Assembly: GCA_919902665.1 (NCBI GenBank)
Contig: CAKKRK010000038.1
Location: forward strand, 1-64,000
Reading direction: 5' to 3'
Source of the DNA: Nitrospiraceae bacterium
GTDB taxonomy: Bacteria > Nitrospirota > Nitrospiria > Nitrospirales > Nitrospiraceae
Length of the DNA: 64,000 nucleotides
Positions 1-64,000 of this stretch are shown piece by piece. The translations under genes were made by a program, and so were the position numbers. Every line of letters starts with the position of its first letter. Position 1 is the stretch's first letter. The notes beneath the pieces were generated by a model. It was not told where the DNA came from, made no database searches, and saw nothing but the letters and a program-made list of their open reading frames with translations.

Positions 1-183
1 AACCGGACAGATCCTGTGCTCCATACACCGGACAACTTAACTTGCTATCTACAGGTTTGAGACGAGGGTTCAGCAGAACGGGGAGAAGACGATTCCTTGG
101 GTTCCGAGCCTCGTCCATCTTGCCTATCGATCGAGATCTTGGCTAGAGTTTGACCGTCAGTCCGGTGTACCGCCCATTTCAAC

Positions 184-2601
184 ATGAATACATCATTATC
201 AGATCACGCGATGCAGGTGTTGGAGTGGTCTCGTGTCCTTGAATTCCTCGCACAACATGCGCAATCGGCGATGGGCGTGGCTCAATGCCGATCGCTTACC
301 CTATCGAGCGATCTCGCAGATGCCTGCCTGCGCCAACAAGAGACGACCGAGATGGTGAACTTGTTGGAGGGGAATGATCCAGTGCCGGCGCTCACCTTCC
401 CTGATATTCGTGAACAGCTGATCCGATCTGGAAAGGGCGGCACGCTTGAGGCCGGTGAGTTACGAGACTGTGCGGTGGTGCTGGCCTTGATGGCAGAAGT
501 CGAGCGATATGCTGAGTCTCATCAAGGCAAGTTGCAGGCTCTGGTGCAGGTCTTGGAGCCGCTGCATGTCACGAAAAATTTGAAGGGAGTCCTGAAGGCC
601 ATTGAGGGGGCGACTCAGTCGGACGGCTCCATGAAAGATACGGCTTCGCCGGAGCTCCGGCGTCTGACTCATCAGGCTCAGGGGTTAAAGCAGGAGATGC
701 GGCAGCAGCTTGAGCAGATGCTCCACTCCAAGCGCTATGAGGATGTCCTACAAGAGTCGTATTTTGCCCAGCGAGAGGGGCGTTACGTCGTGCCGGTGAA
801 GGCGGACATGCGGGGGAGAATTCCTGGGATCGTCCACGATGTGTCGTCCAGCGGGGCTACCGTCTTTCTGGAGCCGCGGGAGTTGGTTGAACTGAACAAT
901 TCCATCAAAGTGGCGGACTTGGAGATTGAACGGGAGGTCCAGCGTATCTTACGGGAGCTCACGGCGTTGGTAGCTTCAAAAGCGGCCGAGATTGAGCAAG
1001 GGATCGAGGTGCTGGCTAGCTGTGATGTCATTCGAGCAAAGGCCGAGATGAGTCGTCGGCTAAAGTGTCATCCCGTTGTCTTGAACGAGGACGGTCGTGT
1101 GATGCTTACGCAGGCGCGGCATCCGCTGTTGCTCATCGCGAAAGATGATGTCGTCGCGAACGACATTCTCATGGACGAGAAGATTCGTGTCCTTGTGATT
1201 TCCGGGCCGAATACGGGAGGGAAGACCGTCACGCTCAAAATCGTCGGGCTGTTTGCCCTCATGGTGCGGGCCGGACTGCATCTCCCCTGTGCTCCGGAAT
1301 CCGAGATGGCACTGTTTACCGATCTCTATGCCGATATCGGTGATGCGCAGGATCTGACCCGTGATCTGTCCAGCTATTCCGCCCATATGACAAGCATGAT
1401 CAGACTCCTCTCCGAGAGCGCTGTCCAACCGATGTCGAGCGAACGGTCCACGCCGTGCTCGCTGGTTCTCCTGGACGAGCCTGTGACCTCCACCGATCCG
1501 CAAGAAGGCGCGGCGTTGGCCGAGGCGCTGCTGTGCCGCTTGGCTGAGCTGAACATGAAGGTGGTGGTGACGACGCATTATGGCGCACTCAAAGAGCTGG
1601 CGCAGACGACCTCTGGTTTTATGAATGCCAGCGTGGAGTTCGACGTGGAACGATTGGCGCCGACCTATCGATTGTTTATCGGGATTCCTGGCGGGTCATC
1701 TGCCCTGGAGATTGCCGGGCGTCTGGGTATGGATCAAAGCATTCTGAACGATGCGCGGCGGCGGTTACATCATGAGGACCACCGGCTAGACGAATTGATG
1801 GCTGATTTGCAGCGCAAGCAACGCCAATTGGCCGACGACGGTGAGAGGGCCCGGCGAGCCAGGCACGAAGCAGAACAGGCGGCTCGGGAGGTACAGGCGC
1901 TTCGAGCGCAACTGGAAGAAGCCGAGCAGGAGGCTCAACGGGGTCTTAAGAAGAAACTGGGCGAACAATTTCAGCGGGCACGGGCCGAGGTCCAGGCCAC
2001 TGTCGATTCCTTGAAGCGTGAGCAGAAACTCATCAAGGCCAAGGAGACGAAACAGCGATTGCATGAGTTGGAGACGAAAACCAGGCAGGAGCTTACGCCG
2101 GCCAGCACGCCGATTCCCCTTGAACAGCTGGATGTCGGGGATAGCGTGGAGATCGCCGGTTTAGGGATGACCGGAAGCCTATTGGAAACGCCACAAGGGA
2201 AAAAGCGAGTCCGCGTGAAAGTCGGGGAGGGTGAAGTTTTGGCCAGCGTGTCAAACCTTATTGGCATCCCGCGTGAGCCGCATCCTGTGACAGCCCAACC
2301 AGTCTCATCGGCTTCAGGTTATCGTCGAGTCTCGACAAGCAATGGACTGGGGCTTGATGAACAGACCGTGGTGGATGTGCGGGGCCAAGCGGCGGATGAG
2401 GCACTTGATCGGGTTGTGGCGGCCTTGGATCGGGCGACTTTAGATGAGGCACCGTTTCTCCGCATCATTCACGGCCACGGCACTGGTCGACTCAAGGCTG
2501 TTTTGCGGGAATACCTCAAGGGGTCGCCTTATGTGGCCGAGTTTCGCCCAGGTGACAAGGCTGAGGGCGGAGATGGGGTGACGGTGGCCAAATTACGGTG
2601 A
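184..2601 (+). CDS. mutS2: Endonuclease MutS2
   Basis: This 805-residue protein has the full MutS2 architecture. An N-terminal clamp/lever region is followed by the ABC-type ATPase with Walker A GPNTGGKT near residue 340 and Walker B ending in LLDEP near 435. A long charged coiled coil lies around 535-640. A C-terminal Smr nuclease domain carries VDVRGQ near 736 and the HGHGTGRLK motif near 770. Unlike MutS it lacks the mismatch-recognition domain. Family members suppress recombination and, in Bacillus, split collided ribosomes upstream of RqcH. An rqcH gene also lies in this window (33.8-35.3 kb). The gene stands alone, with no partner overlapping it. The ATG start at 184 gives the normal N-terminus. 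Confidence 0.96.
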   Translation: MNTSLSDHAMQVLEWSRVLEFLAQHAQSAMGVAQCRSLTLSSDLADACLRQQETTEMVNLLEGNDPVPALTFPDIREQLIRSGKGGTLEAGELRDCAVVLALMAEVERYAESHQGKLQALVQVLEPLHVTKNLKGVLKAIEGATQSDGSMKDTASPELRRLTHQAQGLKQEMRQQLEQMLHSKRYEDVLQESYFAQREGRYVVPVKADMRGRIPGIVHDVSSSGATVFLEPRELVELNNSIKVADLEIEREVQRILRELTALVASKAAEIEQGIEVLASCDVIRAKAEMSRRLKCHPVVLNEDGRVMLTQARHPLLLIAKDDVVANDILMDEKIRVLVISGPNTGGKTVTLKIVGLFALMVRAGLHLPCAPESEMALFTDLYADIGDAQDLTRDLSSYSAHMTSMIRLLSESAVQPMSSERSTPCSLVLLDEPVTSTDPQEGAALAEALLCRLAELNMKVVVTTHYGALKELAQTTSGFMNASVEFDVERLAPTYRLFIGIPGGSSALEIAGRLGMDQSILNDARRRLHHEDHRLDELMADLQRKQRQLADDGERARRARHEAEQAAREVQALRAQLEEAEQEAQRGLKKKLGEQFQRARAEVQATVDSLKREQKLIKAKETKQRLHELETKTRQELTPASTPIPLEQLDVGDSVEIAGLGMTGSLLETPQGKKRVRVKVGEGEVLASVSNLIGIPREPHPVTAQPVSSASGYRRVSTSNGLGLDEQTVVDVRGQAADEALDRVVAALDRATLDEAPFLRIIHGHGTGRLKAVLREYLKGSPYVAEFRPGDKAEGGDGVTVAKLR

Positions 2602-2887
2602 TTGGTTTGCTGTACTATTTTTCGTCACAGAGGGGGCGTTTTCCAAAATAGTCGATGCTTGCCTGTATCGTTTCTGATCCACCCCCGTATCTAACTCGAT
2701 ACCACATCTGATTCAGCCATCCATTCGTTCCGTGCCCTCTCGTGTTCTACCGAGTTCTGTAACTATCTGCTCTTACGATGGTTTTGAAGTATGGCGGCAT
2801 CAGTAGTTTTGCGTGGCATCCAGTTTGCTTTGTAATTTTCATCAAGAGATATTCTTCAACTATCCATCTATCGTGAGGAGGTTCGTC

Positions 2888-3055
2888 ATGCGTCGGTCAG
2901 TATCGAAGGGAAACCAAACCATGCAGAGGTTCGATGCGAAGCGGCTGAGAAAGTTGGAGCAGGAGAATGGCCTGCTCAAGCTCTTGTATACGGATCTGTT
3001 GCAGAAGTTCTTGTCGATGAAGGACGACCTTACCAGGAGCGCAAGGGTCTGTTAA
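2888..3055 (+). CDS. Small coiled-coil protein, probably an IS3-type OrfA remnant
   Basis: This 55-codon ORF starts at an ATG preceded by a good Shine-Dalgarno (GTGAGGAGG, 2873-2881). Residues about 15-45 (RLRKLEQENGLLKLLYTD) form a leucine zipper. It closely resembles the C-terminal zipper of IS3-family OrfA transposase subunits, which follow the pattern RLKxLExENxxLKxLxAD. The OrfA helix-turn-helix and all of OrfB are missing, and no terminal inverted repeats were seen. It is either a decayed IS fragment or a domesticated zipper peptide. The strong ribosome site argues weakly for continued expression. The open frame extends upstream to 2813 without a better start. Confidence 0.45.
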   Translation: MRRSVSKGNQTMQRFDAKRLRKLEQENGLLKLLYTDLLQKFLSMKDDLTRSARVC

Positions 3056-3385
3056 GCATAGGTGCTTCACTCACCGGTGGGCGTGGCCATTTCGTAGAGC
3101 AGACCGAGTCTCACGCCGGTTCGATCAGGCTCTAAAGGCATGAGGTCTTGTGTCTCTGCATGCTTCGAGCCTCTCACTGGAAGGCTTTTGTCGAGCTGGT
3201 TAGCCTGGTAAGGAATTTGCCACAGCCTTGAGGATTCTCTATTGGCGATCCGACGTTTGCTTCGTGCTTTATAAGTGATTGATCTAGAGGGCTTGTTCCT
3301 TGACAGGGGAAAAGCATTCTTGCTAGCTTGGGACGTTATCTAGCGTCAACATCGAATCGTCTTTCCCGACTAGGCTGTAGGTTCT
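3056..3385 (+). other. Intergenic region ahead of glyQS
   Basis: About 330 bases lie between the OrfA-like remnant and glyQ. I find no convincing coding frame, tRNA or T-box-like structure. The only recognisable signal is a possible promoter near 3300. Confidence 0.5.
3300..3328 (+). promoter_or_regulatory. Putative glyQS promoter
   Basis: A perfect TTGACA (3300-3305) is followed after 17 bases by CTAGCT (3323-3328), a weak -10. It sits 57 bases before the glyQ GTG. The -35 match is strong and the -10 is poor, so the call is tentative. Confidence 0.35.
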
Positions 3386-4279
3386 GTGACGTTTCAAGAA
3401 CTTATTCTTACCCTCCATCGCTTCTGGGCCGATCACAGTTGTGTGATTCATCAACCCTATGACATGGAAATGGGCGCGGGGACATTTCATCCGGCCACGT
3501 TTCTGCGCTCACTCGGACCGGAGCCATGGCGGGCGGCCTATGTGCAGCCATGCCGACGACCGACGGATGGCCGCTATGGGGAAAACCCCAACCGTCTTCA
3601 GCATTATTATCAGTACCAAGTCGTGCTGAAGCCTTCACCAGACAATATTCAAGAGCTGTATCTGGAGAGTCTGGCTCGGCTGGGGATCAATCCCAAGGAG
3701 CACGATATTCGCTTCATCCAAGACGACTGGGAGTCTCCGACGCTGGGGGCGTGGGGACTGGGATGGGAAGTGAGACTGGATGGGATGGAGATCACCCAGT
3801 TTACGTACTTTCAGGAGATTGGCGGAATTGAACTCAGCCCGATCACAGGCGAAATCACCTACGGGACAGAGCGTATTGCGATGTATCTGCAGGGAGTAGA
3901 TAACGTCTTTGATCTTGCTTGGACTGACAAGGTGTCGTATCGAGACATTCATCACGAAACCGAGGTGCAGGGGTCGCGCTACAATTTCGAGGAAGCGGAC
4001 GTCACGATGCTCATGCAGGGTTTCCAGGCGAACGAAGCGGAATGTAAGCGATTGCTCGCGCAGACCGACCGGCGTTTGACGCTGCCGGCCTATGACTACT
4101 GCATTAAATCATCCCATCTGTTCAACCTCCTCGATGCCCGTGGGGCGATCAGTGTGGCGGAGCGGACGGGGTACATCGCGCGGGTGCGGGCACTGGCCAG
4201 GCAATGTGCCGAGCGCTATCGCGACGAGCGAGCCGCGATGGGGCATCCACTGATGAAGACGCAGGTCGCACATCGATGA
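3386..4279 (+). CDS. glyQ: Glycyl-tRNA synthetase alpha subunit
   Basis: This 297-residue protein is the catalytic alpha chain of the bacterial heterotetrameric glycyl-tRNA synthetase, which charges tRNA-Gly. Diagnostic segments include [19 protein letters not shown] near residue 25, the [19 protein letters not shown] region near 55 and [19 protein letters not shown] near 135. Its length matches the family. The start is a GTG at 3386 that reads MTFQEL. The stop overlaps the ATG of glyS (ATGA), so the two subunits are translationally coupled as a two-gene operon. Confidence 0.97.
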
Positions 4280-6453
4280 AGCGCCCGCCCGTGAAGAAGA
4301 AACCCCGTCAACAAAAAACTCGTAGCCCCAAGCCTACCGCCGAGCTGTTGTTCGAAATCGGCATGGAAGAGCTGCCGTTTGAATTTGTTGCGCCGGCCCT
4401 GACGGCCCTTCGGGAATCAGCCACCCGCCTCTTTCAGGATGCCCGGTTGTCGTGCGGGTCCATCAAGACCTATGGGACTCCTCGGCGGCTTGTCTTGATC
4501 GTGGACGAGTTGCTGGCGCACCAAACTGCGGTGGTTAAAGAAACGATGGGGCCATCGAAAATGGTGGCATTTGACCAGGCCGGCCAACCCACAAAAGCGG
4601 CGATGGGATTCGCCGCCGGACAAGGTGTAACGGTCGAAGGTCTGGAGATACGGAGCACGCCGAAGGGCGAGTATCTGTTCGCGGTCAAGCGCGATGCCGG
4701 ACGCAAGACCGCAACCCTTCTTCCGGAATTGCTGCCTCACCTTTTCGAAACGCTGTCTTTCCCGAAGGCCATGAAGTGGAACGAAACAGGCGTACGCTTC
4801 GCCAGGCCCGTACGATGGATCATGGCACTATTCGGGGGCAAGGTCGTGCCAGTACAGATCGCCGGGATCCATGCCGGGAATTGGACGTCCGGTCATCGCG
4901 TGATGGGTAGCAAAAAGCCCATCACCGTGAGGGATTTCAAGAGTTACAGCAAGAGTCTTGAAAAACTAGGAGTGATGCTTGATCCCGAACGCCGCCGAGC
5001 AGCGATTCAGCAACAAATCGATCGGCTCTGTGTTAAGGCGGGTGTTGGACTGAATGCTGATGACACCCTGCTCGATCAGGCGGTGTATACCACGGAATGG
5101 CCTTGTGCCGTTCTTGGCAGCTTCAAGCCGGAGTACTTGGCGGTTCCTTCGGAAATTCTCATCACGTCGATGAAGGAACATCAGGGGTTCTTCTCGGTTA
5201 GGGATAAGAAGTCCGGCAAACTGGCGCCGCATTTTATTGCCATCGCCAACAATGAACCCAAAAACATGGCGCTCATTCGGGCGGGGAACGAGCGGGTACT
5301 GGCGGCGCGGTTGGCGGATGCGAAGTTCTTTTTCGATGAAGACCGGAAAGTCACATTGGAGGAACGGGGGAAAAAACTTACCGGCGTCACGTTCCATCAA
5401 AAACTGGGCACGATGGCCCAGAAGCAGGAGCGAATTAGAAAACTGGCCGCCTTCATCGCCGCTCGACTGGATGGTGGACAAGATGAGCTACAACAGGTTT
5501 GTGACCGGGCGGCGGCTTTATCAAAAGCCGATCTTCTGACCGGGATTGTGGGTGAGTTCCCCGAGCTGCAGGGCATCATGGGCGGCGAGTACGCGCTGCA
5601 TGACGGAGAATCAACGGTGGTGGCTCAGGCCATTCGAGAGCAGTACCTGCCAAAGGCGATTGAAGGAGAATTGCCCAAGACGTTGGTGGGACAGATTCTT
5701 TCCCTGGCAGATCGACTGGATTCTATTGCCTCGTTTTTCCATGTGGGTATCGTGCCGACGGGATCGGAAGATCCGTTTGCCTTGCGCCGTCACGCCACCG
5801 CGATCGTGAGGATTGTGCTTGAGGGAAAGTTTCAAATCGATCTCAGGCCATGTATTGATCATGCCATGGACATTGTGTCGAATGACGGATTCAAAGGTGT
5901 GCAAGATTTGGAACAGCAAGGTCGGCGCCGGATCACGGAGTTTGTCTTTGAACGGGTTCGGCACTACGTCCGAATTGTACAGGGTCTGCGCGACGACGTT
6001 ATCGATTCGGTGCTGAAGTCAGCCTATGATAAATCGGTGGGTCTCGTCGATCTTGTGCAGAAGATGAAGGCCATTGAAGAAGTGACTAGGAAGCCGGAAT
6101 TCGATCCATTGATCGTCGGTTTTAAGCGGGCTCACCGCTTGGTAGAAAAAGAGCAGTGGGAACGCCAGCCGGTTGATCCAGCGAAGTTTCAGGATGCGTC
6201 AGAATCGATCCTCTACAACGTAATCAAGGTAGAAGGAGAGAAGATAGGGTTTGCCCTGTCGATGGGTGACTATCATGAGGCATTGAATTACTTGGTAGGA
6301 CTCAGGACGGTTATTGATGCATTTTTCGAAGCTGTGATGGTCAACGCAGACGATAAGGCGATCCGCAGTAATCGGCTGACGTTGCTCAAAGAGGTCGATG
6401 AGTTGTTCATGTCATTCGCTGACTTTTCCCAGGTTGTGGTACAAGGGCGATAG
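4276..6453 (+). CDS. glyS: Glycyl-tRNA synthetase beta subunit
   Basis: This 725-residue beta chain binds and positions tRNA-Gly for GlyQ. The family N-terminus appears as [16 protein letters not shown], preceded by a basic Lys/Arg/Pro-rich leader of about 20 residues ([13 protein letters not shown]) that is longer than usual. The motif TRGIxM-type segment is represented by [20 protein letters not shown]. The C-terminal anticodon-binding domain ends at [15 protein letters not shown]. An upstream in-frame start exists at 4204. The ATG at 4276 is preferred because it forms the ATGA overlap with the glyQ stop. Confidence 0.95.
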
Positions 6454-6509
6454 GTCGAATCGAACAACGAATTGCCTCAGCAGGGAAAGACGATCTCACA
6501 AGCTCCTGT

Positions 6510-6584
6510 AGGCTGTTCAAAAAGGCCTTCCAGCGAGGCCGCAGCGAGCGAAGAGGCGAAGCGAGGGGTCTTTTTCAACAGCCT
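6510..6584. repeat. Nitrospira-type palindromic intergenic repeat
   Basis: Two arms, AGGCTGTTCAAAAAGGCC (6510-6527) and GGTCTTTTTCAACAGCCT (6567-6584), are inverted copies matching at 16 of 18 positions. They enclose a purine-rich core with repeated GCGA units (CAGCGAG, GAGCGAAGAGGCGAAGCGAG). It lies between glyS and the next gene. From memory, this kind of element recurs in Nitrospira intergenic regions. Its right arm, with a run of T, could also terminate glyQS transcription. Confidence 0.6.
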
Positions 6585-6616
6585 GGTAGCGAGGATCAGA
6601 AAAAACGGGAGTCGCC

Positions 6617-7108
6617 ATGGATCAGCCGATGACGGACGAGTGCCGTCGGGCGGACAAGATCCGACGATTTTCTCTTGCCGTCTCACTGGTTCTGATGGTG
6701 CTCTGCAATGCCATTCTTCTCGGCGGGTTCGCGCTCAGCGGCATCAATCTGGACGATTTGATGAAGACGCCGGATTTCTTCAACGCAAAGCAGGACGTGT
6801 GTCTTCGAATCACGTGGCAATCAATGCCTGGAGCGAATGAACCCGTTCGACTCTGTTCAGAATGGCTGAATCTCTCCGACCCGAGTGGAACGACCCATTA
6901 TCTTCAGCCCGACACGAAGCTCAAAAAGGGGCTTGACGGCCAATACTACGTCGATCAAGGTATTCAAGCTGACTACCGGTTATTGATACTGATGCTGTTT
7001 GTCGCCGCTATTATCATCGGTGGCGTATGGGCGAAGTGGTTCTTGGTGAACCGCTATCGGCTCCGTCTGGAATCAACCGACGGTCGTCGTGCGTCGCCTG
7101 TTCATTGA
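6617..7108 (+). CDS. Two-helix membrane protein of unknown function
   Basis: This 163-residue protein is not recognised as a named family. Hydrophobic helices lie at about 19-42 and 115-140, with a roughly 70-residue soluble loop between them that contains two cysteines. The topology suggests the loop is periplasmic and both ends cytoplasmic, given arginines near residue 12 and after helix 2. The ATG at 6617 has a nearby GGGAG ribosome site. It ends 29 bases before the ppdK start, so it may be co-transcribed with it. Confidence 0.7.
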   Translation: MDQPMTDECRRADKIRRFSLAVSLVLMVLCNAILLGGFALSGINLDDLMKTPDFFNAKQDVCLRITWQSMPGANEPVRLCSEWLNLSDPSGTTHYLQPDTKLKKGLDGQYYVDQGIQADYRLLILMLFVAAIIIGGVWAKWFLVNRYRLRLESTDGRRASPVH

Positions 7109-7137
7109 TACGCACTCTTCCGAGAAGGAGAAGTCAC

Positions 7138-9972
7138 GTGGCAAAAAAATACGTCTACTATTTCGGCGATGGTAAGGCCGAGGGTACGTCGAACATGAAG
7201 GAGCTGCTGGGGGGTAAGGGCGCAGGATTAGCTGAGATGACTAATCTGGGGATTTCAGTCCCACCTGGTTTTACGATTTCGACAGAAGCCTGCATCGAAT
7301 ATTACAAAATCGGTAAGAAGTATCCACCCGGCATGTGGGATGCCACATTGCAGGCACTCAAACGTGTCGAACGCTCAATGGGGATGGGGTTTGGGAATCC
7401 TGAACGGCCGTTGCTGGTTTCAGTCCGATCCGGGGCTCGTGCCTCGATGCCTGGCATGATGGACACGGTACTGAACGTCGGTCTCACCACGAAGACCGTG
7501 GAAGGATTGGCAGTCAAGACCAGAAATGACCGGTTCGCTCAGGATAGCTATCGACGATTTGTGGCGATGTTCGGCAGTATCGTGATGGGTGTGCCACGCG
7601 AACACTTTGAAGCGATTCTGAATCTCAAGAAAGAAGAAATGGGCGTGAAACACGAGACGCAGCTTGATGCGCGCGCCCTGCGCGATCTCGTGGAGCGGTT
7701 TAAATCTTTGGTCAAGGAAGAAACGGGCACTACCTTCCCTGATGATCCCAATGCGCAGTTGAAGCTGGCGATCGACGCGGTGTTTTTATCCTGGAATGGT
7801 GCACGTGCGATCACCTACCGCCGGCTGAACGGTATCCCGGATCACTGGGGTACGGCGATCAACGTTGTGGCCATGGTGTTCGGGAACATGGGCGACACCA
7901 GTGGTACCGGGGTGGCTTTTACGCGCGACCCCAATACGGGGGAGCGGAAGTTTTTTGGTGAGTGTTTGATGAACGCGCAAGGCGAGGATGTGGTCGCCGG
8001 AATTCGGACACCGCTGCCGGTCACGGAGTTGGGACGAACCGTGCCTCCCGCCTATAAAGAGCTCGAACATACCTACAAGCGATTGGAAAAGCATTACCGC
8101 GACATGCTCGACCTGGAATTCACGATCCAGGAAGGCACGCTCTATATGTTGCAGACGCGTGTTGGGAAACGCACCGGTATTTCTGCCGTGCGCATCGCCG
8201 TTGAAATGGTCAATGAAGGCTTGATCACCAAGCGCGAGGCGGTGCAGCGGGTCGGTCCGGATCAACTCGCGCAGTATCTCTATCCGATCTTCGATACCCA
8301 ATCTGAAGCGGGTTCTACCCCATTGGGCAAGGGATTGCCGGCTGGACCTGGAGCGGCGGCAGGAAAGATCGCCTTGACGCCGGATCGGGCCGTCGAAATG
8401 AAGGCGGCCGGGCAGCGGGTCGTGCTGGTTCGTGACGAAACCAGCCCCGACGATATTCATGGCATGAACGCCGCGTCTGGGTTTGTGACGGCGCGAGGCG
8501 GCATGACGTCCCATGCGGCGGTGGTGGCGCGACAGATGGGCAAAGTGTGCGTGGCCGGGTGCGAAGCGATCGAAGTCATCGATACCCAATCGGTGCGGAT
8601 CGGGTCGAAAGTGTTCCGGGAAGGCGACTATCTGTCCGTGAACGGATCGACCGGTAACGTGTACGACGGCGACATTCCCGTCATGGAATCCGAGATTATT
8701 CAGGTGGTGCAGGGGAAGCTGGATGCAAAGAAGTCGCAAAAATATCAGCTCTTCTCCACCATCCTCTCATGGGCGGACAGTGTGCGGACGATGAAAGTGC
8801 GGGCGAATGCCGATGTGCCGGACCAGGCCAAGATTGCCAGAGGGTTCGGCGCCGAAGGCATTGGGCTCTGCCGCACAGAACATATGTTCTTTGCCGAAGA
8901 CCGTATTCCGATCATGCAGAAGATGATTCTGGCCAGGACGAAAGAGGATCGGGAAAAGTATCTGGAGCAGTTGTTGCCGCTGCAGAAGCAGGACTTCATC
9001 GGGCTGTATCGTGAGATGGAGGGGTTTCCGGTCACCATTCGCCTGCTCGATCCTCCGTTGCATGAGTTTTTGCCGAAGCGTGAAGAGCTGATGGTGGAGA
9101 TCGCTCAGCTTGAGTTGACCGGCGAGGACGGCGCCAAGCTGGAAGAGCAGCGTCGGTTGCTGGCGCGTGTCGAAGAGTTGCATGAATTCAATCCGATGCT
9201 GGGGCTGCGCGGGTGCCGGCTGGGTATTACGATGCCCGAGATCACGCGGATGCAGGCGCGCGCCATTATCGAGGCGGCTTGCGAGTTGGCGAAGGAAGGC
9301 AAGAAGATCGTTCCGGAGATCATGATTCCGCTGGTTGGCATGGTGGCGGAAATGAAGTCGCAGAAGGATCTCATCCGCGAAGTCGCGACAGAGACCATGA
9401 AGCGCTATAACGTGAAACTCTCATATCTTGTCGGGACGATGATCGAATTGCCGCGCGCTGCCGTGACCGCCGAACGGATTGCCGAAGAGGCCGAGTTCTT
9501 CTCGTTCGGGACGAACGATCTGACCCAGACGACCTTCGGATTTTCCCGCGATGACGCCGCGAAGTTCATCGATCACTATCAAACGGTGAAGATCATGGAC
9601 GCGGATCCATTCGCCACGCTCGACCGGGAAGGTGTGGGGTCGTTGATGAAGACGGCCATCGCAGGCGGGCGCACCTCACGGCCGGGGATCAAGCTCGGCA
9701 TCTGCGGCGAACACGGCGGCGATCCACGGTCCGTCGAGTTTTGCCATCAGCTCGGGTTGGACTATGTGAGTTGTTCGCCCTACCGTGTGGCTATTGCGCG
9801 GTTGGCGGCGGCACAGGCGGCGATCGCCGAAGCGGATGCCAAGCCACCAGCAGCACCCAAGAAAGCCGTGACGGCCCGTGTCAAGACGGTGAAGTCCGTG
9901 AAGGTATCTAAGTCTGTGAAGCGGACCAAGCCGGCGCCCAAGACGCCTTCAGGCAGCCGCAAGAAACGGTGA
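7138..9972 (+). CDS. ppdK: Pyruvate, phosphate dikinase
   Basis: PPDK interconverts pyruvate, ATP and phosphate with PEP, AMP and PPi, linking glycolysis/gluconeogenesis to the reductive TCA cycle. The N-terminal ATP-grasp domain begins KYVYYFGDG and GGKGAGLAEM. The swivelling phosphohistidine domain has GGMTSHAAVVARQMGK with the phospho-His at about 459. The C-terminal PEP/pyruvate domain has GLCRTEHMFF, FGTNDLTQTTFG and GICGEHGGDP. The start is the GTG at 7138 behind GAGAAGGAG; the open frame upstream (from 7027) overlaps the previous gene. At 944 residues it is longer than usual because of a Lys/Pro/Ala-rich tail of about 45 residues. Its stop overlaps the ribD start (GTGA). Confidence 0.96.
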   Translation: MAKKYVYYFGDGKAEGTSNMKELLGGKGAGLAEMTNLGISVPPGFTISTEACIEYYKIGKKYPPGMWDATLQALKRVERSMGMGFGNPERPLLVSVRSGARASMPGMMDTVLNVGLTTKTVEGLAVKTRNDRFAQDSYRRFVAMFGSIVMGVPREHFEAILNLKKEEMGVKHETQLDARALRDLVERFKSLVKEETGTTFPDDPNAQLKLAIDAVFLSWNGARAITYRRLNGIPDHWGTAINVVAMVFGNMGDTSGTGVAFTRDPNTGERKFFGECLMNAQGEDVVAGIRTPLPVTELGRTVPPAYKELEHTYKRLEKHYRDMLDLEFTIQEGTLYMLQTRVGKRTGISAVRIAVEMVNEGLITKREAVQRVGPDQLAQYLYPIFDTQSEAGSTPLGKGLPAGPGAAAGKIALTPDRAVEMKAAGQRVVLVRDETSPDDIHGMNAASGFVTARGGMTSHAAVVARQMGKVCVAGCEAIEVIDTQSVRIGSKVFREGDYLSVNGSTGNVYDGDIPVMESEIIQVVQGKLDAKKSQKYQLFSTILSWADSVRTMKVRANADVPDQAKIARGFGAEGIGLCRTEHMFFAEDRIPIMQKMILARTKEDREKYLEQLLPLQKQDFIGLYREMEGFPVTIRLLDPPLHEFLPKREELMVEIAQLELTGEDGAKLEEQRRLLARVEELHEFNPMLGLRGCRLGITMPEITRMQARAIIEAACELAKEGKKIVPEIMIPLVGMVAEMKSQKDLIREVATETMKRYNVKLSYLVGTMIELPRAAVTAERIAEEAEFFSFGTNDLTQTTFGFSRDDAAKFIDHYQTVKIMDADPFATLDREGVGSLMKTAIAGGRTSRPGIKLGICGEHGGDPRSVEFCHQLGLDYVSCSPYRVAIARLAAAQAAIAEADAKPPAAPKKAVTARVKTVKSVKVSKSVKRTKPAPKTPSGSRKKR

Positions 9973-11087
9973 CGGACCGCACACGAGATCTTCACTATAT
10001 GACTCTGGCGCTTCGTCTCGCGGCGAAGGGCCAGGGAACGACAAGTCCGAATCCGATGGTTGGAGCCGTCGTGGTTCGTCAAGGCAGAATCATCGGGCAG
10101 GGGTTTCACCTCCGACCCGGAACTCCTCACGCAGAAATTCTCGCACTCCGGCAGGCAGGAAAGCAGGCGCGAGGCGGCACGCTCTATGTGACGCTGGAGC
10201 CCTGCTGCCATCTCAAAAAACGAACTCCCCCTTGTGTCCCCGAAATCCTTCACTCTGGTGTCCGCCGTGTGGTGATGGCGATGCAGGATCCGAATCCATC
10301 TGTAAAGGGAAGAGGAGCCGCCGCGCTTCGGCGAGCGGGACTCTCAGTCACGGTTGGGGTTGCTCAGCAAGAGGCGGAGAAACTCAACAAAGCCTACTGC
10401 CATTGGATGAAAATGGGCCGTCCCTATGTGACACTCAAGGCGGGAATGACGCTTGATGGACAGCTGGCTACAGCTTCTGGTGAGTCTCAATGGATTACCG
10501 GAGAGTCGTCCAGGAGAGAAGTCCATCAACTTCGCGGCAGTATGGACGCCGTTCTGGTTGGATTCGGAACAGTTCTGGCTGACGATCCGTCGTTGACCTC
10601 GAGAACGGGACCGCGACTCAAAAAACTAGCATTGCAGCAGCCTCTTCGGATTGTGGTCGATAGTCGCTTGCGTATTCCCCTCAAGGCACAGGTTCTGGCA
10701 CAACAGGACAAGGCCAAGACAATCATTGTCACAACGGCTGCAGCTCCGGCAGCTCGACGATCGGCCCTGCAAAAGAAAGGCATAGAGATTCTCACGTTGC
10801 CCGCTCTGCAGGGCCGTGTTTCATTATCCGCTCTGCTCAGGGAGCTCGGTCGGCGCGGTATCATGTCTCTCCTCGTGGAGGGGGGTAGTGAGGTTAATGC
10901 GGCGATGCTGAAGGCAAAGCTGGTTGATCACGTTCGCCTCTATATGGCGCTACTATTGCTCGGCGGACAGAATGCCAAAGGGCTTATTGGGGGAGAGAGT
11001 CCAGCACGACTTGTCGGTGCGATAGCATTACGACATGTCGTGACCAGGTCCGTCGGTCATGATGTTGTGGTGGAAGGAGATTTGTGA
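9969..11087 (+). CDS. ribD: Bifunctional riboflavin deaminase/reductase RibD
   Basis: This 372-residue protein catalyses the second and third steps of riboflavin synthesis: deamination of the pyrimidine product of GTP cyclohydrolase II and reduction of its ribosyl side chain. The N-terminal cytidine-deaminase-like domain shows the zinc site, THAE-type PHAEILAL near residue 55 and PCCHLKKRTPPC near 77-88. The C-terminal reductase domain begins at RPYVTLKAGMTLDG and includes LLVEGGSEVNAAML. It starts with GTG at 9969 inside the ppdK stop and overlaps the next gene. ribE lies 3.4 kb downstream. Confidence 0.95.
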   Translation: MTDRTRDLHYMTLALRLAAKGQGTTSPNPMVGAVVVRQGRIIGQGFHLRPGTPHAEILALRQAGKQARGGTLYVTLEPCCHLKKRTPPCVPEILHSGVRRVVMAMQDPNPSVKGRGAAALRRAGLSVTVGVAQQEAEKLNKAYCHWMKMGRPYVTLKAGMTLDGQLATASGESQWITGESSRREVHQLRGSMDAVLVGFGTVLADDPSLTSRTGPRLKKLALQQPLRIVVDSRLRIPLKAQVLAQQDKAKTIIVTTAAAPAARRSALQKKGIEILTLPALQGRVSLSALLRELGRRGIMSLLVEGGSEVNAAMLKAKLVDHVRLYMALLLLGGQNAKGLIGGESPARLVGAIALRHVVTRSVGHDVVVEGDL

Positions 11088-12373
11088 TCCTCTGGCTCTG
11101 GAGTATCATCCTGTCGGTGCTCTTGGCAGGCAATGTTGCGCTCGGCTTTGCAGAATCGTCTGTTCAACCGAGCGAGAGTCTTGATTCACTCGTCTATCGA
11201 TTTCTCGATACGGGTGAGGCGAACGAAGCTGAACGTCTCTTGCAGACTATTCTGGCTGATGAAAAGGCTTCAGTCGAAGTAGTTTCTCAGATCATCAAGA
11301 GGGATGGAGCGTACCTGCGTCAACCCGTCGAGGTTCTTCCTCGTGAACAGATCATCGTTCGTGGGCGAACCTACCCGTTATCTTTGTCCATCCCCGCGTC
11401 GTATCAGACTTCCAAGAGCTATGCCCTCATTGTGTGTCTGCATGGATATGGTTTTACTGGTGCAGAGTATTTGGAGCGGTGGCGAGCGAGGTTGGGCGAG
11501 GGCTATCTATTGGCCTGTCCGACCTACCCGTCCGGCGCGTGGTTTACTAGGCCTGCCGAGGAGTTGGTCTTGGAAACGATCCGGGAAGTCCGACGGCAGT
11601 ACCATATCGATCCGAATCGGATCTTTCTCACAGGCATGTCGAATGGAGGGATCGGAGCGTGGCTGATCGGGATGCATCATGCGCCGCTGTTTGCCGGCCT
11701 TGCCCCAATGGCCAGCGGATTGGATGATGTGGTACTGCCGTTCTTGGGGAATCTTCGCAATACGCCTGTGTACATCATCCATGGAGCGAGAGATCAGGTA
11801 ATGCCTGTGAAGCTGAGCCGGTCGATCGTCCGGGAGTTGGAGACACTCGGCTATCCGCATGTGTACCGCGAACATGAGCGCGAGCATCCCATCGCAGGTG
11901 GTCACTATTTTCCGAAAGAAGAGCTGCCCGATCTGATCGCCTGGTTCGATAGCCAGCGCCGCGAGCCATTATCTACAAAACTGACCGTCGTGCGCGATGC
12001 CAGCCACTTTCAATCGTTCAGCTGGATTCGGATCGACTCAACTGATCCAATCGCAGCGTTCTCTCAGGACTTGGTCGACAAGCGAGATGAACGAATTAAG
12101 CGTCGGGAATATGCCAAGGTCGACGCATCGATCGTAGAAACCAATCGGATTGAAGTAACTGCTGATCGGGTCCAACGGTACAGCCTGTTCTTGAACAATC
12201 AACTCATCGACTTCTCCAAGCCGCTCACGGTCGTCACAAATGGACGTCTCTCATTCAGTGGCGTTGTGTCGCCGTCGGTTGAAACGTTATTACGGCAGGC
12301 CAGGCTACGGCAGGATCACCTACAGCTTTTTCCTGTCCATCTCACCATAGCCGTTGAAAAGCTCATCCCATGA
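11084..12373 (+). CDS. Secreted alpha/beta-hydrolase (esterase/depolymerase-like)
   Basis: This 429-residue protein has an N-terminal signal peptide (residues about 1-22, LSVLLAGNVALGFA). An alpha/beta-hydrolase domain follows at about 90-290. Nucleophile elbow GMSNGG places the serine at about 186. Probable acid HGARDQ gives Asp 237, and GGHYF gives His 274. HGYGFTGAEY supplies the oxyanion-hole region. The fold is nearest to PHB-depolymerase/phospholipase-carboxylesterase proteins. About 130 C-terminal residues are unassigned and may be a beta-sandwich accessory domain. Substrate cannot be told from sequence. Four-base overlaps join it to ribD and to the next gene. Confidence 0.8.
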   Translation: MILWLWSIILSVLLAGNVALGFAESSVQPSESLDSLVYRFLDTGEANEAERLLQTILADEKASVEVVSQIIKRDGAYLRQPVEVLPREQIIVRGRTYPLSLSIPASYQTSKSYALIVCLHGYGFTGAEYLERWRARLGEGYLLACPTYPSGAWFTRPAEELVLETIREVRRQYHIDPNRIFLTGMSNGGIGAWLIGMHHAPLFAGLAPMASGLDDVVLPFLGNLRNTPVYIIHGARDQVMPVKLSRSIVRELETLGYPHVYREHEREHPIAGGHYFPKEELPDLIAWFDSQRREPLSTKLTVVRDASHFQSFSWIRIDSTDPIAAFSQDLVDKRDERIKRREYAKVDASIVETNRIEVTADRVQRYSLFLNNQLIDFSKPLTVVTNGRLSFSGVVSPSVETLLRQARLRQDHLQLFPVHLTIAVEKLIP

Positions 12374-13185
12374 GCTCCGCTTGGCGGGTCACACAACGAC
12401 ACATAGTCGGAATAGTCATTGCTGGATTCGGAGTGGGACTGTGCCTCTCTCCTGAGCAGGGGAGGACCGAATCGTGTTCCTTATTGCGTGATCATGCTGG
12501 GCTGACATTTCCTGTTGAACGAGTGGATCCGGCCTGGACCTGTAGGATACAACCCATTGTTCAGGGCCATACGACGGAGAGCAAAATAGGGCCTATTCGA
12601 GCCGCCTTATCTGAATCGATGTATCAGCATCTCCTGGATCACCCTCCATTTACCGCTGCGTTGATCCGGCGACTCAATCTCGGCCGGTACCAGTCGGAGT
12701 CACGAGGCCCCAGCCGATTCTGGGGCGATGACGGCGATGGGACGAAAGGGATTGTTGAGCTGGTGTACGAAGATCCCGCATCGCGTATCTACTTTCTTGA
12801 GGGAACTCATGAAAGCCGGGTACTTCCTCATGTGACGGGACAAGCGGTCGTCTTTCTCAGGATCAGTGCGATGCGAGATGCGAGCGGCCATGAAGCGACG
12901 GACAGTACCGTGGTTGCCTACACCAAATTGGATAATTGGTTTCTCTCTGGGGTGGTGTCTCTTCTTCATCCACTGGTCGACAAGATTGTCACAAGCCGAT
13001 TGCAAAGGGGAGTCGAGACCGTCAATCGATTGGGTATTGCAATGAGGCAAGACCCTCAGCGGGTGTTATCTGAAGCAGCGAAGCCACCATCGTTACCTGA
13101 AGCACAGGTGGCCTTCCTGAAAAATGCGCTGAGCACTGATCAAGACAGTGACAAGGTGCTTCCACACAACCGATCCTTCCCATGA
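12370..13185 (+). CDS. Exported protein of unknown function
   Basis: This 271-residue protein has an N-terminal hydrophobic signal (HIVGIVIAGFGVGLCLS). Two cysteines follow the cleavage region and one more lies near residue 57. I do not recognise the family. The segment AVVFLRISAMRDASG and the DNWFLSGVVSLLHPLVDKIV stretch suggest a membrane-associated or lipid-binding beta-rich domain, but that is only impression. The START/SRPBCC-like length fits loosely. It is translationally coupled by four-base overlaps to the esterase upstream and the MFS transporter downstream, so it probably works with one of them. Confidence 0.7.
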   Translation: MSSAWRVTQRHIVGIVIAGFGVGLCLSPEQGRTESCSLLRDHAGLTFPVERVDPAWTCRIQPIVQGHTTESKIGPIRAALSESMYQHLLDHPPFTAALIRRLNLGRYQSESRGPSRFWGDDGDGTKGIVELVYEDPASRIYFLEGTHESRVLPHVTGQAVVFLRISAMRDASGHEATDSTVVAYTKLDNWFLSGVVSLLHPLVDKIVTSRLQRGVETVNRLGIAMRQDPQRVLSEAAKPPSLPEAQVAFLKNALSTDQDSDKVLPHNRSFP

Positions 13186-14351
13186 CGACATCCCGCAGTT
13201 TCGTGCTGATTTGCATGGTCGGCATCTTTAGCTTCATTAGCTACAACATGGTACGGATGCCCGCGCTCTCCTTGTTCGCCGAATCGCTCGGCGCGAGCCC
13301 AGAACGGATCGGTCTGATCGTATCCGTGTCAACCTTAGCAGGCGTCTTGCTGAAGCTGCCTTCCGGCGCGCTCTCCGATATCTACGGAAGGCGCTTCTTG
13401 CTCCGGATCGGCGTGGTGGCGTTCGGGCTGCCGCCGTTTCTCTATCCCTTCATTACGGATTTAGATGCGCTGACAGCATTACGGTTTCTGCACGGGTTGG
13501 CGACGGCCATCTTCGCACCAAGCGCCTTGGCTACGGTGGCGGAGCTCTATCGGGAACGGCGTGGCGCGGCGCTCGGGACCTATACGGCCTGCACGCAGTC
13601 CGGCTCTCTCTTGGGTCCCTTTCTCGGCGGGTACCTCATCCATGCAGCAGGATTCGACACGGCGTTTGTCACGGCCGGCATCTTTGGCTGCATCGGCATG
13701 GTGTTGTTCTATAGCCTTCATCTTGACGTCGCAGTACCGCAGAGAAAGGAACAGGGAGCGGCGGTGGTGCTGTCCGAAATGTGGAAGGGGTTTGCCGCGG
13801 TCGCCAAAAATAACAAAGTCCTGATTACCAGCATGACCGACGCCGCCAAGATGATCGCGAACGGAGCCTTGATGGCATTTTTGCCGCTGTACGGAGTCTC
13901 AGCGGGATTGAACCCTGGTGAAGTCGGTCTGTTGTTTTCTGTCCAAGCCGGCACATCGTTCTTTGCCAAGCCGATCATGGGACGGATTTCAGATCGAGTC
14001 GGTCGTCAGCCGCTGATTATCCTAGGCCTCGTCATTTGCGCCAGCACTTTTGTCTGTATCCCGCACGTGTCGATGTTTCCCGTGTTGCTCATGCTGTCTG
14101 CTGGATTCGGTTTCGGTGAAGCGGTGGTATCCTCGTCGTCTTCAGCGCTAGTCGCCGACAGTTCTGAGTTTAAGAGGCTGGGGGCTGGTATGGGTATGCA
14201 AGGGACAATTATGGATATCGGGCATGCAAGCGGACCGCTCTTGGCTGGGTTGCTGATCGCGCGAATGAGTTATGGCGGTGCCTTTATGGTCATTGCCGGT
14301 ATGCAGTTTGCCGCAGCTGTTGTTTTCTGGTTGGCCATGAGGAAGAATTAG
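13182..14351 (+). CDS. MFS transporter
   Basis: This 389-residue permease has twelve predicted hydrophobic helices. It carries the major-facilitator signature loop between helices 2 and 3 (GALSDIYGRRFLLRIG, residues about 64-79) and a second copy in the C-terminal half (GRISDRVGRQPLI, near 270). The sequence resembles drug:H+ antiporter-1 or sugar-efflux members, but the substrate is undetermined. It closes the overlapping run that starts with ppdK. A TATAAT just after its stop may begin the ribE transcript. Confidence 0.9.
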   Translation: MTTSRSFVLICMVGIFSFISYNMVRMPALSLFAESLGASPERIGLIVSVSTLAGVLLKLPSGALSDIYGRRFLLRIGVVAFGLPPFLYPFITDLDALTALRFLHGLATAIFAPSALATVAELYRERRGAALGTYTACTQSGSLLGPFLGGYLIHAAGFDTAFVTAGIFGCIGMVLFYSLHLDVAVPQRKEQGAAVVLSEMWKGFAAVAKNNKVLITSMTDAAKMIANGALMAFLPLYGVSAGLNPGEVGLLFSVQAGTSFFAKPIMGRISDRVGRQPLIILGLVICASTFVCIPHVSMFPVLLMLSAGFGFGEAVVSSSSSALVADSSEFKRLGAGMGMQGTIMDIGHASGPLLAGLLIARMSYGGAFMVIAGMQFAAAVVFWLAMRKN

Positions 14352-14362
14352 GACGAAGTCGC

Positions 14363-14368
14363 TATAAT
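14363..14368 (+). promoter_or_regulatory. Possible -10 element for ribE
   Basis: A perfect TATAAT lies 11 bases after the MFS stop and 80 bases before ribE. No good -35 was found at 16-18 bases. An imperfect stem (GAAAA..TTTTC) follows immediately. No FMN-riboswitch (RFN) consensus was recognised in this leader. Confidence 0.3.
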
Positions 14369-14448
14369 GGGACCGCGAAAACATTTTCGGTCGCTAGAGT
14401 CATTGACGTACGGTTCATGACCGGCGGCCATCATCCGAGGGCTTTTGT

Positions 14449-15102
14449 ATGTTCTCTGGAATTGTTGAAGAAATGGGCGCCGTGACTGTTCTGAGAAAAA
14501 CGCTTGCGGGAGCCAGGCTCACGATTCTGGCCTCGACCGTGATGGAAGACCTGAAGATCGGTGACAGCGTGAGCGTGAATGGAATCTGTCTTACAGTCGT
14601 CTCGAGAAGCGAGCGCGATTTCTCCGTAGAGGTCTCGCCTGAAACGCTCTCGGTGTCGACGATCGGCGGCTTTGCCGTGGGAATGCCGGTCAATCTCGAA
14701 CGGGCTATGAAGCTCAACGAACGCATCGGTGGGCATCTGGTGGCCGGTCATGTGGATGGCGTGGGTGTCATTCGCAGCCGGCAGCAGGACAGCAATGCCA
14801 TCGTGTTCACCATCGGAGCGCCTCCGGAGATTCTGCGCTATTGTGTTGCAAAGGGCTCCATTACCGTCGATGGTATCAGTCTCACGATCAATGCGATGAC
14901 CGAGCAGGGGTTCAGCGTCGCCATCATTCCGCACACGGCGAAGATGACGATAGTGGGCTTGAAGCAGGTGAACGATACTGTGAATCTTGAATCCGACCTC
15001 ATCGGCAAGTACGTCGAGCGTCTACTCCAAGAGCGCGGCCAGCTGCCGAAACCCACCATCAGCATCGATACAGAGTATCTGCAGAAACGCGGGCTGATTT
15101 AA
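14449..15102 (+). CDS. ribE: Riboflavin synthase (alpha chain)
   Basis: This 217-residue protein dismutates two 6,7-dimethyl-8-ribityllumazine molecules to riboflavin. It has the typical duplicated lumazine-binding domain: MFSGIVEEMGAV at the start of the first half, VNGICLTV near 43, GHLVAGHVDGVG near 98, and the second-half VDGISLTIN near 140. The C-terminal helix NLESDLIGKYVERLL is family-typical. Its last 150 bases reappear, about 88% identical, at 15833-15985 on the far side of a toxin-antitoxin module. Confidence 0.95.
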   Translation: MFSGIVEEMGAVTVLRKTLAGARLTILASTVMEDLKIGDSVSVNGICLTVVSRSERDFSVEVSPETLSVSTIGGFAVGMPVNLERAMKLNERIGGHLVAGHVDGVGVIRSRQQDSNAIVFTIGAPPEILRYCVAKGSITVDGISLTINAMTEQGFSVAIIPHTAKMTIVGLKQVNDTVNLESDLIGKYVERLLQERGQLPKPTISIDTEYLQKRGLI

Positions 15103-15187
15103 TCGCTGCGACTGGGCAGTGGTTCTGTCTTATATCGTGTTTAGCCGTATTTCTCCTGGTGCATCTCACCTGAGCAGTATAGGCTGC

Positions 15188-15216
15188 TTGACCTATGCCG
15201 CGGAGCGGAATAGACT
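15188..15216 (+). promoter_or_regulatory. Promoter of higBA, apparently leaderless
   Basis: TTGACC (15188-15193) and TAGACT (15211-15216) are separated by exactly 17 bases. The higB ATG lies 8 bases after the -10, so transcription would start at or next to the start codon. No Shine-Dalgarno precedes it. Confidence 0.5.
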
Positions 15217-15224
15217 GACGTCTG

Positions 15225-15503
15225 ATGATACGGTCATTCCAGTCAAAGGCGACCGAATCGTTGTTCGCTGATGAAGAGGTGCCGCGCTTTCGCGCATTTG
15301 AGAGGATCGCCAGGCGAAAGCTGTTGCTGCTCCATCGGGCGAAATCGCTGGATGATCTGCGCGTTCCTCCAGGAAACCGCTTGGAAGCCTTGCGTGGAAA
15401 TCGGAAGGGGCAGTACAGCATTCGCATTAACGAACAGTGGAGAATTTGTTTTCTGTGGGATCAGGGCGATGCCCATGATGTCGAGATTGTAGACTACCAT
15501 TGA
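15225..15503 (+). CDS. higB: HigB-type toxin (RelE/ParE superfamily mRNase)
   Basis: This 92-residue protein matches the HigB/plasmid-maintenance killer family: MIRSFQSKATESLF at the N-terminus, LRVPPGNRLEALRG in the middle and QYSIRINEQWRICFLW before the C-terminal VEIVDYH. These toxins cleave ribosome-bound mRNA. Toxin-first order with the antitoxin directly behind is typical of higBA. The module lies between ribE and a diverged duplicate of the ribE 3' end, pointing to acquisition. Confidence 0.9.
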   Translation: MIRSFQSKATESLFADEEVPRFRAFERIARRKLLLLHRAKSLDDLRVPPGNRLEALRGNRKGQYSIRINEQWRICFLWDQGDAHDVEIVDYH

Positions 15504-15511
15504 GGTGCACT

Positions 15512-15814
15512 ATGGCGCGCAAACGGTTGCTGGAGCCGATACATCCGGGTGAAATTTTGTTCGAAGAGTTTATGAAGCCGATGGATATCAGCATCAATCG
15601 GCTTGCCCGTGAGATTCATGTCTCGCCGGGCCGGATCAGCGCAATCGTCAATGGAAAACGCGCCATCACAGCCGATACGGCGCTTCGGCTCAGTCGGTAT
15701 TTGGGGACGTCGTCGGATCTCTGGATCGGACTCCAGGGGGAGTTTGACCTGCGAGTGGCCAAGCGTACGATTGGGCGAGAAATCGAGAGGCATATTCAGC
15801 AGCATGTTGCCTGA
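15512..15814 (+). CDS. higA: HigA-type antitoxin (XRE helix-turn-helix)
   Basis: This 100-residue HTH protein starts at the ATG at 15512, behind GAGGTG, 8 bases after the higB stop. PIHPGEILFEEFMKPMDISI leads into the helix-turn-helix (RLAREIHVSPGRISAIVNGK, residues about 32-51), as in the HigA/VapI antitoxin family. It should bind HigB and repress the shared promoter. An alternative TTG start at 15500 would overlap higB. Confidence 0.9.
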   Translation: MARKRLLEPIHPGEILFEEFMKPMDISINRLAREIHVSPGRISAIVNGKRAITADTALRLSRYLGTSSDLWIGLQGEFDLRVAKRTIGREIERHIQQHVA

Positions 15815-15832
15815 GAGCATGTCCTACAGTGA

Positions 15833-15985
15833 CGACATTGGGCTTCAAACAGGTGAATGATCCCGTCAATCTTGAGTCTGACCTCATCGGCAAGTACGTC
15901 GAGCGTCTGCTCCAAGAGCGTGGCCAGCTTCCTAAACCCTCCATCAGCATCGTACAGACTACATACAGAACGCGGGCTGATTTAA
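15833..15985 (+). pseudogene. Diverged duplicate of the ribE 3' end
   Basis: The bases match 14948-15102 at roughly 88% in the first 122 positions, then break frame near the end while keeping the terminal CGCGGGCTGATTTAAT. It encodes QVNDPVNLESDLIGKYVERL against QVNDTVNLESDLIGKYVERL in intact RibE. Most differences are synonymous, so the copy diverged while under selection, presumably in another ribE. It looks like a scar of an insertion that targeted the ribE 3' end. Confidence 0.8.
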
Positions 15986-16180
15986 TTGGTAGCGGTCAGT
16001 CTTCAGGTATAGGCGCTCGGCGAAACGCAAGGGATATGTCAGATTGTTCACGAACCGTTGTGGCGCGCTATACGGACAGGAACTGGCAGATCCGGCTCTT
16101 ATGCGGCTCAACCTCGGGTTGCTCCGCGCCTGCTGGTGAGCCGCGGGGCCGTTAGCCAGCGAGGTAAGCAGAGAACAACG

Positions 16181-16834
16181 ATGTGGGAAATAGGTTGGGA
16201 AAAGCTGTTGCAGGTTTCAGCACTCGTTCTGAGTGTTATCAACGGCCTGATTCTCGTTCGAGTTCACATTCGGGATAGGGCGCGGCTCAAGGTAGCTCCC
16301 GTTCATCCTGATACCTATCAATGGTGGTTTCGACTACCGGACGGAACCTCTCAAGGCCAGCCAACGAGGCTGTTTGGATTTCTCGTCTACATCGGAGTGC
16401 AGAACCGAGGGTATCGAGCCGTGTCCATCAATGAGTGGCGTCTTCAAATCGTCGCGAAGAATCATCAACGTGCCGAGTTGAGGGCTCTCAGCATTCCTGA
16501 ACCTACTTACAGCATGGGGGAACACATGAAGGTTTTCCAGGTTCTGGGGCAGAAGGGATTAATACACCAAGGCGAAACGCGCATCGATTCCGGTAATTCC
16601 ACTAGCGGCATGGCCTTCTATGTGTATGAGTGCTTCGGTTCAGACAGCTGGGACCCACTTATCCGCGACGGGCAGATCAAGGGTCAGTTTACGGTCAGAG
16701 ACGTGTTCGGCGGAAAGGCTAAATGTCAGGTGATCTTTCGCGAGAAAACTCTTGAAAACGTGAAGGCGATAATTCCAGCTCTCAGAGACATTGTGCAAAC
16801 AATCCATGCAGATCGAAGTACAGCCGCCAGCTAA
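16181..16834 (+). CDS. Single-helix membrane protein in a cassette-like setting
   Basis: This 217-residue protein of unknown family has one membrane helix near the N-terminus (residues about 9-27, LLQVSALVLSVINGLILV) followed by a basic stretch (RVHIRDRARLK) and a soluble domain. The start is the ATG at 16181 behind GAGGTAAGCAGAG; the frame is open further upstream without support. CGGGGCCGTTAGCC lies 24 bases before it. The stop codon sits inside AGCTAACCACGCGCTGG. This resembles the ends of integron gene cassettes, but no complete attC site or integrase was found. Confidence 0.6.
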   Translation: MWEIGWEKLLQVSALVLSVINGLILVRVHIRDRARLKVAPVHPDTYQWWFRLPDGTSQGQPTRLFGFLVYIGVQNRGYRAVSINEWRLQIVAKNHQRAELRALSIPEPTYSMGEHMKVFQVLGQKGLIHQGETRIDSGNSTSGMAFYVYECFGSDSWDPLIRDGQIKGQFTVRDVFGGKAKCQVIFREKTLENVKAIIPALRDIVQTIHADRSTAAS

Positions 16835-17211
16835 CCACGCGCTGGAACCGGTGAGACCGTTGCATGTCGCGGAGCCGCTCGTGAGAAGGAAGGTTGGGGG
16901 TCGGATCTTGTATCGTGCATCGCACAAGAGAGCCGGGTCGATCGCGCTACGCACCACTCAAGCACAGGTCCTGCTCACCAGCTACTTTTCTTTTCATGGC
17001 GCCGCAAACATGGGGCAAGTCTCGATATAGAGCGTCGGCACTGCACAACGGTCGCGCCATTGGATGACATGACTGTTCGAGCCATCGACTCACATGATTG
17101 CTACGAAGCCGGTGCCCTAGCTACATCTGATTCTGTCGTTTGATCCAGAGGTGGTGGGGGGGCACGCGCGGCTGGAAAGAGGAGCACTGAGCCCTGCCGA
17201 GGGTCGTCTGG
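16835..17211. other. Non-coding accessory stretch
   Basis: Between the cassette-like gene and the broken toxin I see no gene on either strand. The beginning (CTAACCACGCGCTGGAACCGG) could be half of a recombination site. The rest shows no recognisable signal. Confidence 0.5.
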
Positions 17212-17482
17212 CTATTCGTAGACCTCACGCCGATGCGCGATCCGCAGGATGCTCACCAGTTTGACGGTTTCATCGATGAAGTACACCACACGCCAGTCCC
17301 CGATCCGAATCCTCCACATGTCTTTGTACCCCTTCAACTTTTTACACCCTGCTGGTCGTGGGACATCAGCTAACGATAGCTAACGATTCGAGTTTTCGAA
17401 TAACTCGGGCAAGTACGGGATCCGATAAGGCTTCGAGTTCTTTTCGTGCAGCAGGCTTGACCTCGACAGAATACTTACCCAC
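17212..17482 (-). pseudogene. RelE/ParE-type toxin, frameshifted by a 10-bp duplication
   Basis: On the minus strand a GTG at 17482-17480 opens a RelE-like frame: GKYSVEVKPAARKELEALSD, continuing to IRKLESLA. It then reaches a premature TGA because the ten bases AGCTAACGAT (+ strand) occur twice in tandem. Removing one copy restores an 86-codon frame. It then reads LADVPRPAGCKKLKGYKDMW, followed by RIRIGDWRVVYFID and ending LRIAHRREVYE, which is the full RelE/ParE toxin fold. The antitoxin gene upstream is intact and its stop overlaps the toxin start. The toxin should be inactive unless slippage restores it. Confidence 0.85.
17368..17387. repeat. 10-bp perfect tandem duplication
   Basis: AGCTAACGAT occurs twice back to back (17368-17377 and 17378-17387). 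It lies within the toxin reading frame and causes its frameshift. Confidence 0.95.
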
Positions 17483-17666
17483 GCAGCCGCCCCTGTTTGA
17501 TCAGGTCGGCTTTGACCTTTTCGAACGGAATACCTTTCTCTTTGCGACGAGATTCACCAATTAATCCGTTCCAGAAGTCTTCTAAGATAGCCCCGTGCTT
17601 TTTCAGGTCGATTTGCACAGCAATTTTGTGCCCCTTCTCATCTGTGACGAACTGAATCCCAGTCAT
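17475..17666 (-). CDS. Antitoxin of a RelE-type pair
   Basis: This 63-residue protein (MTGIQFVTDEKGHKIAVQID at the start) resembles small type II antitoxins whose N-terminus reads IxFVTDExGxKxAVxI. A C-terminal helical, charged segment (PFEKVKADLIKQG) probably wraps the toxin. It lies upstream of, and overlaps by 8 bases, the RelE-like toxin gene, which is frameshifted here. An antitoxin without its toxin is harmless to keep and could neutralise related toxins. Confidence 0.75.
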   Translation of the reverse strand: MTGIQFVTDEKGHKIAVQIDLKKHGAILEDFWNGLIGESRRKEKGIPFEKVKADLIKQGRLRG

Positions 17667-17757
17667 AGCATTCGTTCCTTTCCTGAAGCTCCCGAAGATA
17701 GTCTATCCGCATTCACCGCCTCCAGCAATCCTATCGCGAGGGAGAGCCTGGTTCTAT

Positions 17758-17991
17758 CTATGGCTGATTCTGCGCCGACGATCTGTAGGTGTAGTAGAGG
17801 ATGATACCGGCGAAGATTGAGACGAGAATTCCAAATCCCATCTGTGCACCGAAGCTCACTGGGCCGATGTAGATCTTGTAGAGCTGCAGCAGCACCACCG
17901 GCAGGCCCACTGCCAGGGCAAGCACGACCAAGTGCCGTCGCAAATAGATCGGCTCCCCTGGTTTTCGACCGTCCCGTCCCAATGCCGTCAC
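17758..17991 (-). CDS. Small two-helix membrane protein coupled to acs
   Basis: This 77-residue protein has two hydrophobic helices (about 20-40 and 48-67) and a basic N-terminus. Its ATG overlaps the acs stop as ATGA, so it is translated by coupling with acetyl-CoA synthetase. I do not recognise a family. Its position suggests a role with acetate uptake or Acs, but nothing in the sequence proves this. Confidence 0.7.
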   Translation of the reverse strand: MTALGRDGRKPGEPIYLRRHLVVLALAVGLPVVLLQLYKIYIGPVSFGAQMGFGILVSIFAGIILYYTYRSSAQNQP

Positions 17992-19877
17992 TCCTCGATG
18001 GTTGAAATATCCCCTGGGTCCTGCCCAAGCTCTTTCGCTTTCAGCACACGGCGCATGATTTTCCCGGAGCGAGTTTTTGGCAGCGACGACACAATGTCAA
18101 TTTCAGAGGGGACCCCGATCTTGCCCAATTCTTTGAGGACCTGATCCTTGATCGACTTGATCAACGCCGGACTTTCCTGTTCTCCCTGTTTCAAAATGAT
18201 AAAGGCCTTGATGGATTCACCGACCGTCTTATGCGGTTTGCCGATGACGGCAGCTTCCGCGACGGCCGGATGGCTGACCAATGCGCTTTCCACTTCGGCA
18301 GTGCCAAGCCGATTGCCCGCAACTTTAATCACATCATCCGCCCGCCCCATGAACCAGAGATACCCATCGGCGTCTTTGTGGCAGATGTCACCGGCCGTAT
18401 AGCAGTTGGGAATCGTATTCCAATAGGTCTTGTACCGCTCCGGGTCTTTGTAGATCGTGCGCATCATGGAGGGCCAGGGTTTCTTGATGACGGCAAAGCC
18501 GCCGGCGTTGGCGGGGAGACTGTTTCCCTCGCGATCGACAACATCGGCTTCAATGCCAAGAAAGGGGCGCGTGGCTGAGCCTGGTTTCAGCGGCACGGTG
18601 GGAAGCGGGGTAATCAAGATCGATCCCGTTTCCGTCTGCCACCAGGTGTCCATGATCGGTTTGTCCCCGCCCGTCACGCGGTGATACCATTCCCAGGCTT
18701 CTGGATTGATCGGTTCTCCAACACTCCCGAGAATGCGAAGCGTCGAGAGATCAAATTTCTTCGGCCAATCTTCGCCGTAGCGCATGAGCAGCCGGATCGC
18801 GGTCGGGGTCGTATAGAAAATCGAGACTCCATACCGTTCGATGAGATCCCACCAGCGTCCAGGATTCGGATAGTCCGGTTTCCCTTCCGCTGTCAGAATC
18901 GTAGCTCCATTGAGCAGCGGGCCATAGACGATATAGCTGTGGCCTGTGACCCATCCCGGATCTGCCACGCAGAAATATATGTCATCATCTTTCAGGTCGA
19001 ACACATACTTCGTCGTCGTATAGGTGCCGACCATATACCCACCATGGACATGGACGACCCCCTTGGGTTTCCCGGTTGTCCCGGATGTGTAGAGGATATA
19101 CAGCGGGGCTTCGGCATCCAGCTGTGCTGCTTCACAAATCGGTCGCTCAGATTCAATCCATTCTTTCCAGTCAATTTCCTTTGGGGCGGAAAGAGCTGGA
19201 CCCTGGACCTCGCGGCGTACGACCACGACATGGTCGATCGTCGGGCAGGTTTTTATGGCCTCGTCCACCACTGGTTTTAATTGGATGGTCTTGCCGCGGT
19301 CGAACCCGACATCTGCGGTGATGACCAGCTTGGCCTCTGCATCGTTGATACGGTTGGCGAGGGCAGGGGCGCTGAACCCTGAATAGACGACGCTGTGGAT
19401 CACGCCGATCCTGGCGCAGGCCAGCATGGCGATGACTTGTTCTGGGATCTTGGGCAAATAGATAGTGACTCGATCGCCTTGCTTGAGGCCAAGCTTTTTG
19501 AGGGCGTTGGCGCAGCGGTTCACTTGTCGGTACAGTTCGGCATAGGTGAAGATGCGTTCCTGATCGTTCTCGCCCACCCAGATCAGGGCTACTTTGTTCT
19601 TGCGCCAGGTCTTCATGTGGCGGTCCAGGCAGTTATAGGCGATGTTGCATCGTGCGCCGACAAACCATTTCGCCCATGGATAGTTCCACTCCAGGACCTT
19701 GCTCCAAGGAGAAAACCACTCCAGCTCCTTGGCCTCACGGTTCCAAAACGCTTCAGGATCGGCGATGGATTTCTTGTATTCGGTTTCGTAGTCTTTGATG
19801 TAGGCTGCGGCTATCGTCTTGGCGGTCGGCTGGTACGTCCGACTTTCCTTCAACAGGGTCTCAATCTTTTCGCTCAT
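17988..19877 (-). CDS. acs: Acetyl-CoA synthetase
   Basis: This 629-residue AMP-forming enzyme makes acetyl-CoA from acetate, ATP and CoA. Motifs include YTSGTTGKPKGVVHVHGG (phosphate-binding loop), WWQTETGS and YTAGDICHKDADGYLWFMGR in the adenylate domain. The C-terminal PKTRSGKIMRRVL contains the lysine that Pat-type acetyltransferases modify. The open frame extends to 19952. The ATG at 19877 (MSEKIETLLKES) is preferred because it has AGGAAGGAG upstream and because the likely promoter lies at 19924-19952. Confidence 0.96.
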   Translation of the reverse strand: MSEKIETLLKESRTYQPTAKTIAAAYIKDYETEYKKSIADPEAFWNREAKELEWFSPWSKVLEWNYPWAKWFVGARCNIAYNCLDRHMKTWRKNKVALIWVGENDQERIFTYAELYRQVNRCANALKKLGLKQGDRVTIYLPKIPEQVIAMLACARIGVIHSVVYSGFSAPALANRINDAEAKLVITADVGFDRGKTIQLKPVVDEAIKTCPTIDHVVVVRREVQGPALSAPKEIDWKEWIESERPICEAAQLDAEAPLYILYTSGTTGKPKGVVHVHGGYMVGTYTTTKYVFDLKDDDIYFCVADPGWVTGHSYIVYGPLLNGATILTAEGKPDYPNPGRWWDLIERYGVSIFYTTPTAIRLLMRYGEDWPKKFDLSTLRILGSVGEPINPEAWEWYHRVTGGDKPIMDTWWQTETGSILITPLPTVPLKPGSATRPFLGIEADVVDREGNSLPANAGGFAVIKKPWPSMMRTIYKDPERYKTYWNTIPNCYTAGDICHKDADGYLWFMGRADDVIKVAGNRLGTAEVESALVSHPAVAEAAVIGKPHKTVGESIKAFIILKQGEQESPALIKSIKDQVLKELGKIGVPSEIDIVSSLPKTRSGKIMRRVLKAKELGQDPGDISTIEE

Positions 19878-19923
19878 GGCGGTCGCGTCTCCTTCCTCAG
19901 CACGGTCCATCGTCGGCTGCGCA

Positions 19924-19952
19924 ATTATGGAGAAAGTTGGGGATGCCTGCAA
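19924..19952 (-). promoter_or_regulatory. Promoter of acs
   Basis: Read on the minus strand, TTGCAG and CATAAT are separated by exactly 17 bases. The predicted transcript begins about 40 bases before the 19877 start codon and would exclude the longer alternative start. Confidence 0.5.
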
Positions 19953-20001
19953 CCATACAGTTGCTCCGTAGCCTGCGAGAGGCTTCTCTCGATTCTGTTT
20001 C

Positions 20002-20030
20002 TTGACACCTGTCTAGGCCGGAGATAGGCT
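20002..20030 (+). promoter_or_regulatory. Promoter of the caspase-like/TPR gene
   Basis: TTGACA (20002-20007) and TAGGCT (20025-20030) are 17 bases apart. The ATG lies six bases after the -10, so the transcript appears leaderless, as at higBA. Confidence 0.5.
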
Positions 20031-20036
20031 GACCCG

Positions 20037-21434
20037 ATGACCAGCGAACGGCATTGTAGGAAGAAGAACCTGTTGCGTGGGCTCGTGAGACTGCTCGTAC
20101 GGGGCGTTCATGTGTTTGGACTGTTTTCAGTCGTCGCCCTGTCGACGGCTGAAGCTCAATCGGGCAAGCCGGAAGGCCTGTACTACAAGTCTTGGGCGAT
20201 CATTATTGGGATCGAAAACTATGTCTTGGCTCCTCCCATCCCGGGAGCGATCAGCGATGCCAAGAAGGTGGCCGAGGCGTTTCGACGGTTGGGGTTCGAC
20301 GAGGTGGTCGAGTTCTACGACAAGGATGCAAGCTCGCGACGTCTGCACCAGTTGTTCAACGACCTGTTGCCGAGAAAAGTTGGGCGCATGGATCGGCTCG
20401 TTGTGTTCTTTGCGGGCCATGCCGGGTCTATGCAGGATCCTGATGGGTACGATCGAGGGTATCTCGTGCCGTTCGATGCACCGGTCAACAACGCCACGAA
20501 GTCGATCACGGTTGAGCACTTAAAAGAATTTACGAGGCGGTCGGCTTCCAAACACACGCTCCTTATTCTCGATGCGCCGGTATTCGAATGGGAGACAACT
20601 AAGCCATCGGGACTGTCATTGGAAGGGCGTGTGGCTCCAGAATCGGATACGGATCGGCGTGCGGTCCAAGTCATCAGCGCGGCAGGTAAAGGAGAGACCG
20701 CTGTTCGCGCTGAGAAAAGTAGTCGTTTTGTGCAGACACTATTGATCGGACTGTCTGGTACTGCCGATCTGGACGGAAACGGCTGGCTCATGGCTTCTGA
20801 GTTGGGGACCTATTTGGTGCGACAGGTTGAGGAGGCCTCCAATGGTACGCAACGTCCATCCAGTCTCCGCATCGAGGGGGATGGAGACACGGCGTTGGTC
20901 GAAGGACGGAGGTCGGCGTTTATGCTTGGTGCCGGTCCTCGGACTCCTTCTGAGCGGCAACGGGAGGCGAAGGCTCACTACGAACGAGCCCTCGCGCTGT
21001 TGCAGGAAGGGAAATCAGGAGAAGAAGCCTTAGAACGACTGGATCGCGCGATCAGTTACGATCCGACCTACGGTAGTGCGTACGTGCTGAAGAGTTATGT
21101 TCGATTGGAAGTGGTGCCGAATCTCGACGAGGCCTTGGCGACCGGCCTTCTCGCGGTGAAATATGCGCCGAGGAACCCAGATTCGTTTTATACGCTGGGA
21201 TTGATTCACGAAAAACGCGGCGAGTTTGCGGAAGCTGAAGCGGCTCTCCGACAAGCTTTGCTTGTGAACAACACCTATCGGGATGTGTACTTCACATTGG
21301 GGGCACTGTATGCCGATCATCTCAATGATCAGGCTCAGTCGGTGGAGGCCTTTCGCCGGTATTTGGAACTCGGCGGCACCGATCCTCGCGCCCAAGCCAC
21401 TGTCAGTCAAGCCGATCGCACTCCCGTGCCTTAG
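20037..21434 (+). CDS. Exported caspase-like (C14) protein with TPR repeats; catalytic Cys missing
   Basis: This 465-residue protein has an N-terminal membrane/signal segment (about 22-42). A caspase-like p20 domain begins at SWAIIIGIENY. The His motif is intact (FFAGHAGS, His 128). The Cys motif that should read LLILDACxSG instead reads LLILDAPVF, with Pro 181 at the Cys position. An EF-hand-like DLDGNGWLMASEL follows near 240, then three or so TPR units (about 310-455). It is probably a non-proteolytic scaffold. The next gene, facing it, encodes another inactive caspase fold. Confidence 0.8.
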   Translation: MTSERHCRKKNLLRGLVRLLVRGVHVFGLFSVVALSTAEAQSGKPEGLYYKSWAIIIGIENYVLAPPIPGAISDAKKVAEAFRRLGFDEVVEFYDKDASSRRLHQLFNDLLPRKVGRMDRLVVFFAGHAGSMQDPDGYDRGYLVPFDAPVNNATKSITVEHLKEFTRRSASKHTLLILDAPVFEWETTKPSGLSLEGRVAPESDTDRRAVQVISAAGKGETAVRAEKSSRFVQTLLIGLSGTADLDGNGWLMASELGTYLVRQVEEASNGTQRPSSLRIEGDGDTALVEGRRSAFMLGAGPRTPSERQREAKAHYERALALLQEGKSGEEALERLDRAISYDPTYGSAYVLKSYVRLEVVPNLDEALATGLLAVKYAPRNPDSFYTLGLIHEKRGEFAEAEAALRQALLVNNTYRDVYFTLGALYADHLNDQAQSVEAFRRYLELGGTDPRAQATVSQADRTPVP

Positions 21435-21522
21435 CATGCTGCAAAAAGACTCGCGTACTCATACGGGCGGCGAGCAGCGCTGTTGAGCTACCTATCAGAC
21501 GAACCGTCTGGGATTGCGCGGG

Positions 21523-23376
21523 TTAGGGTGCTTCTGAAGAGGTGAGCGAAGGAAGTGTGGTCAGGACGAGTGAGGCGGCCGGGTCGTCTGGTTTGAGCGG
21601 GGGAAGCAGCATGGGCCGTTGCTCTTGATTGAATTGAGTCTTTGCCGCCCAGGAGACTTTTTGGCGTACGTAGCCAGTGAGTTCTCCGAATGTGACGGTC
21701 CCGTTGCGATTGGTGTCGGCCTCTCCTCGGAGCCCTTTCAAGAGGTAGTAGGTGAAGAGGCCATGGCGGTGCTGGTCATCTTCCAGTCCCTTCGTCATGT
21801 CTTCGCCCCCGATCAGTCCGATCGTATGTCCTCCGCCAAGTTCCCAGCGGGGTGATGGGGTTTTCCCCTTGGTATCGCCGCGCAGTCTGGAGACCATGCC
21901 GTCGAACAGGAAGAGGACCTGTTTGGCCTTGAGCCTGGCAAAGGCGGACTCAAGATCAGTGAGCGGGTAGAGTCGGGCCGAGTCCGTAGCGCTGCCATCA
22001 TGAAGAGCGAGCAAGACGTCGCCGGTGGGCGTCACTATTGCCTGTCCCGAGAAATAGACGATCACAACCGCATCTTTGGCCGCATGTTGTGGGAGCCAGC
22101 CGAACAATGTTTCGTGGAGATCGGCGCGGAGCGCCTTCTGGTTGTGCAATAGCCGAACGTTGGACGGGGGCACACCGCCGAGGGACTGAAAATAAGCGGC
22201 GACGGTCTCCGCATCCGTCGCGGCGTAGCGGCGGGGCGTGAGCTTGGGATCGCGATAGGCGCCGACCCCGATCGAGACGAGGTAGGTCTGAGGCTGGTGA
22301 AAGCCCGGCGCCGGTGCGGGAATTTGGTTGACGTCGTCCTGGCCGGTCCCGGCTGGCTGAATGGTCAACGAAAGGGTTTGGGACGGCGCCTTGGCTCCTC
22401 CCGATTCGACGACGGTGACATGGATCGCGGCCTGTTGTGCCTGATTGGTCGGGGGGAGGGTCGCGATGAACTCGAGCGATTTTGTTTGGCCCGGTTGGAG
22501 CGGCGGTATCGGCAGTGTCGTGGCGGGGAATTGCTCGATGACAACCGAGGTTCCGGTGAGCGAAGCAGAGGCGCTCTCAATCACCCTCGTTCCCGCATTG
22601 ATAATATCCACACGCACCCGCACATGCTCGCCGCCTTCAAGAATCAGATTACTGTTCTCGTCGAGCAGCATCGCCTTAAATCGAAGAGCCTGTGATGGTG
22701 ACGCCGGGGATGCGCCCACGCTTCCCACCGGTATCGGACTCAACTCGGTCGGGGAGGCGGTTTCCTGGCCGGTCACGGCTTGTCTGGCATTGAGAGAGAC
22801 ACGTGTCGCAAAATCGATGACGGTATCGCGGATGAAGGGGTCGATCAGATAGTTGCAGTTCTTGGAGAGCTGTTCAAGCCGCAGCCGTTCCTGACGGGCA
22901 ATTTTGATGTCCGTCTGACGGAGCAGCGCTCCCTTTCGATCGTGGATACGAGCGATGGCGTTGAGGTGTAAGACGGCAGGGGCCCGATCGTACAAGGCCT
23001 CCTTATTGAGGTCGAACGATGAATCGACGAGATCAACGTGAATGACATAATCAGGTGTGGCGGTATCGCTGGTGCCGTCGTCAATCGTCGTGGTGAACGT
23101 TCGCCGAAGGCCTTCCCGTACGGCCTCCTGAAGTCGATCGCCCAGCTGAATTTCCTGGAGCTGTCCGCAGGAATCGCTGTAGCGAATCGTCAGGTCTTTG
23201 ATCGATGGGGCAATGTCCAGCTTGGCGCTGGCGGGCAATGGCTCCCCCAGTGAAGGCAATTCCAGAGGTTTGACGCAAGCGGCGAGGAGCAACACGCAGA
23301 CCATCCCCGCCCCAGTGACAAGCCTGGTATGATTGAGTCGTTCTGTTGGAATCACCGCATGACCTATGGTGACCAT
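21523..23376 (-). CDS. Lipoprotein with inactive caspase-like domain
   Basis: This protein of about 617 residues carries a lipoprotein signal (VCVLLLAAC, cysteine near residue 34). A lipid-anchored N-terminal domain and a proline-rich linker follow. A DUF11-like beta domain with AMLLDENSNLILEGGEHVRV lies near 240-340. The C-terminal caspase fold begins YLVSIGVGAY. Both catalytic positions are changed: YFSGQA has Gln 445 where YFSGHG is expected, and FLFDGMVSR has Met 494 in place of Cys. An EF-hand-like loop DTNRNGTVTFGEL precedes the end. The start is uncertain: ATG 23376 was chosen and GTG 23397 is possible. Confidence 0.75.
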   Translation of the reverse strand: MVTIGHAVIPTERLNHTRLVTGAGMVCVLLLAACVKPLELPSLGEPLPASAKLDIAPSIKDLTIRYSDSCGQLQEIQLGDRLQEAVREGLRRTFTTTIDDGTSDTATPDYVIHVDLVDSSFDLNKEALYDRAPAVLHLNAIARIHDRKGALLRQTDIKIARQERLRLEQLSKNCNYLIDPFIRDTVIDFATRVSLNARQAVTGQETASPTELSPIPVGSVGASPASPSQALRFKAMLLDENSNLILEGGEHVRVRVDIINAGTRVIESASASLTGTSVVIEQFPATTLPIPPLQPGQTKSLEFIATLPPTNQAQQAAIHVTVVESGGAKAPSQTLSLTIQPAGTGQDDVNQIPAPAPGFHQPQTYLVSIGVGAYRDPKLTPRRYAATDAETVAAYFQSLGGVPPSNVRLLHNQKALRADLHETLFGWLPQHAAKDAVVIVYFSGQAIVTPTGDVLLALHDGSATDSARLYPLTDLESAFARLKAKQVLFLFDGMVSRLRGDTKGKTPSPRWELGGGHTIGLIGGEDMTKGLEDDQHRHGLFTYYLLKGLRGEADTNRNGTVTFGELTGYVRQKVSWAAKTQFNQEQRPMLLPPLKPDDPAASLVLTTLPSLTSSEAP

Positions 23377-23538
23377 TTCGCTGCGGCCGTCCGCCACCGT
23401 ACTGGAAACATCAGGTGAAAGGCAACCGTCCGGCTGGTATGACTGGTATGAGCAGAATGGATGTCTTTGGGGCGGTGAGAAGGTCTTTGATTAGATCTCT
23501 CTCATGACAAACTTTGCTCGTAAAGGGACTTTTCCTCT

Positions 23539-23568
23539 TTGAAGCCTGTTGAAAGAGTGGTGTAATAT
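23539..23568 (+). promoter_or_regulatory. Promoter of the HtrA-type protease gene
   Basis: TTGAAG (23539-23544) and TAATAT (23563-23568) are separated by 18 bases. The start codon at 23648 has the strong ribosome site CTGGAGGAAT. A leader of about 70 bases results. Confidence 0.45.
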
Positions 23569-23647
23569 GAAGCGTTCAATAGCGCGGAGATACTTAATTC
23601 CTAAATAGCACTCTCGATGAGAGTCACATCCTGGAGGAATTTAGAAT

Positions 23648-25156
23648 ATGGTCACGTGGACTCAGCAAGCGACGAATATGCTTATCGGTGGTGGCTTGGC
23701 CCTGTGTGCTCTCGTCGGAAGTGGATGCGTCTCACCTGTCTCAGCTGCTGGAGTCCCTCCAGCATGGGCTCAAGGCTTTTCGGAGATCGTGAAAAAGACC
23801 ACTCCGGCTGTCGTCAATATCGCGGTGACGGGTGGAGGAGAGGGAAGCCGGAGACGCGGAGGAATGCCGCCTAATCCGTTCGGCACGCCTCCTCCTGGCG
23901 ATGAGCCGGGAGGTGGAGAATTGCCAACCCCCCCGCCAGGCCCGCATGGTCCACCCGCGCCGCATGGCCGCCCGGATCAGAGTGCGGGATCCGGAGTTGT
24001 CTTTGATGCCAACGGGTTCATCGTGACCAATAATCACGTCGTTGAAGGAGCCACGCAGATTACGGTGACCTTGAACGATCGGCGCGAGTTTTCGGCAAAG
24101 GTGGTGGGCACCGATCCAAAGACGGATTTGGCGGTCATCAAGATTGAAGCGAAGGATCTGCCGTCGCTGAAATGGGCGGAGTATGAAAAGCTACAAGTCG
24201 GTGATCTGGTGCTGGCGGTGGGAAGTCCGTTTGGTCTGAGCTCGACCGTCACGCTCGGCATCATCAGCGCCCTGGGGCGTGGGAATGTGGGCATTGCGGA
24301 CTATGAAGATTTCATTCAGACCGACGCGGCCATCAATCCTGGGAATTCGGGTGGAGCGCTCGTCAACATGAATGGAGATCTGATCGGTATCAACACCGCG
24401 ATTTTCTCGCGCACCGGCGGGTCGGAAGGGATCGGGTTTGCGATTCCCAGCAGTATCGCGCTCGATATCGTGGACAGTCTGCAGAAAACAGGCAAGGTCG
24501 TACGAGGATGGATGGGTGTTGCGATCCAAGAAATTACGCCGGCCTTGGCGAAATCGTTCAAACTCCCGGAGCAGCGGAAGGGGGTATTGATCAGCGATGT
24601 CAATGAGAATGGCCCATCCCATGCCGCGGGAGTCAAGCGAGGCGATGTCGTCGTGGCCTTTAATGGCAAGGAAGTGCAGACTGTCAGCCAGCTGCGCAAT
24701 CTTGTCGCGCGAACGATGGTTGGAAAAGATGCACAGGTCAAGGTGTTGCGCGAAGGCAAGGAGCAGCTGATCGCGGTGAAGGTTGCCGAACGCCCTTCAG
24801 ATGAACTGCTGGCCAAGAAAGAGTCGGCGCCGCCGAAGGACGCGGGCGAAACGATGAAGCTTCCGGACAATGTACTGGCGTCGTTGCGTGTCCAAACGCT
24901 GGATAATACGCTGATGAGTCAGTTGAACATTTCCGCGAAGACGGCCGGAGTCGTTATCACCTCCGTGGAACCGGGTGGGCCGGGAGAGGCAGCCGGACTC
25001 CAGCGTGGTGATGTGATTCAAGAAGTCAATCATGAGCCCATCAAGACGTTGGGCGATTATCAAAAGATCGCAGAAAAGATTAAGAAAGACGAACTTGCCG
25101 TGCTGTTGGTCAATCGGCAAGGGAACAGCCTGTTTGTGGCGGTGAATCCGAAGTAA
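23648..25156 (+). CDS. Periplasmic serine protease, Do/HtrA family
   Basis: This 502-residue protein is an exported quality-control protease/chaperone. A lipoprotein-like or cleavable signal lies at about 10-35 ([13 protein letters not shown]). An extended Gly/Pro-rich linker (about 60-115) is unusual for the family. The trypsin-like domain has the full triad: His 130 (TNNHVV), Asp 160 (KTDLAVIK) and Ser 234 (GNSGGALV). Two PDZ domains follow, at about 285-375 and 400-495. The gene heads the block with tatC and molybdoenzyme-maturation genes. Confidence 0.93.
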
Positions 25157-25254
25157 GACGCACAGGGGTATTTGTTGATCTGTCGATCTGGCGATTGCCA
25201 GAGGCTCGATCATCAGATTGTTGGATCGACAGATTCAAAAATGTACGAGGCTCT

Positions 25255-26196
25255 GTGCTGAATAAGCTGAGCCAGTGGCTGCAAGATTCGGTCTTCAAGC
25301 CGCTGGAAGACAAGAAGATGCCGGTCATGGAACACCTCGTGGAGTTCCAGGTCCGGCTCACCCGTGCGGTGATCGCCCTGGCGGTCGTGTTCATGGGGAC
25401 GTTTTTTTATGCCGATGCGCTGGTCAAATGGCTGCGGGTTCCGCTCCAGAACATGTTCGTGCCGAGCCAATTAACCTGGGAGCCGACCGATTTGCCAACG
25501 GTGCCGTTTGTCTTTCTTGCGCCGGCGGAGGCACTCTGGCAGAACGTCAAGGTCGCGGGGCTGTTTGCTATTGTGCTTGCCATGCCTTATCTCTTGTATG
25601 AGATCTGGCGGTTCGTCGTTCCGGGACTGCATGCTCAGGAGCGACGGTTTGTTGGGCCGTTTGTCTGTGTGAGCGCGTTGGCATTCTACGCCGGGGTCGG
25701 GTTCTCGTTTTTTTTCATTCTTCCCTTCGCCTTGAATTTTTTGATTTCGTACGGAGTGAACGCGGGATTCGTGCCGCAAATCTCGATCGCCCAGTATGTC
25801 GGGTTTGCCCTGTGGTTCTTGACGGTCTTTGGGCTGATCTTTGAAGTGCCACTGGCCATCACCCTCATGGCCAAGTTGGGCTGGGTCGATGCACCGTTCC
25901 TGATTCAGTATTGGAAGTGGGCGTTGTTAGGATCGTTTATCATCGCCGCGATTCTGACGCCTACGCCGGACCCGTTTAATCAGATGTTGATGGCTGGACC
26001 CATGTTTCTTCTTTACTGGGTCGGCATCTTCGGCGCGAAGGTGTTTGGCAAGAAGACATCTGCTGAAAATCAACAGGCAGGTGTTCCGACAGTCGCCATG
26101 GCTGGGGTAGGGGCCGGGGGAACTGCTTCCGGCATGTCGATGCCAAAATCTTCGGGTGATGACTATGTCGGCGTTCCCGGAGGGCGACACCACTAA
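25255..26196 (+). CDS. tatC: Sec-independent (Tat) translocase subunit TatC
   Basis: This 313-residue integral membrane protein is the twin-arginine receptor of the Tat export system. Six hydrophobic helices are visible. The N-terminal KKMPVMEHLVEFQVRL and the loop VPGLHAQERRFVGPFV match TatC landmarks, as does ILTPTPDPFNQM. The GTG at 25255, after ACGAGG, was chosen; an upstream in-frame start (25195) has poor context. The C-terminus carries a Gly/Ala/Ser-rich tail beyond the usual end. No tatA/B gene is nearby. Adjacent Fe-S and molybdopterin genes suggest a role with exported cofactor enzymes. Confidence 0.93.
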   Translation: MLNKLSQWLQDSVFKPLEDKKMPVMEHLVEFQVRLTRAVIALAVVFMGTFFYADALVKWLRVPLQNMFVPSQLTWEPTDLPTVPFVFLAPAEALWQNVKVAGLFAIVLAMPYLLYEIWRFVVPGLHAQERRFVGPFVCVSALAFYAGVGFSFFFILPFALNFLISYGVNAGFVPQISIAQYVGFALWFLTVFGLIFEVPLAITLMAKLGWVDAPFLIQYWKWALLGSFIIAAILTPTPDPFNQMLMAGPMFLLYWVGIFGAKVFGKKTSAENQQAGVPTVAMAGVGAGGTASGMSMPKSSGDDYVGVPGGRHH

Positions 26197-26239
26197 CGAC
26201 GAGGGCGAGCGACAGCAATGGTCGCAGAAAAGAAATCCT

Positions 26240-27208
26240 ATGGCACGTGAACTCAATGTCATCAATACCGGAAGCGGGAATAGCGACGCCTGTACGTATA
26301 TGTGGGCCTGTGCCATCTGCGACGAAAACGAGCGGTGCCAGAAGGATAAAGAAGGACATAGTCGATGGCTGGTCGCCAAGCGGATGGAGCGCATCGAGCA
26401 CAAAGTGCTCATCATGAGCAATAAGGGCGGTGTGGGGAAAAGCACCTGCACGACCAACATTGCGGTGAGCCTCGCGCTCAAGGGATGGCATGTCGGAATC
26501 TGTGACATGGATATTCATGGTCCCAATATTCCGAAAATGGTTGGTGCGGAAGGTCAGAAGCTCAAGGTCAGCACGTCCGGGGGGATTATTCCCTTCCAAG
26601 CCTACAATTTGAAGATCGCCTCGATGTCGTTTCTGTTGCAGAACTCGGATGACCCAATTATCTGGCGCGATGCCTACAAGTACGAATTCATCAATCAACT
26701 GCTCGGAGGTGTCGATTGGCAGGATTTGAATTTTCTCCTGATTGATCTCCCGCCGGGAACCGGGAACGAGTCGGTCACGACCATTGATCTGCTCGGCACG
26801 GTGAGCGGCGCCGTGATTGTCACGACGCCACAAGAAGTGGCGCTGCTTGATTCCAGAAAGTCGGTGACGTTTTGTAAGGATAGCGAGGTACCGATCGTCG
26901 GGATCGTGGAAAACATGAGTGGGCTCGAGTGTCCACATTGTCATACTCAGATTGATGTATTCAGAAAGGGTGGTGGGGAAGCGTCCGCGCTTGATATGGG
27001 CGTCCCATTTTTGGGACGGATTCCACTCGATCCCGATGTGGTGACACAGTCAGACGCGGGTGAACCCTTTGCCCTGTTCAACTCTGATTCGCCAACTGCC
27101 GAAGCGTATCACCAGATCGCCAATCAGGTTGAAGCCTTCTGTAAGAAGAGTGCCTCGTTGCTGAAAGTGGGGCGGACGACGACAGGATTGCTGAAGGGAG
27201 ATCGTTAG
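26240..27208 (+). CDS. Mrp/Nbp35-type Fe-S scaffold ATPase
   Basis: This 322-residue P-loop protein has the deviant Walker A SNKGGVGKST, a DMDIHGPNIPKM switch region and LLIDLPPGTG. A C-terminal CPHC pair (Cys 231/234) bridges an Fe-S cluster between subunits in this family. It also has an N-terminal four-cysteine motif, C18-x5-C24-x2-C27-x5-C33. This recalls the N-terminal cluster site of eukaryotic Nbp35 and is absent from most bacterial Mrp. The chosen ATG at 26240 keeps it; longer starts from 26156 overlap tatC. The stop overlaps the moeA GTG. Confidence 0.88.
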   Translation: MARELNVINTGSGNSDACTYMWACAICDENERCQKDKEGHSRWLVAKRMERIEHKVLIMSNKGGVGKSTCTTNIAVSLALKGWHVGICDMDIHGPNIPKMVGAEGQKLKVSTSGGIIPFQAYNLKIASMSFLLQNSDDPIIWRDAYKYEFINQLLGGVDWQDLNFLLIDLPPGTGNESVTTIDLLGTVSGAVIVTTPQEVALLDSRKSVTFCKDSEVPIVGIVENMSGLECPHCHTQIDVFRKGGGEASALDMGVPFLGRIPLDPDVVTQSDAGEPFALFNSDSPTAEAYHQIANQVEAFCKKSASLLKVGRTTTGLLKGDR

Positions 27209-28506
27209 TGAAAGCTGCGGATCCGATGACCGGATTGACTCAACTCTACGAGGCGCAAAAGGTGGTGCTCGATGCTGCGCCGTCGTTGGGTCTTGAAAAG
27301 GTCTCGATTCTGGACGCCTTGGGCCGTGTCCTGGGTGAAGACATTGTCGCTGAGCGAGATAATCCGCCGTGGGATAACTCAGCCATGGATGGGTTTGCCG
27401 TCAGATGGGAAGATATCAAGCAGGAACACGCCATTCAGAAACCAGTCACGCTCTCGGTTATTGAGGATGTTCCAGCTGGGACCATGCCGTCCAAGACAGT
27501 TGGTTCTGGTCAGGCCATCCGGATCATGACCGGGGCCCCGATCCCCCGAGGGGCGGATACGGTGCTGAAGGTTGAAGATACGGAACAGGGGCCTGATTTG
27601 GTCCGCGTGTTTCAGGCGGAGCCCAAGGGGGCTAACATTAGGCCGCAGGGAGAAGACGTCAAGAAAGGGGACTGCATCATCGCGAAAGGCACCAGAATTC
27701 GGGCCGGCGAGGTCGGGATGTTGGCGATCCTTGCGAAGTCGTTTGTGTTTGTCCACCAGCGGCCACGGGTGGCGATCCTTTCGACCGGTGATGAGTTGGC
27801 TGACTTGGATGAGCGGTTCAGCGAGGAGAAGATCATCAATTCGAACAGCTATGGGATCGCCGCGGCTGTGCAGGAAGCGGGAGGCATTCCGTTCTTACTC
27901 GGCATCGCCCGCGATACACCGGCGGCGCTCAAAGAAAAAATTTCTCAGGGGCTGAATGCGGATGTTCTGGTGTTGTCCGGCGGCGTCTCGATGGGGGACT
28001 ATGATTTTACCAAAGCGGTGTTCCGTGAGCTCGGCGCCGAGATGAATTTTTGGAAACTCGCCATCCGACCTGGGCAGCCGCTGGCCTTCGGGAAGATCCA
28101 GGGCAAGCTCGCATTCGGTCTCCCAGGCAACCCGGTTTCCTCGATGGTGACCTTCGAGCAGTTAGTGAGACCCGCGTTACTCAAAATGAGCGGGTGTCGG
28201 AGCTATGGGCGTCCGGTGGTTCAAGCCCGATTCCAGGAACGATTTTCCAAGCGTGGCGATCGTCGGCATTTCCTGCGCGGCATACTCACGAGCGAAGACG
28301 GTGTGTTCAAGGTTCGAACGACTGGAGCCCAGGGGTCCGGTATTCTCACCTCTATGGTCAAGGCGAATTGTCTCATCGATGTGCCGGTGGACGTTGAGCG
28401 GCTCAATCCTGGCGACGAGGTGACGGTTCAGTTATTGAGCGGTGAGGCATGGCCTGCGAAAACCGAGCATGGGCATACCGAGGCCCATCGGCTCTCCTGC
28501 TGCTAG
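27208..28506 (+). CDS. moeA: Molybdopterin molybdenumtransferase MoeA
   Basis: This 432-residue enzyme inserts molybdate into adenylated molybdopterin. Landmarks are DNPPWDNSAMDGFAVR near residue 50, RIMTGAPIPRGADTV near 107, and the MoCF-domain motif LSTGDEL near 190. SGGVSMGDYDF near 260 and AFGLPGNPVSSMVTFE near 300 complete them. It begins with GTG at 27208, sharing one base with the stop of the Fe-S ATPase, and is followed 24 bases later by mobB. Together they support bis-MGD cofactor delivery. Confidence 0.96.
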   Translation: MKAADPMTGLTQLYEAQKVVLDAAPSLGLEKVSILDALGRVLGEDIVAERDNPPWDNSAMDGFAVRWEDIKQEHAIQKPVTLSVIEDVPAGTMPSKTVGSGQAIRIMTGAPIPRGADTVLKVEDTEQGPDLVRVFQAEPKGANIRPQGEDVKKGDCIIAKGTRIRAGEVGMLAILAKSFVFVHQRPRVAILSTGDELADLDERFSEEKIINSNSYGIAAAVQEAGGIPFLLGIARDTPAALKEKISQGLNADVLVLSGGVSMGDYDFTKAVFRELGAEMNFWKLAIRPGQPLAFGKIQGKLAFGLPGNPVSSMVTFEQLVRPALLKMSGCRSYGRPVVQARFQERFSKRGDRRHFLRGILTSEDGVFKVRTTGAQGSGILTSMVKANCLIDVPVDVERLNPGDEVTVQLLSGEAWPAKTEHGHTEAHRLSCC

Positions 28507-28530
28507 ATTAACCGCACGTAACGGTCACAC

Positions 28531-29049
28531 ATGTCCATTCCAATTGTTTCGTTTATCGGCCGGTCGAACAGCGGCAAAACGACCTTGATCGAACGCCTCA
28601 TCCCCGAGTTGGTCAAGGCCGGGTACCGGGTGGCGACGGTGAAACATGCCGGCCACGGGTTTGATCTTGATACGGAAGGGAAGGATAGTTGGCGCCATAA
28701 ACGTGCCGGCGCCAGTAGTGTCGTGGTGGTCTCGAAGGGGAGCCTTGCCCTGTTTGCCGATGTGTCCGAACAACTGAAGGTGGAGGAAGTACGGGATCGT
28801 TTCGTGGATGCGTCCTACGACCTCATTATCGCCGAAGGGTGGAAAAGCGAAGGGTATCCGAAGATCATCATTGTTCGTGATCAGCTCGGTGAAATTTCAT
28901 ACTCTCTCGACGGTCTTCTGGCGGTGGTCTCCGACAAGCCGATTACCCTGCCTGTGCCGGTGATTCATCTAGACGATGTGGCCGGGGTCGCCGCCCTTTT
29001 GATCAAGCAGTTCCCTCGTAGACGACGGGAGCATGAGCTGGAAGCCTAA
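28531..29049 (+). CDS. mobB: Molybdopterin-guanine dinucleotide biosynthesis adaptor MobB
   Basis: This 172-residue P-loop protein has GRSNSGKTTLIERL at the N-terminus and the KHAGHGFDLDTEGKDSWRHK signature near 45, then LIIAEGWKSEGYPKI near 95. MobB assists MobA in attaching GMP to molybdopterin, as needed by DMSO-reductase family enzymes. No mobA gene is in the window. Its 3' end overlaps the cytochrome gene by 17 bases, tying cofactor synthesis to a redox partner. Confidence 0.94.
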   Translation: MSIPIVSFIGRSNSGKTTLIERLIPELVKAGYRVATVKHAGHGFDLDTEGKDSWRHKRAGASSVVVVSKGSLALFADVSEQLKVEEVRDRFVDASYDLIIAEGWKSEGYPKIIIVRDQLGEISYSLDGLLAVVSDKPITLPVPVIHLDDVAGVAALLIKQFPRRRREHELEA

Positions 29050-29743
29050 GGCCACGCTGCTGCTGACTCTTGTCATCGGAGCGATGGCTCTGGTTGGAAC
29101 CGCGATACCGCTTACCGATCGCCCGACGTTCTGCGCCGGATGCCACACGATTGCCCCTGCGTATGAGAGCTGGGCCAAGTCTTCCCATAAGGACGTCACC
29201 TGTGTTGCCTGTCATGTGAGACCTGGTGTGCAAGGCTGGTTGTCCGATAAGGTCGTGGCGGGAGTCAGGGATACAGCCATCTACGTTTTTGGAACGCCGA
29301 CCGACGCGCACAATCTGAAGGCCAAGGTGGATTCCGGAGTCTGTCTCAGTTGCCATCGTCATATCCTTCGTGTGTCCGAGACGGCGCCGCGGGATCTTCC
29401 ATCACCAGTGAATGAGGTGGGGTTGGTCATGAATCATCGTCAACATATGGAGGCGTTCAGCGTCCGTGGACAGGATGAAGGTTGTACGACCTGTCATTCT
29501 GGGGTGGTGCACGATGCCCCCATCAAGGGGTATCCTATTGTCATTCCACGCGGACATGTCTCGGCCGACAGCCAGCCGTGGCACCCGACTCATCCGGAGG
29601 GCTCCTATCTTCGCGAGAGGGCACTCAGTGACTGTTTCCGCTGTCATGATGGGAAGGCGCAGTATGGCGGGAACGTGTTGGACCGAAAATGCGAGACCTG
29701 TCATATCCCGGAGAAGATCACCGGCACCTTGTTGTTCAATTGA
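29033..29743 (+). CDS. Membrane-anchored hexaheme cytochrome c (NapC/NirT-like)
   Basis: This 236-residue protein has an N-terminal membrane anchor (about 8-26) and six CXXCH motifs: CAGCH (34), CVACH, CLSCH, CTTCH, CFRCH and CETCH. The spacing of the first two and the anchor match the NapC/NirT/NrfH quinol-dehydrogenase family, which passes electrons from membrane quinol to periplasmic reductases. The additional hemes are a C-terminal extension. It overlaps mobB, so a periplasmic molybdoenzyme partner is likely, though none is encoded here. Confidence 0.9.
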   Translation: MSWKPKATLLLTLVIGAMALVGTAIPLTDRPTFCAGCHTIAPAYESWAKSSHKDVTCVACHVRPGVQGWLSDKVVAGVRDTAIYVFGTPTDAHNLKAKVDSGVCLSCHRHILRVSETAPRDLPSPVNEVGLVMNHRQHMEAFSVRGQDEGCTTCHSGVVHDAPIKGYPIVIPRGHVSADSQPWHPTHPEGSYLRERALSDCFRCHDGKAQYGGNVLDRKCETCHIPEKITGTLLFN

Positions 29744-29764
29744 TCGACTGAATCCGCCCACGTG

Positions 29765-30505
29765 ATGGCTATCCCAGTACTGAAAGCGTCAGCTCTGACC
29801 AAGCGGTTCGGCGACTTTGTGGCGGTCAATGAGGTATCCTTTGAGGTCAGGCCTGGGGAAATTCTCGGACTCTTGGGCCCGAACGGAGCCGGGAAGACCA
29901 CGACCATTCAGATGCTCTTGGGACTCGTGACCCCGACGGCTGGTTCTATTCACATGTTCGGGCTGGATCTCTCGACTCATCGCGAAGAGATTCTGCAGCA
30001 GGTCAACTTCTCGTCCACCTACATCTCCATGCCTCAGGCGCTTACGGTAGAAGAAAATTTATGCGTTGTCGCGCGTCTCTACGGGATTTCAGATAGGGCG
30101 CGGCGCGTGAACGACATCATCAAAAAACTGGAGATGGAAGAGTTTCGCAGCAAGATTACCCGCAAGCTGTCGTCAGGGCAGATGACGAGACTGACATTGG
30201 CAAAGGCGTTTCTGACAGAACCGCGTATTCTGTTTCTTGACGAGCCAACGGCGAGTTTGGACCCCGATATCGCGGAGAAGATCAGGTTGTTGCTGAAAGA
30301 AGAACGGCGAGCATCCGGACTGAGCATCCTCTATACGTCTCATAACATGCGTGAGATGGAAGAAATGTCGGATCGTATTATTTTTCTTCAGCGTGGACGC
30401 ATTGTGGCAGAGGGAACGGCGCGGGAAATTATCGATCGATTTGGGAAAGCGGATTTGGAGGAGGTTTTCTTGAAGTTTGCACGAGAGCAGCGGCAGGCAT
30501 CATGA
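29765..30505 (+). CDS. ABC transporter ATP-binding protein
   Basis: This 246-residue ATPase has Walker A GPNGAGKTT near residue 40, Q-loop NFSSTY, signature LSSGQMTRL near 140 and Walker B ILFLDEPTASLDPD. It belongs with the ABC-2 export ATPases (CcmA/NodI/DrrA type). The next two genes overlap by four bases each and encode a small membrane protein and the permease. ATG 29765 was chosen over GTG 29762. Cargo is unknown; proximity to cytochrome and molybdenum-cofactor genes suggests an envelope maturation role. Confidence 0.93.
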   Translation: MAIPVLKASALTKRFGDFVAVNEVSFEVRPGEILGLLGPNGAGKTTTIQMLLGLVTPTAGSIHMFGLDLSTHREEILQQVNFSSTYISMPQALTVEENLCVVARLYGISDRARRVNDIIKKLEMEEFRSKITRKLSSGQMTRLTLAKAFLTEPRILFLDEPTASLDPDIAEKIRLLLKEERRASGLSILYTSHNMREMEEMSDRIIFLQRGRIVAEGTAREIIDRFGKADLEEVFLKFAREQRQAS

Positions 30506-30912
30506 CAGATGTAGTCGCCAATAGTGTTGCCGGATTCATGACTGGAGGGCTTGTACTCAGCGCGGCCTGGGGTCTCTTTTGGTTGGCGATCAGCCTGGTT
30601 GGGCTGAGTCGCGGCACGTGTGGTTGGCGCGTAGTGTTCATGAGTGTGCTGGGAGGATGTGTGCCGCTTGCTTTGGCGATTGCTCTTGTGTGGTGGATGG
30701 GTGGCCTTGATCGCATGACGTCCGTGTTCGTAATGGGGCTTCTGGGGATGCCAACGGTGCTGGCTGGCTTTGGGCTGCGGCGGATGCCAGACGGTCAACG
30801 GGCGGGGACGCACCTGGCTGCGGGAGTCCGGCATCTCAGGGAGAACCTTCTCGGTGTGCATCAGGGATGTGGTGGCTGTCACGATGGACATGACCAGAAG
30901 ACGTGCCAATGA
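30502..30912 (+). CDS. Three-helix membrane protein with C-terminal CXXCH
   Basis: This 136-residue protein is unrecognised. Three hydrophobic helices at about 8-34, 42-68 and 72-92 precede a basic, soluble C-terminus. The tail ends in HQGCGGCHDGHDQKTC and contains a canonical heme c motif (Cys 123, Cys 126, His 127) plus a further His and Cys. Arginines after helix 3 suggest a cytoplasmic tail by the positive-inside rule. If so, covalent heme attachment would be impossible and the motif may bind a metal instead. It lies between, and overlaps, ABC ATPase and permease genes. Confidence 0.75.
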   Translation: MTDVVANSVAGFMTGGLVLSAAWGLFWLAISLVGLSRGTCGWRVVFMSVLGGCVPLALAIALVWWMGGLDRMTSVFVMGLLGMPTVLAGFGLRRMPDGQRAGTHLAAGVRHLRENLLGVHQGCGGCHDGHDQKTCQ

Positions 30913-31700
30913 AATTGCACCGCATCACGGCATTGCTCGTCCGGCATCTCTACCTCTATCGCCGCAGTTTGCCCCGCATTATGGAAATCTTTTACTGGCC
31001 TTTCCTGGATCTCGTGATCTGGGGGTTTATCACGCTCTATCTTGCTCGATATCAAAGCCAGGTTCCAGGATTCGTGACCTTTTTTTTAGGCGCATTGATT
31101 CTCTGGGACATGTTGTTCCGATCGCAACAGGGGATCACGATTGCCTTTCTCGAAGAGCTCTGGGCGCGTAACTTGATGAACCTGTTTGCCAGCCCGCTGA
31201 AACCGAGCGAGTTTCTGACCGCCACGATGGCCATGAGCGTGATGAAAGTGATGGTCGTGTCGATTGTCATGGCGGGTAGTGCTCTTCTTTTTTATTCGTA
31301 CAATATCCTGATCGTCGGGGTATGGCTCATGCCGTTCGTGCTCAATCTGGTCATTACTGGTTGGATTATCGGCGTGTTTACGACCTCACTGATCATGAGG
31401 TTCGGGCAAGAAGCCGAAGTACTCGCTTGGAGCATGGTGTTTCTCTTTCAGCCGATCTCCTGTGTCTTCTATCCACTGGAGGTATTGCCCACATGGCTGC
31501 AGATGATTGCATGGGCAAATCCAGCGGCACATATCTTTGAGGGCATGCGGACCGTCTTGAGTGGAGGGGCCTCGCCCCTTGGGAATCTTGCCTGGGCCGT
31601 GTGTCTGAACGGGGCGTTCCTTATCGTCGTCGTTGCATGGTTCTATAGGACGATCGCCTATTGTAAGGAGCACGGGCTCTTGGTTCGAGTCGGAGAGTGA
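30909..31700 (+). CDS. ABC-2 type transporter permease
   Basis: This 263-residue protein has six hydrophobic helices and an ABC-2 membrane domain pattern, with PISCVFYPLEVLPTWLQ followed by NPAAHIFEGMR. The start is the ATG at 30909, which overlaps the preceding stop as ATGA; a GTG two codons earlier is possible. It forms an exporter with the ATPase two genes upstream. The DrrB/NodJ-like export permeases are the nearest relatives by appearance; substrate is undetermined. Confidence 0.9.
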   Translation: MKLHRITALLVRHLYLYRRSLPRIMEIFYWPFLDLVIWGFITLYLARYQSQVPGFVTFFLGALILWDMLFRSQQGITIAFLEELWARNLMNLFASPLKPSEFLTATMAMSVMKVMVVSIVMAGSALLFYSYNILIVGVWLMPFVLNLVITGWIIGVFTTSLIMRFGQEAEVLAWSMVFLFQPISCVFYPLEVLPTWLQMIAWANPAAHIFEGMRTVLSGGASPLGNLAWAVCLNGAFLIVVVAWFYRTIAYCKEHGLLVRVGE

Positions 31701-31926
31701 GGTTGTAATCCAAGTGGTCCTGTGCTAGGGTTATACAGGCTCATGTCGCCCTGGGTCTCGGCGATACCGAGTGTTCATCAGAGGAGACCCACAATGCCGA
31801 TGTTGCCTTGTCCGGGAATCTTGTCGGAAGTCAGACCTAAGTCGCTGCATCGATCGCGTCTTCGGCCCGCTCCTTCCCCGTTCCTCGTGTTCAAGACAAT
31901 GTCATTATTTTAAAGGAGGAACCCCG

Positions 31927-32277
31927 ATGGGTTCGAAGATCTATGTCGGTGGGTTGCCCTATTCGGCGACCGAGCAGCAATTGAGTGACTTATTCGCGGC
32001 CCATGGCGCAGTCGCCTCGGCGAGGATCATTACGGATAAGTTCACTGGCCAATCCCGTGGGTTCGGCTTTGTGGAGATGTCCGCAGACGCTGAAGCCCAA
32101 GCTGCTATCACGGCTCTCAATGGGGCAGAGATGGGTGGTCGGACTCTAACAGTCAATGAAGCACGTCCGCAGGAACCGCGCACTGGCGGCGGCGGTGGTG
32201 GGGGACGTGGTGGATTCGGTGGAGGCGGTGGTCGGAGCGGTAGCGGTGGTGGTGGTGGAAAGCGCGATCGCTGGTAA
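31927..32277 (+). CDS. Glycine-rich RNA-binding protein (RRM)
   Basis: This 116-residue protein has one RNA-recognition motif: RNP2 KIYVGGL at residues 4-10 and RNP1 RGFGFVEM near 44. A Gly/Arg-rich tail with poly-Gly runs ends in KRDRW. These bacterial cold-inducible RRM proteins act as RNA chaperones. AAAGGAGGAA precedes the ATG; the frame is open to 31771 but that part is not coding-like. The 226-base upstream region lacks a gene and may be a regulatory leader. A second RRM gene is at 58.3 kb. Confidence 0.93.
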   Translation: MGSKIYVGGLPYSATEQQLSDLFAAHGAVASARIITDKFTGQSRGFGFVEMSADAEAQAAITALNGAEMGGRTLTVNEARPQEPRTGGGGGGGRGGFGGGGGRSGSGGGGGKRDRW

Positions 32278-32305
32278 TCCAATAGCATAGAACTCAGGAT
32301 GGAAT

Positions 32306-32342
32306 GGGGGTGCCGCAGAATGTGGCACCCCCTTCTTTTTTA
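32306..32342 (+). terminator. Rho-independent terminator
   Basis: A perfect 9-base stem GGGGGTGCC/GGCACCCCC with loop GCAGAATGT is followed by TTCTTTTTT. It lies 29 bases after the RRM gene stop. Confidence 0.92.
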
Positions 32343-32413
32343 TGAGCTGTAAGAGCAGATAATAAAGTGCAGTAGGGAGAGGGCGTACTTCATCACTGGA
32401 AGTGTGACCAAGT

Positions 32414-33076
32414 ATGAATAGTGCTCAGTCACCAATTGCATTAGCGGATTTGTCGTCGGTTTCCTTGCAGAGAAGCCCGGTGCTTGTTGTGGAAAACTTT
32501 TGGTCATCGGACGAGCGCCAGTTCTTTCGGGGAAAGATGAAGCAGGCGTCCTGGAAAAGCCTTTCCGACCTGCCGCATGTTCAGGAAGACTTTCCGAATT
32601 CCGGCAACTGGGCCAAAGCTGAAATCGGCCCAGAAGAGGGGCAGCGATTTCTGTCGCGGCTACAGCTTCCCTGCATCCGAGATCATATCGAGTCGTTCCC
32701 GAATATTATCGGGCGTCATGTAGGATTCAATTACTATTCCTATTCCGCCGGAGACTGTCTATTGACGCATGACGACACGGATCAGGGTCGGCTCGTAGAA
32801 GGCCGCCGAGCGCCAAAGCGTCGGATCGCGGTCGTCACCTATGTTCATGAGGAATGGCAGCCCGATTGGGGAGGGGAGTTGATCATCTATGAGCGACGAG
32901 CGGATCGCGCCGAAGGGCCTATCAATCTTATACCGACACACTGCATTGAACCTCGCCCTGGATCATTGATCATGTTTACTGTTCCTCGATTCCATCGAGT
33001 TTGCCGCGTGGACCCTACCGCTGGTGAGCACCGGCGGTTATCGATTGCCGGATGGTTCATGACGGAGCATAGCTAG
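32414..33076 (+). CDS. 2-oxoglutarate/Fe(II)-dependent oxygenase
   Basis: This 220-residue double-stranded beta-helix protein has the iron facial triad THDD (His 119, Asp 121) and FHRV (His 194). The Arg of RRLSIAGWF lies where 2-oxoglutarate is bound. NYYSYSAGDCLLTHDD resembles prolyl-hydroxylase-type (PiuC/Tpa1-like) enzymes that modify protein or small substrates. ATG 32414 follows a GTGACC-type weak ribosome site. It is transcribed alone. Target is unknown. Confidence 0.85.
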   Translation: MNSAQSPIALADLSSVSLQRSPVLVVENFWSSDERQFFRGKMKQASWKSLSDLPHVQEDFPNSGNWAKAEIGPEEGQRFLSRLQLPCIRDHIESFPNIIGRHVGFNYYSYSAGDCLLTHDDTDQGRLVEGRRAPKRRIAVVTYVHEEWQPDWGGELIIYERRADRAEGPINLIPTHCIEPRPGSLIMFTVPRFHRVCRVDPTAGEHRRLSIAGWFMTEHS

Positions 33077-33163
33077 GAACTTCAGAGGGCCAAGGCTAGG
33101 TGTAGGTGGATCAAGAGCCAAACCGCTTTCCTTGGTAGGCACAACTGACGTCTCTTTAGGCAT

Positions 33164-33670
33164 TCAACCGAACCAGTCGGTATCGTTGGCTGCGCGTGGC
33201 CGGTCTTCTACTCCAAGGGTCGGCGCCGGCTGTGCGAGCACGTTGTGCACGAGGGCGATCAGGCGGTCACGCTCGAACGGCTTTGCCAAAAATGGGAGAG
33301 TTCCTCGCTTGATCCCATGGCTGGCAAGGTCCTTATCAGCATTCCCAGACATCAGAATAATTTGGAGACCTTTCCGAATCATGGTTGCACGAATGGCCAG
33401 TTCAAGACCGTTAACGTGCGGAAACTGATTGGAGGGCGAGGCAAGTTGAAATCCAGGTGGCGGTAACACGAGATCTGTGAGGAGAAGATCAATCGGACCT
33501 TCGTGGTGGGTACAAATCTGAAGCGCCTCCGAGCTGCCGTTGGCCCCTAGTACTGTATGCCCCGCTCCTTCCAACATTGCTTTGCAGAGTGAGACGATCG
33601 GCGATTCGTCGTCGACGACCAAGATGGTCGCCGAACTGCTTGATGATGGGGTCCTTCGTTGATCTTCCAT
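33164..33670 (-). CDS. Single-domain response regulator
   Basis: This 168-residue receiver has acidic pocket VVDDE (20-22), phosphoacceptor LLTDL (Asp 66) and KPFE near the end. Thr/Ser is in position at LMSGN. There is no output domain. Between the phosphoacceptor loop and helix 3 it carries an unusual insertion of about 14 residues (PGFQLASPSNQFPHV). The N-terminus is Ser-rich and the C-terminus appears disordered. No kinase is adjacent; rqcH lies upstream on the same strand. Confidence 0.88.
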   Translation of the reverse strand: MEDQRRTPSSSSSATILVVDDESPIVSLCKAMLEGAGHTVLGANGSSEALQICTHHEGPIDLLLTDLVLPPPGFQLASPSNQFPHVNGLELAIRATMIRKGLQIILMSGNADKDLASHGIKRGTLPFLAKPFERDRLIALVHNVLAQPAPTLGVEDRPRAANDTDWFG

Positions 33671-33828
33671 AAGTTCTCTGTCCCATCATAGTGCCGAGCA
33701 CGGCATGCAGCGAGGGAAACTCAATTTTCTGCACGTACTCTAGCGCAAGGTCAAGACGGAGGTGTTGGAGAAGCTGGCTCCCATCCTCCCCCCAGTGCTT
33801 TGAACAGGCTGACTATGCGAGAAACGAG

Positions 33829-35283
33829 TTATCGTTCAGAGGGTCCTCGAGTTTTCAGTGCGTCTAGTCGGGCCTTATCAAGACTAACATGCAGCGATTT
33901 TTCTTGGGTGATGGTTACGGCTCCGGGTGCCTGGCCCTTGGCCTTTTTCACCCACTTGCGCCTGGTATAGACGACCTCGCCTTTGCCGCTTTTCTTCAGA
34001 TCGCTGTAGAGCAGGGCCAGGGTTGCTGCGTCACGAAGTGTTTCCGGCGGAGGATCTGTCCCCTTTCCTAATCGAATAACGACGTGCGATCCAGGCGCCC
34101 CGCGTGCATGCAACCACAGGTCCTCGCTTTTGGCCAAACCAAACGTGAGTTCATCGTTCTCGCGCGCATTGCGTCCGACGAAGATCAGCAGTCCGTCCGT
34201 CGAGGTAAATCGGCGAAACGGTCCGCGCTGCTGAGCATTGGCTGATATTCGCTGTCCCAATTTTGAGCGAGCCTGTGTCTTGGTATGCCCTGGAGCAGGG
34301 GGCGTGGCTGGCGGGGTCCAGGTGCCTTGTTCGATGTTTTGCAGTTCTTGCTGGAGCCTCTTCACCTCCTGGTCGGCTCGTTCAATGCGCGGGATGAGCT
34401 CCCGTTCGGCCGTCAGGTATTTGCGATGTTTGCGGAAGTACTCGTCCATGTTGCTGTGAGCAGATTTCATTGGGTCGAGTGGAATCGTGACTTCCGGGAG
34501 GCGCTCGTCGAAATAGTCCGTGACAGTGATGCGATCGATTCCTTTTGTGATCGAACTCAAATTGGCTTTGAGTAATTCTCCATAGCGGGCATAGCCTCGG
34601 TAGGTGAGCGCCTTGGCCAAGTCTCCACGCCAGGCTTCGATCAACCGCTGTTCTTTCTTGAGGGTTTTCTTCAAGAACCGGAACCGTGCCATTTTGGCAT
34701 GGTCGACGGCGACGTGACCTTCCTGAGTTTCATAGAACGTCTCGATCGCTTCCGAAACGGGGAATGGATGGTCTGCCACTCCCGTGAAACGAGCCTGTGT
34801 TTCGCAAAATGGCGGCGCGGCCGTTCGAACAGGTGATGCATAGGGCTGGCCAACACGATCACGCTGGTGCGCCAACTCGCGGAGTACATGCCGTTCAGCG
34901 TTGAGTACTAGAAGATTGGCCTTTTTGCCAGTCAATTCACAGACAATTGTGCGGAGGCCTTCTTTGCTGGTGATCTGCAGCTCAACAATCCGGTCGGTCT
35001 CAATCTGACGGATCTCGTCAAGTCTGGCTCCTTGGATGTGGGCTCGGAGAAACTGGCAGAAGGGGGGAGGTGTTGGAGGGTTGAGATGGGGACGGGTGGT
35101 GAGGTGGAGTCGTGAGATGTCTGGTTCGCAGGAGAGTAGGAGTCGGTGCGTCTGGCCTGGCACACGAATGTCGAGTACGATCGTGCAGGGCCTGGGCTGC
35201 TGAATTTTCTGTATCCAGCCGTTCCGGAGTACCGGAGTCATCTCAGCCAGAACCAGCGCCAGGTCGGAAGCGGTGAGCATCAT
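33829..35283 (-). CDS. rqcH: Rqc2/RqcH homologue (NFACT family)
   Basis: This 484-residue NFACT protein binds stalled 50S subunits and directs C-terminal alanine tailing in ribosome quality control. The NFACT-N domain includes ETDRIVEL, with Asp 97 and Arg 98 exactly at the positions essential for tRNA recruitment in characterised RqcH. A coiled coil follows (about 290-330). The NFACT-R domain begins FRRFTSTDGLLIFVGRNARE and continues LWLHARGAPGSHVVI. It is shorter than the Bacillus protein (about 570). mutS2 is in the same window. Confidence 0.93.
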   Translation of the reverse strand: MMLTASDLALVLAEMTPVLRNGWIQKIQQPRPCTIVLDIRVPGQTHRLLLSCEPDISRLHLTTRPHLNPPTPPPFCQFLRAHIQGARLDEIRQIETDRIVELQITSKEGLRTIVCELTGKKANLLVLNAERHVLRELAHQRDRVGQPYASPVRTAAPPFCETQARFTGVADHPFPVSEAIETFYETQEGHVAVDHAKMARFRFLKKTLKKEQRLIEAWRGDLAKALTYRGYARYGELLKANLSSITKGIDRITVTDYFDERLPEVTIPLDPMKSAHSNMDEYFRKHRKYLTAERELIPRIERADQEVKRLQQELQNIEQGTWTPPATPPAPGHTKTQARSKLGQRISANAQQRGPFRRFTSTDGLLIFVGRNARENDELTFGLAKSEDLWLHARGAPGSHVVIRLGKGTDPPPETLRDAATLALLYSDLKKSGKGEVVYTRRKWVKKAKGQAPGAVTITQEKSLHVSLDKARLDALKTRGPSER

Positions 35284-35526
35284 GAAAGCATTCCAATTCT
35301 AGTGTCGACCTACGTCAATGGGATCTTATTCTAGGACAGTAGTGGGTTGTCACTGTACGATTCGCCTTAAAAACACGCAAGAGTCTGAAGCGAAACATTC
35401 GGCAGATGTCGCTGCATAGTGTTGACGCGAGGTGTTGGTGAAAAGCAGTCGATCGTAATCAGGAGGACTGGCTGGCGTCCAGCTTGCGCTCACTCTCCCG
35501 CTACGCTAGAGTTCCTCCAGCATCTC
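35284..35526. other. Divergent intergenic region
   Basis: Between rqcH (leftwards) and the HExxH gene (rightwards), 243 bases contain no recognisable gene; the downstream ORF is open from 35419 but lacks a ribosome site there. Confidence 0.4.
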
Positions 35527-37110
35527 ATGGATACTCATTCCACCATGCTCCTTCTCGATTCACAGAGGCTTACGCAATTACGGGATGAATTTCGCCTCTC
35601 GATGCGGCGGCTGTTTGTCGACTTGTGCCGAGAAATGCATGCCCACCACGCTGATCTGGCCAGAGAATTAGGGCTTCCGACTGGCTTCTTTGACAGCCTC
35701 CATTCCAGCCTCAAGCCGAAGGCCTATTCCAACTGGAAAGTCGTCGGATGGATCGAGACGCTGAATGACCTCGTGTATCTCTTGGATGTATTCGGTCAGC
35801 TACAGAGTGAACAGGATCGGCCCGAGTTTGCAGCACAATTGTTGAACGAGTGTCAGGAGAAGTTCTTTGAGCATGGCTATCTGGATGACCTCTTTCCCAC
35901 GGGCCAACCTCATGTGCGTGGATTGGAGAAGCGTCTGTTCGCACTGTGCCAGAGATTGGCACAGGAATTGACCCGGGAGGCCCTCTGGCTCGATCCGGCT
36001 GTGGCGGTGAAGTGGCTCCGTCAGCGGAAGATGAAGCGGTGGGATGTGTCAGGAATGCTCTCTGACAATTTCGAGCGTAGCGAAATTGCTGGAACCGTCT
36101 CCGTTGATATCTTGGGAGCCTGGTGCCAGGCGCCTAAAGAAGTGCCACCAGTGTTACGCCAATCGGAAGGACGTGTCTTGTTTCGAGTGGAGCCAACCGG
36201 CATCACGTTGAAGGCCGGTAAGGTTGTGTCACCCATCTGGTCGGATGGGGGCGGAGTAGGCCGCTGGCGGTGGGCGTACCATCCACCAGTCGTTGCACCC
36301 CATGGCGGCGACGATTTCATCACCGTTGGGCCGACTCTTGTCTATGGGAAGAATCGCCAGCCAAGAACAGTGAAGCCGACCGATCAACGACAGGTCGAAA
36401 GGATCACCTGTGCGTGGCAGACCATCCAGCTGGCTTGGCCGGAGGGACATGCGCTCCTAGCCTTACTCACTTCTCGTGTTATTCCGCTTCAGGCCAAGGG
36501 CGTGGTCAGTTTTAGTTATCGGCATCGTCCGGGGTTGTCATTCATCAACTGTTTTGATCGCGGCAACCTGGATTTGATTGATGATCTGATCCACGAGAAC
36601 AGCCATCACCATTTGAATCTCCTGTTGCGAAAACATGTCATGTACCATGGGGACCATAACCAGCAGATCTTTTACTCGCCGTGGCGACGGAGCCTACGTC
36701 CACTACGGGGCATTCTTCACGCCACGTTCACGTTCACCATGGGTGCGCTCTTATTCCAAAGGCTTTCGTCCTGGGCTTCGGGGCGGGGTGGGGCGGCGAG
36801 ATGGAAACAGGCCGGTCTGACACAGCGAGACTTGCAACGGGCTCGATTTCGCTGTCTGGAAGAAGTCGCTTCTGTCCGGTACTCGCTCCAAGATCTGCAC
36901 TATGCCGATCACCATCTCGGGTGGCTCACCGGTTCAGGTCGGCGATTGGTCGGACAGCTAGTTGAGGCGATAGAGCAAATCGAACGTGAGAGTGAGCGAT
37001 TCAAGCGCGACGTGTCTCGTTCGACGTTTAGCTCGGCCCTGCGGAAGCATAGTAAGGAGCTCCAAGAAGCCCGCCAAGCCTATGGGCCGATACGGTTGAG
37101 TCGAGCCTAA
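35527..37110 (+). CDS. HExxH-type putative peptide beta-hydroxylase
   Basis: This 527-residue protein carries a C-terminal mod_HExxH-type domain. LIHENSHHHLNLLL places HENSH at residues 356-360. FYSPWRRSLRPLRGILHATF about 35 residues later is highly characteristic of the family now annotated as alpha-ketoglutarate-HExxH-type peptide beta-hydroxylases associated with RiPP tailoring. The N-terminal about 300 residues are unassigned. No radical-SAM enzyme or precursor peptide is adjacent, making this an orphan member. The ATG at 35527 was preferred to an upstream frame opening at 35419. Confidence 0.78.
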   Translation: MDTHSTMLLLDSQRLTQLRDEFRLSMRRLFVDLCREMHAHHADLARELGLPTGFFDSLHSSLKPKAYSNWKVVGWIETLNDLVYLLDVFGQLQSEQDRPEFAAQLLNECQEKFFEHGYLDDLFPTGQPHVRGLEKRLFALCQRLAQELTREALWLDPAVAVKWLRQRKMKRWDVSGMLSDNFERSEIAGTVSVDILGAWCQAPKEVPPVLRQSEGRVLFRVEPTGITLKAGKVVSPIWSDGGGVGRWRWAYHPPVVAPHGGDDFITVGPTLVYGKNRQPRTVKPTDQRQVERITCAWQTIQLAWPEGHALLALLTSRVIPLQAKGVVSFSYRHRPGLSFINCFDRGNLDLIDDLIHENSHHHLNLLLRKHVMYHGDHNQQIFYSPWRRSLRPLRGILHATFTFTMGALLFQRLSSWASGRGGAARWKQAGLTQRDLQRARFRCLEEVASVRYSLQDLHYADHHLGWLTGSGRRLVGQLVEAIEQIERESERFKRDVSRSTFSSALRKHSKELQEARQAYGPIRLSRA

Positions 37111-37328
37111 TCCGTCTTGATTCTATTTTCTGTTCTTCCACTGGAAAAGAGACGCAGACAGCGGCGCCATCCCACATTGGCGAGAGGACGTTCCGGATCA
37201 TCCTAGCAATCAGCGTCCACCTGCGGAACCCATGCCTGGAGAGTTGAGCGACGCCTGACGATCGAACATTCTATATTCCTTGACGATCGGTCTGTACGAT
37301 GTAGACTCGACGGTAAGAGGTGAGGACT

Positions 37329-37910
37329 ATGCGTGAATTCAAGGTCACGTTTGATGCGAAAGCTGTTCTCGTGGTGTGGTGGTGTCTCGTGACGATCGGT
37401 TTGGGTCTGATGGCCGTGGAAGAAACGGCTGCCATTGAGAATGCAAAGGCCATCAAGGTTGAGAAACTGCTGACGCTGATTCGAGTCTCGGAGCTCGAGG
37501 CGGAATATGACGCGTTGACCCAGAAATATGTTGGCGAATACGAGCAACAAATAAGAAAGTCTATCGGGAGCACCTATTCCAATCTGACAGGTGAAAAAAA
37601 GAAGGAAATCGAACGGCTTCTCGACGCATTCTTGCAGGACATCAGAAAATCAATCGGGCAGGTTGAGTCCCTCCACGACCATTTGAAGCAAGCCTATTCG
37701 AGAAGTTTCGGTGAAGACGAACTGGATCGCCTCATTGCGCACTATTCCTCTCCTGTAGGTGAAAAAGATGCAGGCATGAAGAAGAGTGCAGCCATCGAAT
37801 ACAACAAGATGTGGACGGAGCAATTCATGAATCAATACAAGGCCCGAGTCGAGAAGCTGTTTCAGGTCGTCGCAGTGGTTGCAAAAGGCAAGGGAAAGCA
37901 GGGAGCGTAG
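37329..37910 (+). CDS. Exported DUF2059-like protein
   Basis: This 193-residue helical protein has an N-terminal hydrophobic signal (about 13-32). Near its C-terminus it has FGEDELDRLIAHYSSPVGEK, the hallmark of DUF2059 proteins. Function of the family is unknown; members are periplasmic. ATG 37329 has GTGAGGACT upstream. It sits 218 bases after the HExxH gene, so co-transcription is uncertain. Confidence 0.8.
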   Translation: MREFKVTFDAKAVLVVWWCLVTIGLGLMAVEETAAIENAKAIKVEKLLTLIRVSELEAEYDALTQKYVGEYEQQIRKSIGSTYSNLTGEKKKEIERLLDAFLQDIRKSIGQVESLHDHLKQAYSRSFGEDELDRLIAHYSSPVGEKDAGMKKSAAIEYNKMWTEQFMNQYKARVEKLFQVVAVVAKGKGKQGA

Positions 37911-37943
37911 CGGCCACGCTTGAGTCCGTCGAGTTTCATCCCA

Positions 37944-39002
37944 TTACGGTTCCACCATCACATCCACAAACGCCGGCAAACTGTCGGCACCCCTCCTATC
38001 TGTCACGCGTAATTTAAATCGATACGTTCGTGGTTCCGAAACAGTTGGTGCCAGGAAGGAGGCTTCGGAATTGTTGGCGTCGAGCAGCGAGACTTTGCTA
38101 CCGCGCACTTGGTCCCAGCTGTAGTAGAGTGTGTCGCCTTCTGGATCACGGCTTTTGAGTCCACTCAGTTTCACTCTGGATCCTGCCTTGACGGACTTGT
38201 TCGCTCCGGCATCGGCAACCGGTGGTTCGTTCGGCTCCTCGTTCACATTCACGTCTACATCAAGCATGGCTTGTTTGCCACAATTGGTGACGGTGATGGT
38301 GGCTTTGCCGTTGCCGACGATCTGTAAAAGGCCTCCCGGCAGGACTTTAATGACTTTTGGACTTGAAGACTCATAGTTCGTCCCGCTGGCTGGTGTGCTG
38401 ATACGCCGGGTGATGCCATCAGTAAAGTCGGCGACGACGGGAAGCTCAAAGACCTTGCCCAGTGAATCGACATGGCCAAAGGCAGATGATTGTCCAGCCC
38501 GGCCCAGTTGCAATGGCTTCTCCGTCTCGAAATCGATTGTGGTGAGAGCTGCAGAGGGTTCGACCGTCACGATCACTTCATCGAAGACAGATCTGGGCCC
38601 TAATCGTCCACGAGAGATTTCGGCTACCGCCAGAAGACGCATCGGTCCAATGCGATCTTGGGGAACTTTGAGTGGGCCGCCAAAGGTTGGGTCCGACCCA
38701 GCAAGTCCCATCATCGCGACGGGAGCTACAATCGATCCGCTGGCCGTCGAATCATCCTGTTCGACCAGCGTATCGTCCTGCTCCCCGTACCAATAGTAGC
38801 GGACCTTGACGATACCGGTGTCCTTCCCAGGATCCACGTGCGCGTTCACGGTGCTTCCCGCAGTTAGTATGGACCCTGCTGCCGGGGTGTTGATGGTGAA
38901 GGCAAACGACTGCTCAGTCGACAGACTGAGGACAAGTGCGAAATTTAGAAAGGACGCCAGCAGGGACGAGAAGGGGCAGTTGTCACACGTAGCCCTGTCC
39001 AT
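37944..39002 (-). CDS. Exported protein with PKD/Ig-like domain
   Basis: This 352-residue protein has a signal peptide ending near AFAFT (FALVLSLSTEQSFAFTI). A middle beta-rich Big2-like region includes a GNGKATITVTN strand (about 235-270). A C-terminal PKD-type domain begins PPVADAGANKSVKAGSRVKL and ends YRFKLRVTDRRGADS. Such domains serve adhesion or protein contact at the cell surface. The start ATG at 39002 has AGGAG ten bases upstream. It lies 23 bases behind the KimA-like transporter gene on the same strand and is likely co-transcribed with it. Confidence 0.8.
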   Translation of the reverse strand: MDRATCDNCPFSSLLASFLNFALVLSLSTEQSFAFTINTPAAGSILTAGSTVNAHVDPGKDTGIVKVRYYWYGEQDDTLVEQDDSTASGSIVAPVAMMGLAGSDPTFGGPLKVPQDRIGPMRLLAVAEISRGRLGPRSVFDEVIVTVEPSAALTTIDFETEKPLQLGRAGQSSAFGHVDSLGKVFELPVVADFTDGITRRISTPASGTNYESSSPKVIKVLPGGLLQIVGNGKATITVTNCGKQAMLDVDVNVNEEPNEPPVADAGANKSVKAGSRVKLSGLKSRDPEGDTLYYSWDQVRGSKVSLLDANNSEASFLAPTVSEPRTYRFKLRVTDRRGADSLPAFVDVMVEP

Positions 39003-39025
39003 CTTGAACGTGCTCCTGCTCGCGT

Positions 39026-40840
39026 TCACCTGGTCAGGTGATAGGGAACGTCGATAAGAATCACTCGATCTTTGAAGAGCAGTGCCGCTTTCAGCATCAG
39101 AGCCCGCTGATTGTGCAAGATGTTCTGCCACCATCTCGCCGGAAGAATTTCCGGGATGACGACGGTAATCCAGGCATCCGGGTCCTTCTCGAGCACTTCT
39201 TCAACGTAGTCCAATAATGATCCCAGGACTGAGCGGTAGGGCGAGGAGAGGGCAATCAAATTGACGCCACCTCCCCATTGAGCCCACTGGATTTTGACTT
39301 TGGCACTTTCTGCTGGGTCGACGTCAACGAACACGGCGCGAATTTCACCAGGCCGGCTTCTCGCATAGTCCAACCCACGGATGACAGCGCGATTCAAGCC
39401 GCTGACCGGAATGATCACGATATTGCGCCGAGGCAAGGGAGGGCGTTCACCTCGACGGTCCAGTGCGATCTGTTCAGAGACGGCCTTATAGTGCGAGCGA
39501 ATCCCCTGGAACATGAGGAGGAGGACTGTGATGAGCAGGAAAACAATCCAGGCACCCTGCATGAACTTGGTGCTGGCGATGATAACCGTTGCGATGCCGG
39601 TGGTTACGGCGCCGACCCCATTGACAATCAATTTTGTCTGCCAATGGGTCCCTTTCTTGACGAGCCATTGTTTCACCATGCCGGCTTGAGAGAGCGTAAA
39701 CGACAGGAACACGCCGATGGCATACAACGGAATCAGTGCGTGCGTATCTCCTTCGAAGACGACGAGTAAGAGGCAGGCGAAGAACCCTAGGATGATGATG
39801 CCGTTCGAAAAAACCAGGCGATCGCCGAAGGTGGCCATCTGATGGGGCATGAATCCATCGCGGGCCAGGATCGATGCCAGGTGCGGAAATCCAGCGAAAG
39901 CGCTGTTGGCTGCCAGTACCAACAAGGCCATGGTGCCGACCTGTATGGTGTAGTAGATGGGGCCGGTGCCGAACGTCAAGCGAGCCAGCTGGGAAACGAC
40001 GGTTTCATCCACCTTGGCCAGGATGCCATAGTGAAAGGCCATCCAGCTGATGCCCATGAACAGCGAAGCCAGGATGGTCGACATCCAGATCATGGTGGTT
40101 GCGGCATTTTTGGACTCTGGTGGGCGAAAGGCTTTGACCCCGTTTGAAATCACCTCCATGCCGGTGACTGCAGAGCAGCCCGCCGCAAAGGCGCGGAGCA
40201 CTAAGAACAGCGTAAGTGTTTCTGCCTCGACGGAGCTTGTCGTGAGAGGCGGGGCTCCAGAGTTGGATAAAGATCGAACTGTTCCCACGACGACAAGAAT
40301 ACCCAGTGCTCCGATGGCGAAATAGGTTGGAATGGCGAAAAACTTCCCAGATTCTCGAACTCCACGGAGATTCATGACGATCATGAACAGAATAGCAACT
40401 AGTCCCAGGGCTTCTCGGTGGATAAACAGACTTGGGATCGCTGAAGTAAGAGCGGCAATACCGGCCGCAACGCTGACGGCCACCGTTAAGACGTAGTCGA
40501 TCATCAGTGCCGCAGCCGCCACCAGAGCTGGCCGATCACCGAGGTTGGCTCGTGCGACGACATAGGCACCGCCTCCTTCCGGATACTCGTAGATGATCTG
40601 GCGATAGGAGATGGTCAGGACCAACACGAGGAACAGAATCGCTAGACTGACGGGGATCGACCAGGTGACTGCAGCAGCTCCGGCGAGTATGAGCACCAGC
40701 AAAATCTCCTCCGTTGCATAGGCGACGGAGGAAATCGCGTTCGATGAGAAGATGGCAAGGGCGATCGTTTTAGAAAGCCGTTCATGCCTTGCCTGGGCGG
40801 TCTTGAGCGGATCGCCGACGAGCCAACGTTTCAGAATCAT
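39026..40840 (-). CDS. APC-superfamily transporter, KimA-like
   Basis: This 604-residue protein begins MILKRWLVGDPLKTAQ, then KTIALAIFSSNAISSVAYATEE, matching the start of KimA/YdaO-type K+ transporters. About twelve hydrophobic helices precede a cytoplasmic C-terminal domain (about 460-600) resembling universal-stress-type domains. EYPEGGGAYVVAR is the conserved helix-3 region. A longer frame runs to 41080. The ATG at 40840 was chosen from homology of the N-terminus, though its ribosome site is weak. Potassium as the substrate is inference. Confidence 0.87.
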   Translation of the reverse strand: MILKRWLVGDPLKTAQARHERLSKTIALAIFSSNAISSVAYATEEILLVLILAGAAAVTWSIPVSLAILFLVLVLTISYRQIIYEYPEGGGAYVVARANLGDRPALVAAAALMIDYVLTVAVSVAAGIAALTSAIPSLFIHREALGLVAILFMIVMNLRGVRESGKFFAIPTYFAIGALGILVVVGTVRSLSNSGAPPLTTSSVEAETLTLFLVLRAFAAGCSAVTGMEVISNGVKAFRPPESKNAATTMIWMSTILASLFMGISWMAFHYGILAKVDETVVSQLARLTFGTGPIYYTIQVGTMALLVLAANSAFAGFPHLASILARDGFMPHQMATFGDRLVFSNGIIILGFFACLLLVVFEGDTHALIPLYAIGVFLSFTLSQAGMVKQWLVKKGTHWQTKLIVNGVGAVTTGIATVIIASTKFMQGAWIVFLLITVLLLMFQGIRSHYKAVSEQIALDRRGERPPLPRRNIVIIPVSGLNRAVIRGLDYARSRPGEIRAVFVDVDPAESAKVKIQWAQWGGGVNLIALSSPYRSVLGSLLDYVEEVLEKDPDAWITVVIPEILPARWWQNILHNQRALMLKAALLFKDRVILIDVPYHLTR

Positions 40841-41105
40841 GGCGTGATTATCGCACAAACTTCCTAGAGGGGGAATGTTCAGCTGCTCTCGACGGTAGGT
40901 CGAAAGACTCATGGCCGAAGCAATTATATATGTGATGACCACGCCAGCGCTTCTGAAATCGTTCCTCTGTTGGGAAAATCCTACGAGAGAAGAAAAGAAG
41001 CGGTTTGACCAAGCAGCCGGTGCGCGACTGCGTGTGTTGGAACAGAAACAATAGGTGCCGGATATCTCCTCTTCATGCACTAATGCTGCTCGTCTGAAAA
41101 AGAAA

Positions 41106-41117
41106 TATAGCGCTATA
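41106..41117. promoter_or_regulatory. 12-bp perfect palindrome, operator-like
   Basis: TATAGCGCTATA reads identically on both strands. It lies 39 bases before a TTGACA promoter-like element. Confidence 0.35.
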
Positions 41118-41155
41118 GAATCACTGCGTTACAGGGCAGGCTCCATTCCGAAGCA

Positions 41156-41184
41156 TTGACAGCAATAGTGGGGACTTGTAGGGT
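41156..41184 (+). promoter_or_regulatory. Putative promoter into the small-gene cluster
   Basis: TTGACA (41156-41161) and TAGGGT (41179-41184) are separated by 17 bases. The first gene starts 275 bases later, leaving a long leader. Confidence 0.35.
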
Positions 41185-41458
41185 GATGCCATGACGTTCA
41201 ACGCAACGTCGACTGTCCCATCTCTCGCGCTCCCATCCTTCCCGCGCGTCTGATTCCCCAGTCTCCGCAGCTTCTTTGACATCGTGAGTCTCATTGGGTC
41301 AGGCGGTGCAAGATGCGAATGCCGCATTCCACAGACTTCGTGTCTTCTGTGCCCATTTAGTGGGTATGTGATGTCGCGGGTCACATGCGCTCTATCGCGT
41401 GGGTCTGCCCTGGGGTGTCCGAGCAGAGACCCCTAACACATATGAGGAGGTTGTCACC

Positions 41459-41761
41459 ATGAGGATTCCAACGATCACAAGCTCTGGAGTTGTCATCTCA
41501 ACCCTGGTGCTGTTTGCTGCATTGTCGATACGGTCGACTCAACCTGTTCAAGCGGCAGATCTGCTTGTGGAAAGGGCTGTGGGGTTCGCTCCGTTGGCAG
41601 AGCGTGGCGTCATGGCCTCGGGTGCTGTGGAGGATACGCTCAAGGCGTGCGTGGCCAGAATTCCTGCGCTCGCCAGTGCCGGGCAACGCATGCTGGCTGA
41701 GCAAAGCTGTGCAGGTGAAGATGAAGTGAGGAAAACGCTGCGATCGGCACCGAAATTCTGA
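41459..41761 (+). CDS. Small exported protein
   Basis: This 100-residue protein has a signal peptide (about 8-33, ending QPVQAAD). The mature part carries two cysteines in ACVARIPALASAGQRMLAEQ and SCAGED, which could form a disulfide. ATGAGGAGG upstream is a strong ribosome site; the frame open from 41399 lacks one. Family not recognised. It opens the run of small genes. Confidence 0.75.
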   Translation: MRIPTITSSGVVISTLVLFAALSIRSTQPVQAADLLVERAVGFAPLAERGVMASGAVEDTLKACVARIPALASAGQRMLAEQSCAGEDEVRKTLRSAPKF

Positions 41762-41781
41762 ATGTTGATCACGGGAGAGTC

Positions 41782-41877
41782 ATGATAGCCGACAGCCGCT
41801 TCAGGGACCTGCTTGCGCTGAAGAGACTGAGGCGAAGCCTGAGGAGAGGTGAACAAGCAAACTCGAAGTGGTACTGA
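41782..41877 (+). CDS. Very small basic peptide (31 aa)
   Basis: An ATG at 41782 follows GGGAGAG and opens a 31-codon frame with an amphipathic, arginine-rich centre (FRDLLALKRLRRSLRRGE). It fills the gap between two small genes. It could be chance; only the ribosome site and its position support it. Confidence 0.35.
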   Translation: MIADSRFRDLLALKRLRRSLRRGEQANSKWY

Positions 41878-41893
41878 ACACGAGGTGAGCACT

Positions 41894-41989
41894 ATGTATC
41901 AGATCTATAGCTCGGTTGGGATTATCGTGCTGTTGTGGGGAATCACGATTTGGGCCTCGATCCCAGAGGAGCAGGAAGATCGGTGGTAG
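41894..41989 (+). CDS. Very small single-helix membrane peptide (31 aa)
   Basis: ATG at 41894 follows GAGGTGAGCACT. The peptide is one membrane helix (SSVGIIVLLWGITIWASI) with a short acidic tail (PEEQEDRW). This composition is hard to explain by chance. The layout resembles small regulatory subunits of membrane complexes, but no partner is proven. The NuoI-like gene follows 115 bases later. Confidence 0.6.
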   Translation: MYQIYSSVGIIVLLWGITIWASIPEEQEDRW

Positions 41990-42104
41990 TGAACTGTTAC
42001 GGGGCGCTCCTTCAGTCGATGGCCTACCAGTGTGTCAACGTCCGTCGTGTTCCCTTGGAGAAGTTGAGTTAGCGTCACGGAGTCGAGAGGGCGAAGGGAT
42101 TATC

Positions 42105-42692
42105 ATGGAAAGAATACGCCTGAGGCTGAATGAGGGAGTGGCAAGGCTGTATCGTGGATTCAAGGCTTGGGTCAAGTTGATTACCTTCTATGAGCTTGCT
42201 GTGGGGATGAAGTCGACGATGAGCCATCTCATTCACTACAAGCCGATCACGCTGCAGTATCCACACGAGAAGCGGGTGTTGCCGGATAACTATCGCGGTA
42301 TGTTGGCCTTGCTACGGTATGACGATGGAACCGAGAAGTGCGTCGGGTGCGATCTCTGCGAGGCCGCTTGTCCCTCTCGCGTCATTGCCGTGGTGAGCGC
42401 TGAAGTGCCGGAGGAGCCGACGAAGCGATATGCACGAGAGTATCGGATGGATATGACGCGCTGCCTGTTTTGTGGCCTCTGTGTGCAAGCCTGTCCGGTC
42501 GATGCCCTTGCGATGACGAAGGAATACGAGTGGGCGGTGTACGACAAGCGGGACTTGCTTCTCAATAAACAGCAGTTGTTGGCGATCGGAGATCGCACGT
42601 TTCTGACGCGCGAGAAACGGCTGGAGTTCCAACATCCGAATCTGGCGGTCTTCAATGTTGCCTCATCGAACCATCCAGCCAAGGCGTGCTAG
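42105..42692 (+). CDS. NuoI-like 2x[4Fe-4S] ferredoxin subunit (solitary)
   Basis: This 195-residue protein matches complex I subunit NuoI. The N-terminus precedes KPITLQYPHEKRVLPDNYRG, and the two cluster motifs are CVGCDLCEAACPS and CLFCGLCVQACPV. In complex I it carries clusters N6a and N6b. No other nuo gene lies in the window, so it is an orphan copy. It may serve an alternative complex I or a ferredoxin-dependent route. ATG 42105 follows GAGAGGGCGAAGGG; an upstream frame from 41916 is out of the family alignment. Confidence 0.9.
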   Translation: MERIRLRLNEGVARLYRGFKAWVKLITFYELAVGMKSTMSHLIHYKPITLQYPHEKRVLPDNYRGMLALLRYDDGTEKCVGCDLCEAACPSRVIAVVSAEVPEEPTKRYAREYRMDMTRCLFCGLCVQACPVDALAMTKEYEWAVYDKRDLLLNKQQLLAIGDRTFLTREKRLEFQHPNLAVFNVASSNHPAKAC

Positions 42693-42713
42693 TTGCCCGA
42701 AAGGAGGCCTGAC

Positions 42714-42830
42714 ATGATCAGGCCGTGGGATCTTATGGTGGAGGTATGGTGGTATTGCCTCCCTCGAACCACAGCTGATTCCGTGTATGCGTGTCTGATC
42801 TGGAACGCAACATTGAGAAGGGTGTTGTAA
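42714..42830 (+). CDS. Very small peptide (38 aa) coupled to a zinc-ribbon gene
   Basis: A textbook ribosome site (GAAAGGAGG, 42699-42707) precedes ATG 42714. The 38-codon frame is rich in Trp, Arg and Val (IRPWDLMVEVWWYCLPR). Its TAA overlaps the next ATG as TAATG, a termination-reinitiation arrangement. It may be a leader peptide controlling the zinc-ribbon gene or a protein in its own right. Confidence 0.55.
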   Translation: MIRPWDLMVEVWWYCLPRTTADSVYACLIWNATLRRVL

Positions 42831-43060
42831 TGAAAACCCACGGAGGTGGCATGCAGTGTCTACGTTGCCGCGGCCTCTTGATCGCCATCCACATGAGAGA
42901 CATGGGGCAGCCTCCGATATCTGGATGGCGCTGCATGCTCTGTGGTGCGATAACGGACCCAGGGATTGAGACCAACAAGGTGAAACCCAGTCTACCGACT
43001 CAGAACGGTGCCCGCCTTCCAGGGTCGTCTCCGGCCAGGTCCAGGAAAGCCCGTGCGTGA
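42830..43060 (+). CDS. Small zinc-ribbon protein
   Basis: This 76-residue protein has two Cys pairs, CLRC (about 10-13) and CMLC (35-38), forming a probable zinc ribbon. A basic Ser/Arg/Pro tail follows. It is paralogous to the protein at 46711-46953: both read MxCxRCRGLL, then RCxxCG. It begins at the ATG that overlaps the stop of the 38-residue peptide and lacks a separate ribosome site, so translation is probably coupled. Function unknown; nucleic-acid binding is plausible. Confidence 0.75.
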   Translation: MKTHGGGMQCLRCRGLLIAIHMRDMGQPPISGWRCMLCGAITDPGIETNKVKPSLPTQNGARLPGSSPARSRKARA

Positions 43061-43103
43061 TGATCCTCTCTGTGGTCGGACTGAGTGATTCGAACGATGG
43101 TCC

Positions 43104-43211
43104 ATGAAGATGGGATTTGAGCTTGCCTGTCTGATTTCTGGGTGTGAGTATCGTGCTGGCGATCATCGATGCACACACGAGCTGTTGATGTACCGTGAAA
43201 GGCAGTCATGA
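43104..43211 (+). CDS. Possible very small Cys-containing peptide (35 aa)
   Basis: The ATG at 43104 opens a 35-codon frame with three cysteines whose TGA overlaps the ATG of the next small gene (ATGA). The ribosome site is weak. It is kept mainly because of the coupling overlap. Confidence 0.3.
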   Translation: MKMGFELACLISGCEYRAGDHRCTHELLMYRERQS

Positions 43212-43318
43212 ATAGGTGGCGTGATTTTCGGAGTAATATGGCAACCGAACTGTTCTTACTTGCGTATATGATCGCATGGGGTGGGGTTCTGCTGGTGACT
43301 TATATGCTGACAAAATAA
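43208..43318 (+). CDS. Very small single-helix membrane peptide (36 aa)
   Basis: ATG 43208 opens a 36-codon frame with a basic N-terminus (MNRWRDFRSN) and a single membrane helix (LFLLAYMIAWGGVLLVTYML). The arrangement is charged N-in, helix, very short C-out. AAAGGCAG lies upstream. Family not recognised. Confidence 0.6.
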   Translation: MNRWRDFRSNMATELFLLAYMIAWGGVLLVTYMLTK

Positions 43319-43341
43319 CCACGCGCCAATCCTGTGTGTCA

Positions 43342-44217
43342 TCATGCGGAGGCTTTCTTGGTCGGGGGCTGAAAATGCAGCGGATCTCTGAGGCTCTGAA
43401 GCTCGCGGTAATAGTAGAGTGGGGTCGGTCGTTTGTTCTCGAAGGTGAGTGTACGCAGAAACAGGAGTTCCTCTTCGCTCACATCCCCACTCAGCAAGGG
43501 GTCTTGGAGAAAGTCCTTCAGCCCAGGCTCCTCGCCTGACGTCTTGTCCGGTCCTCGTTCCATAAACTCGAACGTCTTATGGTGTCCCGGTGCCACTCGA
43601 CGGTTCAGAACAATCTCAATACAAAAGGTGGCAAGGTCGATATCCCAGGATTCGAGCAAGGGGTTGAGGAACGCAATGCAGTTCTCGTTCGAGAGATCGA
43701 AGATCGTCGTATCTAAGAACTCCAGCACGGTGACGCGCATCTGTGGGTAGCTTTTCTTGCTCAGCCGAGCCACCTTGCGCATCCATGTCGGATTGTCGAG
43801 TTCCTGCCGAGCGACACTTTTGACGACGCCCAGCAGCTTCTGTGTGACGAACCGCTCGAGTTCGCCGAAGTGTTGTTTCTCAAAAATCGTGCGGATCTGC
43901 CTGGTCTTTTTGGGATGACACTTGCGGAGGATCAATTCCCGCACGTTGTGCAGGAAAGGCGTCGGCTGGTCTCCGAGCCGTTTCCTGAGTTGTTCGAGGC
44001 GCTGCTGATCGGCGAGCTTGGCCAGTTGCCCCTGAGGCAATTTCAAGGCTTGTTCGATCTTCTTGTACATGTCGGTCCGGTTCGGCGCGGGCGGGAGTTT
44101 TTTCTGCGTGAGCAGCTGTGAGATGTACGATTCAGTCACGTGAGCCGCACGGGCGAGGTCTCGCTGCCCTAGTTTCAATTCTTTCAAGCGAGTTCGGATG
44201 AGCAGTGCAACGGGCAT
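43342..44217 (-). CDS. XRE-family transcriptional regulator
   Basis: This 291-residue protein has an N-terminal helix-turn-helix (LKLGQRDLARAAHVTESYIS, about residues 14-33). A long helical C-terminal domain of unknown type follows, ending TPLYYYRELQSLRDPLHF. Many basic residues in the first 120 residues suggest DNA binding. It is the only minus-strand gene inside the small-gene cluster and faces away from the following genes. Its ATG has AAGGAG upstream. It may control the cluster. Confidence 0.85.
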   Translation of the reverse strand: MPVALLIRTRLKELKLGQRDLARAAHVTESYISQLLTQKKLPPAPNRTDMYKKIEQALKLPQGQLAKLADQQRLEQLRKRLGDQPTPFLHNVRELILRKCHPKKTRQIRTIFEKQHFGELERFVTQKLLGVVKSVARQELDNPTWMRKVARLSKKSYPQMRVTVLEFLDTTIFDLSNENCIAFLNPLLESWDIDLATFCIEIVLNRRVAPGHHKTFEFMERGPDKTSGEEPGLKDFLQDPLLSGDVSEEELLFLRTLTFENKRPTPLYYYRELQSLRDPLHFQPPTKKASA

Positions 44218-44616
44218 GGACGATCTCCTTGTGCGGCGAATAACAAAATATGGTTAATGCTATTAGATCAAGGAGCGCATGGCAACATAATACTTGACTT
44301 TAGTTAGTTAACGCGCCTAGACTCCAATACGAGTGAGGGGAGAGGGGGTCATGGTCGAGGTGCTTCCTCCCTAACGTTTGCGTTACCTTGACTGTATTGT
44401 TGCTTGCACTCCCTTCTTCTTTCCTGCGCAACCGTTTCAGCAGTCTCAGTCGCTTCGACGCCACAGAGTGCCTTCAGGCCATGATCGGTTCCTACAGCTT
44501 TTGATTCTTGGCTCCACCTGCGAGGGGCAGGTTATGTCGTTGCCTGAAGTGAGGATAAATCCCAGGATGTGCAGAGAACGTTCCCAAAGCGCCGGAACTC
44601 TTGAAAGGAGTCCAAG
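44218..44616. other. Divergent regulatory region between XRE gene and small genes
   Basis: About 400 bases contain no supported gene. An AT-rich block (44240-44310) near the XRE start includes TAGTTAGTTAAC and holds the likely promoter to the right. Confidence 0.5.
44294..44323 (+). promoter_or_regulatory. Putative promoter
   Basis: TTGACT (44294-44299) and TAGACT (44318-44323) are separated by 18 bases. The spacer contains TTAGTTAGTTAAC, a possible operator. Confidence 0.45.
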
Positions 44617-44784
44617 ATGGTGGGCGATGCCGCGATATTCTTATGCCTCGGATTGATTGCCGGAGGGTTGCATTGGGCTGGAATAGCCACGGTTGCGACT
44701 CAGAGTTCCTGGACCCTGCTTGCGAGCGGGATGGTATTGCTGATGATCCACGTGGTAGTGGAACGCACCAGCCGGGTGTTCTAA
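44617..44784 (+). CDS. Small two-helix membrane protein (55 aa)
   Basis: ATG 44617 follows GAAAGGAGTCC. The 55 residues form two hydrophobic segments (about 5-25 and 32-48) and end in the basic ERTSRVF. Such hairpin proteins are easily missed. Family not recognised. Confidence 0.65.
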   Translation: MVGDAAIFLCLGLIAGGLHWAGIATVATQSSWTLLASGMVLLMIHVVVERTSRVF

Positions 44785-44827
44785 ACGATGAGATCCATTG
44801 AGGAGATGCACAGATGAGAGAGGGGTT

Positions 44828-45031
44828 ATGACAACAGAAGAACAGATCTCGAAGATGAAGAAAGCGATTGCGCAGGCTATCAAGGTGATGGGAGACCGGT
44901 TTGGATCGACGGAGCAAGATGTTGAACGAGCCATCCAGGAGCTGAAGGCATCGATGCAGGGGACGGTGGAGCCTAGTCTTTCTATGAAGCCCGTGCCGGG
45001 GGCAGCCACTCCGTCACCTCAAGGGGTGTAA
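44828..45031 (+). CDS. Small helical protein (67 aa)
   Basis: ATG 44828 follows GAGAGGGGTT. Residues 1-45 are a charged helix (EEQISKMKKAIAQAIKVMGD). A Pro/Ser-rich tail follows. No family recognised. It is 44 bases after the two-helix gene. Confidence 0.6.
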   Translation: MTTEEQISKMKKAIAQAIKVMGDRFGSTEQDVERAIQELKASMQGTVEPSLSMKPVPGAATPSPQGV

Positions 45032-45079
45032 GTCGCCATTGAGGCGTACGTGTGTCTGTAACTGGAAGGAGTATGAAGC

Positions 45080-45448
45080 ATGGCCGTTCAATCTACCGCT
45101 CATAGTCACATCGACATCACGGATGCGTTGGCTCGATTGTACGTCTTCTTGGCGCAAAGCATGGATCGTTGTGTGAGCGAGGTTGCTCGCATCAACTATT
45201 TAGAGGCAGACGTACAGTCGCATCTCGCCTCGACCAAGGCAACTGTCTTGGACATGCTGGCTGTTAACCAGGTGGTCCAGGCAAAGGTCCAACAGGAATG
45301 TGATCGTGTGCATTCGCTTATCATGACCTGCCTTGAGGACGGTGTCGAGAAGGCGTTTGCGCTGGATGCCCTGAAGGCGGAGCGGGTCGTGTTGAAACAC
45401 AAGACCATGGCATTGAGCGATTTGCTCGCGGTGTTTCGGACTGCATGA
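45080..45448 (+). CDS. Helical protein (122 aa)
   Basis: This 122-residue, nearly all-helical protein has heptad-like leucines (LARLYVFLAQSMDRCVSEVA) and three Cys. GGAAGGAGTATGAAGC precedes the ATG. Family not recognised. The start and spacing fit the surrounding tandem small genes. Confidence 0.65.
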   Translation: MAVQSTAHSHIDITDALARLYVFLAQSMDRCVSEVARINYLEADVQSHLASTKATVLDMLAVNQVVQAKVQQECDRVHSLIMTCLEDGVEKAFALDALKAERVVLKHKTMALSDLLAVFRTA

Positions 45449-45478
45449 CAGAGTAGAGGGTCCATTCGCTGTTGGATG

Positions 45479-45497
45479 CTTCGGCGTGATGCCGAAG
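45479..45497 (+). promoter_or_regulatory. Perfect 7-bp hairpin ahead of a small gene
   Basis: CTTCGGC and GCCGAAG flank a GTGAT loop. It lies 31 bases before the next start codon, with no T run, so an mRNA structure rather than a terminator. Confidence 0.35.
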
Positions 45498-45527
45498 TCA
45501 TTGGTAGTCATTGCAACGGAGGATATC

Positions 45528-45740
45528 ATGAAGAACACACAGCAGACCTATGTGTTGACACTCGATTCATCGTCGAAAAATGGGCTTCGACTGTGGCAGG
45601 GGCAGAGCATCCATGCTCTGCGCCATTGTTCGGTCAAACAGATCGGCCAGGCATTGAGAGAAATGCAACAGAATGTGGATAGCCTGCAGGCTCCCGCCCC
45701 GTCGTCTGGCGGATCCTACTCCCTGAACCGCGGCCGCTAA
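45528..45740 (+). CDS. Small protein (70 aa)
   Basis: ATG 45528 follows CGGAGGATATC, a strong site; an earlier in-frame start at 45486 overlaps the hairpin. The protein has a beta-like half (QTYVLTLDSSSKNGLRLWQG) and a helix containing LREMQQNVDSLQ. A Pro/Ser/Gly-rich end follows. The MQxNVDxLQ helix recurs in the protein at 48019. Function unknown. Confidence 0.65.
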   Translation: MKNTQQTYVLTLDSSSKNGLRLWQGQSIHALRHCSVKQIGQALREMQQNVDSLQAPAPSSGGSYSLNRGR

Positions 45741-45751
45741 GAGGAAGGTGA

Positions 45752-46423
45752 GTGATCGTACGCATACGAACGCCGTTCAATCTGGACAAATTTCTCGATA
45801 AGATCGACAAGGGCATTCGAAGTCTCTCGTCCCCCAAGGATGGCACTCTCTTTTCACAGGGGGATACGACTGATGCGGTCTTCTATATCCAGTCGGGCAA
45901 GGTGAAAGTGACCGTGCTCTCGGAGCATGGCAAGGAAGCCGTCGTGGCGATTCTTGAGCGGGGCGCTTTTTTAGGAGAATCCTGTCTCGTGGGTCAAATC
46001 ATTCGTACGTCGACCGCGACCACCCTGGAAGCCTCCCGCATTCTCCGCATCGAGAAAGCCGCGATGCTCCGGATGCTTCAGGAGCAACCCAGGTTTTCCG
46101 AGGCATTTATGTCCTATTTGCTGACACACTCGATCCGAGTCCAAGAGGATTTAGTGGATCAACTATTTAATTCCAGCGAGAAGCGGCTGGCGCGGGCGCT
46201 GCTGTTGTTGGCCCACTTTGGGAAGGAAGGCAAGCCGGAGACGGTCATTGCGAAGATCAGTCAGGAAACCTTGGCCGAAATGGTCGGCACCACCCGCTCG
46301 CGCGTCAGTTTCTTTATGAATAAGTTCCGCAAGCTCGGGTTCATTGATTACAAAGGCGGGTCGCGCCTGAATGGCGGATTGCACGTGCATAGTTCTCTTC
46401 TCAATGTCGTGCTCCACGACTAG
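45752..46423 (+). CDS. Crp/Fnr-family transcriptional regulator
   Basis: This 223-residue protein has an N-terminal cyclic-nucleotide-like beta roll (GTLFSQGDTTDAVFYIQSGK, ILERGAFLGESCL). A C-terminal winged helix follows, with recognition region SQETLAEMVGTTRSRVSFFMN (broadly ETLAxxVGTTRSRVSxFM). Cysteines of Fnr Fe-S type are absent. The recognition helix is close to that of CRP-like regulators of unknown effector. GTG start at 45752 follows AGAGGAAGG. It follows directly on the small gene and may regulate the cluster. Confidence 0.9.
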   Translation: MIVRIRTPFNLDKFLDKIDKGIRSLSSPKDGTLFSQGDTTDAVFYIQSGKVKVTVLSEHGKEAVVAILERGAFLGESCLVGQIIRTSTATTLEASRILRIEKAAMLRMLQEQPRFSEAFMSYLLTHSIRVQEDLVDQLFNSSEKRLARALLLLAHFGKEGKPETVIAKISQETLAEMVGTTRSRVSFFMNKFRKLGFIDYKGGSRLNGGLHVHSSLLNVVLHD

Positions 46424-46682
46424 AGTCTCCATCTGATTCTGGTTCTTTGATTCAGTCACGCTACACCTGCCTACGTTCGGCCTCGCCTCCATTGTGCAAT
46501 CGTTCCCTACTGAGCAATTGTGAACAGACTGCAGCCGGCCGCTCCATTATACTTATCACTAGTGAGGTAGGTGTGGATACTTCCGGCGCAAGAAGAAGCG
46601 TATGTGGAGAATCTGACCAGTCTCGTGAGGGACTGAGCGTCAGAGCGAGAGGTCACGTGACGTGTGTGCGGTGTGTCATGTG

Positions 46683-46698
46683 TGCGCCATTGGGCGCA
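46683..46698 (+). promoter_or_regulatory. Hairpin directly upstream of a ribosome site
   Basis: TGCGCC/GGCGCA with loop ATTG sits one or two bases before AGGAGG of the downstream zinc-ribbon gene. It could modulate ribosome access. A palindrome GTCACGTGAC (46652-46661) lies just before it. Confidence 0.4.
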
Positions 46699-46710
46699 GA
46701 AGGAGGACCT

Positions 46711-46953
46711 ATGGTCTGCCAACGCTGTCGGGGGCTACTGGTATGCGAAACCTTCGATGATCTGAGTATCGGAACAGACTCTCTCTACAGGGCCACACGC
46801 TGCATCAATTGTGGGTGTATCGAGGATGCCGTTGTTCGTGCGAATCGTTTCCGTCGTTCGGAGAACATGCGGGCGAGCCCGCGCAGGAGAGGCAGGACGA
46901 GCGACGTTGAACGCATCACGATTCCCTCGGAAGTGTATGCATCGCTCCGATGA
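46711..46953 (+). CDS. Small zinc-ribbon protein (paralogue)
   Basis: This 80-residue protein has CQRC (3-6) and CINC (32-35) pairs, as in the 42830 gene. A basic Arg/Ser-rich region and a C-terminal segment (ERITIPSEVYASLR) follow. AGAAGGAGGACCT is a strong ribosome site. An in-frame ATG at 46678 would add a Met-Cys-rich leader spanning the hairpin. Function unknown. Confidence 0.7.
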   Translation: MVCQRCRGLLVCETFDDLSIGTDSLYRATRCINCGCIEDAVVRANRFRRSENMRASPRRRGRTSDVERITIPSEVYASLR

Positions 46954-46996
46954 GCATTCGCTGCTGTGGCGAATGCATCTGGAAGGAGCTGAACCT

Positions 46997-47254
46997 ATGG
47001 TGGGTAGTAAGGAGGAGGCAAAGATGAAACTCGAGAAGCACGACGTACCAGGTGTATCCCAGACTTCGGCGAGCGTCATGAACGGTGAGGAGAGTCGGCA
47101 GTCTGTTCGCCGCAGGCCGGCCGGTCTGATGAGCAGGGTGCGGGAAATCGATTGTATGTTGGCCGATATCCAGGCGCACATGCAGAGACTTCGGCTGGAG
47201 CGAACCCATCTGGGACTGATGCGGGATGAATTGGCCTGTACGGAAGCCAAGTAG
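46997..47254 (+). CDS. Small coiled-coil protein (85 aa)
   Basis: ATG 46997 follows GGAAGGAGCTG. The N-terminal half is polar; residues about 45-80 form a helix (REIDCMLADIQAHMQRLRLE). The frame is open from 46811 but only this start has a ribosome site. Family not recognised. Confidence 0.65.
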   Translation: MVGSKEEAKMKLEKHDVPGVSQTSASVMNGEESRQSVRRRPAGLMSRVREIDCMLADIQAHMQRLRLERTHLGLMRDELACTEAK

Positions 47255-47504
47255 AACGGCATGAACGATGCGACGGCCAGTTCCATCGCGGTGATTGTGG
47301 TATACCGCCCTCCCTCTTTCTTCGTCTGAGCTATTTTGACCAGATTATCAGCTGGCCTCTCGCTATGCTGGAGCGTAGGTGCCCAGCCGTCCCTTATTCC
47401 GTGCTAGCAGACATCCGTCCGGCGAGCAGAAGGTGTGACTGTGGCGTGTATGGCCACAGGATAATCGAGTGTGTGGTGAATGTGAGAACTAAAGGAGAAT
47501 CAAG

Positions 47505-47681
47505 ATGAGTACTATTATTATTGTCGTATTGGGTGTGTTGTGTCTCGGCGTACTTCCGATCTGGTCGTACGGCGGAACCTGGGGATATGTGCCCAGCGGC
47601 GCACTGGGTTTCCTCCTCGTGGTGCTCACTATTCTGACTCTGATGGGCCGGACGGACCGGACGGCAACTGTCAAGCCGTAA
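47505..47681 (+). CDS. DUF3309-like small membrane protein (58 aa)
   Basis: ATG 47505 follows AAAGGAGAATC. The 58 residues consist of a hydrophobic helix, the motif LPIWSYGGTWGYVPSGALGF, and a second helix. This matches the DUF3309 pattern (LPxWPYSxxWGYxPSGGLGL). Members are small membrane proteins of unknown function common in aquatic and soil bacteria. Confidence 0.85.
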   Translation: MSTIIIVVLGVLCLGVLPIWSYGGTWGYVPSGALGFLLVVLTILTLMGRTDRTATVKP

Positions 47682-47858
47682 TGGGCATGAGCGTTCATAG
47701 CTGAGTGCGCCTCTGTTTGGTGGATCTCTGTTCATACCGGTGTCAAGTTCCGTCAGACGTCACTCTGCTTTAAGTGGTGGTGCCGCGCAGGTTCTCAGGG
47801 ATATGGCTTGTCCATGGGATCCTGCGTATGGCCTGTTCAAAGGATGGAGGGCAGGATG

Positions 47859-48230
47859 ATGACCTACGACAAGATCAAGGATCAGATTATCACGAGGTCG
47901 AAAGAAGGCAACCGACAAAAAAATCAGGACGCGGCGAATCTAACAGTGGTCAGAGCGCGTAGCCCGCAAGGAACCGCAAAGGAGGAGAATATGCAGAATA
48001 GATCTTTGGATATCCATCATGATCGTGACGGCATTCTTTATGGGATTTGGGCTGGGCGGGCTCTCACTGCACTATGCAGCTGCCCAAGGAATCTTTGGGC
48101 TTTTGACGTCGGTGAGCCAGCTCGGCAGTGCGTTGGTGGATATGCAGAAGAATGTCGACGATCTTCAAAAGAATATGGGGACAGTGAAACAGGTCAAGGA
48201 GCAGCTGAGCAGTCTGTCCCCACAAGGTGA
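47859..48230 (+). pseudogene. Possible frameshifted upstream part of the 48019 gene
   Basis: ATG 47859 has GGAGGG upstream. The frame runs through a second perfect ribosome site/ATG (AAAGGAGGAGAAT, ATG 47991). It then continues out of the frame used by the downstream coding-like ORF from about 48014, giving a Cys/Arg-rich end typical of a wrong frame. Deleting one C at 48014-48015 would join MQNRSLDI to the downstream helix. It may be a genuine frameshift or two overlapping small genes. Confidence 0.35.
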
Positions 48231-48300
48231 TGGCACTCCTGGAGGGGACCTCCTGAAAAAAGGTGGCGATTCGTTGAAGGACATGAAGCCGAAATTCTGA
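48019..48300 (+). CDS. Small membrane/coiled-coil protein (93 aa)
   Basis: From ATG 48019 the frame gives a membrane helix (VTAFFMGFGLGGLSLHYAAA), then a coiled coil (LVDMQKNVDDLQKNMGTVKQ) and a Gly/Lys-rich tail. The helix contains MQKNVDDLQ, echoing MQQNVDSLQ at 45528. There is no ribosome site before 48019. The strong one lies 13 bases before 47991 in another frame, hence the suspected frameshift. Confidence 0.55.
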   Translation: MIVTAFFMGFGLGGLSLHYAAAQGIFGLLTSVSQLGSALVDMQKNVDDLQKNMGTVKQVKEQLSSLSPQGDGTPGGDLLKKGGDSLKDMKPKF

Positions 48301-48334
48301 GTCGCATGACGCGAATACTTTAGGGAACTCACCT

Positions 48335-49015
48335 ATGAGCCAGATATTCAACCGTGCCGCTGGTAAAAAGTCCAATTGTTCCAAAATGAATCTCGGCATG
48401 ATCTGGGGGTTGATGGCGAGCATAGTTGTGCTGCTGATCGAGATTCCCGTGGCTTCAGCTGCGCAGACCGCCACAGAATCAGTGAAAAGCACGATCGATG
48501 AGGTGATCGATATTCTCAACAGTGAAGAGTTGAACCAACCGGGCCGCTCGGTGGAACGACGTCAGAAGATTGAGCACGTCATCAGGCAGGGCGTCAGCTA
48601 TGAAGATATGGCCAAACGGGCCCTGGGCTGGCCTTGGCTAGAACTGACTGATAGCGAGCGGCAGGAATTTGGTGCCCTCTTTGTTCAATTACTCCGAGAC
48701 ACGTTTGCCTGTCGAATTGATAACTATGCCGACGAGCAGGTGCTCTACCTGTCTGAAGAGCGGGAAGAGAACTTTGCCGAGGTGAGGGCGAAGCTGTCGG
48801 GTCCTAAGACGGAGACTTTTCTCGATTTCCGGCTGGCGAACGTGTTGGGCCATTGGTATGTGCATGATGTGGTTATCGACGGCGCGGGCATCGTGAGCAA
48901 TTACCACGCACAGTTCGCCAGCATTATCCGCACCCATTCCTACATAGGTTTAGTAAACAAGATGAAAGAGAAGACCCTTGTGGTAAAAGCGTTTGAAACG
49001 ACGACGGCTCCATAG
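48335..49015 (+). CDS. MlaC-like phospholipid-transport protein
   Basis: This 226-residue exported protein has a signal segment (about 20-42, LMASIVVLLIEIPVASAA). An MlaC/Ttg2D domain follows: RRQKIEHVIRQGVSYEDMAKRALG and the region YADEQVLYLSEEREENFAEV. In Gram-negatives MlaC carries phospholipids between outer and inner membrane with MlaA and MlaFEDB. None of those partners is nearby. It lies 65 bases before the cyclic glucan synthase gene. Confidence 0.85.
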   Translation: MSQIFNRAAGKKSNCSKMNLGMIWGLMASIVVLLIEIPVASAAQTATESVKSTIDEVIDILNSEELNQPGRSVERRQKIEHVIRQGVSYEDMAKRALGWPWLELTDSERQEFGALFVQLLRDTFACRIDNYADEQVLYLSEEREENFAEVRAKLSGPKTETFLDFRLANVLGHWYVHDVVIDGAGIVSNYHAQFASIIRTHSYIGLVNKMKEKTLVVKAFETTTAP

Positions 49016-49080
49016 TTCTGCGCGCAAAGGCAGCGAGTGGGCCTGTTGGTGATGAACCGGAATGTCGCATTGGAAGGCCC

Positions 49081-52000
49081 ATGGATACCATGTTTTCACC
49101 GGTAGGCAAGCGCGCTGAACTGGAAGAGCCAATTCGCGCCGAGCTCTTCGGCGCCGAACGGCTCGAACAGCATGCGGCAAGTCTCGCAGTGGCACAGGTT
49201 GTCACCGATGACGCACGCGTGGGCCGATTACTCACGCCACGAGTCCTTGAGAATGGACGAGTCTTGGTGGCGTCGTATCAGGCGATCGCTCGTACGATTC
49301 GCGATGAGCAATCAATTACTCCAGCGGCCGAATGGTTCGTCGACAATTTCCATATCATTGACGAACAACTTCGCGAAATCATCGACGACTTGCCTCCCGG
49401 GTACTACAGGCAATTACCCAAACTTGCATCAGGCCACTTAAAGCATTACCCACGGGTCTTTGGCGTAGCCTGGGCATTCGTGGCCCACACCGACAGTCGT
49501 TTCGATCCTGACATGCTCCGGCGCTTTGTGTCGGCGTATCAATGCGTGCAACCCCTGACAATCGGTGAGTTGTGGGCTGTCGCGATCTCGCTGCGTGTCG
49601 TCTTGGTGGAGAACCTTCGCCGGTTGATCGAGCGGATCGTTCAGAGCCGCGCGGACAGGCTGGAAGCCGACGAACTGGCCGACAGCTTGTTGGGGACCGG
49701 GGGGGGAGTCACCGAACCTCTAGCCACGATTCTTCGCCATGTTGAGCGCCGACCATTAGCTGCGGCATTTGCTGTACAGCTGGTTCAGCGACTCCGTGAC
49801 CTGGATCCCAAGGTGCGTCCCGTTCTGCAATGGCTTGATGAGCGGTTGATTGGGCAAGGCACAACGGCCGACGACATGGTGCATGCGGAGCATCAGCAAC
49901 AGGCGGCCACGAGCGTCACGGTTCGCAACATCATTACAAGCATGCGGCTGACGTCCGCGTTTGATTGGGCGGACTTTTTTGAGAGCGTCAGTTCAGTCGA
50001 CAATATGCTGCGGGGCGATTCCCGCTATGCCGAGATGGATTTTACCACGCGGGATGCCTATCGCCATGCGATCGAGGATCTTTCCCGCGGTACGGGGTTG
50101 TCGGAACTCGACGTGACCGCACGGGTTGTGGAGCGTACCAGACTGGCTGGGATTGAGATGCATGCGAGTGAACAGTCGGAGTTGGATCGGCACATGGACC
50201 CCGGCTATTACCTGATCTCCCAGGGCCGCCAGGCATTTGAACGCGAACTCGGTTACAGGGTGTCTTGGAAAGGCTTGATCCTGCGCTGGTGCGTCCAGGT
50301 TCCGGCTCTGGGCTACCTGGGATCGCTCGCCGTGTTGACCGCCATAGTCCTGGCCTTCCCACTATGGCATGCGAGCGCCACCGGGGTGACCATTGCAGGC
50401 CTGGCCTGTCTCGGTCTCATTGCGCTCGTGCCGGCTTCAGATCTCGCTATGGCGCTCATCAATCGGATGGTGATGGCCATCCTCGGGCCGCGGTCATTGC
50501 CCCGCATGGCATTGAGAAACGGCATTTCTAAAGAGTTACGTACAATCGTGGTAGTCCCCATGTTACTGACGACCCAGCAGGGCATCGATGAGCTGGTTGA
50601 GCGATTGGAAGTGCACTATCTAGCGAATGCGGATGATGACCTGCGCTTCGCTCTGCTCTCCGACTGGAGAGATGCCTCAAAGGAAAGTATTCCAGGTGAC
50701 GTTGAACTGCTGGATAGCGCGGTGGAGGGGATTGCGCAGCTGAACAAGCGGTACGGTCCCGCGGCGGGGAGCGGTCCGCGGTTTGTGCTATTGCATCGCC
50801 GGCGTGTCTGGAACGAATCCGAACAGGTGTGGATGGGATGGGAACGGAAACGAGGCAAACTGCATGAGTTGAATCAATGGTTGCGCGGCTCGATGAGCAC
50901 GACGTTCATGTCTGTTGGCGGGCAGCTCCCCGAGGCGATTCCGTCGGTCCGGTTCGTCATCACCTTGGATGCGGATACACGGTTGCCGCGTGGAGCCGCG
51001 CACCGGCTCATCGGCACCATGGCTCACCCTCTGAACCGGCCACGGTTCGACCGTTTCGCTGGGTACGTTGTAGAAGGGTATGGGGTCGTGCAACCGCGGA
51101 TTACCCCGTCGCTCCCAGGCAGCGGCGAGGGCTCGTATTTTCAACAGACATTTTCCGGACCCAGCGGGATCGACCCCTACGCGTCGGCGGTGTCTGATGT
51201 GTATCAGGACCTATTCCGGGAAGGGTCCTACACGGGCAAAGGCATATACGATATCGACGCGTTCGAAGCGGCGCTGGCGGGCAAGGTGCCGGACAATGCG
51301 ATGCTCAGTCACGATCTTTTTGAAGGATTGTTCGCGCGCGCGGCGCTGGCGACCGACATCGAGCTGTTCGAAGCGTTTCCTGCCCACTATGAGGCGGCGG
51401 CAGCCAGGCAGCATCGATGGGCACGCGGCGATTGGCAGCTGTTGCCCTGGTTATTCGGGCGAGGGCATACCGGGTCTGAGCCGCATCGTGCGGTGGTGAT
51501 TCCCGCCATTGGTCGTTGGAAGATTCTCGACAATCTCCGCCGGACCCTGTCGGCGCCTGCGGCGTTTCTGACATTGATCGTCGGATGGTTGCTGCCAGAA
51601 CCATCTGGCTGGGTCTGGTCCGGATTCATTCTGAGCACGATCGCAATTCCCTCGCTGTTGTCCTTCGTGCTGGGGCTCTACCCGCGCCGATCCAAGATTG
51701 CCTTGCGCACCCATTTTCGTGGAGCAGGCACCGACCTAAAATTGGCCGCGAGGCAGATCGCGTTGACCGTCACGTTCCTCGTGCATCAAGCATGGGTCAT
51801 GACGGATGCCATTCTTCGTACTCTCGGTCGGCTCGTCTTCACGCATACACGGATGTTGGAGTGGGTGACTGCGGCTCAAGCCGAGGATGCCTATACGTGC
51901 AATTGGACGGGGATGTATCGGCGCATGGCAGGCGGTGTGGCGCTCACCGTCGCGGCAGCTGGTGGGGTGGCCGTGTTTGGGGGCTATGAGTCCTGGGCCG

Positions 52001-55000
52001 CCGCCGCTCCGTTCGTGCTGCTCTGGATGTCGGCTCCTGCCGTGGCCCGGTGGGTCAGTCTGCCGCCTCGACTCCTGGGGGCCGAGCCGATTTCTCCGGC
52101 CGATGCGCGAGTGCTCCGATTAATTGCGCGCCGAACCTGGAGGTTTTTCGAAGCGTTCGTGTCTCCCGAGGACCATGCGCTCCCGCCTGATAACTTTCAA
52201 GAAGATCCGAAGCCGGTCGTCGCCCATCGCACGTCGCCGACCAACATCGGACTCTATCTGCTCTCAACCCTGGTTGCTCGTGACCTCGGATGGCTGGGGA
52301 CCCTTGACGCGGCCGAACGACTGGAAGCCACACTCGCGACCATGAATCGTCTCGAGCTGTTTCGTGGGCATTTCTACAATTGGTACGACACACGCACCCT
52401 TCATCCGTTGGATCCCAAGTATGTGTCCACCGTCGATAGTGGAAACCTCGCGGGCCATTTGCTGGTCGTGGGGAACGGATGCCGCGAGTTGATTCAGCGC
52501 TCTGCCATCGACGGCGATGTGTTTGCCGGGATCGATGATGCCATCCAACTGTTACGCGATGCGCTGGAGGAGATTCCAGATGAGCGACAGACCCACACGG
52601 TAACTAGGAAGCAGCTGAGCCACGCTGTCGATGCGTTGGCCATGGCGCTCTTCTCGAGACCGGTCGATCCCGCCGGCTGGACCGTCAGGTTCGGCCGGCT
52701 CACGGCCTTGTCTCAGACGGTCGCGGATATGGCGCAGGCACTGGGACAGGAGCGCGGGGATGAGCACGATGGGGAATTGCGTACGTGGGCCGATGCGGTT
52801 CGAGCCTGCGTGGAAAGCCATCTTCGGGACGCGGAATTGTTGCTTCCCTGGGTGCGCTTCAGTGAGAAAGATCGGGCGGCTCTGTTCGACCATCCGTCGG
52901 GGCCATCGCTGGAGTGGGCGGCTATTGCGCCGTTCTTCCAACCCGTTCCCACGCTGGCGGCTGCCCCTGAGCGGTTTGCGGATGCGCTTCGTGCGCTCGA
53001 TCACTTGCGTGACCAGTTGCTCAGTCGCCCCTCACAGGATCGGGCCACCTTGGCAAGAATCGCCCTACTGGCTGATGCCATACGGCAAGCGGATGGAGGC
53101 ATCACAGGTTTGGTCCGCCGTCTGGCGACGATCGCGCAGCATGCGGAGCACATGGTTCACGCCATGGATTTTACCTTTCTTTTCGATCCGACCCGCAAGT
53201 TGTTGTCCATCGGCTATCGCATGCCGGAGAACAGCCTGGATCCCAGCTGCTACGACTTGCTGGCGTCGGAGGCCAGGTTGGCGAGCTTTATCGCTATCGC
53301 CAAAGGCGATGTGCCGTCATCGCATTGGTTTCACCTGGGCCGCGCCCTGACACCTGTGGGAGACGGTTCGGCGCTCGTGTCCTGGTCGGGCTCTATTTTT
53401 GAATACCTCATGCCGGCGTTGGTGATGCGTTTCCCGGCAGGCAGCTTGCTGTCCCGGACGTATGAGTTGATTGTCCGTCGGCAGATTCAATATGGGAGAG
53501 AGCGAGGCGTGCCCTGGGGTGTTTCAGAGTCGGCCTATAATGCCCGTGATCTCGACTTGACGTACCAGTATTCCAGTTTTGGCGTGCCGGGCCTGGGGCT
53601 CAAGCGAGGCCTCAGTGAGGATGTGGTCGTCGCTCCCTATGCCACTGCCCTCGCGGCGATGATCAGTCCTATGGAAGCCATGCAAGGCTTCGGGCGCCTC
53701 GCCGAGGCCGGAGGGAGAGGAACCTACGGATTCTATGAAGCGCTGGATTACACGGGGACACGGGTGCCGGAAGGAAAAGATGTGGCCATTGTGCGGGCCT
53801 ATATGTCGCATCATCAGGGCATGTCGTTGGTCTCGATCGCAAATGTTTTGAACAACGGACTGATGCGGAACCGTTTTCATGCCGAGCCGATCGTCCGAGC
53901 GACGGAACTGCTGCTCCAAGAACGGACTCCGCGTGACGTGCCGGTGACACGCCCACGCGCGGAAGAAGTCGCGGCCGCAGCGCAAGTCCGCGACCTCATC
54001 CCGCCGGTCGTACGGCGATTTACCGCGCCTCATGAGGCCACTCCGCGGACGCATCTGCTGTCCAATGGGCAGTATGCGGTCATGCTGACCACGGCAGGCT
54101 CGGGGTACAGCCGGTGGCGAGATATCGCGGTGACGCGCTGGCGCGAGGATGCGACGCGGGACTGCTGGGGGTCTTATCTGTTTCTGCGTGACATGCAGAC
54201 GGGGTCTGTCTGGTCGGCCGGGTATCAACCCAGTGGCGTCGAGGCCGACGACTATGAGGTGTCTTTTACCGAAGAACGAGCCGAAATTACCAGACGGGAC
54301 GGAGACTGGAACACGACGCTTGAGCTTGTGGTGTCATCCGAGGACGACGCCGAAGTGCGACGCATCTCGGTCACCAACATGGGCGCGCACGCATGCGATC
54401 TACAAGTGACCTCCTATGCCGAGCTGTCCCTGGCTCCACAGGCCGCCGATGTGGCCCATCCGGCTTTTGCGAATCTGTTCGTGCAAACCGAATTCATACC
54501 GGAGGTCGGTGCGCTGCTCGCGACGCGTCGCAGGCGGTCGAATGAGGAAGCGACGGTGTGGGTGGCCCAGGTGGTTGTGGTCGAAGGAGAGACCGTGGGC
54601 GCCCTGCAATATGAAACGGATCGCGCGCGGTTTCTTGGACGAGGGCACCATGTCCGCACGGCGGTCGCGATGATCGATGGGCGGACACTCTCGAATACTG
54701 TCGGATCCGTGCTTGACCCGGTGATGAGCTTGCGCCGTACGGTGCGGGTGCCCGCAGGTGGGACTGTACGCCTGGTGTTTTCAACCATTGTCGGCGCTAC
54801 CCGCGATGGCGTGTTGGAATTGGCCAACAAGTACAGCGACCCGAGAGTCTTTGAGCGTGCCCTGTCGCTGGCCTGGACCCAAGCGCGAGTGCAACTACAT
54901 CACCTTGGTATCGAGACAGATGAGGCCCAACTGTTCCAGCAACTAGCCAATGCCGTGCTGTATTCCGATGTCTCGCTGCGACCATCCTCTGAGGTACTGA

Positions 55001-57882
55001 GCCAGGGTGTGGTGGACCGTGCGGCGCTGTGGGCGCATGGTATCTCAGGCGATCTGCCTATCGTGTTGGCCTGCATCGACAACGCGGATGATGTCGACAT
55101 CGTCCGTCAATTGCTCCGAGCGCATGAGTACTGGCGGATGAGGCAATTATCGACCGATGTGATCATCCTGAATGAGAAGGCCTCGTCGTATGAGCAGGGG
55201 TTGCAGGGTTCGTTGGAAGGGCTTGTGCGGGGGAGCAGGTTGCGGCTCTGCCCGGATGTTGGCGGGGCACGAGGCAGTATCTATCTCCTGCGAACTGACC
55301 TGCTCTCCGCGCAGGATCGAATGCTGCTGCAGCAGGTCGCTCGGGTCGTTCTGCTCGGCCGGCGCGGGACGTTGGCGGAGCAGATCACTCGCTTACCGCG
55401 CAGGAGCCGTGTGACCTCGACGAACTCGTCTTTCCCACGCCTGGGCAAACGCTTGGATGTGCCGGTGCCTGAACGTGAACTCGAATTCTTTAATGGCTTG
55501 GGCGGCTTCGCAGACGATGGACGCGAATATGTCACGATTCTCGGCGAAGGTATTCGGACGCCACGACCCTGGGTTAACGTCATCGCGAACCCGTCGTTCG
55601 GGTTCCTCGTGTCGGAGTCCGGCTCCGGGTTTACCTGGTCATTGAACAGCCACGAGAACCAGCTGACGCCCTGGTCGAACGATCCGGTATCTGATCCGTC
55701 GGGTGAGGTGCTCTATATCCGTGATGACGACTCCGGAGAGGTCTGGGGTCCGACGGCGTTGCCGATTCGCGACGATCCGGCACCCTATGTCGCCTGTCAT
55801 GGGCAGGGCTATAGCCGCTTCCATCATGGTTCCCACGGCGTCTTGGCAGAATTGCTGCAATTTGTACCGCCTGAAGATCCGATCAAGATCTCTCGATTGA
55901 CGCTACAGAATATGTCTGGCCGATCGAGACGCCTTTCTGTGACGGCCTATGTTGAGTGGGTGCTCGGGAGTTCCCGTAGTGAGTCCGCACCTTACATTAT
56001 CACAGAGATCGATCCGGGGACCGGGGCGCTTTTTGCGCGCAGTATGTTAGGCGGCGAATTTGCCGGACGCATCGCCTTTACCGATCTTGCCGGAACACAC
56101 ACATCGTGGACTGGTGATCGCAAGGAATTTCTTGGCCGTAATGGAACTTTTGAGCAACCTCTGGCGTTGGAAACGGGAGATGCATTATCCGGAAGGGTCG
56201 GAGCGGGTCTCGATCCTTGTGGTGCCCTTCAACTGTCGATTGAGTTGGCAGCAGGCGAACGCGCCGAAATTGTCTGGTTTCTAGGTCAGACAGCGGACAG
56301 AGAGCAGGCTCGTCTCCTGCTCAATCGCTATCGTGGGGCGGACGTGAATGTGCTCCTGCGTGAGGTCACCAGCCGATGGGATGACCTCTTGAGCGTCGTA
56401 CAAGTTCATACGCCTGAACGTGCGATGGACATCTTCTTGAATCGATGGGTGTTGTATCAAACGCTGGTGTGCCGTGTTTGGGCACGTGCAGCCTTCTATC
56501 AGTTGAGCGGGGCCTATGGGTTTCGTGATCAACTACAAGATGGCATGGCCCTGAGTGTGGCGGCACCCGACATCACGCGCGAGCATTTGCTGCGGGCGGC
56601 CGCGCGGCAGTTTGTCGAGGGCGACGTTCAGCATTGGTGGCATCCTCCGTCCGGACGCGGTGTGCGGACCCGCATTTCTGACGATCTGCTCTGGTTGCCG
56701 TACGCGGTGATCCAATTTCTTGAAGTGACCGGCGATATGACCGTGCTGGATGAAATGGTGCCCTTCCTAGAAGGCCCGGCATTGGCCGAGGGGCAACATG
56801 AATCCTATTTTGAGCCACGTGTGTCCCAGACGAGGGCCACCCTCTTTGAACATTGTGCGCGTGCGTTGGATCGGAGCCTTGTCGTCGGCAGTCACGGTCT
56901 TCCACTCATGGGTACTGGAGATTGGAATGACGGGATGAGCCGTGTGGGCCAGCAGGGCAAAGGGGAGAGCGTCTGGCTCGGGTGGTTTTTGCATACGGTG
57001 CTCTGGGAGTTCGCCAAGGTGGCGGCTCAGCGTGGGGAGCGTGCGCGTGCCGAAACGTGGCGGCTGCATGTGAGTGCGTTGAAGGCCGCAATCGAGCGGG
57101 ACGGGTGGGACGGGGAGTGGTACCGTCGCGCGTACTTCGATGACGGAACGCCACTCGGTTCCGCTGCAGATCCGGAATGCCGCATCGATTCCATTGCTCA
57201 GTCCTGGGGAGTGATCAGCGGCGCGGCAGATCCGGACCGCGGCGCACGCGCCATGGCTGCGGTGGAACGGCATCTTGTGGACCGGCGAGATGGACTGATC
57301 CGTCTGTTGACACCACCCTTTGATCAGATATCGAGGGATCCCGGCTATATCAAAGGCTATGTCCCCGGCGTCCGAGAAAACGGTGGTCAATATACCCACG
57401 CGGCGGTCTGGACCGTGCTGGCCTTCGCGGCATTGGGTGAAGGTGACAAGGCCGGCGAGTTGTTCCGTCTGTTGAACCCTGTTCATCGTGTCTCCTCGCG
57501 AGCCAGCGTCCAGCGCTATAAAGTCGAGCCTTACGTCGTCGCCGGCGACGTGTATGGCGAGCCCCCACATGTCGGACGTGGGGGATGGACCTGGTACAGC
57601 GGCGCAGCAGGTTGGCTCTACCGGGCTGGAATCGAATGGATGCTCGGTTTCCGCTTGCATGGTGCCACGCTCTCCGTCGATCCTTGTGTTCCACGCCATT
57701 GGCAGGGGTACTCGATTCGTTTTCGGTATCATTCGGCGGTCTATGACATCACGGTGGAAAACCCGCACCATGTATGCCGCGGCGTGACGCTGGTAGAGCT
57801 TGATGGGAAACAAATAATCGGCCGCGACGATATTCCTCTCATTAAGGAAGGCGAGTACCACATCCGTGTCGTGCTCGGATGA
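49081..57882 (+). CDS. Cyclic beta-1,2-glucan synthase (NdvB/ChvB type)
   Basis: This 2933-residue membrane enzyme polymerises, cyclises and trims beta-1,2-glucan from UDP-glucose. Helices lie near 405-465 and 815-870. The GT84 glycosyltransferase domain contains DADTRLPRG (about 630), then HDLFEGLF and the RQHRWARGDWQ (QxxRW-type) motif (about 776). A glycoamylase-like domain (about 1480-1600) has GVSESAYNARDLDLTYQYSS. The C-terminal GH94-type phosphorylase half has GTGDWNDGM near 2611. All canonical domains are present and the length matches ChvB/NdvB (about 2800-2900). The ATG has GGAAGG upstream. Secreted glucans act in osmoprotection and host or surface interaction. Confidence 0.94.
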   Translation: MDTMFSPVGKRAELEEPIRAELFGAERLEQHAASLAVAQVVTDDARVGRLLTPRVLENGRVLVASYQAIARTIRDEQSITPAAEWFVDNFHIIDEQLREIIDDLPPGYYRQLPKLASGHLKHYPRVFGVAWAFVAHTDSRFDPDMLRRFVSAYQCVQPLTIGELWAVAISLRVVLVENLRRLIERIVQSRADRLEADELADSLLGTGGGVTEPLATILRHVERRPLAAAFAVQLVQRLRDLDPKVRPVLQWLDERLIGQGTTADDMVHAEHQQQAATSVTVRNIITSMRLTSAFDWADFFESVSSVDNMLRGDSRYAEMDFTTRDAYRHAIEDLSRGTGLSELDVTARVVERTRLAGIEMHASEQSELDRHMDPGYYLISQGRQAFERELGYRVSWKGLILRWCVQVPALGYLGSLAVLTAIVLAFPLWHASATGVTIAGLACLGLIALVPASDLAMALINRMVMAILGPRSLPRMALRNGISKELRTIVVVPMLLTTQQGIDELVERLEVHYLANADDDLRFALLSDWRDASKESIPGDVELLDSAVEGIAQLNKRYGPAAGSGPRFVLLHRRRVWNESEQVWMGWERKRGKLHELNQWLRGSMSTTFMSVGGQLPEAIPSVRFVITLDADTRLPRGAAHRLIGTMAHPLNRPRFDRFAGYVVEGYGVVQPRITPSLPGSGEGSYFQQTFSGPSGIDPYASAVSDVYQDLFREGSYTGKGIYDIDAFEAALAGKVPDNAMLSHDLFEGLFARAALATDIELFEAFPAHYEAAAARQHRWARGDWQLLPWLFGRGHTGSEPHRAVVIPAIGRWKILDNLRRTLSAPAAFLTLIVGWLLPEPSGWVWSGFILSTIAIPSLLSFVLGLYPRRSKIALRTHFRGAGTDLKLAARQIALTVTFLVHQAWVMTDAILRTLGRLVFTHTRMLEWVTAAQAEDAYTCNWTGMYRRMAGGVALTVAAAGGVAVFGGYESWAAAAPFVLLWMSAPAVARWVSLPPRLLGAEPISPADARVLRLIARRTWRFFEAFVSPEDHALPPDNFQEDPKPVVAHRTSPTNIGLYLLSTLVARDLGWLGTLDAAERLEATLATMNRLELFRGHFYNWYDTRTLHPLDPKYVSTVDSGNLAGHLLVVGNGCRELIQRSAIDGDVFAGIDDAIQLLRDALEEIPDERQTHTVTRKQLSHAVDALAMALFSRPVDPAGWTVRFGRLTALSQTVADMAQALGQERGDEHDGELRTWADAVRACVESHLRDAELLLPWVRFSEKDRAALFDHPSGPSLEWAAIAPFFQPVPTLAAAPERFADALRALDHLRDQLLSRPSQDRATLARIALLADAIRQADGGITGLVRRLATIAQHAEHMVHAMDFTFLFDPTRKLLSIGYRMPENSLDPSCYDLLASEARLASFIAIAKGDVPSSHWFHLGRALTPVGDGSALVSWSGSIFEYLMPALVMRFPAGSLLSRTYELIVRRQIQYGRERGVPWGVSESAYNARDLDLTYQYSSFGVPGLGLKRGLSEDVVVAPYATALAAMISPMEAMQGFGRLAEAGGRGTYGFYEALDYTGTRVPEGKDVAIVRAYMSHHQGMSLVSIANVLNNGLMRNRFHAEPIVRATELLLQERTPRDVPVTRPRAEEVAAAAQVRDLIPPVVRRFTAPHEATPRTHLLSNGQYAVMLTTAGSGYSRWRDIAVTRWREDATRDCWGSYLFLRDMQTGSVWSAGYQPSGVEADDYEVSFTEERAEITRRDGDWNTTLELVVSSEDDAEVRRISVTNMGAHACDLQVTSYAELSLAPQAADVAHPAFANLFVQTEFIPEVGALLATRRRRSNEEATVWVAQVVVVEGETVGALQYETDRARFLGRGHHVRTAVAMIDGRTLSNTVGSVLDPVMSLRRTVRVPAGGTVRLVFSTIVGATRDGVLELANKYSDPRVFERALSLAWTQARVQLHHLGIETDEAQLFQQLANAVLYSDVSLRPSSEVLSQGVVDRAALWAHGISGDLPIVLACIDNADDVDIVRQLLRAHEYWRMRQLSTDVIILNEKASSYEQGLQGSLEGLVRGSRLRLCPDVGGARGSIYLLRTDLLSAQDRMLLQQVARVVLLGRRGTLAEQITRLPRRSRVTSTNSSFPRLGKRLDVPVPERELEFFNGLGGFADDGREYVTILGEGIRTPRPWVNVIANPSFGFLVSESGSGFTWSLNSHENQLTPWSNDPVSDPSGEVLYIRDDDSGEVWGPTALPIRDDPAPYVACHGQGYSRFHHGSHGVLAELLQFVPPEDPIKISRLTLQNMSGRSRRLSVTAYVEWVLGSSRSESAPYIITEIDPGTGALFARSMLGGEFAGRIAFTDLAGTHTSWTGDRKEFLGRNGTFEQPLALETGDALSGRVGAGLDPCGALQLSIELAAGERAEIVWFLGQTADREQARLLLNRYRGADVNVLLREVTSRWDDLLSVVQVHTPERAMDIFLNRWVLYQTLVCRVWARAAFYQLSGAYGFRDQLQDGMALSVAAPDITREHLLRAAARQFVEGDVQHWWHPPSGRGVRTRISDDLLWLPYAVIQFLEVTGDMTVLDEMVPFLEGPALAEGQHESYFEPRVSQTRATLFEHCARALDRSLVVGSHGLPLMGTGDWNDGMSRVGQQGKGESVWLGWFLHTVLWEFAKVAAQRGERARAETWRLHVSALKAAIERDGWDGEWYRRAYFDDGTPLGSAADPECRIDSIAQSWGVISGAADPDRGARAMAAVERHLVDRRDGLIRLLTPPFDQISRDPGYIKGYVPGVRENGGQYTHAAVWTVLAFAALGEGDKAGELFRLLNPVHRVSSRASVQRYKVEPYVVAGDVYGEPPHVGRGGWTWYSGAAGWLYRAGIEWMLGFRLHGATLSVDPCVPRHWQGYSIRFRYHSAVYDITVENPHHVCRGVTLVELDGKQIIGRDDIPLIKEGEYHIRVVLG

Positions 57883-58286
57883 TGGTCAGTCCAAGAGAGG
57901 GGCAAGTCCAAGCGACCGCCGAGATTTGCGGAAAGAAGAAATAGCGTGTCGGTTCCGGTTGCAATGACCAGTCTGGGTACCAGGAGATCATGGTGAGCGG
58001 CGAACTGTTACTGCGAAATTGTAGATGGTGGGGGTGGCCCATGAGGAGATGGGAGAGCGCGCGAAGCTCTGTTAGGGAAGGCCGGAATAATTAAGAGTTT
58101 CCATTAGCCAGCGCTCAAAACACAGAGGAATCCGGCTGGCTCCTATACGGCATTGTGAATTAGTCAGACCTTCCCGAGGTTGCAGGGCAGGAATAGGTGT
58201 GTTCTCTAGAATTTAACGGTTTTGCGACAGCTTCCAATTGACCCGACTCATCGATGGATCCCCTTTGCGCCCATCTGAGGGGAAGC
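57883..58286. other. Intergenic region after the glucan synthase
   Basis: About 400 bases between the convergent glucan synthase and RRM genes. No gene was supported. A 7-base inverted repeat AGCCAGC/GCTGGCT (about 58108 and 58131) is too widely spaced to call a terminator. Confidence 0.4.
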
Positions 58287-58550
58287 TTAGGCGAGAATGG
58301 ATGCATAAGTCGTGACGTAGAGTCGCAAACAATTGCCTGCAAACAATGCCCCTTCCAGGGAACTGACGGCATGGCAAGCTTGCTCACCTGAGCCCATTTC
58401 CACAAAACCATAGCCGGCAGATTTTCCACTGTGTTTGTGCCGGATGACATGGACGCGAACGACGGTGCCATAGGTTCCGAATAAGTCGCGGAGCTGACAA
58501 TCAGAAGTCGCTTCCGCGAGGCCGCCAACATACAAGATGCAGTTACTCAT
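58287..58550 (-). CDS. Small RNA-binding protein (RRM)
   Basis: This 87-residue, stand-alone RRM has RNP2 ILYVGGL near residue 4 and RNP1 KSAGYGFVEM near 46. It is related to the 31927 protein but lacks the Gly-rich tail and is more divergent. ATG 58550 (MSNCIL) is preferred to one two codons upstream. Two cysteines in the tail are unusual for the family. Confidence 0.85.
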   Translation of the reverse strand: MSNCILYVGGLAEATSDCQLRDLFGTYGTVVRVHVIRHKHSGKSAGYGFVEMGSGEQACHAVSSLEGALFAGNCLRLYVTTYASILA

Positions 58551-58766
58551 GACCATATATCAGGTTGGATGCCGCGAGCATCTCTATAGATAAGAGCTAG
58601 CGCTCGTCTCGCGGTTCGAAACAGCATAGGGGAGGACCCCAATTACTCCTGTGATGTAAGGCAATGCAGCCGTACCGAGAAGATTGTGAATAAGCCATTG
58701 GACGAAGTTCTGAACGGTGGATATGAGTATGTTTTCTCGCTTCACCGTTTACAGGTACGGTATCGC

Positions 58767-59054
58767 TCAGATGCTGTTCCCTGCCTGGTCGGTCTTTCCA
58801 CTATGACTGGTACTGAATGATTTCTTCCTCCCGTCTGAGGATTTGCTTGCCTTGGCAGTGGAACGCAAAAGGGTATCTTCTCCAAAACTATGTCTTGCCA
58901 ACGAAGCGACTTCGCGTCTGATGACCTCGATTGAGGATGTATTGTCGACCGAATTGGGATCAGTTAACCCTAGAAGTTGCCAGCGGATTTTCGGTTTATG
59001 GGCGGACTTTTTCTTTCCTGCTTTGCGACTTTTCCAAACTGAAGCGAGATTCAT
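58767..59054 (-). CDS. Small Lys/Ser-rich protein, weakly supported
   Basis: This 95-residue minus-strand frame has a basic N-terminus (VWKSRKAGKKKSAHKPK) and Ser/Lys-rich C-terminus, with AGAAGG upstream of its ATG. The opposite strand is also open here. No homology recognised, so it may be a chance ORF. Confidence 0.35.
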   Translation of the reverse strand: MNLASVWKSRKAGKKKSAHKPKIRWQLLGLTDPNSVDNTSSIEVIRREVASLARHSFGEDTLLRSTAKASKSSDGRKKSFSTSHSGKTDQAGNSI

Positions 59055-59592
59055 GGAGCGCCCTTCTGTACAAACACGAAGCTCAAGTCAGTGGCTGCCT
59101 GACAGAGAAACTCAATAGCTCTGTCTCAGCTCCACTAATGGACCTGCCACGCTACCTGGGTGTCTGCCTCTACCATTTAGGCCGAGGAACATCAGGTTGG
59201 TGATATTACGCAGACTATCGTGCCAACACTGGGAGTGAGTACGAGGAGTGCACGGAGAGAGAAATAAAGCACAAGGAATATCATGCTAACATGTAACTTG
59301 TGAAGGAGTCAAACTTCACCACAGGGCTCATTATGGCGTAGGGCAGGCGGTATGCCCTGTCAATTGTCTGCTCTCCCGTGTCTATTGAAGAACTGGTTGA
59401 CGTTGTGAGGGCCATGCTGTATGGTAACGCTACATTTAACTCGTAGTAGTCCGGCGAGGAGATGTTCCAACTATATCGGACTTCGCGATCGCATCGCGAC
59501 CAGGTCCAGTTTGGAGTTGCACCATTCTCGGTTGTCTCTCCCCTCGGTTCTCTGATCCCGTCATAATGCGATCATACTGAAAGGATAACGTA
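59055..59592. other. Long region upstream of rhlE
   Basis: About 540 bases without a supported gene. The helicase promoter (59397) lies within it. A small hairpin AGGGCA/TGCCCT occurs near 59340. Confidence 0.5.
59397..59425 (+). promoter_or_regulatory. Promoter of the RhlE-type helicase gene
   Basis: TTGACG (59397-59402) and TATGGT (59420-59425) are 17 bases apart, predicting a 5' leader of about 160 bases, as often seen for cold-induced RNA helicases. Confidence 0.5.
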
Positions 59593-60879
59593 GTGAATAC
59601 GTCTGTTCACGCCAATTTTCACGCCCTCGGTTTGTCCGAGGCGCTTCTCCAGGACCTGGCTGATGCCGGGTTCGCATCACCCACGCCCATTCAAGAACAA
59701 GCCATTCCGCCCGCGCTCGCTGGGCGAGATGTCATCGGATGTGCCCAGACGGGGACGGGTAAAACCGCAGCCTTTGTCATTCCAATCGTCGAACGACTCG
59801 CTGCATTGCCGAAGGGGCAACCGCAGGCATTGATCTTAGCACCAACCCGTGAGCTGGCATTGCAGACCCTGACGACGATTGATAAGCTTGGCCGGAGTCG
59901 GCGCATTTCCGCGACCGTCATAGTTGGAGGCGCCGATATGCAAGCCCAAGTACGGGGCTTGCGACAGCGACCAGACATCTTGATAGCGACGCCTGGGCGT
60001 CTTCTGGATCACATGTGGAACGGCACGATTGTCTTGTCGTCTATGAAGATCTTGGTGTTGGATGAGGCGGATCGGATGTTGGATATGGGCTTTGCGCCTC
60101 AGATCAATCAGATTCTTGATGCGTTGCCTGAAGAGCGACAGACTCTTCTCTTCTCGGCCACCCTGCCGACAGATCTAGCTCGATTGGTTCAAGCCAATGT
60201 GAAGAATCCGGTGCGCGTCATGGTCGCGCCGTCTGCCACGACAGCCGATGGGGTCACGCAGGGGATCCATTACACCTCCCACGGCGAGAAGCCCGATCTT
60301 CTCTTGTCGTTATTGAAGGCTGATCAGGATACAGCTCTGGTGTTCACCAGGACGAAGCACCGTGCCGATCGGTTGGGGCGTATGCTGGGTAGTGAAGGCC
60401 ATCGAGTGGCCGTGTTGCATGGAGACCGGAGTCTCTCACAGAGGCGCGCTGCGCTAGAAGGTTTTAGACGCGGGTCATTCCGGGTGCTGGTCGCAACGGA
60501 TATCGCTGCACGAGGGATCGATGTCGCGAATATCGGCCACGTGATCAATTTCGATCTACCCAATTGCCCAGAAGATTACGTCCATCGTATTGGCCGCACG
60601 GCTCGAATGAAGACAACTGGCCGCGCCACAAGTTTTGTGACGGGCGAAGACCGGCAGCAACTTCGTGATATTGAGCGCCTCCTGGGACATGCAGTCCCGC
60701 TTGCGCCAGGAAGCAGAACTTCGTTGCCGGTGATCCATGGCGAGGATAGTCGGGCACATCGGGACGAGCGTTCCGCTCCAAGTCGCTCGAGGTTTGCCAG
60801 TCGACACCGCCGTCCGAACCTCAGGGGAGATCACGCCGAGCCATCATCGCGCAATGCCTCGCCTGCAATACGTGCATAA
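59593..60879 (+). CDS. rhlE: DEAD-box RNA helicase, RhlE type
   Basis: This 428-residue ATP-dependent RNA helicase shows all motifs: Q-motif FASPTPIQEQAIP, AQTGTGKT, PTRELALQ, VLDEADRML (DEAD), SAT, and HRIGRTARM. The C-terminal tail is Arg/Ser-rich (SRSRFASRHRRPN), as in RhlE-type proteins that remodel ribosome precursors and degradosome targets. The start is GTG 59593 behind GAAAGGATAAC. Confidence 0.93.
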   Translation: MNTSVHANFHALGLSEALLQDLADAGFASPTPIQEQAIPPALAGRDVIGCAQTGTGKTAAFVIPIVERLAALPKGQPQALILAPTRELALQTLTTIDKLGRSRRISATVIVGGADMQAQVRGLRQRPDILIATPGRLLDHMWNGTIVLSSMKILVLDEADRMLDMGFAPQINQILDALPEERQTLLFSATLPTDLARLVQANVKNPVRVMVAPSATTADGVTQGIHYTSHGEKPDLLLSLLKADQDTALVFTRTKHRADRLGRMLGSEGHRVAVLHGDRSLSQRRAALEGFRRGSFRVLVATDIAARGIDVANIGHVINFDLPNCPEDYVHRIGRTARMKTTGRATSFVTGEDRQQLRDIERLLGHAVPLAPGSRTSLPVIHGEDSRAHRDERSAPSRSRFASRHRRPNLRGDHAEPSSRNASPAIRA

Positions 60880-60905
60880 GTTTCGAAAATAGTTCCCAAA
60901 CGACC

Positions 60906-60934
60906 CCTCGTGAGATACTCTGTGTCTCACGAGG
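60906..60934 (+). promoter_or_regulatory. Perfect 10-bp hairpin after rhlE
   Basis: CCTCGTGAGA/TCTCACGAGG with loop TACTCTGTG. It has no T run. It contains the candidate GTG start of the next small ORF, so it could end rhlE transcription, control that ORF, or both. Confidence 0.5.
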
Positions 60935-61140
60935 TGGATGTGGACCCGTCTTTACACGGCGTGCGAGTGGGCCCTGAGGCATCGATCAAGCCCGGTGATC
61001 AGATCTCACTCATCCTTCGATTACCCAATGACACTGTTCCTGCTGCGATCGCACTCGCCGTGGTCCGCCTGACCAAGGGTTTGGTCAATGGGCTAGCCAT
61101 CAAAAGGCTGGCTCAGCTGTCACGTAAATGGTTGACCTAA
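60910..61140 (+). CDS. PilZ-like ORF lacking its N-terminal motif
   Basis: This 76-residue ORF begins inside a perfect hairpin. It contains the second PilZ motif (DPSLHGVRV, cf. DxSxxG) and the core ASIKPGDQISLILRLP, closely resembling the next gene's VITPGDRIAMNLRFP. It lacks the RxxxR cyclic-di-GMP loop. It is probably a truncated or decayed duplicate of the downstream PilZ gene, or is translated from an unrecognised start. Confidence 0.5.
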   Translation: MRYSVSHEVDVDPSLHGVRVGPEASIKPGDQISLILRLPNDTVPAAIALAVVRLTKGLVNGLAIKRLAQLSRKWLT

Positions 61141-61177
61141 AGCAACAGGCTGCAGGCTTGGCGAAAGAGGAAACAAT

Positions 61178-61576
61178 ATGGAAGATCTAGATTTGAAGGC
61201 CATCACTGGGCAGAATACCCCACAATTACGCAAACATCCCCGCGTACGAGTGCCGGCTCCATTTCCTTGTTCATTGGCCCGCGTCGGTGTGATCAGAAAG
61301 GGGGCTGTCGAACAGGGGTTAGGGATAATTTTTGACGTGTCTACTAAAGGGGCACGTGTGATGACGGAAGCGGTGATTACGCCGGGAGACCGAATTGCCA
61401 TGAATCTTCGCTTTCCAGATCAGACAACAGCAACGGTCATCGAAGCCGCGACGGTTCGGTGGGGTAAAGAGTACACCTATGGTGTGGAGTTTGAGGGACT
61501 CTCGCCAGCCGTGAACAAACATCTCCAGAGCGTCATTACACACCTCTCCCAGTCTGGGCCGGTGTTGACGGCCTGA
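61178..61576 (+). CDS. PilZ-domain protein
   Basis: This 132-residue PilZ protein has the c-di-GMP-binding loop RKHPRVRVP (RxxxR) near residue 20 and DVSTKGARV (DxSxxG) near 55. VRWGKEYTYGVEFEGL lies at the C-terminal end. Single-domain PilZ proteins tie cyclic-di-GMP to motility, pili or polysaccharides. Nearby cyclic glucan synthase and PilB-type ATPase genes make either output possible. Confidence 0.88.
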   Translation: MEDLDLKAITGQNTPQLRKHPRVRVPAPFPCSLARVGVIRKGAVEQGLGIIFDVSTKGARVMTEAVITPGDRIAMNLRFPDQTTATVIEAATVRWGKEYTYGVEFEGLSPAVNKHLQSVITHLSQSGPVLTA

Positions 61577-61650
61577 CTCTCACCTGGCGCCTCGCGAGTG
61601 GCAATTGTCCTCAACTGTACTATGGGCGTTCAGCAGGCACTGATTTGCCT

Positions 61651-62871
61651 TTAGGGCAGAGCCACGAACTGTTTCCGGAAGGTGACAACTTTGACGAGGT
61701 AGTCCCTCGTTTCCTGGTAGGGGAGGTTGTTGCGTAATCGGTCGTAGACTGCTGGTGGTTCAAGGGTATTAATTTGATTGAGGGCAGCCCTGTTGTCACT
61801 CGCAAACGTCTTAAAGACATTTCGTGGGCCTGTGTTATAAGCCGAGATGACGCAATATTCTCGCGAGACCTCATTCCCGATGTCTTCAAGCAGATTGTAG
61901 GACAGGACATTGAGATAGGCACTGCCTAACTCGATATTGTTCTCTGGATCGAAGAGATATTCACGCGATGGAATCGTATCCGTTCCCTTTGCTTTTCGGT
62001 AGGCATCTCGCCCGCCACTGGTCGGTACGAGCTGCATGAGCCCATAGGCGGGGGCGGAACTAACAGCGAAGGGGTTGAAGTTGCTTTCCGTTCGAATAAC
62101 AGCAAAAATGAGGCTTGGGCTGATCTTGAATTGCTCCGCAAATCGGGTAACGGTGGCTCGGTATTTTTCTGCTTGCTTGTTCGAGAAGTTTGCCACCATC
62201 TTGATTTCGGCGATCAGTGCTTGCTTTGCCCCCCCGTTCATGTCCACCGTCCGCGTCTTTGCGCCCTCGATCGTTGATGTTGCGAACGCTTCCGCTTGTG
62301 CCGGGGTGCGGATCGACTGTCCTTGCTGATCCTGCACCAGTCCCAATAAATATGGAGGCCGGTCACTGGTCAGCGTGACGGGCTTGTCGGAAAAAAGATC
62401 GACGGAGCGTGGATCGTCGGGTGTGAGCAAGGTTGTGATGATCGCGTTTTTCAAGCTCTCTTTCGGTGCTTTGTCATCCAAGGTTTCTACGGTGATCGTC
62501 CCATTGTCGAAGTCGACGATGGTTCGGCTCATGTAGTTCTGGGTGTACTTCACGTACTTCTTCTGTTCCGGGACCTGTACTTCCTTCTCCCCCCAGGTTT
62601 GTCGGACGCGTCCGGTCAATGCGGTCATGAGGGTGTTGAAATCACGTTGAATCGTCCGCAGATCTCTGATCACGGATTCGGGGTCTCGCTGATAGGCGTC
62701 GACGCGCTCTTTGAGGATTAGTTTGGGGTCTTTGCCCGTGGCAATGTCGAGCACGGTCCTGCTAGTTCGGCTCCCGAGTACCCGTTCAGCGTTTGTGAGT
62801 ACACGGTCTGTGGATTCACATCCCGTGAGAATGAGTAGTGGGGCCAAGAAAAGCGACGTGATTCGTATCAT
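61651..62871 (-). CDS. Membrane-bound lytic murein transglycosylase, MltC-like
   Basis: This 406-residue lipoprotein (LILTGC, lipid-modified Cys about 18) cleaves peptidoglycan glycan strands. The SLT domain at the C-terminus has the catalytic glutamate in AVIRTESNFNPFAVS (about 262). AYGLMQLVP and ISAYNTGPRNVFKTF follow. The N-terminal half resembles the MltC extension (VDFDNGTITVETLDDKAPKE). It is transcribed on the minus strand, convergent with the PilZ gene. Confidence 0.92.
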   Translation of the reverse strand: MIRITSLFLAPLLILTGCESTDRVLTNAERVLGSRTSRTVLDIATGKDPKLILKERVDAYQRDPESVIRDLRTIQRDFNTLMTALTGRVRQTWGEKEVQVPEQKKYVKYTQNYMSRTIVDFDNGTITVETLDDKAPKESLKNAIITTLLTPDDPRSVDLFSDKPVTLTSDRPPYLLGLVQDQQGQSIRTPAQAEAFATSTIEGAKTRTVDMNGGAKQALIAEIKMVANFSNKQAEKYRATVTRFAEQFKISPSLIFAVIRTESNFNPFAVSSAPAYGLMQLVPTSGGRDAYRKAKGTDTIPSREYLFDPENNIELGSAYLNVLSYNLLEDIGNEVSREYCVISAYNTGPRNVFKTFASDNRAALNQINTLEPPAVYDRLRNNLPYQETRDYLVKVVTFRKQFVALP

Positions 62872-62969
62872 AAGTATTCAATACTGCGCGACGTATTCTA
62901 CATGGTTGTGGGGAGAGAGTGAAGGGGGCTGACCCCAGAAAGCAGGGTGTATTGAATAAAGTAGAAGGC

Positions 62970-64000
62970 CTATTTGATGGCGACCGCTTTGACTTCTTTG
63001 TTGGTTGTAAGGCCTTGTAAGATTTTTTGAATCCCGTCCTGCACCAGCGTTGTCATTCCCTCTTCAATTGCGGTTTTGAGCATATCCTCGGTGCGCGATT
63101 TCTGCTGGATCATTCGCTTCATCTGGTCTGTGCCCAGCAGAAGTTCGTGCAAGGCGACCCGTCCCTTAAAGCCTGAACGGTTGCACGTTTCACAGCCCTT
63201 CCCACGGGAAAGGCGGAATGTATTATCTTGCTTGATACCGAGCTTGTCCCAATGCTCAGGCCCGTAACCCAGTCGGAGTTCTTCGTACTCCTCTTTGCTT
63301 CCGATGTACTGCTCTTTGCAGTCTTTGCAGATTCGACGAGCCAACCGTTGTGCCAGCACACCCAGCATGGCATCGGCAAAGCTGAATGGATCGCAGCCCA
63401 TGTCGAGCAGGCGAGTAACCGTTTCGACGGCGCTGTTGGTATGCAGCGTGCTCATCACGAGATGGCCGGTGAGCGACGCTTCAATGCCGGTATCGGCCGT
63501 CTCCTTATCCCGCATTTCTCCTACCATGATGACATCGGGGTCGGCGCGGAGAAATGCGCGCATAGCAGTGGAAAAGGTGAGGCCAATCTTCGGCTGTACC
63601 TGCACTTGACGCAGGCCATACTGTGTGATTTCGACCGGGTCTTCGGCAGTCCATATCTTGATGTCCGGGGTGTTAATGTTGCCTAGGACTGAGTGCAGCG
63701 TGGTTGTCTTTCCAGAGCCCGTCGGACCGACGCAGAGAATGATGCCATAAGGCTTTTCTGAAATCTCTTTCAGCATTTTGAGGTTCCGATCCGAGAACCC
63801 CATTTTATCGAGAGGCAGTGGTTCGCTCGCCGCGAGGATACGCATGACCACGTCTTCGTTGTATCCGGCTGTGGGGAGGGTCGCAACGCGGAGTTCGATT
63901 TCTTTTGTCTCCGAAAGTTTGAATTTGATCTTTCCGTCCTGAGGTTTACGGCGCTCGGCAATATCCAGGCTGGCCATGATCTTGAGTCGGGAGACGATTG
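62970..64000 (-). CDS. Type IV pilus/type II secretion assembly ATPase (partial)
   Basis: The C-terminal about 343 residues of a PilB/GspE-type hexameric ATPase; the gene continues past the window end. Visible are the Asp box, Walker A VGPTGSGKTT, Walker B DPDVIMVGEMRD, the His box LVMSTLHTNSA, and the tetracysteine zinc motif CKDC...CETC. An internal ATG at 63977 is not the true start, since upstream codons (IVSRLKIM) continue the family sequence. Confidence 0.93.
   Translation of the reverse strand, partial: IVSRLKIMASLDIAERRKPQDGKIKFKLSETKEIELRVATLPTAGYNEDVVMRILAASEPLPLDKMGFSDRNLKMLKEISEKPYGIILCVGPTGSGKTTTLHSVLGNINTPDIKIWTAEDPVEITQYGLRQVQVQPKIGLTFSTAMRAFLRADPDVIMVGEMRDKETADTGIEASLTGHLVMSTLHTNSAVETVTRLLDMGCDPFSFADAMLGVLAQRLARRICKDCKEQYIGSKEEYEELRLGYGPEHWDKLGIKQDNTFRLSRGKGCETCNRSGFKGRVALHELLLGTDQMKRMIQQKSRTEDMLKTAIEEGMTTLVQDGIQKILQGLTTNKEVKAVAIK

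Follow-up and report, generated by a model that had tools for sequence, protein, structure and literature searches.

The window, the whole stretch of 64,000 nucleotides that we analysed, lies on contig C38 of a Nitrospira assembly (G000; 3.56 Mb, 99.86% complete) and encodes two caspase-fold proteins, P0001 and P0002, each of which has lost the catalytic His-Cys dyad and kept an EF-hand-like loop. We favour, with about even confidence, the explanation that both are envelope proteins that were inactivated independently, were joined by a chromosome rearrangement and act as non-catalytic scaffolds, in which Ca2+ would stabilise the fold and possibly switch it. The features are summarized in Table 1. 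The nearest named relatives found were the Nitrospira MAGs RSF12 and CG24B.

Table 1 Features of the P0001-P0002 region (positions are those of the window).
Feature	Position	Strand	Description
acs (acetyl-CoA synthetase)	17991..19952	-	Lies divergently beside P0001 across Nitrospiraceae; ancestral P0001 context
P0001	20037..21434	+	465 aa; signal-like N-terminus ~1-41, pseudo-caspase ~48-300, TPR ~305-460
P0001 His128 codon	20418..20420	+	Catalytic-His position; conserved in 49/49 family members
P0001 Pro181 codon	20577..20579	+	Site of the catalytic Cys; family members carry P, A, G or N and none has C
P0001 EF-hand-like loop DLDGNGWLMASE	20766..20801	+	Residues 244-255; positions 1, 6 and 12 invariant in 49/49
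Gap between convergent P0001 and P0002	21435..21522	.	Junction region of the lineage-specific rearrangement; elsewhere LPP20-LpoB genes follow P0001
P0002	21523..23376	-	617 aa lipoprotein; lipobox LAAC, Cys34; N-terminal domain ~40-205, CARDB-like ~231-341, pseudo-caspase ~362-600
P0002 EF-hand-like loop DTNRNGTVTFGE	21682..21717	-	Residues 554-565; ligand positions 1, 3, 5 and 12 canonical in 83/83
P0002 Met494 codon	21895..21897	-	Catalytic-Cys position; conservation rank 222 of 231 columns; never C in 83
P0002 Gln445 codon	22042..22044	-	Site of the catalytic His; family members carry Q, R, H, N, L, S, M or V
P0002 second EF-hand-like loop DENSNLILEGGE	22627..22662	-	Residues 239-250, head of the CARDB domain; canonical in 79/83
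HtrA-type protease (trypsin-like and two PDZ domains)	23648..25153	+	Divergent neighbour of P0002 in the genus
tatC	25195..26193	+	Belongs to the ancestral P0002 context

A caspase fold had been proposed for both proteins in a first-pass annotation of this DNA, and it was borne out by profile and structure-model matches. Peptidase_C14 (PF00656) was matched by P0001 with an E value of 1.1e-16 (61.7 bits) and by P0002 with 2.7e-9 (37.5 bits), against a curated cut-off of 21.4 bits. It was the only family that the general Pfam models found in the two caspase regions. AlphaFold2 models were built for P0002 from its ortholog alignment and for P0001 from three P0001 sequences together with P0002-family domains. 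Residues 48-300 of the P0001 model superimposed on MALT1 (7ak1) with a Z score of 21.1 and an rmsd of 2.5 over 193 residues. Residues 359-617 of the P0002 model superimposed on MALT1 (3uo8; Z 17.1, rmsd 2.6 over 186 residues) and on the Geobacter C14 protein 3bij (Z 15.7, rmsd 3.1 over 182 residues). The mean pLDDT of the models was moderate (68 for P0001 and 62 for P0002, with the C-terminal part of P0002 below 50), so their detail is uncertain.

The catalytic dyad is absent from both proteins. The annotation had placed H128 and P181 of P0001 and Q445 and M494 of P0002 at the dyad positions, and these assignments were correct, including their coordinates. It had also named an alternative Cys-His dyad as one of the findings that would refute its claim. 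A shifted dyad can be excluded, as neither caspase domain contains a cysteine: the sole cysteine of P0001 is C7 in the signal region, and those of P0002 are C27, C34, C70 and C174. The caspase domains of nearly all orthologs are likewise cysteine-free, with one stray cysteine among 32 P0001 orthologs and none among 36 P0002 orthologs. Judged from their residues, neither P0001 nor P0002 can be a caspase-type cysteine protease.

The loss extends to the families of both proteins. We compared 49 distinct P0001-family members and 83 distinct full-length lipoproteins of the P0002 family, the latter with a median pairwise identity of 29%; the sole protein with the N-terminal domain and C14 outside the 83 was a copy in genome G019 that is cut at the rearrangement described below. 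The catalytic cysteine was kept in 0/49 and 0/83 proteins. The lipoproteins carry M, S, K, T, P, L, N, I, A and other residues at this position, and only 12 of the 83 have His at the catalytic-His position.

It is improbable that P0001 retains an enzymatic function with a different chemistry, in which the invariant His128 would work with another residue or a ligand. Such a function would account for the retention of His128 in every member despite P, A, G or N at the Cys position, and for the strong conservation of the site surroundings (GHxG, and V/I-x-x-W-E/D after the Cys position). However, no candidate nucleophile replaces the cysteine, the tolerated residues being Pro, Ala, Gly and Asn, and the variable His position of the lipoproteins argues against it for P0002. 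The invariance of H128 could mean either a retained pocket or another chemistry.

Both proteins contain a 12-residue loop of the EF-hand type (DxDxDG...E) between two helices, which the models place at residues 221-242 and 253-267 in P0001 and at 540-552 and 563-579 in P0002; the Pfam EF-hand match was below the cut-off (E 0.089). The annotation had rightly seen a loop in both proteins but had put it at the end of the caspase domain, whereas it sits inside the domain between the helices. The second loop of P0002 had been overlooked. The loop in the caspase domain was kept in 49/49 P0001-family and 83/83 lipoprotein-family proteins. In the P0001 family, D244...N248-G249-W250...E255 is retained throughout, apart from one N248D, and D246 is replaced by N only. 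In the lipoproteins, D554 and E565 never vary, and the pattern D-x-[DN]-x-[DNS]...E fits each of the 83. The corresponding loop of the L111 protein is DEDHDGAVTLRE.

The dN/dS of the pseudo-caspase domains was 0.08-0.22 between close relatives. Together with the family-wide retention, this indicates that selection maintains the dead domains, with the loop among their strictest parts. The decayed extra copies of P0002 in several genomes might suggest that the proteins are relics of former proteases, decaying and devoid of present function. We give this hardly any credence: a dN/dS of about 0.1-0.2 in the dead domains, retention across the whole family or order and motif-level invariance at such a low median identity all speak against it.

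As the loop is among the most constrained parts of the domain, a calcium-binding scaffold is plausible, and P0001 and P0002 probably bind Ca2+. Of the calcium-responsive scaffold envisaged in the annotation, the binding scaffold is thus plausible, and the joint system of the two proteins is unsupported. Among 207 C14 domains from the fetched loci, a loop after the Cys position was present in 17 of 64 domains with an intact H-C dyad and in 134 of 143 without it, counts that do not represent independent events. Since some active C14 proteins also carry such loops, the loop may be purely structural. The two proteins would then be constitutive binding modules in which the site stabilises the C-terminal helices and calcium elicits no response. 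This is a serious possibility, if still on the doubtful side. Such sites are usually saturated by the Ca2+ present in the periplasm, and EF-like loops are common in secreted proteins. On the other hand, the loop is optional in active relatives, every member of the two dead families has it, and a second conserved loop occurs in the lipoproteins. The invariance exceeds what a stability role clearly requires, yet it is no proof of a switch. Our literature search for EF-hands in orthocaspases found an archaeal mention only.

Outside the caspase domain the two proteins differ in layout. The C-terminal part of P0001 is modelled as a TPR solenoid, which is missing from 12 of the 49 family members; it has been lost in a Nitrospira subclade and is thus dispensable in some cases. 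In the lipoprotein family, the lipobox Cys34 follows a signal-like stretch in 83/83 proteins (lipobox-like by a simple pattern in 82/83), C174 is present in 83/83 and C70 in 81/83. The N-terminal domain of P0002 had no significant match among Pfam, NCBIfam or PDB profiles, which does not make its fold a new one. The signal-like and lipobox N-termini and the dead dyads support the earlier description of both proteins as envelope pseudo-caspases, their location being predicted. PADLOC gave a 'caspase' match for P0001 (E 1.8e-8) that covers the C14 part only and gave none for P0002; a role of these proteins in anti-phage defence seems unlikely.

The annotation had described the two genes as adjacent and convergent, which is correct for the window, RSF12 and CG24B, and had regarded them as a pair. 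The adjacency is restricted to this clade. At the other Nitrospira loci and most other Nitrospiraceae loci, P0001 neighbours divergent acs, and the genes for LPP20, LpoB, a 495-aa lipoprotein and another LPP20 come after P0001, either all of them or a subset. P0002 belongs to another conserved block, which in the genus has the order htrA-tatC-mrp-moeA, with genes for a cytochrome c, a RodZ-type protein and a TPR lipoprotein downstream. In the closed genome G024, P0001 is located at 3.497 Mb and P0002 at 0.357 Mb. A conserved convergent pair is therefore rejected by synteny. A promoter and terminator scan remained at chance level.

The traces of the event that joined the genes are preserved in two relatives. 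In G019, P0002 breaks off near residue 497, and its end portion adjoins P0001 and is joined to a second, decayed copy. G094 carries the reciprocal junction, in which LPP20a-LpoB is followed by a remnant of a P0002 copy and then by the genes that normally come after P0002. The broken version and the reciprocal junction indicate that the rearrangement probably proceeded through P0002-like repeats and joined P0001 and P0002 tail to tail. As the adjacency arose from a recent chromosome rearrangement, P0001 and P0002 are not a paired system.

An immediate htrA-P0002 partnership was likewise rejected as the ancestral state. htrA lies within a few genes of P0002 in 11 of 13 further loci, mostly from other genera, in which several genes intervene; the linkage is thus context and not a demonstrated partner. 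The gene context of P0002 says envelope and nothing more specific.

P0001 is a core gene of Nitrospiraceae. Orthologs were present in nearly all genomes of the genus searched and in 15/15 genomes of 11 other Nitrospiraceae genera, at 50-64% identity; none was seen in searches of families f2, f3 and f4 of the order. The P0002 family, defined by its common N-terminal domain followed by CARDB-like and C14 domains, occurs throughout the genus with several paralogs per genome. The window's genome has three members, on C38, C39 and C145, and full-length lipoprotein pseudo-caspases were found in families f1, f2 and f3. The sampled matches from other classes of the phylum combined CARDB with C14 or had C14 alone, and the H-C dyad was intact in nearly all of them. 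In the phylogenetic tree, the P0001 clade (support 100/100) fell among active C14 proteins close to those of the FGE type, and the lipoprotein clade (98/97) had an active C14 as its sister. The length of some deep branches leaves the exact sister groups unsure, but the two pseudo-caspase clades are separate. From the placement of these sequences, catalysis was lost independently in the two families.

These results bear on whether the convergent genes are partners in one calcium-responsive scaffold or decoy system. Such a partnership would fit their arrangement in the window and its close relatives, the EF-like loop retained by both proteins and the presence of both throughout the genus. It is nevertheless very unlikely, given the distant loci in G024, the two different conserved blocks in other species, the reciprocal junction in G094 and the separate losses of catalysis. 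Co-occurrence in relatives, which the annotation had suggested examining, also fails, as searches of f2 and f3 yielded members of the lipoprotein family and no P0001 ortholog. For a decoy, a target is missing as well. An active-C14 profile search of the 99.86% complete genome detected four C14 domains (P0001, P0002 and those on C39 and C145), all without the dyad, and no active caspase, apart from a very divergent or unassembled one that might exist. It is therefore unlikely that the proteins serve a resident caspase as decoy or dimer partner, and the decoy for such an enzyme was rejected. Several other genomes of the genus likewise appear to lack an active C14, and some (e.g., G004, G012, and G094) carry active-looking ones.

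Under the explanation that we favour, P0001 would be the exported TPR pseudo-caspase of an LPP20-LpoB lipoprotein neighbourhood, and P0002 an outer-membrane lipoprotein composed of an N-terminal domain, CARDB and a dead caspase domain. Both would most likely serve as non-catalytic binding scaffolds, and Ca2+ held in the EF-hand-like helix-loop-helix may stabilise, and possibly switch, the caspase fold. With the faces of its TPR and pseudo-caspase domains, P0001 would bind lipoproteins that activate peptidoglycan synthases, much like NlpI discussed below, and P0002 would present its pseudo-caspase as a binding module tethered to the outer membrane. P0001 probably works with LpoB-type lipoproteins, the strongest lead being that LpoB and LPP20 genes accompany it throughout its family. 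P0001 of the window's clade lies away from the LpoB cluster, so any operon link is not obligatory. We also propose, tentatively and as a rather unlikely extension, that Nitrospirales turned caspases on two occasions into non-catalytic adaptors of the envelope that sense Ca2+. After loss of the protease, selection would have acted on the EF-hand-type loops in place of the active site, and the resulting set of outer-membrane and periplasmic pseudo-caspases would tune peptidoglycan synthesis and envelope proteolysis to calcium or divalent cations.

It is important to understand bacterial pseudo-caspases, which have been counted and hardly explained so far. Dead caspases are core genes, putatively of the envelope, throughout an entire order, and some of its genomes have dead ones only. 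The invariance of the loop suggests that bacterial relatives of caspases have a concrete function, open to testing and unrelated to cell death, in Nitrospira hosts that are environmentally important nitrifiers.

We know of no lipoprotein or LpoB context for SyOC, the pseudo-orthocaspase of Synechocystis. A role of SyOC in attenuating oxidative stress has been reported; judging from the available part of that report (PMC7889975), it resembles P0001 and P0002 in being a catalytically dead homolog of caspases that its genome has retained and differs in being cyanobacterial and in its substitutions. Bacterial pseudo-orthocaspases accounted for 858 of 9,994 orthocaspases in a previous survey (PMC6426788). 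Like P0001 and P0002, they have a p20-type C14 domain with a substituted His-Cys dyad and are presumed to be non-catalytic, and TPR accessory domains, comparable to that of P0001, occur in one class, the FS type of Rhizobiales. The types in that survey are mainly YS, YN, YA, FS, QC and HA from Cyanobacteria and Alphaproteobacteria, and Nitrospira is unmentioned in its main text. Neither the P0001-type HP/HA/HG/HN-TPR family nor the P0002-type lipoprotein family (Q/R/H/N with M/S/K/T/P, CARDB, invariant EF-like loops) is described there. A 2012 survey reported intact dyads in only 57% of Nitrospirae caspase homologs (PMC3501461), which is the same phenomenon at low sampling; in the available part of that paper, families, neighbourhoods, loops and architecture are not resolved. 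As far as the literature shows, the two families, their neighbourhoods and an EF-like loop that stayed invariant while the active site drifted are new. The closest functional analogy for P0001 is NlpI, an outer-membrane TPR lipoprotein of E. coli that scaffolds peptidoglycan enzymes, hydrolases among them (PMC7049810); LpoB is an activator of a peptidoglycan synthase (PMC11394524). P0001 would resemble NlpI as a TPR scaffold beside Lpo-type activators in the envelope; we claim no homology, and NlpI, unlike P0001, has no caspase domain.

The TPR region is not a constant part of the P0001 family (pseudo-caspases predicted to be exported). In 12 of the 49 proteins, the open reading frame stops past the pseudo-caspase domain, giving products of approximately 303–327 amino acids that lack the TPR; thus, a subclade retains the catalytically dead domain alone.

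The N-terminal domain of the lipoprotein P0002 had no profile match in Pfam, NCBIfam, or PDB, and its Cys pair C70/C174 is nearly invariant. Two genomes carry a lipoprotein with the P0002-type N-terminal and CARDB domains and without the caspase domain. A second, decayed P0002 copy (approximately 57–66% identical) adjoins P0002 or is located at the scars of the rearrangement that brought P0001 and P0002 tail to tail, and it probably served as the repeat through which that rearrangement took place.

Coordinates of P0002-related and other caspase-fold features
Feature	Location	Strand or genome
P0002 N-terminal domain	window 22762-23265	(-)
Caspase-less N-terminal plus CARDB lipoprotein	L186 1522-2625; L187 1483-2604	G284, G055
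TPR-less P0001-family ORFs	L022-L032 and other genus loci	
Decayed P0002 copies	L065 7887-9227; L095 8067-9838; L089 9218-10576; L276 8006-8806; L278 7413-8255	
C39-type pseudo-caspase lipoprotein	G000:C39:34835-36724 (loci L085/L115)	
C145-type pseudo-caspase lipoprotein	G000:C145:35952-37769 (loci L086/L116)	
Active-looking metacaspase-type genes	G094:C8:13544-14341 (L280); G019:C1 (L142)	

Elsewhere in the window, an ORF of 2933 amino acids (49081-57879, + strand) with GH94 and glucoamylase-like domains probably encodes a cyclic beta-glucan synthase type protein.

The window's genome encodes two pseudo-caspase lipoproteins besides P0002, the C39 and C145 types. The C39-type gene adjoins a prenyltransferase-like gene and genes that, by eye, resemble respiratory-complex parts; relatives of the C145 type are present in another family of the same order (f3). 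Absent from this genome, active-looking metacaspase-type genes (SGHGSN, DCCHSG) occur in some close relatives.
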